Assembly (NCBI GenBank): GCA_026196795.1
Contig: JAPHUE010000074.1
Coordinates: 1 to 47,164 of the forward strand
Direction of reading: 5' to 3'
Origin: Sedimenticola sp.
GTDB lineage: Bacteria > Pseudomonadota > Gammaproteobacteria > Chromatiales > Chromatiaceae
Length of the DNA stretch: 47,164 nt
The notes below the pieces were generated by a model that saw nothing but the letters and a program-made list of their open reading frames with translations, was not told the DNA's origin and ran no database searches. Numbering within the stretch: position 1 is the stretch's first letter; each line of letters starts with the position of its first letter. Below, one piece after another: positions 1 to 47,164 of the stretch. The position numbers and the translations under genes are program-made.

Positions 1-74
1 AGCCGTATGGCTTGCTGCAACTGCGGCGTCATGGTGAGGTGCTGGCCGAGGCGAAGCTGGAGCGTTTGCTTCAT
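1..74 (-). CDS. rpoN: RNA polymerase sigma-54 factor RpoN, N-terminal fragment (cut by window edge)
   Basis: The reverse complement reads from an ATG at position 74 into the window edge and gives MKQTLQLRLGQ followed by HLTMTPQLQQAIRL. This is the hallmark glutamine/leucine-rich region I of sigma-54, the part that contacts the bacterial enhancer-binding protein. Only about 24 residues are visible. The gene lies just downstream of lptB, the usual place for rpoN in gammaproteobacteria, separated by 126 bases. No strong Shine-Dalgarno sequence is seen before this ATG, but the start agrees with the family. The call rests on the motif and on the neighbourhood. Confidence 0.9.
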   Translation of the reverse strand, partial: MKQTLQLRLGQHLTMTPQLQQAIR

Positions 75-200
75 GCGGGCATCTAAATCTGGTACGTAAT
101 TTGTATAGTTTTCACAGTTTCATTCTAGCGTAAAAAGTGAATTAGCGCACAAGGAGAAAATAGCTTTTTGCTGTAAATCAACTGAACGAAATAAAATCTG

Positions 201-926
201 CTAAAGGCTGAATTCTTTGCCGAGGTAAACAGTGCGTACCTCCTCATTAGCCAGAATGGTCTCAGGCACACCCTCTGCGAGCACTTTTCCCTCACTGATA
301 ATATAGGCGCGCTGACAAATTCCAAGGGTTTCCCTTACATTATGGTCCGTTATGAGTACACCGATCCCCCGTGCTGAGAGGGTTCGGATGATATGCTGAA
401 TATCCTTGACAGAGATAGGATCAATTCCGGCAAAGGGTTCATCCAAAAGGATAAATCGGGGTTCCATGGCCAGTGAGCGGGCAATTTCGAGTCGGCGGCG
501 CTCACCGCCGGAGAGACTCATCGCCTGGTTGTTCCTCAAGTGGGTGAGGTTGAAATCCACCAGAAGTGCTTCACAGGCGGCAATCTGCTCAGGCTTTTTA
601 AGCTCTTTCCTGGTTTCGAGTATGGCAAATATATTATTGAAAACAGTGAGTTTGCGGAAAATCGATGGTTCCTGGGCCAGATAACCGAGGCCGAGACGCG
701 CTCTGGCATGCATGGGTAAAGCGGTTATATCGTGTCCATCAATGGTGATTTTTCCACCCTCAGAGGGAATCAGGCCGGCGATCATGTAGAAACAGGTGGT
801 TTTTCCTGCCCCATTGGGACCCAGTAGACCAACAATTTCACCACTGGATAGCTTCAGGGAAACCCCGTTGACAACAGCGCGTCGACGATAGTGCTTGGCT
901 AGACTTTCTGCGGCTAATACGGTCAT
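201..926 (-). CDS. lptB: LPS export ABC transporter ATP-binding protein LptB
   Basis: LptB is the cytoplasmic ATPase that, with LptF and LptG, drives lipopolysaccharide from the inner membrane onto the LptC-LptA bridge. The 241-residue product has a Walker A (GPNGAGKTT), the ABC signature [12 protein letters not shown], a Walker B followed by DEPFAGIDP, and the switch histidine in ITDHN. An upstream in-frame ATG would add 19 residues, but the start [13 protein letters not shown] matches the family and leaves only 7 bases after the lptA stop, so I place it at 926. It is the fifth gene of the kdsD-kdsC-lptC-lptA-lptB set and is followed by rpoN. Confidence 0.97.
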
Positions 927-933
927 GTGCTGA

Positions 934-1449
934 TTATTTCTTTCCGCCAATGGTGACCTTGACGCGCTCTTTTCCCTTGGCACTGGCGCCGGCCTTGACT
1001 ACGGCACGTGCCCTGTCGTAGATGATTTTGTCACTCTTAAAGGTGTCTTTTCCCTGGTTTAGTACCGCATCGCCCGTCATGTAAATAATCTCGCTATTGG
1101 CTGAGTATTCGGTTTTTTTCGCCCGGCCCTTTATCGCACCTTTTTGACCTTCGGTATCCTGTTTGAAGGTGACTGGGTTACCCACGGCCTCAATCAGGTC
1201 TGTTTGATTGGCCTTCTGGGTGACGATGACTTTATCAGCCTTGATAACGATGCTGCCCTGTGTCAGTTCAACATTACCCTTGTAGGTGCTGATCCCTTTT
1301 CTGTCATCAATATCGACCCCATCGGCCTCAACATAGATGGGCTGGTCCTTATCAGATTTCAGTGCTGAGGCGAGACCGGGTAGTGCTAGCAACAGTATGA
1401 TGGCCAACCATCTTAGGTGATTAAGTTCAGTCTTATGGATTGACTTCAT
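934..1449 (-). CDS. lptA: LPS transport periplasmic protein LptA
   Basis: LptA polymerises in the periplasm into the bridge that carries LPS between the LptC and LptD jellyrolls. The 171-residue product starts with a signal peptide (basic [14 protein letters not shown], then a leucine/isoleucine core, cleavage probably after LASA). An OstA/LptA jellyroll follows, with features such as [12 protein letters not shown], a [11 protein letters not shown] strand and a lysine-rich C-terminus. The reading frame is open upstream, but the ATG at 1449 has a good AGAGGA Shine-Dalgarno and puts the signal peptide at the N-terminus. The start lies inside the end of lptC (17-base overlap), which suggests translational coupling. 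Confidence 0.95.
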
Positions 1450-2002
1450 AGCGTCCTCTAACATTGGCAAGTAGTTTGATACGCATGGGCTGTTGTAGCC
1501 ATATCTGCATACCTTTGGCGTTGATACGATCCTTGTTGCTCCGGGCAAAAACATCTGCATCGGTCTCAACGTAATTATCCCGTTGCTGAATTCTCAGATC
1601 ACGGGTGGTGATATGAAAAGGTCTGATACCGGGTGCGGCTGAGCGGTCGATCTTGACAGCCCCTTGCAGCAATAACACTTCCCCGTCCCCTGATAGCCAG
1701 CCAGTATCTGAATTCACCCGCCAGGGCGGGCGTTCCTGATCATACAGTGTCAGGCGGGGTAGTTTTAGTGCTGTGCTGTCATCATCAATAAAGTGGGTCA
1801 TGCGCTCGGCTACCAGACGCTTGGCCGGTTTTCCATCGAGGCCCATAATAGTCGTATCAACTGCTTCAAGGTAGTAATCCGGGCGGTGCTCCAGCTTGGT
1901 GTAGTCCGTATTAGTCACCTGACTGAGCTGTGTCAGCCAGAGTGACCCGGCAACCAGTAGCAGTAAAATGCCACCAATGATCCTGTTTTTATACTCGATC
2001 AA
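1433..2002 (-). CDS. lptC: LPS export ABC transporter periplasmic protein LptC
   Basis: LptC is a bitopic inner-membrane protein that takes LPS from LptBFG and passes it to LptA. The 189-residue product has one N-terminal membrane anchor (about residues 8-25, GGILLLLVAGSLWLTQL) and a periplasmic LptC/YrbK beta-jellyroll containing the typical segment VAERMTHFIDD and a conserved C-terminal run around [14 protein letters not shown]. It lies 57 bases after kdsC and overlaps lptA by 17 bases. Length and position in the operon are normal. Confidence 0.95.
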   Translation of the reverse strand: MIEYKNRIIGGILLLLVAGSLWLTQLSQVTNTDYTKLEHRPDYYLEAVDTTIMGLDGKPAKRLVAERMTHFIDDDSTALKLPRLTLYDQERPPWRVNSDTGWLSGDGEVLLLQGAVKIDRSAAPGIRPFHITTRDLRIQQRDNYVETDADVFARSNKDRINAKGMQIWLQQPMRIKLLANVRGRYEVNP

Positions 2003-2059
2003 GGTTGCACTCTCCTCGGCAAGTTATCCAGTGCACGGTAGTGTATGAGCGGTTGTGTA

Positions 2060-2584
2060 TCATTTGAGGAAGTGGGCGAAGGCCTGCTCCAGGTTGCCCT
2101 GTGCCTGCATGATGAGTTCACAAACCTCGCGAGCAGCACCGTGCCCGCCGGGTTGCCGGGTCTGCCAATGGGCTTGTTGTTTTACCAGGTGATGCGCGTC
2201 TTGCACGGTTATGGCAAGCCCCACCTGATGCATGACCGGGAGATCAACTACGTCATCACCCACATAGGCGATCTGTTCATTGGACAAGCCCAGTTCGTCA
2301 CGTAACGACGTATAAGCGGTGTCTTTATGTTGTTGCCCCTGGAATACATGCTTGATTCCAAGGCTCTCCATTCTGATCTTAACAACATCAGAGGTGCGTG
2401 CGGTGATAATGCCGATATCAACGCCGCTTTTTAACAGCAGCTTCATGCCAAAACCGTCTTTTGAGTTGAACGCCTTGTACTCCTGGCCATCATCACCTAG
2501 AAAGAGCGTTCCGTCAGTGAGTACGCCATCTACATCAAAGATGACGAGTTTGATTGGTTTAGCCCGCTCCAAGATCTGCTGCAT
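2060..2584 (-). CDS. kdsC: 3-deoxy-D-manno-octulosonate 8-phosphate phosphatase KdsC
   Basis: KdsC removes the phosphate from Kdo-8-phosphate to give Kdo, the inner-core sugar of LPS. The 174-residue product is a compact HAD phosphatase without a cap domain. The nucleophile motif FDVDGVLTDG lies at residues 16-25, with D17 and D19 as catalytic aspartates. The third motif YVGDDVVDLPVM is also present. KdsC works as a tetramer, which fits the capless form. It lies 52 bases downstream of kdsD, the enzyme that makes the arabinose 5-phosphate precursor. Confidence 0.96.
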   Translation of the reverse strand: MQQILERAKPIKLVIFDVDGVLTDGTLFLGDDGQEYKAFNSKDGFGMKLLLKSGVDIGIITARTSDVVKIRMESLGIKHVFQGQQHKDTAYTSLRDELGLSNEQIAYVGDDVVDLPVMHQVGLAITVQDAHHLVKQQAHWQTRQPGGHGAAREVCELIMQAQGNLEQAFAHFLK

Positions 2585-2636
2585 ACTACTTAATCCTTAT
2601 GACTGCGAAAGCTCGACTCGTGAATATGCTTTTCTG

Positions 2637-3635
2637 TCAGACGATACCGGCCAGCAGGAGTGTGTGCATATTGAGTGCGCCAATTGGCATCTGATTTTCA
2701 TCAACCACAAACAGGGAATTGATCTTTTTTTCCTGCATCATCTTCAACACTTCGGCCGCCAATATGTTGGCTGTTGCGGTAGTCCCACCCTGAGTCATGA
2801 CATCTGCAACCCGAGCGTTACGTATATCGATATCCCGGTCAAGTGTTCGTCGCAAATCGCCATCAGTGTAGATGCCTTTGATGCGCCCGGAGCCATCGAT
2901 GATTGCGGTCATACCCAGCCCTTTGTTGGTCATCTCAAGCAGCGCATCGCGCAGGCTTGCCTGATCTGAAACTAAAGGGATGTTGTCTCCTGTAACCATA
3001 ACGTCGCTCACCATAAGGAGCAGTCTTCTACCAAGACTGCCTCCAGGGTGAGAGCGGGCAAAGTCCTGCTCGGTAAATCCTTTGGATTCAAGCAGTGCAA
3101 CGGCCAAGGCATCCCCCATGGCTAAGGTGGCGGTGGTGCTTGATGTGGGTGCCAGATTCAGTGGGCAGGCCTCCTGCTCTACGCTGACATCGATATGTAC
3201 ATCAGCCTGAAGTGCCAGAGTGGACTTTGGATTGCCAGTCAAGGCGATAAGGGGAATGCCCAAGCGCTTTAGCAAGGGCAGAATGGTTACAATTTCAGCG
3301 GTCTCACCCGAGTTGGAGAGTGCCAGAACCACATCTTTTGCCGTAATCATCCCCAGGTCACCGTGGCTGGCTTCGCCTGGGTGGACAAAAAAGGCGGGAC
3401 TTCCCGTACTGGCCAGTGTGGCGGCTATCTTATTGCCGATATGGCCAGATTTACCCATACCAGTGACCACGATCCGGCCTTCGCATGCCAACATATAACC
3501 GCATGCGTGGGCAAAATCGCCATTAATTCGGCTTGCCAAGCTCTGGATGGCTGCTGCTTCGTTATTGATTACAGCAAGCCCAAGCTGCTGGAGTTTTTCG
3601 GCCTCTTCAGGTGAGGGTCTGCTCTCCTTATTCAT
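2637..3635 (-). CDS. kdsD: D-arabinose 5-phosphate isomerase KdsD (KpsF/GutQ family)
   Basis: The enzyme interconverts ribulose 5-phosphate and arabinose 5-phosphate, the first committed step to Kdo. The 332-residue product has an N-terminal SIS sugar-isomerase domain (about 40-180) with the motif GKSGHIGNK at 61-69 and the HPGEASHGDLGM segment, then SHPGGSLGRRL and two CBS domains (about 205-332). Its ATG overlaps the yrbG stop by 4 bases, so the two are probably translated together. Family paralogs such as GutQ and KpsF share this architecture, but the position beside kdsC and lptC points to KdsD. Confidence 0.96.
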   Translation of the reverse strand: MNKESRPSPEEAEKLQQLGLAVINNEAAAIQSLASRINGDFAHACGYMLACEGRIVVTGMGKSGHIGNKIAATLASTGSPAFFVHPGEASHGDLGMITAKDVVLALSNSGETAEIVTILPLLKRLGIPLIALTGNPKSTLALQADVHIDVSVEQEACPLNLAPTSSTTATLAMGDALAVALLESKGFTEQDFARSHPGGSLGRRLLLMVSDVMVTGDNIPLVSDQASLRDALLEMTNKGLGMTAIIDGSGRIKGIYTDGDLRRTLDRDIDIRNARVADVMTQGGTTATANILAAEVLKMMQEKKINSLFVVDENQMPIGALNMHTLLLAGIV

Positions 3636-4654
3636 AGGTAGTGCTGTCCTGCTGTCTGGTGATAGGCCGTCGGCTCAGTTGTTGGGGCCGGATCGGCATT
3701 CATGAAGAGCACTGACTGATAACCGATAAATGCGATGATCAGTAGCAGCCCTTCAAATCTATTAATGCGCCCTGAACCGCCAAAACCATAGCCCATTACA
3801 AACAATGCCAGTGTCAACCCAATCATCATGGGCATATCCCTTGTCAACACCATCGGATCAAATGATCCGGGTGCGATCAGGCCGGGTACGGCCAGCACGG
3901 CAAGCAGATTATACATGTTGGAACCGATGACGTTACCAATAGCGATATCATGTTCACCTTTAAGCGCACTTACGATACTGGCAGCCAGTTCTGGCAAGCT
4001 GGTTCCCAAGGCCACGATGGTTAATCCGATAACCAGATCGCTTACGCCGTAAGCGGTGGCAATATTGACAGAACCCCAGACCAGGATTCGGGAGCTGAAA
4101 AGCAGCAAGCCCAAGCCGAGGCTAAAGTTAAGCACGGCTTTGCCTGTACTCATGGCTTCCGGCATTTCCGCGAGAATCTCGGCCTTCATGGGATCACTCG
4201 CCAGGCTGCGCATACTGATGCGGACCATGGCGAACAGCATGGCGATTAAGCCTACAAGTAAGATCACACCGTCCATGACACCCAGAACGCCATCCTGCAG
4301 GAGTACCAGTGTGCCGAGGCAGACGGCCAGCAGGATGGGGTATTCACGGCGCAAAGTCTCTGATTTCACCAAGAGAGGGGTAATCAGTGCGGTGCAACCA
4401 AGGATCAGACCAATATTGGCGATGTTTGAGCCGAGCGCATTCCCGATGGCCAGGCCTGGGTTACCCTGCAGGGCGGCCATGGTTGATACCAGTATCTCCG
4501 GTGCTGATGTGCCGAATCCTACTATCGTGAGGCCGATAATCATGGGGGGTAAACCCAAATTGTTGGCAAGCGCCGATGCGCCACTGACAAAACGGTCGGC
4601 ACCCCAGACTAACAGGGCAAAACCAACGATGATCGCGAGAATATCAAACAGCAT
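3632..4654 (-). CDS. yrbG: Calcium/sodium antiporter, YrbG family
   Basis: This is an inner-membrane cation/Ca2+ exchanger of the CaCA superfamily. The 340-residue product is hydrophobic throughout, with about ten membrane segments. It carries both inverted alpha-repeat signatures, GFGTSAPEILVS in the first half and ALGTSLPELAAS in the second. YrbG commonly precedes kdsD in gammaproteobacteria. It overlaps kdsD by 4 bases. The ion actually moved cannot be read from the sequence, and the link to LPS synthesis is positional only. Confidence 0.93.
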   Translation of the reverse strand: MLFDILAIIVGFALLVWGADRFVSGASALANNLGLPPMIIGLTIVGFGTSAPEILVSTMAALQGNPGLAIGNALGSNIANIGLILGCTALITPLLVKSETLRREYPILLAVCLGTLVLLQDGVLGVMDGVILLVGLIAMLFAMVRISMRSLASDPMKAEILAEMPEAMSTGKAVLNFSLGLGLLLFSSRILVWGSVNIATAYGVSDLVIGLTIVALGTSLPELAASIVSALKGEHDIAIGNVIGSNMYNLLAVLAVPGLIAPGSFDPMVLTRDMPMMIGLTLALFVMGYGFGGSGRINRFEGLLLIIAFIGYQSVLFMNADPAPTTEPTAYHQTAGQHYL

Positions 4655-4740
4655 ATTAAAGAGGGCTTTAAAGGGTTAGTTGTTCAGTAAGATGTACAAG
4701 AGGTACGCGCAGGCATTGTTTCAGACCTTGTGAAAATTGT

Positions 4741-4778
4741 CCAAGTTTCTTGGGCCGTTATTCTAGTGAGTTAACGGC
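4741..4778 (-). terminator. Two adjacent hairpins after the zinc-ribbon gene, possible weak terminator
   Basis: Reading the minus strand, a perfect 7-base stem (GCCGTTA/TAACGGC, arms at 4772-4778 and 4754-4760) is followed at once by CCAAG-AAA-CTTGG (4741-4753). The short ATTTT that follows is a poor U-tract. The pair lies 15 bases past the stop of the small protein and before yrbG, so it may separate the two transcription units. Confidence 0.35.
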
Positions 4779-4792
4779 AGCTTTTAGGTTGG

Positions 4793-4978
4793 CTACTCGG
4801 CGCGATTTCTTACGGCTCCGCATCGAACACAGCGATAGTGATTGACAAGTTTTCCCTTCTTGACGTCAAAAACACGGGTTTTATCGATAGACCACTTGTG
4901 ATGTCCATTTCGACAAAGAGTGTTCCCCTTGTGTCGAATGCTCGCCTTGGGCTTCTTAAAGGGGAGTATGGTAGCCAT
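4793..4978 (-). CDS. Small basic zinc-ribbon-like protein, function unknown
   Basis: The 61-residue product is strongly basic and has a plausible zinc site: C22, a histidine at H26 or H27 (in CRNGHHKW), and C50 and C53 in CVRCG. I do not recognise a named family. Such a CxxxH...CxxC arrangement is seen in small nucleic-acid-binding or ribosome-associated proteins, but that is inference. Its ATG comes one base after the TGA of the upstream DUF4426 gene (TGACATG), which is strong evidence for coupled translation and supports the ORF being real. Confidence 0.75.
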   Translation of the reverse strand: MATILPFKKPKASIRHKGNTLCRNGHHKWSIDKTRVFDVKKGKLVNHYRCVRCGAVRNRAE

Positions 4979-4979
4979 G

Positions 4980-5426
4980 TCAGTCGATGTAAAACTCCTG
5001 TTTCAGGCTGGCCTTACCCGTGCGTTGGCTCCCTTCGGGTGTTACCTCAAGCGTAAAGGTAAGCGTTTCGCCATCCACAATCGGGAAGTCGCCGATATAG
5101 TAGATGGCGTCGCCCTCCCGTATCTCCTTGAGTGAGATGGCATGTCGCCTGCCTATCAAGTTGATAGCATAGGCTGAAACCCTGGCGGTAACCGGTTCGC
5201 CAGTTGTCCCAGGGACATTTCTGATGATACTGACATTCAACAATCCGCGATATTTACTGCGGGTGATTTTATAATTGCTGGCAACTTCAGGGGTCAGTAG
5301 TGCTGTGGGTATGGCGTTATGATGGATGGTAAAGCCATTAAACTGCGTACTGTTCTCCGCCACGGCAGTCGCCGTCACAAGGAGCAGTAATAGAAGAGAC
5401 AGAAGGCGGGCAATCTGGTTGTACAT
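4980..5426 (-). CDS. Exported DUF4426 family protein
   Basis: The 148-residue product has a leucine-rich signal peptide (residues 1-23, ending TATAVA before ENSTQF), so it should be periplasmic. The mature part resembles the DUF4426 family: FNGFTIHHNAIPTALLTPEVA near the start, an immunoglobulin-like beta pattern in the middle, and a C-terminal KQEFYID. In many gammaproteobacteria DUF4426 genes sit near yggT, proC and met genes; here yggT and proC lie about 3 kb upstream. Its function is not known. The start codon lies in a hairpin (see 5425-5442). Confidence 0.85.
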   Translation of the reverse strand: MYNQIARLLSLLLLLLVTATAVAENSTQFNGFTIHHNAIPTALLTPEVASNYKITRSKYRGLLNVSIIRNVPGTTGEPVTARVSAYAINLIGRRHAISLKEIREGDAIYYIGDFPIVDGETLTFTLEVTPEGSQRTGKASLKQEFYID

Positions 5427-5442
5427 AAAGAGACCTCTTTAT
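5425..5442 (-). promoter_or_regulatory. Perfect hairpin covering the DUF4426 ribosome binding site and start
   Basis: The minus strand reads ATAAAGAG-GT-CTCTTTAT and runs into the G of the start ATG. The AAGAGG that would serve as Shine-Dalgarno is in the 5' arm and the AU of the start codon is in the 3' arm, so the folded RNA would hide both. A second hairpin (GTGTGTC/GACACAC, 5447-5472) lies just upstream. Confidence 0.4.
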
Positions 5443-5522
5443 CATGGTGTGTCACTCGAATTCTCGACACACTACACTAAAGAATAGCCCTTAAGGCGAT
5501 CAGGTGTAAATTGTCTGCCCCT

Positions 5523-7505
5523 TCAGTTGGCGGCCTTTTTGGCAGAGACCAGCTTAGGCTTTGGGCGTTGCTGGCTATCCAAAGGCGCGCTTGCATTCAG
5601 TGTCGTGTGGATGTTGCGCAGAATGGTTAACTGCTTGGCGACAGCATTGTGCTGATTTTTCAGCTCATTGACCCGGGATTCCAGTGTGTCACGTGAACGG
5701 CTGATTTTTTGTAAATCGAACAGCCGTCTTTCCATCAGCTCTTTATGCTCTCGGATCTGAAATGTAAGTGGCTCCAAAGCCGTGCTGAGCCATGTATCCA
5801 CTTCCTGTCTGGCCTGAAAAAAGATGTCTCGGGCGCGACTGACCATGGCAACAAAGAAGCGTTTAACCACGAAATGCTTCTCGGTCATGGCGGTTACCGG
5901 GCTCTTACGAAAAATCTCTGCCTCTTGATAGAGCATCTCCAGCTCTACTCGGTAGCGCATAATTGAGAACATCTTCGGATGGGCTGCCGAGAAGCCGTGC
6001 TCATTCTGAAACCGTCGATAAATACTTCGAATCAACTTTCTGGCTTGCTCACTCTGGTCCACAACAATCTGCATGTTGCTGCGCATGTCATCGAACAGAG
6101 AGCGCATATTGGATTGCAGGCCCAGTGTGGTCCAGTTATCGGCCATTTTATTGTGCGCGGCGTTTATTGAGCGTTCCAGCTTCTTAAGATCAAGCGCCTC
6201 TCTGAGTGTGGTGGCCTGATCCTTGAGAATTTTGCGGCTGGCCTGAAAGCTGTTGACATTACGCATATACTCCGCTTGTTCATTGCGGGTTTTTGCCATC
6301 ATGTGCTCAATCATGTCCTGGCTTTTCCCGCTCAGCTGACGCAATTCATCCAGTTGAGATTGAATGCCGTTTAGCTTGGTTACCACAATGCTGCGGGTGC
6401 TCTCAACCATCTGGCTGATTTCGGCCGTGATGGTATCCTTTATGATCTCCTGTCGTGAATCGAGAATGTCATTGGAGAGGTAATGTTCGAGGTCCATCAG
6501 TCGGCTCTGTGCCATCAGATCGCTGTCTTGCTTGATCTTGGCCAGCAGTCCCTTATGGGCTGAAACAGGAAATATGGCATTGCGACTGACGCCAAGAATC
6601 TGAGCGGTGTGATTGCACTGGCGGTTAATGGCGCTATCAATACTCTCTTGATCCTGCAGTTCATCCCATAGGGTATCGATCTTATTCAATACGACCATCA
6701 GACCGCGTTGACGGCTGCGGTGAAAGCCCTTAATGTGGTTTTGCCACATCTCAAGATCGCTACGAGTGACACCCGCATCTGCACCTAGCACAAACAGCAC
6801 TGCCTGAGCTGAGGGTAGCATTTTCAGGGTTAATTCCGGCTCGCTGCCCAAGGCGTTCAAGCCTGGGGTGTCGAGGATCGTCAGTCCCTGTTTCAGCAGT
6901 GGATGAGGAAAGCTGATCATGGCGTGTCGCCACTTCGGGATGTCAACAAAATCGGGTGGTTTGCTCTGGTTTGGATGTTGTTGCGGGTCATACATGCCCA
7001 GGCGCACAGCCTCGGCCAGGGTGACCTTGCGTGTCTTGATCACCTCTTGCAGGCAATCCTCTACTTGATCAACGGAATCCAGATCCAATGGGTAGGTGAC
7101 CCAAAGCGCAGGTTTTTTCTTCAGTTCACGAATACCGGTGTCCTGAAGACGGGTCTCAATCGGTAGTAACCTGACATAGGCTTGGTCGGCTTTTTGATCA
7201 TAGAACAGCTCGGTGGGACACATGGTGGTCCGGCCAGCGGTTGATGGGAGCAGACGACGGCCAAAATCTGAGAAGAAGATGGCATTGATCAGTTCAGTCT
7301 TTCCCCGTGAGAATTCCGCTACAAAGGCAATGGTGAGTCGATCGCTGTAGAGCGAGGCGAGACATTCACGAATGCGCTTTTCACTTTCATCGGTAGCCAG
7401 GTGGTGCTTGCTCAACCAGCTGAAATAGAGTTTTACCGTGCGGATTATATCGGCCTTCCACTGCTCATAGGCCTTGAGCTGACTCTCCAGACGCGATTGT
7501 TCCAC
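5523..7505 (-). CDS. Dynamin-family large GTPase
   Basis: The 660-residue product has an N-terminal dynamin-type GTPase domain: G1 loop VAEFSRGKTEL at about 62-72, a G2-like threonine pair in AGRTTMCPTE at about 90-100, G3 in LDTPGLNALG near 212, and G4 in VLNKIDTLWD near 272. The rest is mostly helical and charged, with coiled-coil character (about 360-640), as in bacterial dynamin-like proteins that remodel or repair membranes. No transmembrane segment is obvious. The start is GTG with an AAGGAAA Shine-Dalgarno. Nothing in the neighbourhood defines its target. Confidence 0.88.
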   Translation of the reverse strand: MEQSRLESQLKAYEQWKADIIRTVKLYFSWLSKHHLATDESEKRIRECLASLYSDRLTIAFVAEFSRGKTELINAIFFSDFGRRLLPSTAGRTTMCPTELFYDQKADQAYVRLLPIETRLQDTGIRELKKKPALWVTYPLDLDSVDQVEDCLQEVIKTRKVTLAEAVRLGMYDPQQHPNQSKPPDFVDIPKWRHAMISFPHPLLKQGLTILDTPGLNALGSEPELTLKMLPSAQAVLFVLGADAGVTRSDLEMWQNHIKGFHRSRQRGLMVVLNKIDTLWDELQDQESIDSAINRQCNHTAQILGVSRNAIFPVSAHKGLLAKIKQDSDLMAQSRLMDLEHYLSNDILDSRQEIIKDTITAEISQMVESTRSIVVTKLNGIQSQLDELRQLSGKSQDMIEHMMAKTRNEQAEYMRNVNSFQASRKILKDQATTLREALDLKKLERSINAAHNKMADNWTTLGLQSNMRSLFDDMRSNMQIVVDQSEQARKLIRSIYRRFQNEHGFSAAHPKMFSIMRYRVELEMLYQEAEIFRKSPVTAMTEKHFVVKRFFVAMVSRARDIFFQARQEVDTWLSTALEPLTFQIREHKELMERRLFDLQKISRSRDTLESRVNELKNQHNAVAKQLTILRNIHTTLNASAPLDSQQRPKPKLVSAKKAAN

Positions 7506-7612
7506 CGGGGTTTCCTTCTGTTGTTTTACCGATCTTACTACAGGGTTATCTCAATATTCGAGAAAGTATAGGTAGTATATTGGCTACTACATTGAATTAT
7601 TGAGAAAAATAT

Positions 7613-7912
7613 TCACTTTTTTGTAGGTTTTGTGAGTGGGATCGGATATTTCGCAGGCTGGGTGATCCGAAAACCCTTGTTTTTGCTGGTTTCTCCGGTG
7701 ATCAGGGTCACCTGGGCCCGATTTACACCAAACGCCCTGGCAAGCAGACGAACCAGGTGTTTATTGGCCTTTCCCTCCACCGGGGGGGCGGTGATTCGGA
7801 TCTTGTACTGTTCGCCGTAGGGGCCGACAAATTCATCCTTGTTCGCGTTTGGTTGAACCCTGAGGCTGAGAATCAGACTTGTTCCCTCCCAGCGAAACCA
7901 GTGATCACTCAC
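7613..7912 (-). CDS. yggU: DUF167 family protein YggU
   Basis: The 99-residue product is a typical DUF167 protein. It contains LRVQPNANKDEFVG, the family signature APPVEGKANKHLVRLLA, and the ITGETSKNK segment. Its biochemical role is unknown. It is only 3 bases after the yggT stop and uses a GTG start without a strong Shine-Dalgarno, so it probably depends on coupling to yggT. The proC-yggT-yggU order is common in gammaproteobacteria. Confidence 0.93.
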   Translation of the reverse strand: MSDHWFRWEGTSLILSLRVQPNANKDEFVGPYGEQYKIRITAPPVEGKANKHLVRLLARAFGVNRAQVTLITGETSKNKGFRITQPAKYPIPLTKPTKK

Positions 7913-7915
7913 AGG

Positions 7916-8494
7916 TCAGAGAAATAGACTGGCGACAAGTGCCTGCAATGGTGGGAGCAGGAGCATCTTGAGCAGTTGTAGACCCACAAGCACCAGCATG
8001 GGGGAGAGATCAAGGCCGCTGATTGGTGGTATAAGCCGTTGCGCTGGACCCAAGATTGGCTGGGTGATGCTATGCAAGAGCGCTGTAGCCGGGTTGTAGT
8101 GCCCTGGATTGACCCAACTGAGAATGACCTGTATCAGGATGGCAAACAGAAAAAAGTTAATCGCCAGCTCCAGCAGGTCAGGGATGGCCAGAGCCAAGGC
8201 GGCCAATGGGTGAGCACCTTGTCCAGACACTAGTATGATCAGAGTCAACTCGATCGACTTGAGCAGAAGCATCAGCACAATCGAGGCAATATCGATGCCC
8301 GCAACACCCGGTATAAGGCGTCTTAGGGGGCGCAGTGCCGGGGTTGTTACTTTTACTGCGAACTGGGAAATAGGGTTATAGAAGTCCGCATGTACCAACT
8401 GCAGGATAAAACGCAGCATAACCACCATGATATAGAGGTCGAAAACGACCTGAATCAAAAAAGCCAGTGGATCGGTAAGATAGTTGCTTCCCAT
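7916..8494 (-). CDS. yggT: YggT family integral membrane protein
   Basis: The 192-residue product contains two YggT repeats, each a pair of membrane segments. They share the pattern of an NPISQFAVKVTTPALRPLRRLIP-like stretch in the first half and NPATALLHSITQPILGPAQR in the second. YggT proteins have been linked to osmotic tolerance and to envelope or division functions. The start ATG overlaps the proC stop by one base (TGATG), so translation is coupled. Confidence 0.94.
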   Translation of the reverse strand: MGSNYLTDPLAFLIQVVFDLYIMVVMLRFILQLVHADFYNPISQFAVKVTTPALRPLRRLIPGVAGIDIASIVLMLLLKSIELTLIILVSGQGAHPLAALALAIPDLLELAINFFLFAILIQVILSWVNPGHYNPATALLHSITQPILGPAQRLIPPISGLDLSPMLVLVGLQLLKMLLLPPLQALVASLFL

Positions 8495-9321
8495 CAGTGA
8501 TTACCCAGCATTTCAGACAACTCTTCAGAGCGTTTCTTTGCCCCTTCAAGGGCTTGGGCAAATAGTGCTTTCAGATCACCCTGTTCCAGTATTTCCAGTG
8601 CACGTTCTGTTGTGCCGCCCGGAGAGGTGACCTTTTGTCTTAACGTGGCGGGTCCATCACTGCTCTCAATAGCCATGCGTGCGGCCCCAAGAGCGGTCTG
8701 AATGGTCAATAATCGTGCGGTATCCTTGGCTAATCCGTGGTTAATTGCGGCGGCTTCCATGGCTTCCATGACCAAAAAGAAGTAGGCAGGGCCGCTGCCT
8801 GAGAGTGCTGTGGCGATATCCATTAGCTGTTCATCATCTACCCAGCGGGTCAGCCCAACAGCTCGGAGAATAGATTCAGCCAAGTCTCGCTGCTGGTCAG
8901 AAACGCCTTTACCGGCATGTAATACGGTTGCGCCCGCCTGCAGCATAGCCGGAGTATTGGGCATGCTGCGGACCAGAGCGACTTCGCCTCCCAGCCAATG
9001 CTGCAGATCAGCCTCGCGAATACCGGCGGCAATTGAGACGATAAGTGGCTGTTTTTCCTGTACGGCGGTTGCCAAATCGAGACAAATCTTCTCGAGTACC
9101 TGTGGCTTCACCGCCAGAACCACGACGTCAGCCTGTTTAACGGCCGCCGAGTTGTCCTCGGCCGATTGTATGCCAAAGCGGGCCGACAGGTCGGCCAGTT
9201 TCTCGCTATCAGGGTCACTGGCGATGATCAGTTTGGGGTTATATCCATCTGCAACCAATCCTCCGATCAGGCTGGTTGCCATATTTCCGCTGCCGATAAA
9301 GGCGATAGTCTTGCTGTTCAT
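8494..9321 (-). CDS. proC: Pyrroline-5-carboxylate reductase ProC
   Basis: ProC reduces pyrroline-5-carboxylate to proline with NAD(P)H, the last step of proline synthesis. The 275-residue product has an N-terminal Rossmann motif (FIGSGNMATSLIGGLV), the VVLAVKPQVL segment, and the C-terminal family signature with GSGPAYFFLVMEAM and TSPGGTTERALE. Length is normal. It lies downstream of yggS and overlaps yggT by one base. Confidence 0.97.
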   Translation of the reverse strand: MNSKTIAFIGSGNMATSLIGGLVADGYNPKLIIASDPDSEKLADLSARFGIQSAEDNSAAVKQADVVVLAVKPQVLEKICLDLATAVQEKQPLIVSIAAGIREADLQHWLGGEVALVRSMPNTPAMLQAGATVLHAGKGVSDQQRDLAESILRAVGLTRWVDDEQLMDIATALSGSGPAYFFLVMEAMEAAAINHGLAKDTARLLTIQTALGAARMAIESSDGPATLRQKVTSPGGTTERALEILEQGDLKALFAQALEGAKKRSEELSEMLGNH

Positions 9322-9417
9322 AGTCTTAATTTAAGATTGCTCAATTAGAAATGCCGGTATGGCTATGTTCCTATCCTATCGTATTCGTTTGCGCTGATAT
9401 ATCCCTCGGATGCTCAT

Positions 9418-10110
9418 TCAGGTGGGATAGTTTCTCGGACCAAAAATGGCTGTACCGATCCGCACAATGGTCGTTCCCTCGGCAATGGCTGCCTCGAGAT
9501 CATCACTCATCCCCATTGAGAGTGTTTTCAGCGGCTTTTCAGGTGTGGCGAGTTGGTCTCTTAACAGACGTAAAGCTCGAAACGGCTGACGCTGAGCATT
9601 CAGCTCTTCTGCTGGGGCGGGTAGTGTCATGAAGCCTTGTAGGGCGAGTCTGGGATAGTTTGCCATGTCGCCAACGATTGCCTCCACCTCTATAGGAGCA
9701 AAGCCGGCCTTGCTCTCTTCATTGTCGATTTTTACCTGTAAGCAGATGTTGAGAGGGGGTAAATCAACGGGGCGTTGGTCATTCAACCGTCTGAGCTGCT
9801 TGCTGTTGTCGATACTGTGAACCCAATCGAAGTTTTCAGCTATGGATCGCGTCTTGTTTCCCTGTATCCTCCCTATAAAGTGCCACTCGATACCCAGGCC
9901 CTGAAGTTCGGCTATCTTGGTCAGTGCTTCCTGGATATAGCTTTCACCAAAGCAGCGCTGCCCGGCGGAGAGGGCTTGTTGGATTTCGTCACTGGTTCGC
10001 GTCTTGCTGACGGCCAGGAGCTTCACAGAACCGGCTGTGCGATGATGGTGCTGCATTGCCTGCTGAATCTGGATATTGACGTTTTCAAGTCGCTTCTTGA
10101 TGAGGGGCAT
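9418..10110 (-). CDS. yggS: Pyridoxal 5'-phosphate homeostasis protein YggS
   Basis: YggS (PROSC/PLPBP family) is a single-domain alanine-racemase-fold protein that binds PLP and buffers it. The 230-residue product has the PLP lysine at K36 in LLAVSKTRTSDEI. It also has GESYIQEA, the WHFIGRIQGNK motif, and the phosphate-binding C-terminus SMGMSDDLEAAIAEGTT. It begins a minus-strand unit leading to proC and diverges from pilT, the arrangement known in Pseudomonas. Confidence 0.96.
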   Translation of the reverse strand: MPLIKKRLENVNIQIQQAMQHHHRTAGSVKLLAVSKTRTSDEIQQALSAGQRCFGESYIQEALTKIAELQGLGIEWHFIGRIQGNKTRSIAENFDWVHSIDNSKQLRRLNDQRPVDLPPLNICLQVKIDNEESKAGFAPIEVEAIVGDMANYPRLALQGFMTLPAPAEELNAQRQPFRALRLLRDQLATPEKPLKTLSMGMSDDLEAAIAEGTTIVRIGTAIFGPRNYPT

Positions 10111-10302
10111 GATCTTGGTTGGCCTGTGTGTCTATAATAGAGTGTAGTGGATGGCTATGGCTGTTCTGCTATTAAAACAAAAAACGTCAGTTTCCCCAAT
10201 TGCGGTCGCTATCCGTTCAGGGAGATACGCAGGATTGCCTACAGTTTGGAAGGGGTGCTGACATGTTGGACATTAATAACACAATAACGGGAGATGGGGT
10301 GT

Positions 10303-11340
10303 ATGGATATTGCTGAGCTTCTTGCCTTTAGCGTCAAGCATGAGGCCTCAGACTTGCACATTTCGGCGGGGTTGCCGCCAATGATCCGGGTAGATGGTGA
10401 TATTCGCAGGATCAATGTGCCAGCGCTGGATCATAAGGTCGTACATGCTTTGGTGTATGACATCATGAATGACAAGCAGCGGAAAGATTATGAGGAGTTC
10501 CTGGAGACAGACTTCTCATTTGAGATTCCCGGGCTTGCCAGGTTTCGTGTCAATGCATTCAATCAGGATCGGGGTGCCTCTGCGGTATTTCGTACCATTC
10601 CGGCCAAGGTGCTGACCCTGGAGGACTTGGGTTGTCCCGAGACTTTTAAAGATATTGTGAATGTCCCCCGAGGACTGGTGTTAGTGACCGGCCCTACGGG
10701 TTCAGGTAAATCCACCACGCTTGCAGCGATGATGGATTACAAGAATGATACTGAGTATGGTCATATTCTCACTATTGAGGATCCGATCGAATTTGTTCAC
10801 ACCAGCAAGAAGTGTCTGATCAATCAGCGTGAGGTACACCGGGATACTCTGGGCTTCTCTGAAGCGTTGCGTTCGGCACTGCGTGAAGATCCTGATATCA
10901 TTCTGGTAGGTGAGTTACGTGATCTGGAGACCATACGACTGGCGCTGACAGCAGCAGAGACGGGGCATCTGGTGTTTGGTACCTTGCATACCAGCTCGGC
11001 TGCGAAAACTATCGACCGTATTATTGATGTGTTTCCTGCGGGTGAGAAATCCATGGTTCGCTCCATGCTCTCTGAGTCTCTTCGGTCAGTTATTGCACAA
11101 ACCTTGATGAAGAAGGTTGGCGGTGGTCGAACAGCTGCTTGGGAGATCATGGTGGGTACGCCAGCTATTCGAAACCTGATTCGTGAGGATAAGGTTGCCC
11201 AGATGTACTCTGCCATTCAGACGGGTCAGGCTACGGGCATGCAGACCCTTGATCAGCATCTTCAGGAGCTGGTGAAAAAAGGTATGATCAGCCGGTTGGA
11301 TGCGCGGATGAAGGCTGCCAATAAAGAGATTTTCTCTTGA
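10303..11340 (+). CDS. pilT: Type IV pilus retraction ATPase PilT
   Basis: PilT is the hexameric motor ATPase that depolymerises the pilus and powers twitching. The 345-residue product has an N-terminal PAS-like domain (ASDLHISAGLPP), Walker A GPTGSGKST, the Asp box TIEDPIEF, Walker B DIILVGELRD, a His box, and the C-terminal retraction motif AIRNLIRE. An in-frame ATG three codons earlier exists, but MDIAELLAFS is the conserved start. The 192-base gap to the divergent yggS gene should hold both promoters. Confidence 0.98.
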   Translation: MDIAELLAFSVKHEASDLHISAGLPPMIRVDGDIRRINVPALDHKVVHALVYDIMNDKQRKDYEEFLETDFSFEIPGLARFRVNAFNQDRGASAVFRTIPAKVLTLEDLGCPETFKDIVNVPRGLVLVTGPTGSGKSTTLAAMMDYKNDTEYGHILTIEDPIEFVHTSKKCLINQREVHRDTLGFSEALRSALREDPDIILVGELRDLETIRLALTAAETGHLVFGTLHTSSAAKTIDRIIDVFPAGEKSMVRSMLSESLRSVIAQTLMKKVGGGRTAAWEIMVGTPAIRNLIREDKVAQMYSAIQTGQATGMQTLDQHLQELVKKGMISRLDARMKAANKEIFS

Positions 11341-11388
11341 TGCAGATGTAGCTAATGGAACCGACAAACGTTCGGTAGCGAGGGAAAT

Positions 11389-12513
11389 GTGGACTTTAAT
11401 GCACTATTGAACCTGATGGCCCAGAAAAAGGCCTCTGATCTTTTTATAACCGCGGGTATGCCGCCCTGTATCAAGGTCAATGGCCGGATCATGCCGGTTG
11501 CAAAGAGTAAATTCAATGATGAGCAGGCGCGGGATCTGGTCATTGGTCTGATGTCACCTGCCCAGCGGGAAGAGTTTACCCAGACCAATGAATGCAACTT
11601 TGCCGTGAGCTCCAAAGGGGCGGGGCGTTTCCGTGTCAGTGCCTTTGTGCAGCGTGATTCGGTTGGCATGGTGTTACGGCGGATCGAGACCCGTATCCCG
11701 GAAATACAGGATCTGTTGTTACCACCGATCCTGAAAGAGTTGGCGCTTGCCAAACGGGGCATGGTGATCTTTGCTGGTGCCACAGGCACCGGCAAATCTA
11801 CCTCTTTGGCATCCCTTGTTGGCTATCGTAACCGTAACAGTTCGGGTCACATTATCACCATCGAAGACCCAATAGAGTTTATTCATAATCATGATGGTTG
11901 CATCATTACCCAGCGCGAAGTGGGAATCGACACTGAGTCCTATCAGGTTGCATTAAAGAACACCCTCCGGCAGGCACCTGATGTGATTCTCATTGGTGAG
12001 ATCAGGACCCGTGAGACAATGGATCATGCCATTGCGTTTGCCGAGACGGGGCATCTGGTGTTGTCCACGTTACATGCCAATAATGCCAACCAGGCGCTGG
12101 ATCGTATTATCAACTTCTTCCCGGAAGATCGACGAGATCAGGTGTTCATGGACCTCTCGCTCAATCTGCGCGCTATCGTGGCTCAGCAGCTGGTCAGGCG
12201 GCCGGATGGAAAGAGTCGGCGGCCGGTAGTAGAGACGCTCATTAACACCCCACTGGCGGCGGATTTGATCCGTAAGGGTGAGGTGCATAAGCTGAAGGAG
12301 CTGATGAAACGCTCAACAGAGCAGGGGATGATGACCTTCGATCAAGCACTCTATAAGCTCTACACTGAGGGCGAGATCACCTATGAGGATGCCATTCTGC
12401 ATGCCGATTCAGCCAATGAAGTTCGCTTAATGATCAAGCTGGGGGGTACGGATGCGGAACGCTATGCGGCACGCATGAATACCGTCACCTTGCTGGATCA
12501 GGAAGAGATGTAG
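11389..12513 (+). CDS. pilU: PilT-dependent retraction ATPase PilU
   Basis: PilU works with PilT to give high-force retraction of type IV pili. The 374-residue product shows Walker A GATGTGKST, Asp box TIEDPIEF, Walker B DVILIGEIRT and the PilU-like C-terminus with TPLAADLIRKGEVH in place of the PilT AIRNLIRE motif. The start is GTG at 11389 with a GAGGGA Shine-Dalgarno directly before it. It follows pilT by 48 bases and should be co-transcribed. Confidence 0.97.
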   Translation: MDFNALLNLMAQKKASDLFITAGMPPCIKVNGRIMPVAKSKFNDEQARDLVIGLMSPAQREEFTQTNECNFAVSSKGAGRFRVSAFVQRDSVGMVLRRIETRIPEIQDLLLPPILKELALAKRGMVIFAGATGTGKSTSLASLVGYRNRNSSGHIITIEDPIEFIHNHDGCIITQREVGIDTESYQVALKNTLRQAPDVILIGEIRTRETMDHAIAFAETGHLVLSTLHANNANQALDRIINFFPEDRRDQVFMDLSLNLRAIVAQQLVRRPDGKSRRPVVETLINTPLAADLIRKGEVHKLKELMKRSTEQGMMTFDQALYKLYTEGEITYEDAILHADSANEVRLMIKLGGTDAERYAARMNTVTLLDQEEM

Positions 12514-12520
12514 CTTGATG

Positions 12521-12548
12521 CACCCCATCTGCAGTGGCAGCTGGGGTG
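12521..12548. terminator. Hairpin between convergent pilU and pyrK-like genes, probable two-way terminator
   Basis: CACCCCA (12521-12527) pairs with TGGGGTG (12542-12548), and the inner CTGC/GCAG extends the stem. It sits in the 42 bases between the pilU stop and the stop of the minus-strand gene. Neither side has a strong U-tract, so the call rests on the stem and its convergent position. Confidence 0.5.
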
Positions 12549-12555
12549 TACAGAT

Positions 12556-13434
12556 TTAGACTGGAAAAACCGCGCGCGAATCGAATACGGGGCCATCCAC
12601 ACAGACGCGCTTCATAGCGGGTCCGGCCTCCGTTGCAACTTCTACAACACACCCGGCACAACCCCCCACGCCACAGGCCATGAACTCTTCAAGTGATACC
12701 TGGCAGGGCAGATCAAACTCGGCTGCCAGTTTTGCGACACTCTCCAGCATGGGATGGGGGCCACAGGAGAAGATTTCCACTTCACTGCGTTGTTCGGCAG
12801 AGAGATTATTCAGCCAGTGTCGGGCCAGGTCGGTCACATAGCCTTCAAAGCAGCCCGGAAATCCCTGCAGGCTGGCCAGTCGACTGGGGATTTGCCACTC
12901 ATCAAGTAACGGCATACTGGCAATGACATCCTGGGGCATTTCCGGTGTGAGAATGCTGGAGGGGTGCGGTTTAAAGGGGAAGGGAACTTCAGATCCCAGA
13001 ATCACCATCGGGTGGTACTCTTTCTCGCCCGCCAGACTCTGGGCAATAAATACCATGGGTGGCATGCCGACCCCACCACCGATCAACAGGGGTCTGGAGC
13101 GTTCAGGGTGCAGTACGAAGGGCTCTCCAATGGGGCCCATGATACTCAACTGCTCGCCTTTCTTTCTTTGTGCCAGCAAACGGGTGCCTTCACCCACCGC
13201 CTTGTAGAGAAACTCAACCCAGCCCTCTTTAGCTGAGGTGCGCATGATGGATATGGGCCGACGTAAGGGTTTTGCACGATCGCACTGAATATGGGCGAAA
13301 CTGCCGGGCAGGGCTTTTTCGGCACACAGAGGGGCATGGACGCGGAGAATATACTGCTCTCCCTCATAGGCTTCGTGAAAGAGAATCTCGGTCTCTTCTA
13401 AATAAATGGTGTCACGATGGGCTTTTGTGGTCAT
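12556..13434 (-). CDS. PyrK-like dihydroorotate dehydrogenase electron-transfer subunit
   Basis: The 292-residue product is a ferredoxin-reductase-type flavoprotein. The FAD-binding RRPISIM motif is near residue 58, an NAD-binding glycine loop LLIGGGVGMPP lies in the middle, and the SCGPHPML motif follows. The C-terminal cluster segment is CGVGGCAGC plus a later VCVDGPVF, which gives the four cysteines of the PyrK-type [2Fe-2S] site. In class 1B enzymes PyrK passes electrons from PyrD to NAD. No pyrD is in this window, so the partner is unknown. It lies 8 bases after pyrC' and ends the operon. Another reductase role is possible. Confidence 0.82.
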   Translation of the reverse strand: MTTKAHRDTIYLEETEILFHEAYEGEQYILRVHAPLCAEKALPGSFAHIQCDRAKPLRRPISIMRTSAKEGWVEFLYKAVGEGTRLLAQRKKGEQLSIMGPIGEPFVLHPERSRPLLIGGGVGMPPMVFIAQSLAGEKEYHPMVILGSEVPFPFKPHPSSILTPEMPQDVIASMPLLDEWQIPSRLASLQGFPGCFEGYVTDLARHWLNNLSAEQRSEVEIFSCGPHPMLESVAKLAAEFDLPCQVSLEEFMACGVGGCAGCVVEVATEAGPAMKRVCVDGPVFDSRAVFPV

Positions 13435-13442
13435 ATCTGGTA

Positions 13443-14747
13443 TTACGCTACGGTTGAAGTGTCAGAGTTAAAGACAATACGGCCTTCAAACAGGGTGTGT
13501 GTCACTTTTCCCTGGAACTCCCAGCCAATAAAGGGGGTATTGCGTCCTGCACCCGGGATTTCATCTTTTTTCAATACCCAGTGCTCCTCCGGGTCAAATA
13601 TGCAGATATCGGCGCTACTTCCTGCATGCAATCGACCGTAGGGGAGATCCAGGATGTCGGCTGGACCGCAGGTGATTCGTGCTATCGCATCTGATAGCGG
13701 AAGCACTCCTTCATCCACTAGCTTGAGGGTCAGCGGCAAGAGTGTCTGCAGACCTGACATTCCGGTCATTGTAGAAGGGAAGGGGGCCTCTTTGGCGTCA
13801 TCTTTGAGTGGTTGATGGTCAGAGCAGATGGCGCCAATAACCCCTTTAGCCAGGGCGATGCGAAGTGCCTCTCTATCGGCCAGACTGCGTAGTGGTGGAT
13901 TGAGGTGGCAGTTGCTGTCGAAATCCTCAATATCCATCTCAGTAAGGTGCAGTTGATGGGCGGCGACATTGGCAGAGACGGGTAGTCTTTGGTGCTGTGC
14001 CTGCTCGATCATACGTGTGGCAGTGCCGCTAGAGAGTAAATGGAAATGAATGCGGCAGCCGGTGTGTTCCGCGAGGGCCAGATCGCGGGCTACGGCAACC
14101 GATTCAGCGGCCTCAGGGATGCCGGGTAAGCCCAGTCGGGCACTGACGGGGCCCTCGTGGGCGTAACCGTTGTTACGAAGGTGACGGTCTTCCGGGCGCA
14201 GGATGGCCGTGATACCGAAGGTGGCGGCATACTCCAGTGCTCGGCGCTCGACAAGTGTATTGGCCAGTGGGGCGTAGCCGTTGCTCATGGCAACACAGCC
14301 GGCCCGTTTCAGTGCGACCATCTCGCTCAGGTGCTCGCCTGCCAGCTTTTGCGTCATAGCACCGATTGGGAGGAGGCGTGCTTTGGCTGCCCGTTTGGCT
14401 CGACGTAGAATCAAGGTTACTACGGCGGGTGTATCAATCACCGGGTCAGTATCTGGTGGGCAACAGAGGGTGGTAATTCCCGCCTTGGCGGCCGCACTGG
14501 TCTCGCTGCTGATGGTGGCGATATGTTCATCGCCGGGCTCGCGTAGACGTACGCTAAGATCCACCAGCCCTGGGCAGACGATCTTTCCTGCGGCATCAAT
14601 TGTATGTTGAGGGGTGAAGCTGTCAGGTCGATCACCCACGGAGAGGATCTTGCCGTTATGGATGAACAGGTCGGTGATTTGATCAATGCCATTGGCGGGA
14701 TCAATGACTCGACCGCCGAGGATCTGAATAGTGGTACTTGCACTCAT
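13443..14747 (-). CDS. Dihydroorotase-like protein PyrC' (probably catalytically inactive, PyrB partner)
   Basis: The 434-residue product is an amidohydrolase-fold dihydroorotase homologue. Active enzymes have a metal-binding HxHxR after the first strand. Here the equivalent is S65-V66-R67-L68-R69 in [10 protein letters not shown], so both histidines are missing. D and H near SDHQPL and H in [10 protein letters not shown] are retained. In Pseudomonas such inactive PyrC' proteins are needed to assemble the aspartate carbamoyltransferase complex. The gene overlaps pyrB by 4 bases (ATGA), as expected for partners. A working dihydroorotase must be encoded elsewhere. Confidence 0.9.
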
Positions 14748-15721
14748 CGTCCGGCAGCTCCCTGGGCCTGGGTTCCCATGGTCATCGACATCACCGCCAT
14801 TCTGACAGCGATACCAAAACTGACTTGTTGCAGGATCACTGAACGGGGGCCGTCAGCGACTTGTGAGTCCATCTCGACGCCCCGATTGATTGGTCCAGGA
14901 TGCATGACAATGACGTCAGGCTTGGCGGCCCTTAAACGTTTTTCTGTTAGACCATATAGCTGGAAATATTCATGCTCACTGGGGAGTAGTGCACCTGTCA
15001 TACGCTCCTTTTGAAGGCGTAGCATGATGATGACGTCAACATCTTTGATGCCCTCTTCCAGATCATGGAAGACATGCACACCCATTGTGCGTGGATCAGA
15101 GGGCAGTAAGGTGCGTGGTGCAATGACCCGAACCTCTGATGTACCGAGGGTGTTCAGTGCCAGAATCTGGGAGCGGGCAACCCGTGAGTGCAGGATGTCA
15201 CCGACAATGGCCACCCGAAGTCCGGTGAATTCACCTTTGTGACGACGTATCGTGAACATGTCGAGCATGGCCTGTGTGGGGTGGGCATGCTGTCCGTCGC
15301 CGGCATTGATCACGCTGATATGGGGCGCGCTGTGTGTGGCAAAAAAGTGCGCTGCACCACTGTCTGAATGGCGAATAACAAACATGTCAACATGCATCGC
15401 TTCAAGATTACGCAGTGTATCAAGCAGGGTCTCACCTTTGGTGGTGGATGAGGTGCTGACATTCAGATTGAGCACGTCTGCGGAGAGCCGCTTGGCGGCT
15501 ACTTCAAACGTGGTACGGGTGCGCGTGCTGTTCTCAAAAAACAGGTTGCATATTGTTTTTCCACGGAGGAGCGGGACTTTTTTTACTACCCGTTCTGAAA
15601 CGCCGGTGAAGGATTCGGCTGTATCCAGAATTTCATTCAGCATCTCTCGCTTCAGGCCATCTATAGTGAGGAAATGCTTGAGTCTGCCGTTATTGTCGAG
15701 TTGGATGTTGGGCTTGCTCAC
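14744..15721 (-). CDS. pyrB: Aspartate carbamoyltransferase catalytic subunit PyrB
   Basis: PyrB joins carbamoyl phosphate and aspartate, the first committed step of pyrimidine synthesis. The 325-residue product has the carbamoyl-phosphate loop STRTRTTF (65-72), the [14 protein letters not shown] motif and the [11 protein letters not shown] segment. It is flanked by pyrR upstream (4-base overlap) and pyrC' downstream (4-base overlap). No pyrI regulatory subunit gene is present, which fits the Pseudomonas-type PyrB-PyrC' enzyme. Confidence 0.98.
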
Positions 15722-16242
15722 GATGTTCCCCTGGTCTCCTGTTTTGAGGTGCCAATAATCAGATTGAGTGGATCAGGACCCGTCAGTGTTATTTGTTGTT
15801 CGTTGGTGAGTGGCGGGCGCACTCCGACTACACTGGGCTGTATGGGTAGTTCACGGCCACTGCGTTCAACCAATGTCGCCAGTATTATGGAAGCGGGACG
15901 GCCATAATCAAATATCTCATTCATCGCGGCGCGGATGGTTCGACCAGTTTGCAGTACGTCATCTACCAGAATAATGTGGCGATCTTCAACTTCAAAGGGT
16001 ATCTGTGAGGGCTTGACCTTGGGGTTCATGCCAATCCGGGTGAAGTCATCCCGATAAAATGAGATGTCCAGGGTGCCGAGGGGTTGCTCGATATGGAGTA
16101 GTTTGTGTAGGCGTTCAGCCAGCCAGACGCCACCGGTATGTATGCCGATCATGACAGGGTCTGTAGCTTGTTGTACCTCAAGGCGTGTCTTGATGGCTTG
16201 TACCATCTCAGTGATGAGACCATCAATCGCCTCAGACTGCAT
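15718..16242 (-). CDS. pyrR: PyrR-like bifunctional regulator / uracil phosphoribosyltransferase
   Basis: The product (174 residues from the ATG chosen here) is a type I phosphoribosyltransferase of the PyrR family, with the PRPP motif [16 protein letters not shown] and the [14 protein letters not shown] segment. PyrR can regulate pyr genes and has uracil phosphoribosyltransferase activity. An upstream in-frame GTG at 16263 would overlap ruvX by 14 bases; the ATG at 16242 leaves a 7-base gap and has an AAGAGA about 12 bases before it. It overlaps pyrB by 4 bases. I see no attenuator in the operon, so RNA-based control is unproven. Confidence 0.93.
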
Positions 16243-16249
16243 GTAGGGT

Positions 16250-16651
16250 TTATTCTCTTTCACTTAACCAGGTTTCCAGGATTAGTTTAGCTGCCATAGC
16301 ATCAAGTTCTTCAAAGTTCTTAGGCGCCCGCCCCAGCTCCTGTCGTGCTATCTGGGAGGTGAGTCGTTCGTCACTCATATGAACGGGTAATCGATAGCGC
16401 CCTTCCAGTTGTCTGGCAAAGCGGCGTGCCAGTGGAGCGACCTCGGTCTCCTTGTCATCCATGTCAAACGGTAAGCCAACCACCAGGGCTTCAGGCTGCC
16501 AGTTCTCAATCAGCTGACTGATCTTTGCCCAGTCCGGCTTCTGTTGCAACGCGCGAAGTGTGACAAGCGGTGTGGCGGTGCCGGTCAGCGTCTGACCTAC
16601 AGCGATACCGATTTTTTTCGTGCCGTAGTCAAAACCCAGTAGTGTACCCAT
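16250..16651 (-). CDS. ruvX: Pre-16S rRNA 5'-end nuclease YqgF/RuvX
   Basis: The 133-residue product has the RNase H-like YqgF fold: GFDYGTKKIGIAVG at residues 6-19 with the first catalytic aspartate (D8), VVGLPFDMD, SDERLTSQIA, and a late aspartate in DAMAAKLIL. YqgF takes part in 16S rRNA 5'-end maturation and has been called a Holliday-junction resolvase homologue. It lies 19 bases after algH and just before pyrR, the order known in Pseudomonas. Confidence 0.95.
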   Translation of the reverse strand: MGTLLGFDYGTKKIGIAVGQTLTGTATPLVTLRALQQKPDWAKISQLIENWQPEALVVGLPFDMDDKETEVAPLARRFARQLEGRYRLPVHMSDERLTSQIARQELGRAPKNFEELDAMAAKLILETWLSERE

Positions 16652-16670
16652 TTTACCTGTTTATTGCCGT

Positions 16671-17234
16671 CTAAGCATGGCCAGCTTCGCCAGATAGCAG
16701 GTTGAGATCAATACCGAGGGCTTTGGCAGCCGCTTCCCAGCGAGCCTCGGCTGGCAAATCAAACAGTACGTTCTCCGGGGCTGGGCCATTCAGCCAGGCA
16801 TTGGCGCTGATCTCCTGCTCCAGTTGCCCCTCACCCCACCCGGCATAGCCAAGTGCGATCAGACTCTTCTCCGGCCCTTTGCCGTGGGCGATTGCCTCAA
16901 GTATATCTCTGGAAGTGGTGATGCTGATATCGGGTGTGATTTTCAGCGTGGAGTCCCAGTTACCATCCTGCGTGTGCAAAACAAAGCCCCTGTCGGTTTG
17001 AACGGGACCACCGATATAGATGATTTGCTCTGCGCTCGGAAAATCGCTATTGCTGATATCCAGTTGGTCCAGTATGTCGTTGAGACGTAAGCCGGAGGGG
17101 CGATTGATCACAATACCCATAGCGCCCTCTTCTCCATGCTGACAGAGGTAGGTCACGGTGTGGTGGAAGTTGGTATCTTCCAGCCCAGGCATGGCAATCA
17201 GAAACTGATTTGTCAGGTATCCACTACTGTTCAT
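16671..17234 (-). CDS. algH: UPF0301/AlgH (YqgE) family protein
   Basis: The 187-residue product matches the YqgE/AlgH (DUF179) family: LTNQFLIAMPGLEDTNFHHTV in two stretches near the start, GAMGIVINRPSGLRL, IYIGGPVQTDRGFVLH and ALGYAGWGEGQLEQEI. In Pseudomonas AlgH affects alginate regulation, but its biochemical role is not settled. It is paired with ruvX as in most gammaproteobacteria. No clear Shine-Dalgarno precedes the ATG; a hairpin lies 15 bases upstream. Confidence 0.95.
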   Translation of the reverse strand: MNSSGYLTNQFLIAMPGLEDTNFHHTVTYLCQHGEEGAMGIVINRPSGLRLNDILDQLDISNSDFPSAEQIIYIGGPVQTDRGFVLHTQDGNWDSTLKITPDISITTSRDILEAIAHGKGPEKSLIALGYAGWGEGQLEQEISANAWLNGPAPENVLFDLPAEARWEAAAKALGIDLNLLSGEAGHA

Positions 17235-17248
17235 AGTTATATAGTATC

Positions 17249-17273
17249 GGTTGCGGGGGGTATGTCCGCAACC
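17249..17273 (-). other. Hairpin between tonB and algH
   Basis: GGTTGCGG (17249-17256) pairs perfectly with CCGCAACC (17266-17273). It lies in the 50-base gap upstream of algH and is not followed by a U-tract on the minus strand, so it may be a processing or stability element or a leaky stop. Confidence 0.4.
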
Positions 17274-17284
17274 ATTAGCAGCGG

Positions 17285-18184
17285 CTATTTTGAAAAAAGT
17301 TGGTCGTTATTTCTGAACTGCCAAGTCCGAATGATATCAATAATGTCGGTCTCTTTTCGAATTTCACCGGGGAACGGTGCAAACGGTGAAGAGAGCTTGA
17401 CGATTCGGACCGCGGCATCATCCAGAAGCTTATGGCCGGAGGATTTTCTGATATTGATGGCTTTTACGCTGCCATCCGGTCGAAGAGAAACATGCATCAC
17501 CAGGTTGCCATAAAGTTTTCGCCTTTTGGCCTCATCTGGATAGTTTAGATTACCCACCCGTTCTACCTTTCGTCTCCAGGCATCCAGGTAATTGGCATAC
17601 TTGTACTCCTGGGTTCTAGCGGAAAGGGTTTTTCTGCGAGGTCGCTTGGCGTAGGCATGGGTCTTTCGATCAAGCTCTGCTGTAAGCCGGGCAATCTCTT
17701 GTGATGAGCTGGCTAGCAACTGAGCCGCAGTGACCGTTTTTTTCGGGCGCTCGGGTTGCTTCTCAGGGACGGTCTCAACCTTTTTTGTGTCTGGACGTTG
17801 TTTGGTCAATACTTTTTTAGGTTGTTTCGCCACGGGTTTAGGGGCTGGTGGCGGGGTAGGGACAGTAGCTTGTATAGCTTCCTGTTTTCGCGGAGGCGTT
17901 GGGGGCGCTGCCTCGGTTTTTGGTCGCACTTTTTCTTCCTGATTGCCGCCCCCTTCCTGGCTGGATTGTGCGAGGAAGTCGGCTTTATCAACGGGTTTTG
18001 GCTTTTCCTGTTTCTTTGGGTTCTGTACGACCATGATCTCCAAAGTACGGTCTGTCGGTGGTTTTTTTTGTGGCGTCTCCAGGGCAAAGGTGATCCCCAG
18101 AATGGCCACGGCATGTAGCGTAATGGCTATAAAAAGCGTCAGACCCATTCGGTCGATGGAGGTGGTAATGCCAGATCTCTTCAT
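17285..18184 (-). CDS. tonB: TonB-family energy transducer
   Basis: TonB proteins pass proton-motive energy from ExbBD to outer-membrane receptors. The 299-residue product has an N-terminal membrane anchor (about 14-36), then a long lysine/proline-rich periplasmic spacer (about 40-150), and a C-terminal TonB domain (about 205-299) with NYLDAWRRKVERVGNLNYP and a LRPDGSVKAINIRKSSGH strand. No exbB or exbD is near. It starts within the apbE stop (TAATG, one-base overlap). The Pseudomonas homologue at this locus, tonB3, has been linked to twitching motility, which is of interest given the pil genes here. Confidence 0.92.
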   Translation of the reverse strand: MKRSGITTSIDRMGLTLFIAITLHAVAILGITFALETPQKKPPTDRTLEIMVVQNPKKQEKPKPVDKADFLAQSSQEGGGNQEEKVRPKTEAAPPTPPRKQEAIQATVPTPPPAPKPVAKQPKKVLTKQRPDTKKVETVPEKQPERPKKTVTAAQLLASSSQEIARLTAELDRKTHAYAKRPRRKTLSARTQEYKYANYLDAWRRKVERVGNLNYPDEAKRRKLYGNLVMHVSLRPDGSVKAINIRKSSGHKLLDDAAVRIVKLSSPFAPFPGEIRKETDIIDIIRTWQFRNNDQLFSK

Positions 18185-19257
18185 TATTGCTGGACCGGAT
18201 TCCGTTTTTTCTCAAGGGTCAGTGGTGGGCTCAGTGTAATGCGATAATTGTTATCTGTCAGTTCGACGCGTTTCTGCATGGCCGGGTTCATATGAATAGT
18301 GTTTTCGCTGTCAACCAGCAGTACGTAACCCAATTCCATACGTTTTGCAATCTCAAACCACCGGGATGGCCCGGCGATGAATAGTGCTGTGGCAGCGGCG
18401 TCAGCGACGGTGGCATCCTGGTGAATTACAGTTACGGATTTTGTGCCGGTGGAGGGGTAGCCGGTTCTCGGGTCAATAATGTGATGATAACGTTTATCTT
18501 CCCAGGTGAAATTACGTTCATAATCACCTGAAGTGAAAATGCTCTCACTTCCACGGGTCTGTATGACCCCAAGTACGCCTTCTCCGCTCGGGTGGCGAAT
18601 AGCAATACGCCAAGGCTGTCCGTTTCGGGATCCGATGGCCCGCAAATCACCGCCAGCATTCAGAATGGCATTTTTGATCCCCATCTCTTTAAGGTGTTCC
18701 ACTGCCAGGTCAATGCCGTATCCCTTGCCAAAGGCACCGAAATCCAGTTTTACAGCGGTATTTGTGCTGTGTATTTGTATCCCTTCAATCTGCAGATCGT
18801 TCATGCTGGGTGCTTGGCTTACGAGCACTTTAATCTGTTCCTGTGAGGGGGGGCGGTTTCCCGCTGGGTCATTACGATGAAACCCCCAGGCGTCAATCAG
18901 CTGGCCTATGGCAGGATTGAAAAGCCCGTCGCTCTGTTCGGATAAACGCTTACCGCGCAGTATCAGCGGCAGTACTGATGGTGGCGTAGAGAAGGTAGCT
19001 CCGGTCTGAATGAGTCGGTTCACTCTCCCCAGTGGACCTGGATCCCATGCATGCCATGAACGGTGCATCCGCTTAAAGTCTTCTTCGATAACATCCGTGG
19101 CAGACTGGGCGTCTTGTTGTTCAACGCCTGCAATAGTGATGTCAACAAGCGTGCCAAACGCGAGAAACTTGCCTTTATATAAGGGGGGTGTTGTATCGCA
19201 GCCTATCAGAAGCAAGACGACGAGTAATAGCCAGGCAACGGCCTTAGCTCTCTTCAT
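18184..19257 (-). CDS. apbE: FAD:protein FMN transferase ApbE (lipoprotein)
   Basis: ApbE attaches FMN covalently to threonine or serine of target proteins such as RnfG or NqrC subunits in the periplasm. The 357-residue product has a lipoprotein signal peptide (lipobox LLIGC), the AGGDLRAIG motif, HPSGEGVLGV, and the DPRTGYPS signature with the following VTVIHQDATVADAAATALF segment. It overlaps gshB by 4 bases and tonB by one base. No flavinylation target is encoded in this window. Confidence 0.94.
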   Translation of the reverse strand: MKRAKAVAWLLLVVLLLIGCDTTPPLYKGKFLAFGTLVDITIAGVEQQDAQSATDVIEEDFKRMHRSWHAWDPGPLGRVNRLIQTGATFSTPPSVLPLILRGKRLSEQSDGLFNPAIGQLIDAWGFHRNDPAGNRPPSQEQIKVLVSQAPSMNDLQIEGIQIHSTNTAVKLDFGAFGKGYGIDLAVEHLKEMGIKNAILNAGGDLRAIGSRNGQPWRIAIRHPSGEGVLGVIQTRGSESIFTSGDYERNFTWEDKRYHHIIDPRTGYPSTGTKSVTVIHQDATVADAAATALFIAGPSRWFEIAKRMELGYVLLVDSENTIHMNPAMQKRVELTDNNYRITLSPPLTLEKKRNPVQQ

Positions 19258-20204
19258 GAGCTCAGTTTCTCTTCAATGCAATCCATTAGCTGGGCGCTGA
19301 TATTGAGTCCAAACTGGCTATCGAGTTCCCTGATGCAGGTGGGGCTGGTGATGTTGATTTCAGTGAGATAGTCACCTATCACATCAAGTCCGGCAAACAG
19401 GATGCCGCGTTGTCTAAGGCTAGGGCCTACTTGAAGTGCGATCCAGCGATCTTGCTCTGATAGCGGCAACCCCTGTCCGGTGCCACCTGCGGCAAGATTG
19501 CCTCGTGTTTCTCCGGGCTTAGGTATGCGTGCCAGGCTGTAGGGAACGGGTTCACCATCAATCATCAAAATGCGCTTATCGCCTTTGCTTATTTCAGGTA
19601 CAAATCGTTGGACCATGGCATAGCGGCGGCCGTGGTCGGTTAAGGTTTCAATGATTACGTTGGTATTTGGGTCACCTTGGCGAGAGCGGAAAATGGAACT
19701 CCCTCCCATGCCATCTAATGGTTTCAGGATGACATCCTTCTGCTGTTCTATGAAAGTGAGAATACGTGACTTATTGCTGGTGACAAGCGTAGGGGTGCAG
19801 CACTGCGGAAACCAGGCTGTATACAGTTTTTCATTGCAGTCGCGAAGACTTGAGGGTCGGTTGACAATGAGGACACCCCGTTCTTCTGCTTTTTCCAGCA
19901 AATAGGTCGTGTAGATGTAATCCATATCAAAGGGCGGATCTTTTCGCATCAGAATGACATCCATCTCATCCAGTGGAACGGTCTCCTCCGTAGTGAAATG
20001 AAACCACTGCTGTGGGTTTTCCTCTACCTGCAACCCCTGGGCCCTTGCATACGAACGGTCATTCTCAAGAAACAAGTCATTCTGTTCCATGTAGAGGATG
20101 TTCCAACCTCGTTGCTGAGCTTCCAGAAGCATGGCAAAGGTACTGTCTTTCTTGATATTGATGGAGCCTATAGGATCCATCACAACGCCTAACGTGATTG
20201 TCAT
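19254..20204 (-). CDS. gshB: Glutathione synthetase GshB
   Basis: GshB ligates glycine to gamma-glutamylcysteine with ATP. The 316-residue product begins with GVVMDPIGSINIKKDST, the usual prokaryotic N-terminus. It has the ATP-grasp motifs ILKPLDGMGGSSIFR and DVIGDYLTEINITSPT. It is the first gene of a nine-gene minus-strand run ending at the pyrK-like gene, with a 261-base divergent region on its 5' side. Confidence 0.98.
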   Translation of the reverse strand: MTITLGVVMDPIGSINIKKDSTFAMLLEAQQRGWNILYMEQNDLFLENDRSYARAQGLQVEENPQQWFHFTTEETVPLDEMDVILMRKDPPFDMDYIYTTYLLEKAEERGVLIVNRPSSLRDCNEKLYTAWFPQCCTPTLVTSNKSRILTFIEQQKDVILKPLDGMGGSSIFRSRQGDPNTNVIIETLTDHGRRYAMVQRFVPEISKGDKRILMIDGEPVPYSLARIPKPGETRGNLAAGGTGQGLPLSEQDRWIALQVGPSLRQRGILFAGLDVIGDYLTEINITSPTCIRELDSQFGLNISAQLMDCIEEKLSS

Positions 20205-20465
20205 TGTTCAATATTACCTGAGGTATGCTCATTTGTCGGTGGCTTTGGCAACTTTAAGAGGCCAAGGTTGCAGTACTGGGTATCTGTTGCTATTTTCTCT
20301 TAGGTTGTCGCTCTAATAAAGTGTTACAACTAGAAAAAGTGGATTCACTCAGGGACCTGATTATTAAAAAAACTCAACGGATGAGCGCCAGTATACGGTC
20401 AAGACCGATTCTGGGTGTGGGCGCGTGGATCTCAATCCTATGCACGTTGGGAGGTGGTATTCGTT

Positions 20466-20852
20466 ATGGTATTTCAAGCATATCGAGGTAATTCGGCTCG
20501 TAAATATCCGAACCGGGCCGTTTTAATGTTCTGTCTTTCTGTTTTTGTGATCCCGTTCTCATTGAGTGCTGCTGAAGATGATGATTATCTGAGTGCGCTA
20601 AATCAGGAGGCGAAGAAAGTAGACGGCAAGGGTGAAGTTTCCGATACATCAGGTTCTGTAGTCACTACAGGTAATACAGCTGTTAGTCGTGAAGCATTTG
20701 AGGCTGAGTTAAAAGAGAAATATGCCGGGAGTGCGGTGTTTTATAGCAAGCTGCCACCCGGTAGTCAGGAGGAGATATTTCTTGAATATCAAGATGGCGC
20801 GACTATCGTTGAGTTGCGTAAAAAAATCATGGATCGTTTTCTTCATCGATAA
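20466..20852 (+). CDS. Small exported protein of unknown function
   Basis: From the ATG at 20466, which has a GGGAGG Shine-Dalgarno 11 bases upstream, the product is 128 residues with a basic start and a hydrophobic core (VLMFCLSVFVIPFSLSAA), most likely a signal peptide cleaved before EDDDYLSAL. The mature part is acidic and hydrophilic, with a C-terminal conserved-looking block around YSKLPPGSQEEIFLEY and a basic end. I do not recognise the family. It lies between gshB and the rhodanese gene on the same strand as the pil operon. Confidence 0.7.
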   Translation: MVFQAYRGNSARKYPNRAVLMFCLSVFVIPFSLSAAEDDDYLSALNQEAKKVDGKGEVSDTSGSVVTTGNTAVSREAFEAELKEKYAGSAVFYSKLPPGSQEEIFLEYQDGATIVELRKKIMDRFLHR

Positions 20853-20961
20853 TAATGATAAAAAAAATTCAGGTTAATCCTTCACTGGACGATATATAGC
20901 AAAATAACAGTGAATCTTCACGATAGGCTGCACTAGATAGCCAGATCCTCAGGGGGTAAAA

Positions 20962-21687
20962 ATGAGCATGTTTAAGGCCATATTGGCTGTTTCAGTCATG
21001 ATGTCTGTTTTTGCGGGACCAGTGATTGCTGAAGAAGAGGTAGCAGTGGGTTCTCAGGGTGGGGTGATTCCGCTTTATAAAGGGAAGCCTTTCCTGCATG
21101 TGATTCACAATGGTCGATCAGTAAAAGTGCAACGCGTTCAGGATACAGATTTTGAACTGCACGGCTATTTTGCCAAAACCAGTCGCCAGTGTCCGCCATT
21201 TTGCCTGGGACCCATGGATGTACATCCATTGGTTGAAACAATAGGCGAAATAGAGATTTTCCATTTTATGGAAAATCAATTACGCGATGGCACGGGCATG
21301 ATGATTGATGCAAGAACGCCCGAGTGGCATGCCAAGGGCACGATCCCAGGGTCTGTGAATATACCCTTCACAACCTTGAGTAAGAGTATCGATGACCTGG
21401 AGATGATAGAGGCACTGGAGTTATTTGGGGCGAAGCCGCGGGAACCGGTTGGTGCCATGACCAAAACGCTGGAAGAGTGGGGCGTTTTGAAGGCAGAGAA
21501 CATGACTGATACCTGGGATTTTTCACAATGTAAGGAGCTGGTGCTCTGGTGTAACGGACCGGCATGTGGCCAGTCACCCCGAGCGATTAAAGGCTTGCTT
21601 GAAGTGGGATATCCGCCGGAAAAACTACATTATTACCGGGGTGGTATGCAGGTATGGCAGCTATATGGACTTTCAACTATCAATTAA
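20962..21687 (+). CDS. Periplasmic rhodanese-domain protein
   Basis: The 241-residue product has a signal peptide (cleavage probably after GPVIA) and a C-terminal rhodanese domain. MMIDARTPEWHAKGTIPGSV is the typical first motif. The active-site loop is WCNGPACGQSPRA, with C197 as likely sulfur-carrying cysteine and a second cysteine C202 five residues on. YYRGGMQVWQLYG closes the domain. The N-terminal 95 residues form an extra region with a CPPFC pair. Rhodaneses transfer sulfane sulfur; the substrate here is unknown. It sits directly before the pil-chp operon. Confidence 0.88.
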   Translation: MSMFKAILAVSVMMSVFAGPVIAEEEVAVGSQGGVIPLYKGKPFLHVIHNGRSVKVQRVQDTDFELHGYFAKTSRQCPPFCLGPMDVHPLVETIGEIEIFHFMENQLRDGTGMMIDARTPEWHAKGTIPGSVNIPFTTLSKSIDDLEMIEALELFGAKPREPVGAMTKTLEEWGVLKAENMTDTWDFSQCKELVLWCNGPACGQSPRAIKGLLEVGYPPEKLHYYRGGMQVWQLYGLSTIN

Positions 21688-21819
21688 TTAGGTCGGCTGT
21701 CGCTATAGTGAATGATGCATTTTTAAAACATTAACAGTTTGGAATAACAAGATATGTCATTGGCAAGGAGTCACGCTACCCCGATTGTAAGGGACGGTTT
21801 GGATCAGAGGATGCTGGGA

Positions 21820-22215
21820 ATGAATGAAGAGATCGATATCTCCGGTAAAAAGGTGATGGTCATTGATGATAGTAAAACTATCCGCAGAACGGCAGAGAGT
21901 TTACTTAAAAAGGCGGGCTGTGAAGTGTTTACAGCGAATGACGGTTTCGAGGCACTCTCAGTCATTGCGGACAGTAATCCGGATATCATATTTGTCGATA
22001 TCATGATGCCTCGCTTGGATGGTTATCAGACCTGTGCCCTTATAAAACACAATAGCGAGTTTAAAAAAACACCGGTGATTATGCTTTCATCGAAAGATGG
22101 TCTGTTTGATCGCGCAAGAGGACGAATAGTTGGGTCTGAGGAGTATCTGACCAAGCCGTTCACCAAAGACGAGCTACTCGGTGCGATAAAAAAACATGTT
22201 AATAAAGCGGCTTGA
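21820..22215 (+). CDS. pilG: Twitching motility response regulator PilG
   Basis: PilG is a stand-alone receiver phosphorylated by ChpA that promotes pilus extension and, in Pseudomonas, cAMP signalling. The 131-residue product is one REC domain: MVIDDSKTIRRTAESLLKK, the phospho-acceptor in FVDIMMPRLDGYQTCALIK, and the lysine in YLTKPFTKDELL. The frame is open to an ATG at 21754, but that has no Shine-Dalgarno; the ATG at 21820 has GAGG 9 bases upstream and gives the family length. Confidence 0.95.
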   Translation: MNEEIDISGKKVMVIDDSKTIRRTAESLLKKAGCEVFTANDGFEALSVIADSNPDIIFVDIMMPRLDGYQTCALIKHNSEFKKTPVIMLSSKDGLFDRARGRIVGSEEYLTKPFTKDELLGAIKKHVNKAA

Positions 22216-22264
22216 GGCTAATAGCGGCTAACAATATTTTGTCAGAGTCAATAGAGAAAAGATT

Positions 22265-22687
22265 ATGAGAAGTTTCTTTAAGAAAGGTAGTGCTGGTAAA
22301 TCAGAAGAAGGGGCAGCAGTCGATGCAACCATACTGATCGTTGATGACTCTCCGACTGAGACGCATATTCTCAAAGGAATTGTTGAAGGCGGTGGTTATA
22401 AGGTGATCACTGCTGTGGATGGTGAATCAGGTGTTGCTGTTGCGAAGGAGTCAAAGCCTGATCTTGTCCTGATGGATGTGGTAATGCCCGGACTCAATGG
22501 TTTTCAAGCAACACGGCAGTTAAGTAAGGCACCTGAAACACAGGACATACCTGTCATTGTTGTAACAACCAAAGATCAGGAGACTGATCGTGCTTGGGGA
22601 TTGCGTCAAGGGGCCAAGGAGTATGTGGTCAAGCCGGTTGCTGCAGAGGAGCTGCTTAGCAAGATCAGGACTGTTCTTGCGGGTTGA
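22265..22687 (+). CDS. pilH: Twitching motility response regulator PilH
   Basis: PilH is the second small receiver of the Chp system and is thought to act as a phosphate sink or to favour pilus retraction. The 140-residue product has ILIVDDSPTETHILK, the phospho-acceptor in VLMDVVMPGLNGFQATRQL, and YVVKPVAAEELL. It carries about 20 extra N-terminal residues (MRSFFKKGSAGKSEEGAAV) that Pseudomonas PilH lacks. It follows pilG by 49 bases and its TGA is close to pilI. Confidence 0.95.
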   Translation: MRSFFKKGSAGKSEEGAAVDATILIVDDSPTETHILKGIVEGGGYKVITAVDGESGVAVAKESKPDLVLMDVVMPGLNGFQATRQLSKAPETQDIPVIVVTTKDQETDRAWGLRQGAKEYVVKPVAAEELLSKIRTVLAG

Positions 22688-22696
22688 TTGCGTATC

Positions 22697-23239
22697 ATGA
22701 CGGAAACGACATCGGCTGATCTGCTGTATCTATTACAGAGTATTGAAAATAGAAGCCATCAATACGCAGTAGGTCTTCCCAAACAAAAAATTGAGCAATA
22801 CTGGGAAGGTGTCCTTTTCAGTATTTCTGGCATGGGTGTGGTAGCGCCACTGGAAGAGGTCAAAGAGATTCTGAACTATCCGGATGGTGTTACTCGTGTA
22901 CCTGGTACACAGCCTTGGCTTTTAGGAATGGCTAATATCCGGGGTAATCTTCTGCCTCTTATCGATCTTCAGCAGTTCCTGGGTGGCACGTCGGTCGTTA
23001 TTGGGCGACGTAGTCGTGTTTTAGTCATTAATCACCAGGGTCTTTATTCCGGGTTGCTGGTGGGTGATGTACAGGGTATGCGGCACTTCCTTGAAGAACA
23101 GCGTACTGCCGTTCCAGAGCTGCCTGAATCAATCAGGCAGTTTGTTCAAGGTGCTTATGAGTTTGAAGGGGCCACCAGGCCTGTTTTTAGTATGAACCTG
23201 CTCTCAGAGAATACTGAGTTCAGGGTTGCATCATTATAG
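22697..23239 (+). CDS. pilI: CheW-like adaptor PilI
   Basis: PilI couples the receptor PilJ to the kinase ChpA. The 180-residue product is a CheW-like domain with the motif VPGTQPWLLGMANIRGNLLPLIDL and a later GLLVGDVQGMRHF. The ORF can also begin at a TTG at 22688, just after the pilH stop; I use the ATG at 22697. Ribosome binding is weak in both cases, so coupling to pilH is likely. Length agrees with PilI. Confidence 0.92.
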   Translation: MTETTSADLLYLLQSIENRSHQYAVGLPKQKIEQYWEGVLFSISGMGVVAPLEEVKEILNYPDGVTRVPGTQPWLLGMANIRGNLLPLIDLQQFLGGTSVVIGRRSRVLVINHQGLYSGLLVGDVQGMRHFLEEQRTAVPELPESIRQFVQGAYEFEGATRPVFSMNLLSENTEFRVASL

Positions 23240-23328
23240 ATTTTGTCGGACGGATATTTATAACTGACCCCGTCTTTTCTGAAATGGAAGTTTTTAAAAT
23301 AACAAGCCTCTTGCGGGAGAGAGACTAG

Positions 23329-25383
23329 ATGAATACCAGAGCTACCAAACGTACAGGTGGTGGAGCTGCCTCAAATAAGCTTGTAGTTATTTTGTCAATA
23401 GGACTGCTCCTTACACTACTGGCTACATTGCTGACATTTGCTAATGTAGCAAAATGGGCAGCGAATGATGAGGCTTACATCGTACGCTCAGAGGAACAAC
23501 GTGTGGTCTCCCAGGAGATTGCAAAAAGTGCCCTCTCAGCCGCAGCAGGTAATCAGGCTGCATTTCCCCAACTGCGAGACTCAAGAGACAAATTTGAGCG
23601 GATCATGGCGGAGCTCAAACAGGGCGACCCTTCCATTAATCTGCCTGCATCACCTGAGCCGGTGCGGGGGCAACTGCGCGAGGTTGAAAATACTTGGCTT
23701 GAGTTGCGACAGAATGCTGATGATATTCTATCGAATAAGGATGCCATTCTCTCTGTTCAGGAGTTTATCAGCGTTATTACCGAGTTTATGCCACAACTTC
23801 AAGAGTTGTCTGAACAGGTAGTCAGTGATCTGGTTGCAACCAATGCTGATCCCGCTCAGATATCCATTGCATCCCGACAGTTAATGCTTTCAGAGCGTAT
23901 TGATAAAAACGTGAACAAGGTACTCGTTGGTGGTCAGGCTACGGCCGCCGCTATTGACCAGTTCAGTCGAGACTCTGATCGCTTGGGACGTGTACTTGAT
24001 GGCATGCTCGAAGGCAGTCAATCGCTGGGAATCGAAAAAATTACTAACCCTGATGCCGTACAAAAACTGCGTGAGGCAGCAATGCTATTCAGCTCTATCA
24101 ACGATCATGCTGAAGAGATTATTGAAACAGTACCAGCAGTTCTTCCTGCACTGGAAGCGGCCGGCCAGGTTACGACAGTATCTGATAAAGTGAATGATGC
24201 TGCTGAGAAGCTGGTGACGGCTTATGGTGATAATCCCGGTCTGGTCAGTGTCATGGGGATTAAGGCCGGTCCGGTTTTAATCGCAATACTTGGTAGTTTG
24301 GCGATTGCCCTGCTTGTTACGCTTGGTTATATCCTGCTGCTGACGGCACGGCGACGTGAGGTCGAAAGTAGTCAGCTGAATGAGAGAAACCAGCAAGCTA
24401 TTCTCCGTCTGCTTGATGAGATGGGTGACTTGGCTGATGGTGACTTGACGGTAACCGCAACGGTAACAGAAGACGTTACGGGTGCGATTGCAGACTCTAT
24501 TAACTACGCTATTGAAGCATTGCGCAGCCTGGTAACGACCATTAACGAAATCTCTGAGCAGGTATCCTCATCAGCTCAGGAGAGTCGTGCAACAGCAATG
24601 CATCTGGCTGAAGCGAGTGAGCATCAGGCGGATCAGATTTCGTCTGCTACATCATCTATTAGCGGCATGGCATCGACGATTAGTCAGATGTCTACGGATG
24701 CTAATGAATCGGCCTCAGTTGCGCAGCACTCGGTTGAAATTGCCACCAAGGGTAACGAAACAGTGCGTCGAACAATTAACGGTATGGACACGATCCGTGA
24801 GCAGATTCAGGAGACATCTAAACGTATCAAGCGACTGGGTGAAAGCTCGCAGGAAATTGGTGATATCGTTGAGCTGATTGATGATATTGCTGACCAGACA
24901 AATATTCTTGCATTGAACGCGGCCATGCAGGCCGCTATGGCTGGCGAAGCGGGTCGCGGTTTCGCGGTTGTTGCGGATGAGGTACAGCGACTTGCTGAAC
25001 GCTCTGGTAATGCTACGAAGCAGATTGAAGCGCTGGTTAAAACCATTCAGGCGGATACCAACGAGGCGGTCTCATCCATGGAGGCGACCACCACTGAAGT
25101 GGTTGCTGGTGCTCAATTGGCAGAGGATGCGGGTGAGGCCTTGAAGGAGATTGAAAGTGTATCCAACCAAATCTCCGAGCGTATTCAACGTGTGGCAGAT
25201 ACTGCTCAAGTACAGTCAGAAGAGGCGGCCAGGGTGAATGATACGATGAGTGTTATCCAGGAGATTACTACTCAGACATCAGATGGTACCAACCAGACAG
25301 CCGCGTCGATTGGCGCATTGGCTGACATGGCAGACGAACTGCAACGTTCAGTGGCCGGTTTCCGTCTCCCTGAATATAACTAA
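23329..25383 (+). CDS. pilJ: Type IV pilus methyl-accepting chemotaxis protein PilJ
   Basis: PilJ is the membrane receptor of the Chp pathway and senses pilin or surface contact. The 684-residue product has TM1 (about 16-44), a periplasmic helical region (about 45-310) with PilJ-type N-terminal domains, TM2 (about 313-337), a HAMP-like linker with [20 protein letters not shown], and the C-terminal signalling domain with its hairpin tip around [20 protein letters not shown] (about 525-545). It ends 173 bases before chpA; the pilK gene usually found between them is absent. Confidence 0.96.
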
Positions 25384-25556
25384 TGGATTGTGACCAGTAA
25401 TGAATGGATGCCCAGAAATAGTCATCTTCAGATGTCCTGTATTATTACCGGCTTTAGATATAAAGCGGGGAAGCGGATCTGACGTTTTATCATCGGTTGG
25501 CATTCAGATGATGTCTGGGATCGTAAATCAACCACTGGCGTATATTAAGGCTTAGT

Positions 25557-28500
25557 ATGAGTGAAGCCCGCGACCACAGCGCATTAAAATGGATCAAAGC
25601 TGAACTTGATTCTTCTCTGGAAAAGGCACGACATGCGCTTGAGGCGTATGTGGATGAGGCTGGACCAGAGACAGAACTGGATAGCTGTATTTCTAATCTC
25701 CACCAGGTTCGTGGAACCCTGCAGCTGATTCAGTTGTATGGTGGTGCCATGCTCGCAGAGGAGATGGAGCTGGTAGCCAATGCCCTGAAAGGGTTGGGTG
25801 AGCAGAAAAAAAGAGAATCTGCCGAAGCCCTGATGGTTGGACTGGCGCAATTGCCGGATTATCTGGAACAGATTGAATCTGGTGCCAGTGATATGCCGCT
25901 CCTGTTACTGCCATTAATGAATGAGTTAAGGGCAGCGCGAGATGCTTCACTCCTATCAGAGCTGGCGCTATTCTCACCGAACCTGGATGAGAAGCTCAAG
26001 GCAGCGGATGGCAGTGAGGAGGGAAATCCTGAATTACCCAAACTGGCCCGAAAACTTCGTCTGCAGTATCACAAGGCACTACTCGATTGGTATCGAGATA
26101 TCGATGCTGTTGGTGGTCTTGAACGCATCGCTAATCTATTTAAAACATTTGAAGAGAGTGCCTGGACAAAGCAAGTAAGACAATTTTTTCAGGTTGCGCA
26201 ATCTTCAGTTCGTGCATTACATGAAGGTGCGCTGGACTCAGGTATTGCAACAAAACTGCTGGTTGGTAAAGTTGACCGGGAAATCAAGCGAATTATCGAT
26301 GAAGGAGAGTTGGCGGTAGCTGAAGCACCTGCCAATGATCTGATAAAAAATCTGCTTTATTATACCGCCTCTGCGGATTCCAATAACCCGGTTGTACAGC
26401 AGGTAAAACAGGATTTTGGACTGGATGGTGCGTTATTCAGTAAAGCGGATCAGAGTGGTGATCAATCGAGTCTGCATGCCCCTGGACGGGAATTGCTGGA
26501 TTCATTACGTAGCGCCATAAGCGCAGATCTCACCGCAATTAAAGATCAACTAGATCTGTTTATCAGAAGCAAAAGTAGCGATCTAACTCGCTTGCAAGCA
26601 CAGCAGGAGCCTTTGAAAAAACTGGCCGATACTTTAGGTATGGTTGGACAAGGGGAGCTGCGCAGTCGTTTGATGCGTCAAGCGGATAAAATTACTGAGC
26701 TGGTAGAGGCAGAATCTTATCCGGATGAGCAGGATTTAATGGCGATGGCCAGCGATATTCTGTTTATTGAGACATCACTTGAGAATCTCTCCGTTGTCCG
26801 TCGGTATGTCAAAGAAGAGCAGGACGGACAAGTGTTATCAAGTTTGCCTGCGGGTGAATTTGAACGACTGGTTGATTCTGTCATGCATGAGGCAGGAATT
26901 GATATGGCACGTAATAAGGAAGCCATACTCAATTATATCGAACAACCTGAAAACAAGGCCTTACTGCAAGATGTACCGCGTCGATTTAACGGCATAGCTG
27001 GCGCCTTCAGTGTATTGACGCTGACAGATGCGGCAGAGCTGATGGGACGGCTGAATAACTTCGTCGAACAGAATCTCCTGGGCGATAAGGCTGTTCCGGA
27101 TGTCGCTGACCTGGATTTATTTGCTGACGCGGTAACCGGTATCGAATATTACATGGAGGCTGTCACAGAAGGTCGTGGTATTCACCCTGAGATACTGGAA
27201 GTGACCCGCAATGCCCTCGCGGAACTGCGCGTTCCAGAGCTTACATCAAATGAGCCCGGTGAACCCTCTAATGAAGCTGAACCAGAGCTAGAACAACAGG
27301 ATCTAGCTGAAGAGATCATAGAGCCAGTTGAATCGGCAGCATTGCTTGAACTTGCCTCCGATGAGGCTGAGCCCCAGCCCGAACCGGCGCAGGTTCGTAC
27401 CCCGTCAGCTGAAAAACCGGCCCTTGAAGATATCGATCCAGAAATTCTTGAGATCTTTATAGAAGAGGCTGAGGAAGAGCTGGCGGTCATTGAGGAGTAC
27501 CTTCCCCGTTGGCGTGATAATCGAGATGATAGTGACGCCCTTACGACGTTCCGCCGCTCATTCCACACATTAAAGGGGAGTGGCCGGCTGGTTGGTGCGA
27601 AAACAATTGGTGAGTATGCCTGGTCTCTGGAGAACCTGCTTAATCGTGTCATCGATGAAACGGTGGAAGCTTCACCGGATGTCATTGCTGTCCTGATGGA
27701 GTCAATTAGGGTTCTCCCCGAGTTAATCGAAAGTCAGAAGCAGGGGACTTTGCCGGACATTGATGTGCAGCCGTTGATTGCTCGGGCGGAGGCATTGTCA
27801 AAACCAGGAGCGGTAGTCGAGGGAGATGAGCTGCCATCAGCTGAGAATCAACTTAATGCGCTGGAAAATGAGATTGATGCGGATGAATCAATAGATTTCT
27901 CTGCGGCTGAAGATGGGCATGAGATAACAGGCCAGGAGGAAGAGACAGAAGAGGCTGAGCCTGTAATGGATTCAATGGATGAGTCGGAGGTGTCTGCAGA
28001 AGAGGTGCAAGAGATACCCGAACCTGCTCCGATCACCATGGATGAGACCCTGCTTGAAATATTTGAAGCAGAATCACAAACGCATATCGAAACACTCAGC
28101 CATTTTTATGATGCCTGTAGTGAGAGCCCACTAGCTTGTCGAATTGATCGTGAATTAGTGCGTGCGCTACACACACTTCATGGCAGTGCTGAAATGGCAG
28201 GCGTTGACTCCATAGCGCAGGTTAGTACAGCACTGGAAGCAATGACTTCACAGCTTAATGGTCTTGGAAGGCCTGCTGACGAAGCAGCATTGAACCTGAT
28301 TGACCGGAGTGTTGAGCTGTTCAAGACGACACTGGGTTCAATAAATGTTCCTGGTGCGGTACTTCCAGATTGGCGTGAGTTGATTGATGAAATTCATCAA
28401 TATCGGCGTGATCCAGAGTTGGTGCCAGAGCCGGAAGAGGACACATTTACAGAATCAGAAACTGTTGCTGAGGAGATCCCGACGCAACCGGAAAACGAAA

Positions 28501-31487
28501 TCGGTGCTGAGTCTGCACTTAAAGCCGATGACAACAATACCGAAACGAATCAGGAGTGGCTGGCGGTACCAGAGGGTGTAGTTGATCTCTCTGAAGTGAA
28601 TGATATTGCTTCTGAATCAGAGGGGAAGCCATCCACCGACGGGGATGAGATAGCGCTCGTTGAACTGACTGATGAAGTTGTAACCAGCAGCGAATCGGAT
28701 GAGATCGATGAGGTCGGTGAGATTGAGATCGCTCTTGACGAAGTGCTTGCCGCTGAAGAGTCTGAAGTTGAGGCAGCTGTTTCCAGTTCCTCGGAAGAGA
28801 TAGAAGAAATTACTGACTCGCTTGCTGAGTCAGAGGCCGACGATCTGCCTGAAGAGATACCCTCGGATATTGAGAGTGAAGCGCTTTCTTCCGAGGCGGT
28901 CCCGGTTGTTAGTCAGGCAGATGATGATTCTAAGGGGTATGACGCGCCGGTCATGGTTGAGCTTGAGGGTGATCCTGAGCTCGTGGATATCTTCCTTGAA
29001 GAGGCCAGAGAGTTACTGGAATCGCTTGAAAGTACGCTTCAGACAGGCAACTTTAATCTTTCCGATAAAAAGGTTTCTGAAGAACTTCAAAGAACGCTCC
29101 ATACCCTGAAGGGTGGTGCACGGCTGGCAGGTGCGATACCTATTGGCGATCTCAGTCACGGTTTTGAATCACTACTGACAGCGGTTGATCAGGAGCGGAT
29201 TCAGTCCAGTGAAGCCTTGACCTCACTTACCCATGAAGTGATTGATCGCTTGGCAGAGCAGATCGATGATTTAGCGCATGAACCCAAATTACGTAGTGCA
29301 GATGACCTTGTTCTGAAGCTAGAGCAGTGGTTAAAGCAGGGTGGTGAGCCAGAACCTGAACCCGAGTCACAAGAGATCGAAGTGACCTCAGAGCCGGTGA
29401 CGGACGAGGCTGAGTCACCTGTAGCTGAGTTGGACGAGACAGAGATTTCCCCTGCTTTGGAAGCGGAACCTGCTGAAGCAGCGTTAACGTCCGACGAGCC
29501 GATCGATGAACCTGGTGTGGATGCAGTAGAAGATCAGCAACAAACTGCTGTTGATCTGCCCCAGATACAGTCGGGCGCCGAAGCGGCACTCAGCATTGCG
29601 ACCGACGATGAGTCCCGTACTATTCAGTCCGCCTCACGTGGTCAGCGTGAGCAGGTGCGGGTACGCTCTGACCTGCTTGATCGGTTGGTCAACTATGCGG
29701 GTGAGGTCAGTATCTATCGTACCCGTATTGAACAGCAGAATGGACAGTTAGGTTTCAACCTGACCGAGTTAGAGCAAACGATTAGTCGATTGCGTGAGCA
29801 GCTACGTCAGCTGGAGATTGAAACCGAGGCGCAAATTCTGTTCCGTTATGAGCACGACCGGGGTGAAGAGGCAGCCCATGATGCCGCCTTCGACCCGCTG
29901 GAGCTGGATCGCTTCTCTGCAATGCAGCAGGTTTCACGAAGCCTGATGGAGACGGTTAATGACCTCTCAAATATCAACGGTTTCCTGGAGGATCTGCAGT
30001 CTGAGTCGGATACCTTATTACTCCAACAATCACGCATAACGACCGATTTGCAGGATGGTCTGATGCGTACGCGTATGGTGCCATTTGCACAGATTGTTCC
30101 GCGCCTGCATCGCGTAGTAAGACAGACCTGTAATCAATTGGATAAGAAGGCTGATCTGGTTATTCGCGGTGAAGGGAGTGAGATTGATCGCGGTATCCTG
30201 GAGCGCATGATTGGCCCGTTAGAACATATTCTTCGTAATGCGATAGCACACGGCATTGAAACTCCTGCCCAGCGCAGGGAATCAGGCAAGAGTGAGTCGG
30301 GAACAATTCGCTTGGATCTATCCCGAGAGGGGTCTGATATTCAGCTAGTGATCTCTGATGATGGTGCCGGTGTGAATATGGCAAAGATCCGCGAGCAGGC
30401 GATCAAGAGTGGGCTGCTCGATCCTAATGCTGAGGTGGCCGATACAGACGTTTTACCCTTTGTGCTGGAGCACGGTTTCAGTACTGCTCAGGAGATCACC
30501 CAGATTTCCGGCCGAGGTGTTGGTCTTGATGTGGTCGTCAGCGAAGTCAAACAGTTGGGTGGCTCCCTGGATATTACCTCCCAGCCAGGTGAGGGTGCCA
30601 AATTCATTATCCTGTTGCCACTGACACTGGCCATTACTGACGCACTGTTAGTCGAGTTAACGGGTGAGATCTACGCTATACCTCATACCAGTATCGAAGG
30701 TGTTGTTCGTGTATCACTCCAGGAATTGGAGGCCTGTTACAGTGGTAAACAGTCTGTTTACAACTACGCCGGCCAGGATTATCAGGTTCGTTATCTGGGG
30801 AGCATGCTCAATGTGGGGCAATTGAGCCTTTCAGATCAACGGAAGTGGTATCCGCTCCTTCTGGTTCGTGCAGGTGAGCATCATGTAGCTCTACAGGTAG
30901 ATGGATTACTGGGTAACCGACAGATCGTTGTGAAGTCTGTTGGTATCCAGGTTGCAACCGTTCGCTGGATTTCAGGTGGTACGATTCTAGGTGACGGCCG
31001 GGTGGCCTTGATTCTGGATGTAACGGCACTGGTTAGATCTGATGCAGCTCATTCTGCGGCACCTAAACCTGAGCTTGCCAAGGTAGAAGTATCCAGCCCC
31101 GAGCCAGGGGTGGGTCGAACGGTGATGGTGGTCGATGATTCGATTACGGTTCGTAAGGTAACGGGTCGATTACTTGAAAGACATGGCATGAATGTAATTA
31201 CGGCAAAAGATGGTGTTGATGCGGTAGCCACGCTGCAGGAGCAGCGGCCTGACATCATGCTTTTGGATATTGAGATGCCCAGAATGGACGGTTATGAGTT
31301 GGCAAGGCATATGCGAAACTCCGACGCCTTGAAAGCGATTCCAATTATCATGATTACCTCGCGGACGGGCGATAAGCATCGCAACCTGGCCATGGAGTTA
31401 GGTGTGAAGCGTTATCTGGGTAAGCCCTATCAAGAGAATGAGTTGCTGGATAATATCTATTCCGTGCTTGGCGAGGAGGTGAAATGA
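25557..31487 (+). CDS. chpA: Chemotaxis-type hybrid histidine kinase ChpA with multiple Hpt domains
   Basis: The 1976-residue product is the central kinase of the twitching pathway. Phosphotransfer modules with a histidine are at H49 (HQVRGT), H670 (HTLKGSGR), H872 (HTLHGSAE) and H1182 (HTLKGGAR); degenerate modules without it lie between about 150 and 560. Then follow the dimerisation and HATPase domains (N-box near N1561, SDDGAGV, GRGVGLDVV), a CheW-like domain, and a C-terminal receiver with D1904 in LLDIEMPRMDGYE. Linkers between Hpt modules, especially about 960-1140, are extremely rich in Glu and Asp. Pseudomonas ChpA is longer (about 2470) with more modules. Confidence 0.96.
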   Translation: MSEARDHSALKWIKAELDSSLEKARHALEAYVDEAGPETELDSCISNLHQVRGTLQLIQLYGGAMLAEEMELVANALKGLGEQKKRESAEALMVGLAQLPDYLEQIESGASDMPLLLLPLMNELRAARDASLLSELALFSPNLDEKLKAADGSEEGNPELPKLARKLRLQYHKALLDWYRDIDAVGGLERIANLFKTFEESAWTKQVRQFFQVAQSSVRALHEGALDSGIATKLLVGKVDREIKRIIDEGELAVAEAPANDLIKNLLYYTASADSNNPVVQQVKQDFGLDGALFSKADQSGDQSSLHAPGRELLDSLRSAISADLTAIKDQLDLFIRSKSSDLTRLQAQQEPLKKLADTLGMVGQGELRSRLMRQADKITELVEAESYPDEQDLMAMASDILFIETSLENLSVVRRYVKEEQDGQVLSSLPAGEFERLVDSVMHEAGIDMARNKEAILNYIEQPENKALLQDVPRRFNGIAGAFSVLTLTDAAELMGRLNNFVEQNLLGDKAVPDVADLDLFADAVTGIEYYMEAVTEGRGIHPEILEVTRNALAELRVPELTSNEPGEPSNEAEPELEQQDLAEEIIEPVESAALLELASDEAEPQPEPAQVRTPSAEKPALEDIDPEILEIFIEEAEEELAVIEEYLPRWRDNRDDSDALTTFRRSFHTLKGSGRLVGAKTIGEYAWSLENLLNRVIDETVEASPDVIAVLMESIRVLPELIESQKQGTLPDIDVQPLIARAEALSKPGAVVEGDELPSAENQLNALENEIDADESIDFSAAEDGHEITGQEEETEEAEPVMDSMDESEVSAEEVQEIPEPAPITMDETLLEIFEAESQTHIETLSHFYDACSESPLACRIDRELVRALHTLHGSAEMAGVDSIAQVSTALEAMTSQLNGLGRPADEAALNLIDRSVELFKTTLGSINVPGAVLPDWRELIDEIHQYRRDPELVPEPEEDTFTESETVAEEIPTQPENEIGAESALKADDNNTETNQEWLAVPEGVVDLSEVNDIASESEGKPSTDGDEIALVELTDEVVTSSESDEIDEVGEIEIALDEVLAAEESEVEAAVSSSSEEIEEITDSLAESEADDLPEEIPSDIESEALSSEAVPVVSQADDDSKGYDAPVMVELEGDPELVDIFLEEARELLESLESTLQTGNFNLSDKKVSEELQRTLHTLKGGARLAGAIPIGDLSHGFESLLTAVDQERIQSSEALTSLTHEVIDRLAEQIDDLAHEPKLRSADDLVLKLEQWLKQGGEPEPEPESQEIEVTSEPVTDEAESPVAELDETEISPALEAEPAEAALTSDEPIDEPGVDAVEDQQQTAVDLPQIQSGAEAALSIATDDESRTIQSASRGQREQVRVRSDLLDRLVNYAGEVSIYRTRIEQQNGQLGFNLTELEQTISRLREQLRQLEIETEAQILFRYEHDRGEEAAHDAAFDPLELDRFSAMQQVSRSLMETVNDLSNINGFLEDLQSESDTLLLQQSRITTDLQDGLMRTRMVPFAQIVPRLHRVVRQTCNQLDKKADLVIRGEGSEIDRGILERMIGPLEHILRNAIAHGIETPAQRRESGKSESGTIRLDLSREGSDIQLVISDDGAGVNMAKIREQAIKSGLLDPNAEVADTDVLPFVLEHGFSTAQEITQISGRGVGLDVVVSEVKQLGGSLDITSQPGEGAKFIILLPLTLAITDALLVELTGEIYAIPHTSIEGVVRVSLQELEACYSGKQSVYNYAGQDYQVRYLGSMLNVGQLSLSDQRKWYPLLLVRAGEHHVALQVDGLLGNRQIVVKSVGIQVATVRWISGGTILGDGRVALILDVTALVRSDAAHSAAPKPELAKVEVSSPEPGVGRTVMVVDDSITVRKVTGRLLERHGMNVITAKDGVDAVATLQEQRPDIMLLDIEMPRMDGYELARHMRNSDALKAIPIIMITSRTGDKHRNLAMELGVKRYLGKPYQENELLDNIYSVLGEEVK

Positions 31488-31954
31488 GTACACAAGAGAC
31501 CTCCAGTGAAATAAGGGGTGTGTTATTGCCTCTCCAGGAGAGCCAGCTCCTGCTGCCTAATGCGGCAGTATGCGAGGTTGTTAGTTATCGCGCTCCCGAG
31601 GCGTTGGAGAAGGAGACAGCCAGTTGGCTGCTTGGTACATTTAGTTGGCGAAATAACGCGATCCCGCTGGTCTCTTTTGAGACGCTCCTGGAATGTGATG
31701 CTGGAACGGTGGGGCATCGTGCGCGAGTAGCGATCTGCAATACTCTGAATGGGGATGAGTCCCTACCTTATATTGGTATCCTGTTACGCTCTGCCCCGCA
31801 TCTGGTTCGGATTACTGAGGAGGTGATTGCTCCATTTAATGGTGATGACCAGCCCAATGATGTTGTTGCCAGTCGTGTTTTGGTCAATGGAGAGGAAGCC
31901 TTGATTCCTGATCTGGATGCGCTGGAGTTGATGCTTTCCGATATTAAGTTTTAA
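31484..31954 (+). CDS. chpC: CheW-like protein, ChpC type
   Basis: The 156-residue product is a CheW-like domain protein: IRGVLLPLQESQLLLPNAAV at the start, WLLGTFSWRNNAIPLVSFE in the middle and ALIPDLDALELML at the end. Its ATG overlaps the chpA stop (ATGA), so the two are coupled. In Pseudomonas chpB (methylesterase) lies between chpA and chpC; here it is missing. Similarity to PilI is weak, so the ChpC name rests on position and fold. Confidence 0.82.
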   Translation: MSTQETSSEIRGVLLPLQESQLLLPNAAVCEVVSYRAPEALEKETASWLLGTFSWRNNAIPLVSFETLLECDAGTVGHRARVAICNTLNGDESLPYIGILLRSAPHLVRITEEVIAPFNGDDQPNDVVASRVLVNGEEALIPDLDALELMLSDIKF

Positions 31955-32005
31955 TCGTTTTTCCCTTCGTTCTGTTTTTTTGGTAACCGTTCTTACTCGC
32001 ATAGT

Positions 32006-32028
32006 GCCCCTGTTTTTTTTAAAGGGGC
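32006..32028 (+). other. Hairpin with a U-rich loop between chpC and ttcA
   Basis: GCCCCT (32006-32011) pairs with AGGGGC (32023-32028) around an 11-base U-rich loop. It lies 51 bases after chpC and 45 before ttcA. There is no U-tract after the stem, although T-runs lie upstream at 31975-31980. It may mark the end of the pil-chp transcript or form part of the ttcA leader. Confidence 0.35.
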
Positions 32029-32072
32029 GCGTGTAATATCCCACCTTTCTCAAGACCGCCTGTGTAAAAATC

Positions 32073-32954
32073 ATGTCAGATATCAGTGTCAAGCAAAAAA
32101 CATCCTCTAATTTCAATAAGTTGAAGAAGCGTCTTGAGCGTGAAGTGGGCAAGGCTATTGGTGATTACAATATGATCGAAGAGGGTGACCAAGTCATGGT
32201 CTGCCTCAGTGGAGGAAAAGATTCCTTCACGCTTTTAGATATTTTGCTGACACTCAAGGCACGGGCGCCGATCAATTTCAGTCTGGTAGCCATGAACCTG
32301 GATCAGAAACAGCCCGGTTTTCCTGAGCATGTGTTGCCGGCCTATTTGGATCAACTCGGTGTTGAGTACCGTATTATCGAAGAGGATACCTACTCCATCG
32401 TTCAGGACAAGATACCCGAGGGTAAAACCACCTGTTCACTCTGCTCACGTCTCCGTAGGGGGATTATTTATCGGGTGGCGAGTGAGATGGGTATAACTAA
32501 GATTGCCCTTGGGCATCATCGGGATGACATTGTTGAAACGCTGTTTTTGAACATGTTTTTTGGCGCCAAGCTGAAGGCAATGCCGCCCAAGCTACATACG
32601 GACGATGGTCGACATGTTGTGATCCGTCCGCTTGCCTACTGTTCTGAAAAAGATATTATTCGCTACAGTAACCGGCGTGAGTTCCCCATCATTCCTTGTA
32701 ATCTCTGCGGCTCGCAGGAGAATCTGCAACGTAAGCATATTAAGCAGATGCTGGCCGATTGGGAGCTGCAGTATCCTGGGCGGATGACCAGTATCTTTAA
32801 TTCAATCTCACATGTGGTGCCGTCCCATCTTGCAGATCAGCATCTTTTTGATTTCAAGAATCTGGGGGTTAAAGCGGAGGAAGAAGATACGGTATTTGAT
32901 CCACCTGAGATTGATTCACCTGCACCGGCATTGGGTATCTACAAGATTGGCTGA
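32073..32954 (+). CDS. ttcA: tRNA 2-thiocytidine(32) synthetase TtcA
   Basis: TtcA puts sulfur on C32 of some tRNAs using ATP and an iron-sulfur cluster. The 293-residue product has the PP-loop SGGKDS at 46-51, a [10 protein letters not shown] motif and a further CNLCGSQ pair, which supply the cluster cysteines. [14 protein letters not shown] and [11 protein letters not shown] are also typical. It converges on rsmE with only 14 bases between stops. Confidence 0.97.
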
Positions 32955-32968
32955 GCCAAATTGTTTAC

Positions 32969-33703
32969 CTAGCGGAAGTCACCCCATAGCGTCTGTATCG
33001 CCGTTATAGCAGCCAGCGGGGCTGTCTCTGTTCGCAATACGCGGGGCCCGAGTCGGACGCCGATAAAGTCGTTATTATTTGCCTGATCCCGTTCAGTTAA
33101 GGAGAGTCCACCTTCAGGACCGACCAGCAAACGAATAGATCCGGTAGGTGGTTGCAGATCATGTAGACATTTCTCTGCGCGATGATCCAGCAGAATAGCC
33201 AACCCCCCGTTGCCTGATGTGATCCACTCATCCAGCGTCGTGATCTTGTGGCAGATTGGCACATGTCGTCGGTGTGACTGTTCACAGGCGGCAATGATGA
33301 TCTGCTGCCAATGGGCAAGCCGCTTCTCTTGTCGTTCACTATTTATACGTACTACGCAGCGTTCAGTAATGAGCGGTGTAATCTGCGTGACACCCAGTTC
33401 AACGGCCTTCTGAATTGCGAAGTCCATGCGTTCTCCTTTGGAGACGCCGATGCCAAGGTGAATATCAAAGCTGGGGAGAGGTTCTGCCAGTTCAAGACGG
33501 GCGATGACTTGTGCTGTGGCTTCGCGTTTTGAAACCTGGGTCAGTAGGGCCCGGTAGTCATAGCCATCACCATTGAAAAGTATGAATTCTGTATTGGACT
33601 TCATACGGAGTACCTGAATCAGGTGACGGGCAGGTCCCTCTTCAAGTTGTATTTCCAGATTCTCACTGAGTGCCTGGAGAGTGTGGATACGCCTGAGTGA
33701 CAT
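32969..33703 (-). CDS. rsmE: 16S rRNA (uracil(1498)-N3)-methyltransferase RsmE
   Basis: RsmE methylates U1498 of 16S rRNA. The 244-residue product has an N-terminal PUA-like part and a C-terminal SPOUT knot with LLVGPEGGLSLTERDQA and LGPRVLRTETAPLAAI, the SAM-binding residues. GVSKGERMDFAIQKAVELG lies in the middle. It follows bioA by 2 bases and is surely co-transcribed with it, an order also seen in Pseudomonas. Confidence 0.96.
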   Translation of the reverse strand: MSLRRIHTLQALSENLEIQLEEGPARHLIQVLRMKSNTEFILFNGDGYDYRALLTQVSKREATAQVIARLELAEPLPSFDIHLGIGVSKGERMDFAIQKAVELGVTQITPLITERCVVRINSERQEKRLAHWQQIIIAACEQSHRRHVPICHKITTLDEWITSGNGGLAILLDHRAEKCLHDLQPPTGSIRLLVGPEGGLSLTERDQANNNDFIGVRLGPRVLRTETAPLAAITAIQTLWGDFR

Positions 33704-33705
33704 GG

Positions 33706-35058
33706 TTAGTTCCGGGTGGCTAGATCAATGCCCTCTGTTGCGATTCTGGCCAATGTCTCAATTTGATCGGGCGTAATGACATAGGGCGGCATAAAGTAGG
33801 TGACATTACCCAATGGACGCAACAGTGCTCCCTGTTCCAGGGCGTGCTGATAGACTTTGAGTCCACGCCGTTCCTGCCAGGGGTAAGGCGTTCTGCTTTT
33901 TTTATCCTTAACCATTTCAATTGCCAGTATCATGCCGTGTTGACGTACCTCTGCCACATGGGGATGGTCGACCAGATGGGCAGTGGTGTCTGCCATCACT
34001 TTGGCCAGTTGCCGGTTGTTTTGAATGATATTGTCATCCTGGAAAATATCCAGGCTGGCCAGGGCTACAGCACAGCCCAAAGGGTTCCCGGTGTAGCTGT
34101 GGGAGTGCAGAAAGGCGGTCAGGTTCTCATAGTCATCATAGAATGCACGATAGGTCTGTTCGCTGGTCATGACCAGTGAGAGCGGCAGGTAGCCGGCGGT
34201 CAGGCCTTTTGAGAGGCAGAGGAAATCGGGGGAAATGTCGGCCTGCTCACAGGCAAACATTGTTCCGGTTCGTCCAAAGCCAACTGCGATTTCATCGGCT
34301 ATCAGGTGCACCTGATAGCGATCGCAGGCTTCTCGCAGCAGCTTAATATAAACCGGGTGATACATGCGCATACCACCAGCGCACTGTACCAGTGGCTCAA
34401 TGATGACCGCGCTGATCTCATGGCCATGTTTTGCAAGCAATTGCTCCATATCAGCGAACTGACGGGTGGAAAAATCTTCCCAGGATTCGCCCGGTTCTCT
34501 GTTATAGCAGTCAGGCGAAGGGGCGGTGAATACTTCCATCAACAGCGGTTCATAGGTCTCTTTGTAGAGTGCGACATCACCCACGGCCAGGGCACCCAAT
34601 GTTTCACCGTGGTAGCTGTTGGCGAGAGTAACAAAGCGGTGTTTGCCTTTGTGGCCCTTGTTTCGCCAAGTGTGATAACTCATTTTCAATGCGGCTTCGA
34701 CGGCAGAGGAGCCATTGTCCACGTAGAAACAGCGGTCGAGTCCCGCCGGAGTGATGTCAACCAGGCGTTCCGCCAGTCTGATGGCGGGTTCATGAGAGAA
34801 TCCTGCCAGCATGACATGTTCCAGGGAGTCTACTTGCGATTTGAGTGCGGCATTGATCCGGGGATTGGCGTGACCGAACAGATTGACCCACCAGGAGCTG
34901 ACGGCATCGATATAGCGTTTGCCGTCAAAGTCTTCCAGCCATACACCTTCACCTTGTTTGATTGGGATCATGGGCAGCCACTCATGATCTTTCATCTGGG
35001 TACAGGGATGCCAGAGTACGGAGAGATCTCGTTCTGCAATTTTTTGATTGTTGCTCAT
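33706..35058 (-). CDS. bioA: Adenosylmethionine-8-amino-7-oxononanoate aminotransferase BioA
   Basis: BioA transfers an amino group from SAM to KAPA to make DAPA in biotin synthesis. The 450-residue product is a class III aminotransferase with WHPCTQMKDHE at the start, the VSSWWVNLFGHANP segment typical of BioA, AVIIEPLVQCAGGM, and the PLP lysine K284 in LSKGLTAGYLPLS. The other bio genes are not here. A long ORF on the opposite strand is a shadow. Confidence 0.96.
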   Translation of the reverse strand: MSNNQKIAERDLSVLWHPCTQMKDHEWLPMIPIKQGEGVWLEDFDGKRYIDAVSSWWVNLFGHANPRINAALKSQVDSLEHVMLAGFSHEPAIRLAERLVDITPAGLDRCFYVDNGSSAVEAALKMSYHTWRNKGHKGKHRFVTLANSYHGETLGALAVGDVALYKETYEPLLMEVFTAPSPDCYNREPGESWEDFSTRQFADMEQLLAKHGHEISAVIIEPLVQCAGGMRMYHPVYIKLLREACDRYQVHLIADEIAVGFGRTGTMFACEQADISPDFLCLSKGLTAGYLPLSLVMTSEQTYRAFYDDYENLTAFLHSHSYTGNPLGCAVALASLDIFQDDNIIQNNRQLAKVMADTTAHLVDHPHVAEVRQHGMILAIEMVKDKKSRTPYPWQERRGLKVYQHALEQGALLRPLGNVTYFMPPYVITPDQIETLARIATEGIDLATRN

Positions 35059-35076
35059 GGTTTCAGATGAAGCCTT

Positions 35077-36222
35077 CTAGGTTTTTTGGTTGCTAGTGTG
35101 GTTGCGTTTAAACAAGACCCTTAAAACAAGAAGTACAAAGTGGGCAAGACCGAGAAGAATGAACAATAGCCCCCACGTTTGTCCTAGCAGGATCAGTACT
35201 CCTCCCAATATGAACAGACCCGTTCGCCAGGCACTGTATTGTCCCAATATTATACGGAGTTGCAGCTCTCTTTCACGCTGCTGTGCCTTTGTGATCCACA
35301 GCGGTAGCAGATGGGTGGCTGCACCCGTTACCAGTGGTAACAGAAAAAGGGGGATAAAGGCTTGTGTTGTCTGGGCGGAGGAGAGGAGTCCGAGGCTATG
35401 TGCCCCTCCGCTCAGGATCAACAGGAGTAATCCTGTGACAGCAGCAGCCAAAGGTGTTGTGGCGCCATGGGGTTGCCAGGTGGCTTGGCGATGAGTTGTC
35501 AGCAGCCCCTTTAATAAAAGTATGAGCGGGCGCAGCCAGAATAACAAACCCAGCAGGGAGAGTGGTGCAAATAGTGCTGAACCGAGTGCAATAAGGAGTG
35601 TGCCGGCGACAAGCCAGGGCCACTGTTGGATTAGCCATATTCCTGCCTCTGGGTCGGTGTAATGGCCTGTGGTAGGGAGTAGCACCCGAAGCGTCCCCAG
35701 TGCAGTGAATCCGATGAATCCCAAGGTATTCAGATGCAGGTGTAGCCGCCTAGTGGCTGCCCAGTGTTCTGGAAAAAAGTGCCCCGCCAGTATGGCTATC
35801 AGACCCAATAGCAAAGCAACCAGGGCTAGCTGATACCAGAGAAGTCCCGGATGTGGCTTGCCAAGCATCGCTTTTTTGCGAGCGCCAATCCAACCTATCT
35901 GCCATATAACGGCGATTACACCTATTCCTGCGGCGAAGGGGTAGAGCGTAAAATCGTAAAACAGACTGAAACTTACCAGTCCACCCGCCAGAAGGGCCAC
36001 CAGGGCTGGTGCCATTGCCCAGCTAGAAGGATTTCGGGTGCGTGTAAGTACCGGTACAAAATAGCTCATTGCACCGAGGATGAGCGGTAAGATGCCGACG
36101 GCAAATATAAGATGAAGTGGTGCAGATGGTCGGGTAGGGAGGAGCTGCGGCACCAGGAGTCCCGAAACGAAAGCACTCATGGTGATAAGCAAAAGTGCAA
36201 TAAGTAGCGGGAGTCCTTTCAC
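35077..36222 (-). CDS. Multipass inner-membrane protein, possibly NnrS- or heme-copper-oxidase-like
   Basis: The 381-residue product has about 11-12 membrane segments and almost no soluble part except a basic C-terminus. Histidines lie in membrane contexts such as APLHLIFAVGILPLILGAM and LHLHLNTLGFIGFTALG, where HxHLNxxGF recalls segments of NnrS and of CcoN/NorB-like proteins. The resemblance is partial and I cannot assign a family with confidence. It overlaps the upstream TetR gene by 4 bases, so it is probably the regulator's own target and in its operon. Confidence 0.7.
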   Translation of the reverse strand: MKGLPLLIALLLITMSAFVSGLLVPQLLPTRPSAPLHLIFAVGILPLILGAMSYFVPVLTRTRNPSSWAMAPALVALLAGGLVSFSLFYDFTLYPFAAGIGVIAVIWQIGWIGARKKAMLGKPHPGLLWYQLALVALLLGLIAILAGHFFPEHWAATRRLHLHLNTLGFIGFTALGTLRVLLPTTGHYTDPEAGIWLIQQWPWLVAGTLLIALGSALFAPLSLLGLLFWLRPLILLLKGLLTTHRQATWQPHGATTPLAAAVTGLLLLILSGGAHSLGLLSSAQTTQAFIPLFLLPLVTGAATHLLPLWITKAQQRERELQLRIILGQYSAWRTGLFILGGVLILLGQTWGLLFILLGLAHFVLLVLRVLFKRNHTSNQKT

Positions 36223-36821
36223 TCCTTTTTTGTATCCATTCCCTGCCAGGTGCTTTCCACTAGTGCGTCATAGAGGGTTGGAATCGGCTGTTCAATAACC
36301 CCGTCAAGGCGCAGATGGATCAGACGAATGGCTCCACCAAAAACAGCCGCTGCGGCTACCCAGGGATCGCATTGGCGAATCTCACCCTGTTCCATGCCTT
36401 TCTGCACGATATCGCGCATCGCCTTGAAAGGGACTGCGCTGCAGATGGGTGGTTCTTCCGGCAGGAACTCACGATGCTTGGCATGCAAGGCAAAGGCAAT
36501 AATATTGCGGTGAGTTTCTGTCTGTTCTAACAGCAGAGCGATTAGCTGGTTACAACTCTCAATAGCGCCAAGATCTTTACTGGTTACACTGTTAACCAGC
36601 GCTTCCATCTCATTCAGAACGTAGTAATAGAGCGCCTTGGCAATGCCCTCTTTGCCTCCGAAATGGTTGTAGATAGAGCCGATGCTGACGTTGGCCTGCT
36701 TTTGTACGTCATGAACAGAGACATTGTGATAGCCCCGCTCAACAAACAGATCTAACGCCGTGTTGAGGATTCGACGATCGATCGGTTCAGGGGCTACGGT
36801 CTGTTTCATTACTTGAGGCAT
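36219..36821 (-). CDS. TetR/AcrR-family transcriptional regulator
   Basis: The 200-residue product has an N-terminal TetR helix-turn-helix: ALDLFVERGYHNVSVHDV and ANVSIGSIYNHFGGKEGIA (about 16-65). The C-terminal ligand domain contains HAKHREFLPEEPPICSAV and is not diagnostic of a ligand. A second in-frame ATG at codon 5 is possible. It overlaps the membrane protein gene by 4 bases (ATGA), so the two form an operon, and autoregulation is likely. Confidence 0.9.
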   Translation of the reverse strand: MPQVMKQTVAPEPIDRRILNTALDLFVERGYHNVSVHDVQKQANVSIGSIYNHFGGKEGIAKALYYYVLNEMEALVNSVTSKDLGAIESCNQLIALLLEQTETHRNIIAFALHAKHREFLPEEPPICSAVPFKAMRDIVQKGMEQGEIRQCDPWVAAAAVFGGAIRLIHLRLDGVIEQPIPTLYDALVESTWQGMDTKKE

Positions 36822-36966
36822 GGAAGCTTATTCACAGAAGATTAGACTCATTATACCAAGATACGTAACAGATGATTACTGATAATGCATCTTACTGTGT
36901 TGGGAGCCCAGCCAGAGTCCTGTTGTGTGACCCTGGCATCTCGGCAATAAAAAGAGCTGGTTTTAT

Positions 36967-37821
36967 TCAGCCCAGCCTTAGATTGTCATAGATTTTCAGT
37001 GTCGGGCCGGCTTGATTCATAGTGTAGAAATGCAGACCGGGTGCACCATTATCGAGCAATCGTTGACACAGCTCACTGACTACATCAAGGCCAAAGGCAC
37101 GAATACTCTCCACATCATCCGCATAGGCCTCTAGGCGTTTACGAATCCAGCGCGGGATCTCGGCACCGCAGGCATCCGAGAATCGGCTCAGGCTGCTGTA
37201 ATTGGTGATCGGCATAATACCCGGAATGATGGGTACACTGAGACTAAGCCTTTCACAGCTATCGACGAACCGGAAATAGGCATCCGCATTATAGAAGTAC
37301 TGGGTAATGGCCGCATCGGCCCCAGCTTCCACCTTGCGCTTGAAATTATTTAAGTCAGCATCAGCATTTGGAGCCTGAGGGTGGAATTCAGGATAGGCGG
37401 CGACTTCGATGTGGAAGTGGTTACCGAATTCACTGCGTATCAGAGCTACTAACTCATTGGCATAATTGAGATCTCCGCGACCTGCCAGTCCGGTGCCGGA
37501 TGGCATATCGCCGCGTAGGGCAACCACCCTTTTAATACCCTGATCTTTGTAGCGATTGAGCATCTCAACGATTTCGTCGGCACTGCTGCTGATGCAGGAG
37601 ATGTGGGGTGCGGCTTCGATGCCTTCGGAAACCAGCCACTCCACGCTTTGGAATGTGCGTTGCTGGGTAGAGCCGCCTGCGCCAAAGGTTACTGAGACAT
37701 AGAGTGGATTGATCTGGTTCAGCTTCTTAACATTGATTTGCAGCTTCTTCATCCCTTCTTCGGTTTTAGGAGGGAAGAGTTCAAAGCTAAACATTTTTTG
37801 ATCGGTTTGGCTGGCTGTCAT
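36967..37821 (-). CDS. metF: Methylenetetrahydrofolate reductase MetF
   Basis: MetF reduces 5,10-methylene-THF to 5-methyl-THF, the methyl donor for methionine synthesis. The 284-residue product has FSFELFPPKTEEG near the start, VTFGAGGSTQQRT, RGDMPSG, an AAYPEFHPQAP segment with the flavin and folate contacts, and GLHFYTMNQA at the end. It follows ahcY by 105 bases with hairpins between, and is part of the same SAM-cycle group as in Pseudomonas. Confidence 0.97.
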   Translation of the reverse strand: MTASQTDQKMFSFELFPPKTEEGMKKLQINVKKLNQINPLYVSVTFGAGGSTQQRTFQSVEWLVSEGIEAAPHISCISSSADEIVEMLNRYKDQGIKRVVALRGDMPSGTGLAGRGDLNYANELVALIRSEFGNHFHIEVAAYPEFHPQAPNADADLNNFKRKVEAGADAAITQYFYNADAYFRFVDSCERLSLSVPIIPGIMPITNYSSLSRFSDACGAEIPRWIRKRLEAYADDVESIRAFGLDVVSELCQRLLDNGAPGLHFYTMNQAGPTLKIYDNLRLG

Positions 37822-37851
37822 TGTTTTCTTCGTGTGCAGGAAATAGTGAAT

Positions 37852-37919
37852 GCCCCGCTACAATTAAGCTAGCGGGGCGGGTGAATACATCATAGAGGGC
37901 GACTGTAACGGCCGCCCTC
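37852..37919 (-). other. Two strong hairpins between ahcY and metF
   Basis: On the minus strand, GAGGGCG/CGCCCTC (37895-37901 with 37913-37919) comes 8 bases after the ahcY stop, then GCCCCGCTA/TAGCGGGGC (37852-37860 with 37870-37878), a perfect 9-base stem. Neither is followed by a U-tract. They could weaken read-through into metF or protect the 3' end of ahcY mRNA. Confidence 0.5.
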
Positions 37920-37926
37920 TTGGGTA

Positions 37927-39342
37927 TTAGTAGCGGTAGTGATCCGGCTTGTAAGGGCCGTCAACCGGTACACTGATGTAGTCAGCCTGTTCTTGGGTCA
38001 GGGTTGTCAGTTTTACGCCAATCTTCAGCAAATGCAGGCGTGCTACCTCTTCATCCAGCTTCTTTGGCAGGGTGTAGACCTTGTTTTCATATTCACCCGT
38101 GCTGTTCCAGATCTCCATCTGGGCCAGAGTCTGGTTGGTGAAGCTGTTGGACATTACAAAGCTGGGATGACCTGTGGCACAGCCCAGATTGACCAGTCGA
38201 CCTTCAGCTAAAAGGATTATACGTTTGCCATCAGGGAAGATAATGTGATCCACCTGGGGTTTGATGTTTTCCCACTCATACTGCTCAAGGCTGGCGACAT
38301 CGATCTCATTATCAAAGTGACCAATGTTGCAGACGATGGCCTGGTCTTTCATTCTGGCCATGTGGTCGTGCTGAATGACATGGTAATTGCCAGTGGTGGT
38401 GACGAATATATCGGCCTCTTCGCAGGCTGTATTCATCTCTACTACGCGGAAACCTTCCATGGCTGCCTGCAGGGCGCAGATGGGGTCAATCTCGCTGACC
38501 AAGACGCTGGCGCCCAATCCTTTCAAAGATTGTGCGCAACCCTTGCCTACATCACCGTAACCGAGAACCAGGGCAACTTTGCCCGCGATCATGACATCGG
38601 TGGCACGCTTGATGCCATCAACCAGGGATTCACGGCAGCCATACAGGTTATCGAATTTGGACTTGGTGACCGAGTCATTCACATTGATAGCGGGGAAGGG
38701 GAGATCGCCCGCAGCGGCCATCTGGTAGAGACGATGCACGCCGGTGGTGGTCTCTTCTGTGACGCCTTTAATGTTCTTCAGGTTATTCGAGTACCAGCCG
38801 GGCTGTGCCGCAATACGAGCCCGGATGGCGGCGTACATTACCTTCTCTTCTTCGCTGCCAGGATTATCCAGTACACTGATATCTTTTTCGGCCTTGGTGC
38901 CAAGGATCAGCAGTCCGGTCGCGTCGCCACCATCATCCAGAATCATGTTTGGTGTGCCGCCATCGTGCCACTCCATGATTTTGTGAGTGTACTCCCAGTA
39001 TTCGGTCAGACTCTCGCCCTTGAAGGCGAATACCGGGATGTTCTGGTTGGCGATAGCCGCCGCCGCATGGTCCTGGGTGGAAAAGATATTACAAGAGGCC
39101 CAACGTACTTCTGCGCCCAGCTTTACCAGAGTTTCGATGAGTACGGCAGTCTGAATGGTCATGTGCAGGCTGCCGGCAATGCGTGCCCCTTTGAGGGGTT
39201 TGCTGTCGCCGTATTTCTCCTGCAAGGCCATCAGGCCAGGCATTTCAGTATTGGCAATGGCGATCTCTTTATGGCCCCATTCGGCCAGCGAGAGGTCGGC
39301 AATTTTGTAGTCAGTAAAGTTGTTATCAACAACGGCATTCAT
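37927..39342 (-). CDS. ahcY: S-adenosylhomocysteine hydrolase AhcY
   Basis: AhcY splits S-adenosylhomocysteine, the inhibitory product of methyl transfer, into adenosine and homocysteine. The 471-residue product has the start [34 protein letters not shown], the NAD-binding [21 protein letters not shown], and the conserved C-terminus KPDHYRY. Length is that of the proteobacterial family. Expression should be controlled by the SAH riboswitch at 39364-39437. Confidence 0.98.
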
Positions 39343-39363
39343 GAGTTAGTCTCCGAAAAAACT

Positions 39364-39437
39364 AAGCGCCGTTCATGATGAATGAAGCCCTTCCTGAGCC
39401 TGGCAGGTTGACCTGTTGCAGCGCTTCTCAGGAAGGG
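39364..39437 (-). ncRNA. SAH (S-adenosylhomocysteine) riboswitch of ahcY
   Basis: On the minus strand, an 11-base P1 (CCCTTCCTGAG with CTCAGGAAGGG, arms at 39427-39437 and 39388-39398) encloses AAGCGCTGCAAC, a short P2 hairpin CAGG-TCAA-CCTG (39404-39415) and GCCAGG. Downstream, GGCGCTT (39364-39370) can pair with AAGCGC (39421-39426) as the pseudoknot. This layout and these conserved bases match the SAH riboswitch known from beta- and gammaproteobacterial ahcY genes. The pseudoknot lies about 20 bases before the start, next to CGGAGA, so SAH binding probably exposes the Shine-Dalgarno and switches ahcY on. Confidence 0.92.
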
Positions 39438-39504
39438 GTGTGTGTTTGCTGGAGTGCGGCCGTATTTAAATGCAGGCGGCATCCAGCGTTATCGCGTTAG
39501 TGTA

Positions 39505-40677
39505 TCAGAGGCCTGCGGCATCCCGCAGCGCTTCTGCTCTGTCCGTCTTTTCCCAGGTGAAATCTGGGTCTTCGCGGCCAAAGTGTCCATAGGCCGCCGT
39601 TTTCTGATAGATCGGCTTTATGAGGTCCAGCATCTGCAGAATGCCGTAGGGCCGCAGGTCAAAGTGTTCGCGTACCAGTTGGGCGATCTTATCTTCATCA
39701 ATCTTGGCGGTACCAAAGGTTTCAATGGAGATAGAGGTGGGCTCTGCCACACCAATGGCATAAGAGACCTGGATTTCGCAGCGGTCAGCCAGTCCGGCGG
39801 CCACAATGTTTTTGGCAACATAACGCCCGGCATAGGCCGCTGAACGATCAACTTTGGATGGATCCTTGCCTGAGAAAGCGCCACCACCGTGGCGGGCTGC
39901 TCCACCGTAGGTATCAACAATAATCTTGCGACCAGTGAGACCGCAGTCACCAACGGGGCCGCCGATAATAAAGGAACCCGTGGGGTTGATATGGATTTTA
40001 TTCTGCGGGCATTTATCCAGCCACTCTTTTGGCAGAACCGGTTGCAGGATATTTTCCATCACCGCCTCAATCAGGTCACCCTGTTTGATATCAGGATCAT
40101 GCTGGGTGGAGAGAACTACAGCATCGATACCGGTAACCACGCCATCCTGATAGCGCAGGGTTACCTGGCTCTTGGCATCAGGGCGTAACCAGGGCAGAAC
40201 GCGCTTCTTGCGCATCTCGGCCTGACGCTCTACCAGTCGATGGGCATACGTGATTGGGGCTGGCATCAGGACGTCGGTCTCATTGGTGGCATAGCCAAAC
40301 ATCAGGCCCTGGTCGCCTGCGCCCTGAAGCTCCGGTGCGGTACGATCTACACCCATGGCGATATCGGTGGATTGCTTGCCAATCAGCGACATCACCGCGC
40401 AAGTGCTGCCATCAAAACCCACATCAGAGCTGGTATAGCCGATATCACAGATGACTTTACGTACCAGGTCATCCAGATCAACCCAGGCGTTGGTGGAGAT
40501 TTCACCGCCAACGATCACGACACCGGTCTTGACCATGGTCTCACAGGCCACCCGGGCATTTTCTGGATTAGGATCTTGAGCCAAGATGGCGTCCAATACC
40601 GCATCTGAGATCTGATCAGCTACCTTGTCAGGATGTCCCTCAGAGACCGATTCAGAGGTAAAAATATAATCACTCAT
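39505..40677 (-). CDS. metK: S-adenosylmethionine synthetase MetK
   Basis: MetK makes SAM from methionine and ATP. The 390-residue product has [19 protein letters not shown] at the start, the [12 protein letters not shown] loop, and the second signature [19 protein letters not shown]. Length is normal. It is the first gene of the minus-strand set metK, ahcY, metF and has a structured leader with a SAM-II-like aptamer and terminator. Confidence 0.98.
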
Positions 40678-40700
40678 AATTTAATTTCTTCCAGAAAATG

Positions 40701-40733
40701 AAAAACCCGTCCAGCTAAGGCTAAAGACGGGTT
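40701..40733 (-). terminator. Intrinsic terminator in the metK leader
   Basis: On the minus strand AACCCGTC (40726-40733) pairs with GACGGGTT (40704-40711) and is followed by a T-run (40701-40705), 24 bases before the metK ATG. A competing stem (40720-40763) uses GCTAAAG with CTTTAGC, GGG with CCC, and ACAGC with GCTGT around the loop AACAA, and it occupies the CCC of the terminator arm. The two structures exclude each other, as in a transcription attenuator. Confidence 0.82.
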
Positions 40734-40747
40734 CACAGCTTGTTGCT

Positions 40748-40806
40748 GTTCCCTCGCTTTAGCTGCATTTATTAAGCGCCCGCAATCTGAGTTCAAATTG
40801 GCGCAG
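40748..40806 (-). ncRNA. SAM-II-like riboswitch of metK
   Basis: The minus strand holds the SAM-II core. P1 is GCGCC (40800-40804) with GGCGC (40776-40780). Its loop starts with AATTTGAAC and ends with ATTGC, close to the conserved AUUUAAC...AUUGC. The 3' part reads AATAAATGCAGCTAAAG, almost the same as the conserved AUAAAUGUAGCUAAA, followed by GAGGG. A CTC in the loop can pair with the GAG in the tail as the pseudoknot. The tail is also the 5' arm of the antiterminator, so SAM binding should favour the terminator and switch metK off. SAM-II is best known from alphaproteobacteria. Confidence 0.85.
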
Positions 40807-40811
40807 AGCCA

Positions 40812-40840
40812 AAGGTAGCTCCAACCCGCCCTGATGTCAA
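40812..40840 (-). promoter_or_regulatory. Probable sigma-70 promoter of metK
   Basis: On the minus strand TTGACA (40835-40840) is followed after 17 bases by TACCTT (40812-40817). Transcription would begin just before the SAM-II aptamer, which is the expected place. The -35 is perfect and the -10 has three of six consensus bases. Confidence 0.6.
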
Positions 40841-40948
40841 TTAATCCACGGTAATAGCTTCTATAAGAATTTTATATGATTCTGGTCATTTTTTTAAGGT
40901 AGGATTATGTTCCTTTGATTTTGCGCCATTGAAATAGGAGTAGGCAGT

Positions 40949-41506
40949 ATGGTTTCCCTGGAGACACCGATCTGTGAATTTAACAAGCCTGCCCTTGATT
41001 TCAACTTACCCGGGATTGATGGCGAACAGTGGTCACTGGAAAAGTGCCGGGGTGAGAAAGGGCTGCTAGTGATGTTTATATGTAATCACTGTCCCTATGT
41101 TAAATCGGTGCGCGAACGAATTGTACGAGATACGTTGGAGTTGAGGTCTCTTGGGATCAACAGCGTGGCGATCATGTCGAATGACCCCGCTCTTTATGAA
41201 GAGGACTCCTTCGAAAATATGGTACGGGTAGCTGACGAGTACCAGTTTCCGTTCCCTTACCTAATTGATGAGAGCCAGGCTATTGCCAAGGCCTACGGTG
41301 CTGTCTGTACGCCGGATTTCTTCGGTTACAATGCCGATTTGCAGCTTCAGTATCGCGGACGCCTGGATGCCAGCCGAAAAGAGGCAGCACCCGAAAATGT
41401 GACGCGTGATCTCTTTGAGGCCATGCGGCAGGTTGCTGAAACTGGAGAAGGACCTGTGGAACAAATTCCCAGTATGGGTTGTTCCATTAAGTGGAAAGAT
41501 GAATAG
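40949..41506 (+). CDS. Thioredoxin-family (AhpC/TSA-like) redox protein
   Basis: The 185-residue product has a thioredoxin fold of the redoxin/AhpC-TSA type with a CNHC motif at C45-C48 followed by PYVK. It has no signal peptide, so it should be cytoplasmic. The segments NSVAIMSNDPALYEEDS, AIAKAYGAVCTPDFFGY (with a third cysteine) and YRGRLDASR recall peroxiredoxin-like proteins common in proteobacteria. The substrate is not known. It is divergent from metK and is followed by a terminator. The start has an AGGAG about 9 bases upstream. Confidence 0.9.
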   Translation: MVSLETPICEFNKPALDFNLPGIDGEQWSLEKCRGEKGLLVMFICNHCPYVKSVRERIVRDTLELRSLGINSVAIMSNDPALYEEDSFENMVRVADEYQFPFPYLIDESQAIAKAYGAVCTPDFFGYNADLQLQYRGRLDASRKEAAPENVTRDLFEAMRQVAETGEGPVEQIPSMGCSIKWKDE

Positions 41507-41529
41507 TGATCTGCTTTTTGGTTGGTCGG

Positions 41530-41576
41530 AACAGGAATGATATTTCTGATTTAAATCAGTTCGTTACTGTTTTTTT
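41530..41576 (+). terminator. Probable terminator after the thioredoxin-family gene
   Basis: AACAG at the left pairs with CTGTT at the right, and an inner CTGATT/AATCAG stem closes over TA; the middle part is imperfect. A run of seven T bases follows (41570-41576), 24 bases after the stop codon. Confidence 0.6.
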
Positions 41577-41838
41577 GGAGGCTTTTTTTACCCCCATAAG
41601 TCGATCTGGCTTGCCCCGCAGGGTCGTTGGCGCAAGAATGACAACCCCACTGCCCCTTCTGCAGGGACAGCGCAGCTGAAAAGCCATAGTGCCTCCTGAC
41701 ACAGAGGTGGGCACGGCAGATCCAATGAATAGTGTGAAAGCGTCAATGTAATACGGGCGGTTTCAGTCGAACAGGTATTCAGGCGAATACCCGCGACATC
41801 AGAAAGAATTATTTAACATCCTTAGACAGGAGAGATAC
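41577..41838 (+). other. Structured region upstream of tkt
   Basis: No gene is clear in these 262 bases. I see a 7-of-8 base stem (CTGCCCCT/AGGGACAG, 41650-41670), a weaker CCTC/GAGG stem near 41692-41708, and a perfect hairpin GGTATTC-AGGC-GAATACC (41774-41791) 47 bases before the tkt start. The tkt Shine-Dalgarno AGGAGA is at 41828-41833. A 43-codon ORF on the minus strand is treated under findings. Confidence 0.4.
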
Positions 41839-43824
41839 ATGTCCTCACGCAGAAATCTTGCTAACGCCGTTCGTGCACTCAGTATGGATGCGGTCCAACA
41901 GGCCAATTCCGGACATCCAGGCGCACCCATGGGTATGGCTGACATTGCCGAGGTGCTTTGGAACAGTTACATGAAGCACAATCCGGCAAACCCTAACTGG
42001 GCTGACAGGGATCGTTTCGTTCTCTCCAATGGGCATGGCTCGATGCTGATCTACTCGCTGTTGCATTTGACCGGCTACGATCTGAGTATCGATGACTTGA
42101 AGCAGTTCCGTCAGCTTCACTCCAAGACACCGGGTCATCCTGAGTATGGTTATGCGCCAGGTGTAGAGACCACCACCGGCCCACTCGGACAAGGTATCAC
42201 CAACGCAGTTGGTATGGCGATTGCCGAGCGCGCACTGGCGGCCGAGTTCAATCGTGATGGGCATACAGTAGTCGATCACAACACCTATGTATTCCTCGGT
42301 GATGGCTGTCTGATGGAAGGTATCTCCCACGAGGCCTGCTCACTGGCAGGCACACTCGGTCTGGGTAAACTGGTTGCTTTTTGGGATGACAACGGCATTT
42401 CGATTGATGGTCATGTTGACGGTTGGTTCTCTGACGATACACCCAAACGTTTTGAAGCCTACGGCTGGCATGTGATTGCTGATGTGGATGGACATGATCC
42501 AGAAGCAATCAATAAAGCAGTGGAATTTGCCAAGGCGATGACCGACAAGCCCACCATGATCTGCTGCAAGACCACCATCGGTTTTGGTTCACCCAACAAG
42601 GCAGGCAGCCATGCCTGTCATGGTGCACCACTGGGTGAGGAAGAGATTAATCTGACCAAGGCCGCACTGGGCTGGGATCATCCCGCATTTGAAGTGCCGG
42701 CCGATGTCTATGCCGGCTGGGATGCGAAAGAGAAAGGTGCTGCGGCTGAGAATAACTGGAACAGCAAGTTTGCCGCCTACCAGGAAGCACACCCGGAACT
42801 GGCTGCGGAATTCAAACGGCGTATGGCCGGTGATCTGCCAGAAGACTGGTCTGCCAAATCAGATGCCTTCGTGGCACAGATGAACACAGAAGCGAAGAGT
42901 CCTGCAACTCGTCAGGCTTCTTTGGCGTCGATTGAAGGCTACGCCGCGCTGCTGCCTGAGCTGTTTGGTGGTTCTGCTGACCTGGGTTGTTCAAACCTCA
43001 CCGAGTGGTCGGGTTACAAACCCATGCGGGCGGATACGCCCAAGTCCAATTACATCAACTACGGTGTGCGTGAGTTTGGCATGTCCGCGATCATGAACGG
43101 TGTGGCGCTGCACGGTGGTTTGATACCCTTTGGCGCGACCTTCCTGATGTTCTCCGAGTATGCCCGTAATGCCCTGCGTATGGCGGCATTGATGAAGCAG
43201 CGCTCTATCTTTGTTTATACCCATGATTCCATCGGTCTGGGTGAAGATGGTCCGACTCATCAGCCCGTCGAGCAGATTGCCACCATGCGGATGATTCCCA
43301 ACATGGCGCTGTGGCGTCCCTGTGACACCGTTGAGACGGCGGTGGCATGGAAGGCGGCTATTGAGAGGCAGGCAGGTCCAACTTCTCTCATCTTCTCCCG
43401 TCAGGGTCTGCCTTTCATGCAGCGTTCAGAACAGCAGATTGCCGAAATCACCAAGGGTGGTTATGTGCTGCGTGACTGCGATGGCACCCCCGATGCGATC
43501 ATCATTGCAACCGGTTCTGAAGTGGGTCTTGCGGTAGATGCTGCCGCTGAGCTGACCGGTAAAGGCAAAAAGATCCGTGTTGTCTCAATGCCCTCTGTTG
43601 ATGCCTTTGAGTCGCAAGATGCGGCCTATCGTGAATCGGTATTGCCAGCCTCCGTCACGGCGCGAGTGGCTGTTGAGGCCGGCGTTACTGCCAGCTGGTA
43701 CAAGTATGCGCAGAAGGTGGTGGGTATTGATCATTTTGGTGAGTCTGCACCTGCAGGTCAGCTCTTTAAAGAGTTTGGGTTTACCGTTGAGAATGTTGTG
43801 AAGGCAGTGGAAGAGACACTCTGA
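41839..43824 (+). CDS. tkt: Transketolase
   Basis: Transketolase moves two-carbon units between sugar phosphates in the pentose-phosphate and Calvin pathways. The 661-residue product has the start [20 protein letters not shown], the thiamine diphosphate motif [18 protein letters not shown] ending in DDNGISIDG, and the central transketolase signature [16 protein letters not shown]. Length is normal for the bacterial enzyme. It heads the carbon cluster tkt-gap-pgk-pyk. Confidence 0.97.
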
Positions 43825-43844
43825 AACTGACTGGGAATACCAAA

Positions 43845-43875
43845 GGGGCAGTGGGATGCTGCCCCTCGATTTTTT
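43845..43875 (+). terminator. Intrinsic terminator after tkt
   Basis: GGGGCAG (43845-43851) pairs with CTGCCCC (43859-43865) around a 7-base loop; TCGA and then six T bases follow. This is a classic rho-independent terminator 21 bases after the tkt stop, so gap is likely to have its own promoter. Confidence 0.85.
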
Positions 43876-43893
43876 GAATTTAAATAGCAGTAA

Positions 43894-44916
<1,023 letters not shown>

Positions 44917-44929
44917 TCCACCTGAATAA

Positions 44930-45002
44930 CCGACCGGCAGCCTGTCGTGAGCCGGTCGGGAGAAAAATGATGCCCCGGTGCCTGTTATTTCACACCGGGG
45001 CA
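44930..45002 (+). other. Two perfect hairpins between gap and pgk
   Basis: CCGACCGGC/GCCGGTCGG (44930-44938 with 44951-44959) is a 9-base stem; TGCCCCGGTG/CACCGGGGCA (44971-44980 with 44993-45002) is a 10-base stem. No U-tract follows either on the plus strand. They may be mRNA processing or stabilising elements that set different gap and pgk levels, or inefficient terminators. Confidence 0.55.
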
Positions 45003-45091
45003 CTCATTTGACCGAAAGAGGCTTTAGCTGAAATACCCCTTTCATCTAAATCCTTTTTAATAATAAACAGTTGCTCGCAGGAGACTCTTTC

Positions 45092-46273
45092 ATGTCTGTT
45101 ATCAAAATGACTGACCTTGACCTGGCCGGTAAAAGGGTACTGATTCGTCAGGATCTGAATGTCCCAATCAAAGAGGGTAAGGTGGCTTCGGATAAACGTA
45201 TTCGCGCCTCCATGCCGACTATTGAACACTGTATCAAAGCCGGTGCCCAGGTGATGTTGATGTCCCATCTGGGACGTCCCACCGAGGGTGAGTATGCTGA
45301 GGAGTTTTCACTGGCCCCTGTGGCAAACTATCTTACAGAAGCACTCGGAAAAGAGGTGAAGCTGGTCAGTGATTATCTGCAGAACAGCCCCGCCCTGAGT
45401 AATGGTGATGTGGTGCTACTGGAGAATGTTCGCTTCAATCCCGGTGAAAAGAAGAATGAGGAAGGCCTTTCCAAGCAGTATGCCGCACTCTGTGACATCT
45501 ATGTGATGGATGCCTTTGGTACGGCCCATCGTGCTCAAGCCTCTACCCATGGTGCGGGTGCTTTTGCACCGGCCGCTTGTGCGGGTCCTCTACTGGCCGG
45601 TGAACTCGATGCGCTGGGTAAGGCTCTGGACAATCCGGCACGCCCGATGGCTGCTATTGTGGGTGGCTCAAAGGTCTCAACTAAACTGACGGTACTTGAT
45701 TCACTGTCAAAGATCGTTGATCAGCTGATTCCCGGTGGCGGTATCGCCAATACCTTTATTGCGGCCGCTGGCTACAATGTAGGCAAGTCGCTGTATGAGG
45801 CGGATCTGATACCGGAAGCCAAACGCCTGATGGAAGTCGCCAAATCCAAGGGTGGTGAGATTCCGGTGCCGACCGATGTGGTCTGTGGCAAGGAATTCTC
45901 CGAGTCGGCCGAGGCGACCGTAAAACGGGTTGAAGACGTGGCTGATGACGATATGATTTTTGATATCGGCCCGGAGACGGCTGCACGTTTTGCCGATATG
46001 ATGAAGTCGGCTGGGACCATTGTTTGGAATGGCCCTGTCGGTGTTTTCGAGTTTGATCAGTTCGGAGCGGGTACTCAGACCCTCGGCCTGGCGATAGCTG
46101 AATCTGCGGCCTTCTCGATTGCGGGTGGTGGCGATACGTTGGCCGCCGTAGATAAATACAATATTTCTGATCGTGTCTCCTATATTTCAACGGGTGGCGG
46201 TGCCTTCCTTGAGTTCCTGGAAGGAAAACAGTTACCTGCAGTAGAGATGCTGGAGAAGCGAGCAGCAGGATAA
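45092..46273 (+). CDS. pgk: Phosphoglycerate kinase
   Basis: Pgk transfers phosphate between 1,3-bisphosphoglycerate and ADP. The 393-residue product has the signature [30 protein letters not shown], the [16 protein letters not shown] segment, and [13 protein letters not shown] followed by [12 protein letters not shown]. The frame continues upstream to a TTG, but the ATG at 45092 with AGGAG just upstream matches the family start. It follows gap by 175 bases with two hairpins between. Confidence 0.97.
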
Positions 46274-46323
46274 TTAATGAGGGGCTGCCGTTATGAGGAT
46301 ATGACGGTGGTCCCGGAGACACT

Positions 46324-47164
46324 ATGTTAAGAAGAACAAAGATTCTGGCAACACTTGGACCGGCAACCGATGATCCTAAAATACTGGATCAACTGATTGG
46401 TGCTGGCGTTGATGTAGTAAGGCTTAATCTCTCCCATGGCACCCATGACGAGCATCGTAAACGCGCTGATAGTGTACGTGACCGGGCGCGCGCCAGTGGT
46501 CGACAGGTGGGTGTGCTGGTCGACCTGCAAGGGCCAAAGATACGCATAACCGGCTTCAAGCAGGGAAAGATCACGCTTGAAAAAGATGATCCCTTTATTT
46601 TGGATACCCAGTGTGGGGCGAAGGATGGGGATCAAACACGGGTCGGCATGACCTTCCCCGAGCTGATTAAAGATATCAAGCGGGGCGATACCCTGGTGCT
46701 TGCCGATGGCGCTATTGTGTTGTGGGTCAATGAGGTTTCCGAGACAGAGATCTTCTGCAAGGTGATCACTGGTGGCGAGTTGTCCAACAGCAAGGGCATT
46801 AACAAGCAGGGGGGTGGACTTTCAGCCCCTGCGTTGACGGAAAAAGACAAAGACGATATCAAGTTTGCCGCCAGTATCGAAGCCGACTATCTGGCGGTCT
46901 CGTTTGTGCGTTGTGCTGATGATGTTGATGAGGCACGCCTCTTGTTGCGAGAAGCGGGCGGCACCGGCGGCATTGTCTCCAAGATAGAGCGTGCAGAAGC
47001 GTTGGAGGTGATCGAGCCGATTATTGAGGCCTCTGAGGCGATCATGATTGCGCGGGGAGACCTGGGTGTCGAGATCGGTGATGCCGAATTGCCTGCCGTG
47101 CAGAAACGTCTGATTCGGCAGGCACGCTCGCGTAATAAGGTTGCGATCACAGCCACCCAGATGA
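46324..47164 (+). CDS. pyk: Pyruvate kinase, N-terminal part (cut by window edge)
   Basis: The frame is open from an ATG at 46324 to the right edge and gives 280 residues. RRTKILATLGPA opens the barrel domain, VVRLNLSHGTHDEHR and VLVDLQGPKIRI follow, then the B domain, VSKIERAEALE with the catalytic lysine, and MIARGDLGVEIG. The visible part ends in AITATQM. It has a CGGAGA before the start and follows pgk by 50 bases, in one probable transcript. Confidence 0.95.
   Translation, partial: MLRRTKILATLGPATDDPKILDQLIGAGVDVVRLNLSHGTHDEHRKRADSVRDRARASGRQVGVLVDLQGPKIRITGFKQGKITLEKDDPFILDTQCGAKDGDQTRVGMTFPELIKDIKRGDTLVLADGAIVLWVNEVSETEIFCKVITGGELSNSKGINKQGGGLSAPALTEKDKDDIKFAASIEADYLAVSFVRCADDVDEARLLLREAGGTGGIVSKIERAEALEVIEPIIEASEAIMIARGDLGVEIGDAELPAVQKRLIRQARSRNKVAITATQM

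Follow-up and report, generated by a model that had tools for sequence, protein, structure and literature searches.

A pyrK gene closing an aspartate carbamoyltransferase operon very probably serves a class 1B dihydroorotate dehydrogenase whose pyrD lies elsewhere in the genome

The last gene of a pyrimidine operon in the window (the whole stretch of DNA analysed, a contig of 47,164 nucleotides from a Sedimenticola-like MAG) almost certainly encodes PyrK, the electron-transfer subunit of a class 1B dihydroorotate dehydrogenase, with the pyrD gene sited elsewhere in the genome. The identification rests on homology, cofactor motifs, fold, the presence of a partner in the same genome and a near-complete co-occurrence of the two subunits. 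The earlier note on this DNA had offered two interpretations, namely that the lineage has a class 1B enzyme encoded elsewhere, or that the subunit has been reused with PyrB-PyrC' or some other partner, and this two-way interpretation is partly supported by what follows.

The pyrK reading frame occupies exactly the positions first given for it, 12556-13434, lies on the minus strand, runs from ATG to stop and encodes 292 amino acids with FAD, NAD and [2Fe-2S] motifs all in place. Sequence and alignment conservation place the FAD-binding RRPIS motif at residues 58-62 (13249-13263, minus strand), the glycine motif of the NAD domain, GGGVGMPP, at residues 119-126 (13057-13080, minus strand) and a CGP motif at residues 224-226. 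The cysteines of the [2Fe-2S] cluster (12601-12675, minus strand), which are supported by sequence, alignment and Pfam, have the spacing C254-x4-C259-x2-C262-x15-C278, i.e. CX4CX2CX15C near the C terminus, and the corresponding Pfam domain (PF10418, DHODB [2Fe-2S] domain) scores 54.7 bits against a cut-off of 23.9. Alignments also point to residues 149-206 (12817-12990, minus strand) as a stretch with an insert relative to the PyrK of Lactococcus lactis. The NCBIfam PyrK models match the protein, the best at 1.2e-39, but it fails their equivalog cut-off, with 135.9 bits for the best model against the 314 required. That cut-off is a threshold for annotation and naming and no defining property of the enzyme, whereas all the defining properties that could be tested are present (the C-terminal [2Fe-2S] motif, FNR-like FAD and NAD domains with RxPxS and glycine motifs, and a class 1B PyrD in the same genome), and we therefore retain the name PyrK. 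With a score so far under the equivalog cut-off, the class of the protein may be overlooked in automatic annotation.

Among solved structures, those closest in sequence are PyrK chains of dihydroorotate dehydrogenase B (5ksw and 1ep1-1ep3, of which 1ep1 is titled Lactococcus lactis). An AlphaFold model of the window protein (pLDDT 88.7, pTM 0.89) has its best structural match in 5ksw_B (Z 28.4, rmsd 2.4 A over 252 aligned residues); as an NfnI subunit, 5jca_S, scores virtually the same (Z 28.1), fold alone leaves the family undecided. Three comparisons with the window gene gave dN/dS values of 0.04-0.07 for intact PyrK, indicating strong purifying selection. Among the matches listed for the protein, which may leave out records of the window's own genome, the best six are Sedimenticola MAGs and strains, at 91% down to 78% identity.

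The gene run in the window reads yqgE-ruvX-pyrR-pyrB-pyrC'-pyrK, the names of the last four coming from model searches and the other gene names in the window having been read from the sequence. On the minus strand, ruvX (yqgF; 16250-16651) is the first gene of the overlapping run and is followed by pyrR, a pyrimidine operon regulator/uracil phosphoribosyltransferase (15718-16263), pyrB, the catalytic subunit of aspartate carbamoyltransferase (ATCase; 14744-15721), and pyrC', a dihydroorotase-like subunit (13443-14747) that ends 8 bases before pyrK. The profile models identify pyrC' as dihydroorotase-like, and the HxH metal motif is missing from its usual place, which we take to be the mark of an inactive protein; pyrC' is thus probably the inactive pseudo-dihydroorotase of a class A2 ATCase. 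Because the run ends with pyrK, whose stop codon is separated by 42 bases from the end of a convergent pilU-like gene, pyrD is not adjacent, in agreement with the initial description of pyrK as the end of a pyr operon. The convergent genes (pilT- and pilU-like, window 10294-12513) are not peculiar to this contig, as pilT or pilU adjoins pyr genes in many of the loci examined. Elsewhere in the window, an ORF of 660 residues (5523-7505, minus strand) has a P-loop-like stretch and reads like a dynamin-type GTPase.

The genome to which the window belongs (2.77 Mb in 294 contigs, 78.4% complete) contains a single detectable PyrD, at bases 1-969 of another contig, C154. This protein of 322 residues is of class 1B: it scores 372.8 bits with NF005574 (cut-off 269) and 326.5 bits with TIGR01037 (cut-off 270), fails the class 2 model TIGR01036 (70.1 bits, cut-off 200), and has class 1B PyrD chains (5ue9 and 1ep1) as its closest solved sequences. 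A profile search of the same 78.4% complete assembly found no class 2 pyrD. The first of the two alternatives offered earlier is thereby borne out, and as far as the gene itself is concerned we have the outcome that had been named as reducing it to an ordinary but split pair. C154 starts at the start codon of pyrD and could in principle have been mis-binned; its neighbourhood, however, resembles that of pyrD in relatives, which argues against this. Going by gene names read from sequence, here and for the other pyrD loci, C154 also carries ntrC, ntrB and glnA, and the pyrD genes of two other genomes (G043 and G048) lie near gpsA, a trmL-type methyltransferase gene and ntrC, with glnA present as well in G043. 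Among the loci examined, class 1B pyrD was seen near gpsA in L161, L163, L205, L206 and L207, near the trmL-type methyltransferase gene in L161, L163, L205 and L206, near ntrC in L161, L163 and L164, and near glnA in L163, L164 and L207.

By analogy with the Lactococcus enzyme, PyrD, with its FMN, would oxidise dihydroorotate, the electrons would then pass via the [2Fe-2S] cluster and the FAD of PyrK, and NAD+, the likely acceptor, would be reduced at the end of the chain. In this lineage pyrK closes the ATCase operon and pyrD occupies another chromosomal place, and the two products would be expected to associate. Such an enzyme may be advantageous with a reduced quinone pool or little oxygen, which would fit a low-oxygen, sulfur-oxidising life. 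In the known enzyme, as outlined in a section of a published account, PyrDB carries FMN, PyrK carries FAD and one [2Fe-2S] cluster, and electrons go from dihydroorotate to NAD+; PyrDB is apparently required for insertion of the PyrK cluster and is destabilised without PyrK (PMC8097209). The quinone-independent L. lactis pyrK-pyrDB was proposed for low-oxygen growth of Pseudomonas putida and expressed there, and the parts of that report concerned with it describe the strain with pyrK-pyrDB alone as underperforming (PMC6805499).

Two samples of genomes, which share members, were used to follow PyrK and the PyrD classes; both cover related genomes, so that the counts are of non-independent events. 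The larger consists of 232 genomes, 231 of them drawn evenly from Gammaproteobacteria at a completeness of at least 90%, plus the window's own. Here 107 genomes have class 1B PyrD, 100 have class 2, none has both and 25 have neither. The premise that gammaproteobacteria usually rely on the class 2 enzyme is accordingly half right, being true of 100 genomes but not of the 107 with class 1B, and the assumption that Gammaproteobacteria make orotate mainly via the quinone-linked enzyme needs correcting. The frequency of the NAD-linked type bears on pyrimidine synthesis in anaerobic and symbiotic sulfur oxidisers. In the open literature searched, we found nothing on PyrK in gammaproteobacteria or on the distribution of class 1B in Proteobacteria.

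The co-occurrence check that had been proposed came out clearly: full PyrK tracks class 1B PyrD, being present in 102/107 class 1B genomes as opposed to 0/100 class 2 genomes, with one more in a genome of neither class (G176). These counts include two copies that are broken in the match, one in two pieces (G061) and one ending at a contig end (G264). The smaller sample (the window genome and relatives, 55 genomes) gave the same picture, with class 1B above cut-off in 32 genomes and class 2 in 16. A strong PyrK match was found in 32/32 of the former, the weakest at 3.2e-28, whereas 15 of the 16 class 2 genomes had no PyrK match better than 7.1e-16, a value reached by one of the weaker flavoprotein matches seen in some class 2 genomes (G022); the sixteenth, G054, has a PyrK copy without any of the cofactor motifs looked for. 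Intact PyrK in the company of neither PyrD class, as seen in G005 (65% complete), G021 (89%) and G176 (92%), probably reflects assembly gaps, although this is not proven. Five genomes (G020, G038, G049, G051 and G053) have neither a strong PyrK nor a PyrD above cut-off, G038 showing a partial class 2 match.

Conversely, five of the 107 class 1B genomes have no intact PyrK, the absence of which is therefore compatible with a class 1B PyrD. A recheck with PF10418 found no match in four of them (G070, G078, G084 and G206), while in the fifth, G094, PyrK is reduced to its first part, which occurs at either end of a single contig in what looks like a mirrored assembly. In G070 and G078 the class 1B PyrD is above cut-off (L207, 4146-5087, and L208, 3145-4092, respectively) and the PyrK iron-sulfur domain went undetected genome-wide. 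In G206 and G084, the converse of the usual pattern was observed, i.e. a cofactor-less PyrK homologue behind pyrC' in a class 1B genome (L204, 4259-5035, and L243, 4516-5238).

The home of pyrK in Gammaproteobacteria is usually the ATCase operon, which explains its separation from pyrD. In a set of 119 loci, which includes loci of cofactor-less homologues and repeat records of some genomes, pyrC' lies on the same strand as pyrK or its homologue in 106, and in 91 of these the distance is at most 100 bases when measured from the aligned start, several pairs overlapping. The other 13 loci show no pyrC' within the available stretch, which in three of them leaves less than 400 bases of room. Where a genome with intact PyrK has no strong PyrC', pyrK directly follows pyrB in 8/10 cases (the exceptions being G128 and G234). 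On single contigs, pyrK and pyrD are about 634 kb apart in G004 and about 659 kb apart in the single-contig genome G052, and in 15 genomes of the larger sample in which both genes could be read by eye on one contig, the smallest distance is about 14 kb (G125); where the genes are on different contigs, they could still adjoin across a contig end. A gene fusion was also looked for, and no reading frame in the 119 loci matched both PyrC' and PyrK; the frames of at least 700 residues that surround PyrK in several search rows are taken simply to lack a stop codon further upstream.

The new element here is a group of cofactor-less relatives of PyrK. Profile searching and reading of the loci revealed an open frame homologous to PyrK without the [2Fe-2S] domain in 19/232 genomes from 14 family codes; 16 of these genomes have class 2 PyrD, two have class 1B (G206 and G084) and one has neither (G133). 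We refer to these frames as remnants. They are profile matches down to 9.5e-13, each read in its locus, and their number may be an underestimate, since weaker matches (4.8e-9 and up, many of them frames of other sizes) were taken as other flavoproteins. They are PyrK homologues, not PyrK members, as they fail the [2Fe-2S], FAD and NAD motifs: the mean share of strongly conserved columns kept by the 19 is 0.05 in the Fe-S domain, 0.05 at RRPxS, 0.26 at GGG and 0.28 at CGP. In contrast, they keep 0.61 of such columns within residues 149-206 (n 18) versus 0.33 elsewhere before the Fe-S domain (n 61; p 2.5e-4, kinship ignored), and P153, P158 and R185 (window PyrK numbering) are retained in 19/19. 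Some remnant frames start inside or after an over-long start, so that their N termini are uncertain, and no Pfam family above cut-off was found in any of the 10 remnants scanned. The same-strand upstream neighbour is pyrC' in 15/19, closely so in 14, while in G146 about 1 kb, including a frame on the opposite strand, separates the two. Elsewhere, the remnant stands beside pilU with pyrB-pyrC' at another place (G054 and G185), between ruvX and yggS (G229), or apart (G133).

Remnants probably arose several times. A tree of PyrC' was built from 54 rows, 37 from genomes with full PyrK and 17 from remnant genomes (out of the 19). Mapping the remnant label onto it takes 10 changes, of which well supported branches force at least four; the bootstrap had not converged, 27/50 inner branches are open and G230 is a long branch. 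As each change on the tree may stand for either gain or loss, repeated independent truncation is likely rather than proven. Three congeneric pairs gave remnant dN/dS values of 0.19, 0.19 and 0.13, far under 1 and indicative of purifying selection, and the one remnant modelled (G215, pLDDT 93.5) keeps the two-domain ferredoxin-reductase fold, with a Z near 23 for 5ksw_B and other reductases alike.

How, then, do these observations bear on the partner of PyrK? That the intact window protein serves a redox partner other than PyrD is very improbable. Such a partner would accord with pyrK being encoded away from pyrD, with the greater length of the window protein compared with Lactococcus PyrK, and with the fact that relatives of PyrK also serve NfnI-type enzymes and sulfhydrogenases (going by the molecule names of structure matches), but the near-complete co-occurrence with class 1B PyrD speaks against it, as does the lack of any intact copy in class 2 genomes. 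The second of the alternatives offered earlier, reuse with PyrB-PyrC' or another partner, gains no direct support from the intact protein; a second, ATCase-linked role beside the redox role is nevertheless plausible, because cofactor-less relatives are kept behind pyrB-pyrC' in class 2 genomes. PyrK might then be bifunctional, also docking on the ATCase (PyrB or PyrB-PyrC') near residues 149-206 and so linking steps 2 and 4 of the pathway; once a class 2 PyrD had taken over, the redox half would decay and the docking half would stay. We put this forward tentatively, as an addition compatible with the redox role and somewhat short of an even chance, and the contact through residues 149-206 is a hypothesis drawn from sequence. 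Besides the class distribution, signature loss, position and low dN/dS (0.13-0.19) of the remnants, the several changes on the PyrC' tree and the better conservation of residues 149-206, it is favoured by the placement of pyrK right after pyrB where strong PyrC' is missing, and among class 2 genomes by a remnant in 15/67 with strong PyrC' versus 1/33 without (p 0.018, kinship ignored). Intact PyrKs from genomes without strong PyrC' are also less conserved in residues 149-206 relative to the rest of the protein (p 0.004, 61 versus 10, kinship ignored), in a comparison of 71 of the 103 full PyrKs, chosen by availability and including all 10 without PyrC'; by eye, the stretch is altered in 7/10 of the latter (in G183 in part). 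Yet G050, G071 and G197 keep the motif without strong PyrC', although with pyrB adjacent, and conversely much of it is lost despite PyrC' in G118, G073, G046, G164 and G263 and partly in G043, i.e. in six of the nine PyrC'-bearing rows inspected, which were low scorers or odd cases from the 61. Other observations weigh against docking as well: the remnant of G133 has no PyrC' or PyrB match in its genome and that of G229 only distant ones, the remnants of G054 and G185 are unlinked to pyrB-pyrC', no remnant was detected in 52/67 of the class 2 genomes with PyrC', and fusions are missing from the 119 loci. Locally stronger constraint on residues 149-206 in remnants was considered and rejected, since nonsynonymous change there was not significantly lower (p 0.13, three pairs pooled); synonymous change is higher in the stretch (p 0.018), which makes the lower pooled ratio poor evidence.

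Alternatively, the remnants may be gradually degenerating relics of a class 1B system since lost, preserved for the time being by operon position or solely by selection for fold stability, with no new role, an explanation that we regard as possible and rather doubtful. Selection on remnants is indeed relaxed when compared with intact PyrK (dN/dS 0.13-0.19 versus 0.04-0.07) and with the neighbouring pyrC', pyrB and pilU (0.03-0.08), and 84/100 class 2 genomes have no detected remnant. On the other side, the reading frames have stayed open despite high synonymous divergence (dS 0.4-2.2), the model of one remnant is confidently folded, and members of 14 family codes still share a motif after the several losses suggested by the tree. 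A still bolder proposal, on balance unlikely, is that gammaproteobacterial PyrK is physically part of the ATCase assembly, where it would link carbamoyl-aspartate synthesis to NAD+-dependent dihydroorotate oxidation, and that in lineages with quinone-linked PyrD it would repeatedly have lost its cofactors and persisted as an ATCase subunit that has escaped recognition. The cofactor-less relatives provide a direct, testable lead to a possible hidden subunit or regulator of class A ATCase.

On the operon side, the known counterpart is the Pseudomonas aeruginosa class A2 ATCase, composed of PyrB and an inactive pseudo-dihydroorotase, which the window pyrB-pyrC' appears to resemble. That complex is described as built from two kinds of subunit only, which counts against a docked PyrK, and PyrK is unmentioned in its introduction and in the main text as covered by a term search (PMC7053772). 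The open literature searched yielded nothing on pseudo-dihydroorotase with aspartate transcarbamoylase, and nothing on point about a bacterial metabolon of both enzymes, the phylogeny of class 1B and class 2, or pyrimidine work in Riftia.

On the redox side, the FAD-NAD subunit of NfnI/sulfide dehydrogenase (5JCA and 4YLF) shares its domain fold with window PyrK (Z 28.1 and 26.6). Its partner in NfnI, according to a passage of PMC8097209, is a GltD-like subunit, whereas the genomic context of window PyrK is pyrimidine synthesis. The closest likeness is to the L. lactis enzyme (1EP1-1EP3, 5KSW), with which the window protein shares the FAD, NAD and C-terminal [2Fe-2S] domains, in order and in fold, and whose class 1B PyrD also has its equivalent in the window genome. 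It differs in having about 25 extra residues in the NAD domain, with 70 residues between two aligned segments where L. lactis PyrK has 45, and in gene position, since window pyrK stands behind pyrB-pyrC' and not beside pyrD, while in Lactococcus pyrK and pyrD are adjacent. This adjacency is supported by the wording "pyrK-pyrDB cluster" in a passage of PMC6805499. The window pyrK thus represents a known type of enzyme in an unusual but widespread gene arrangement, with an extra stretch.
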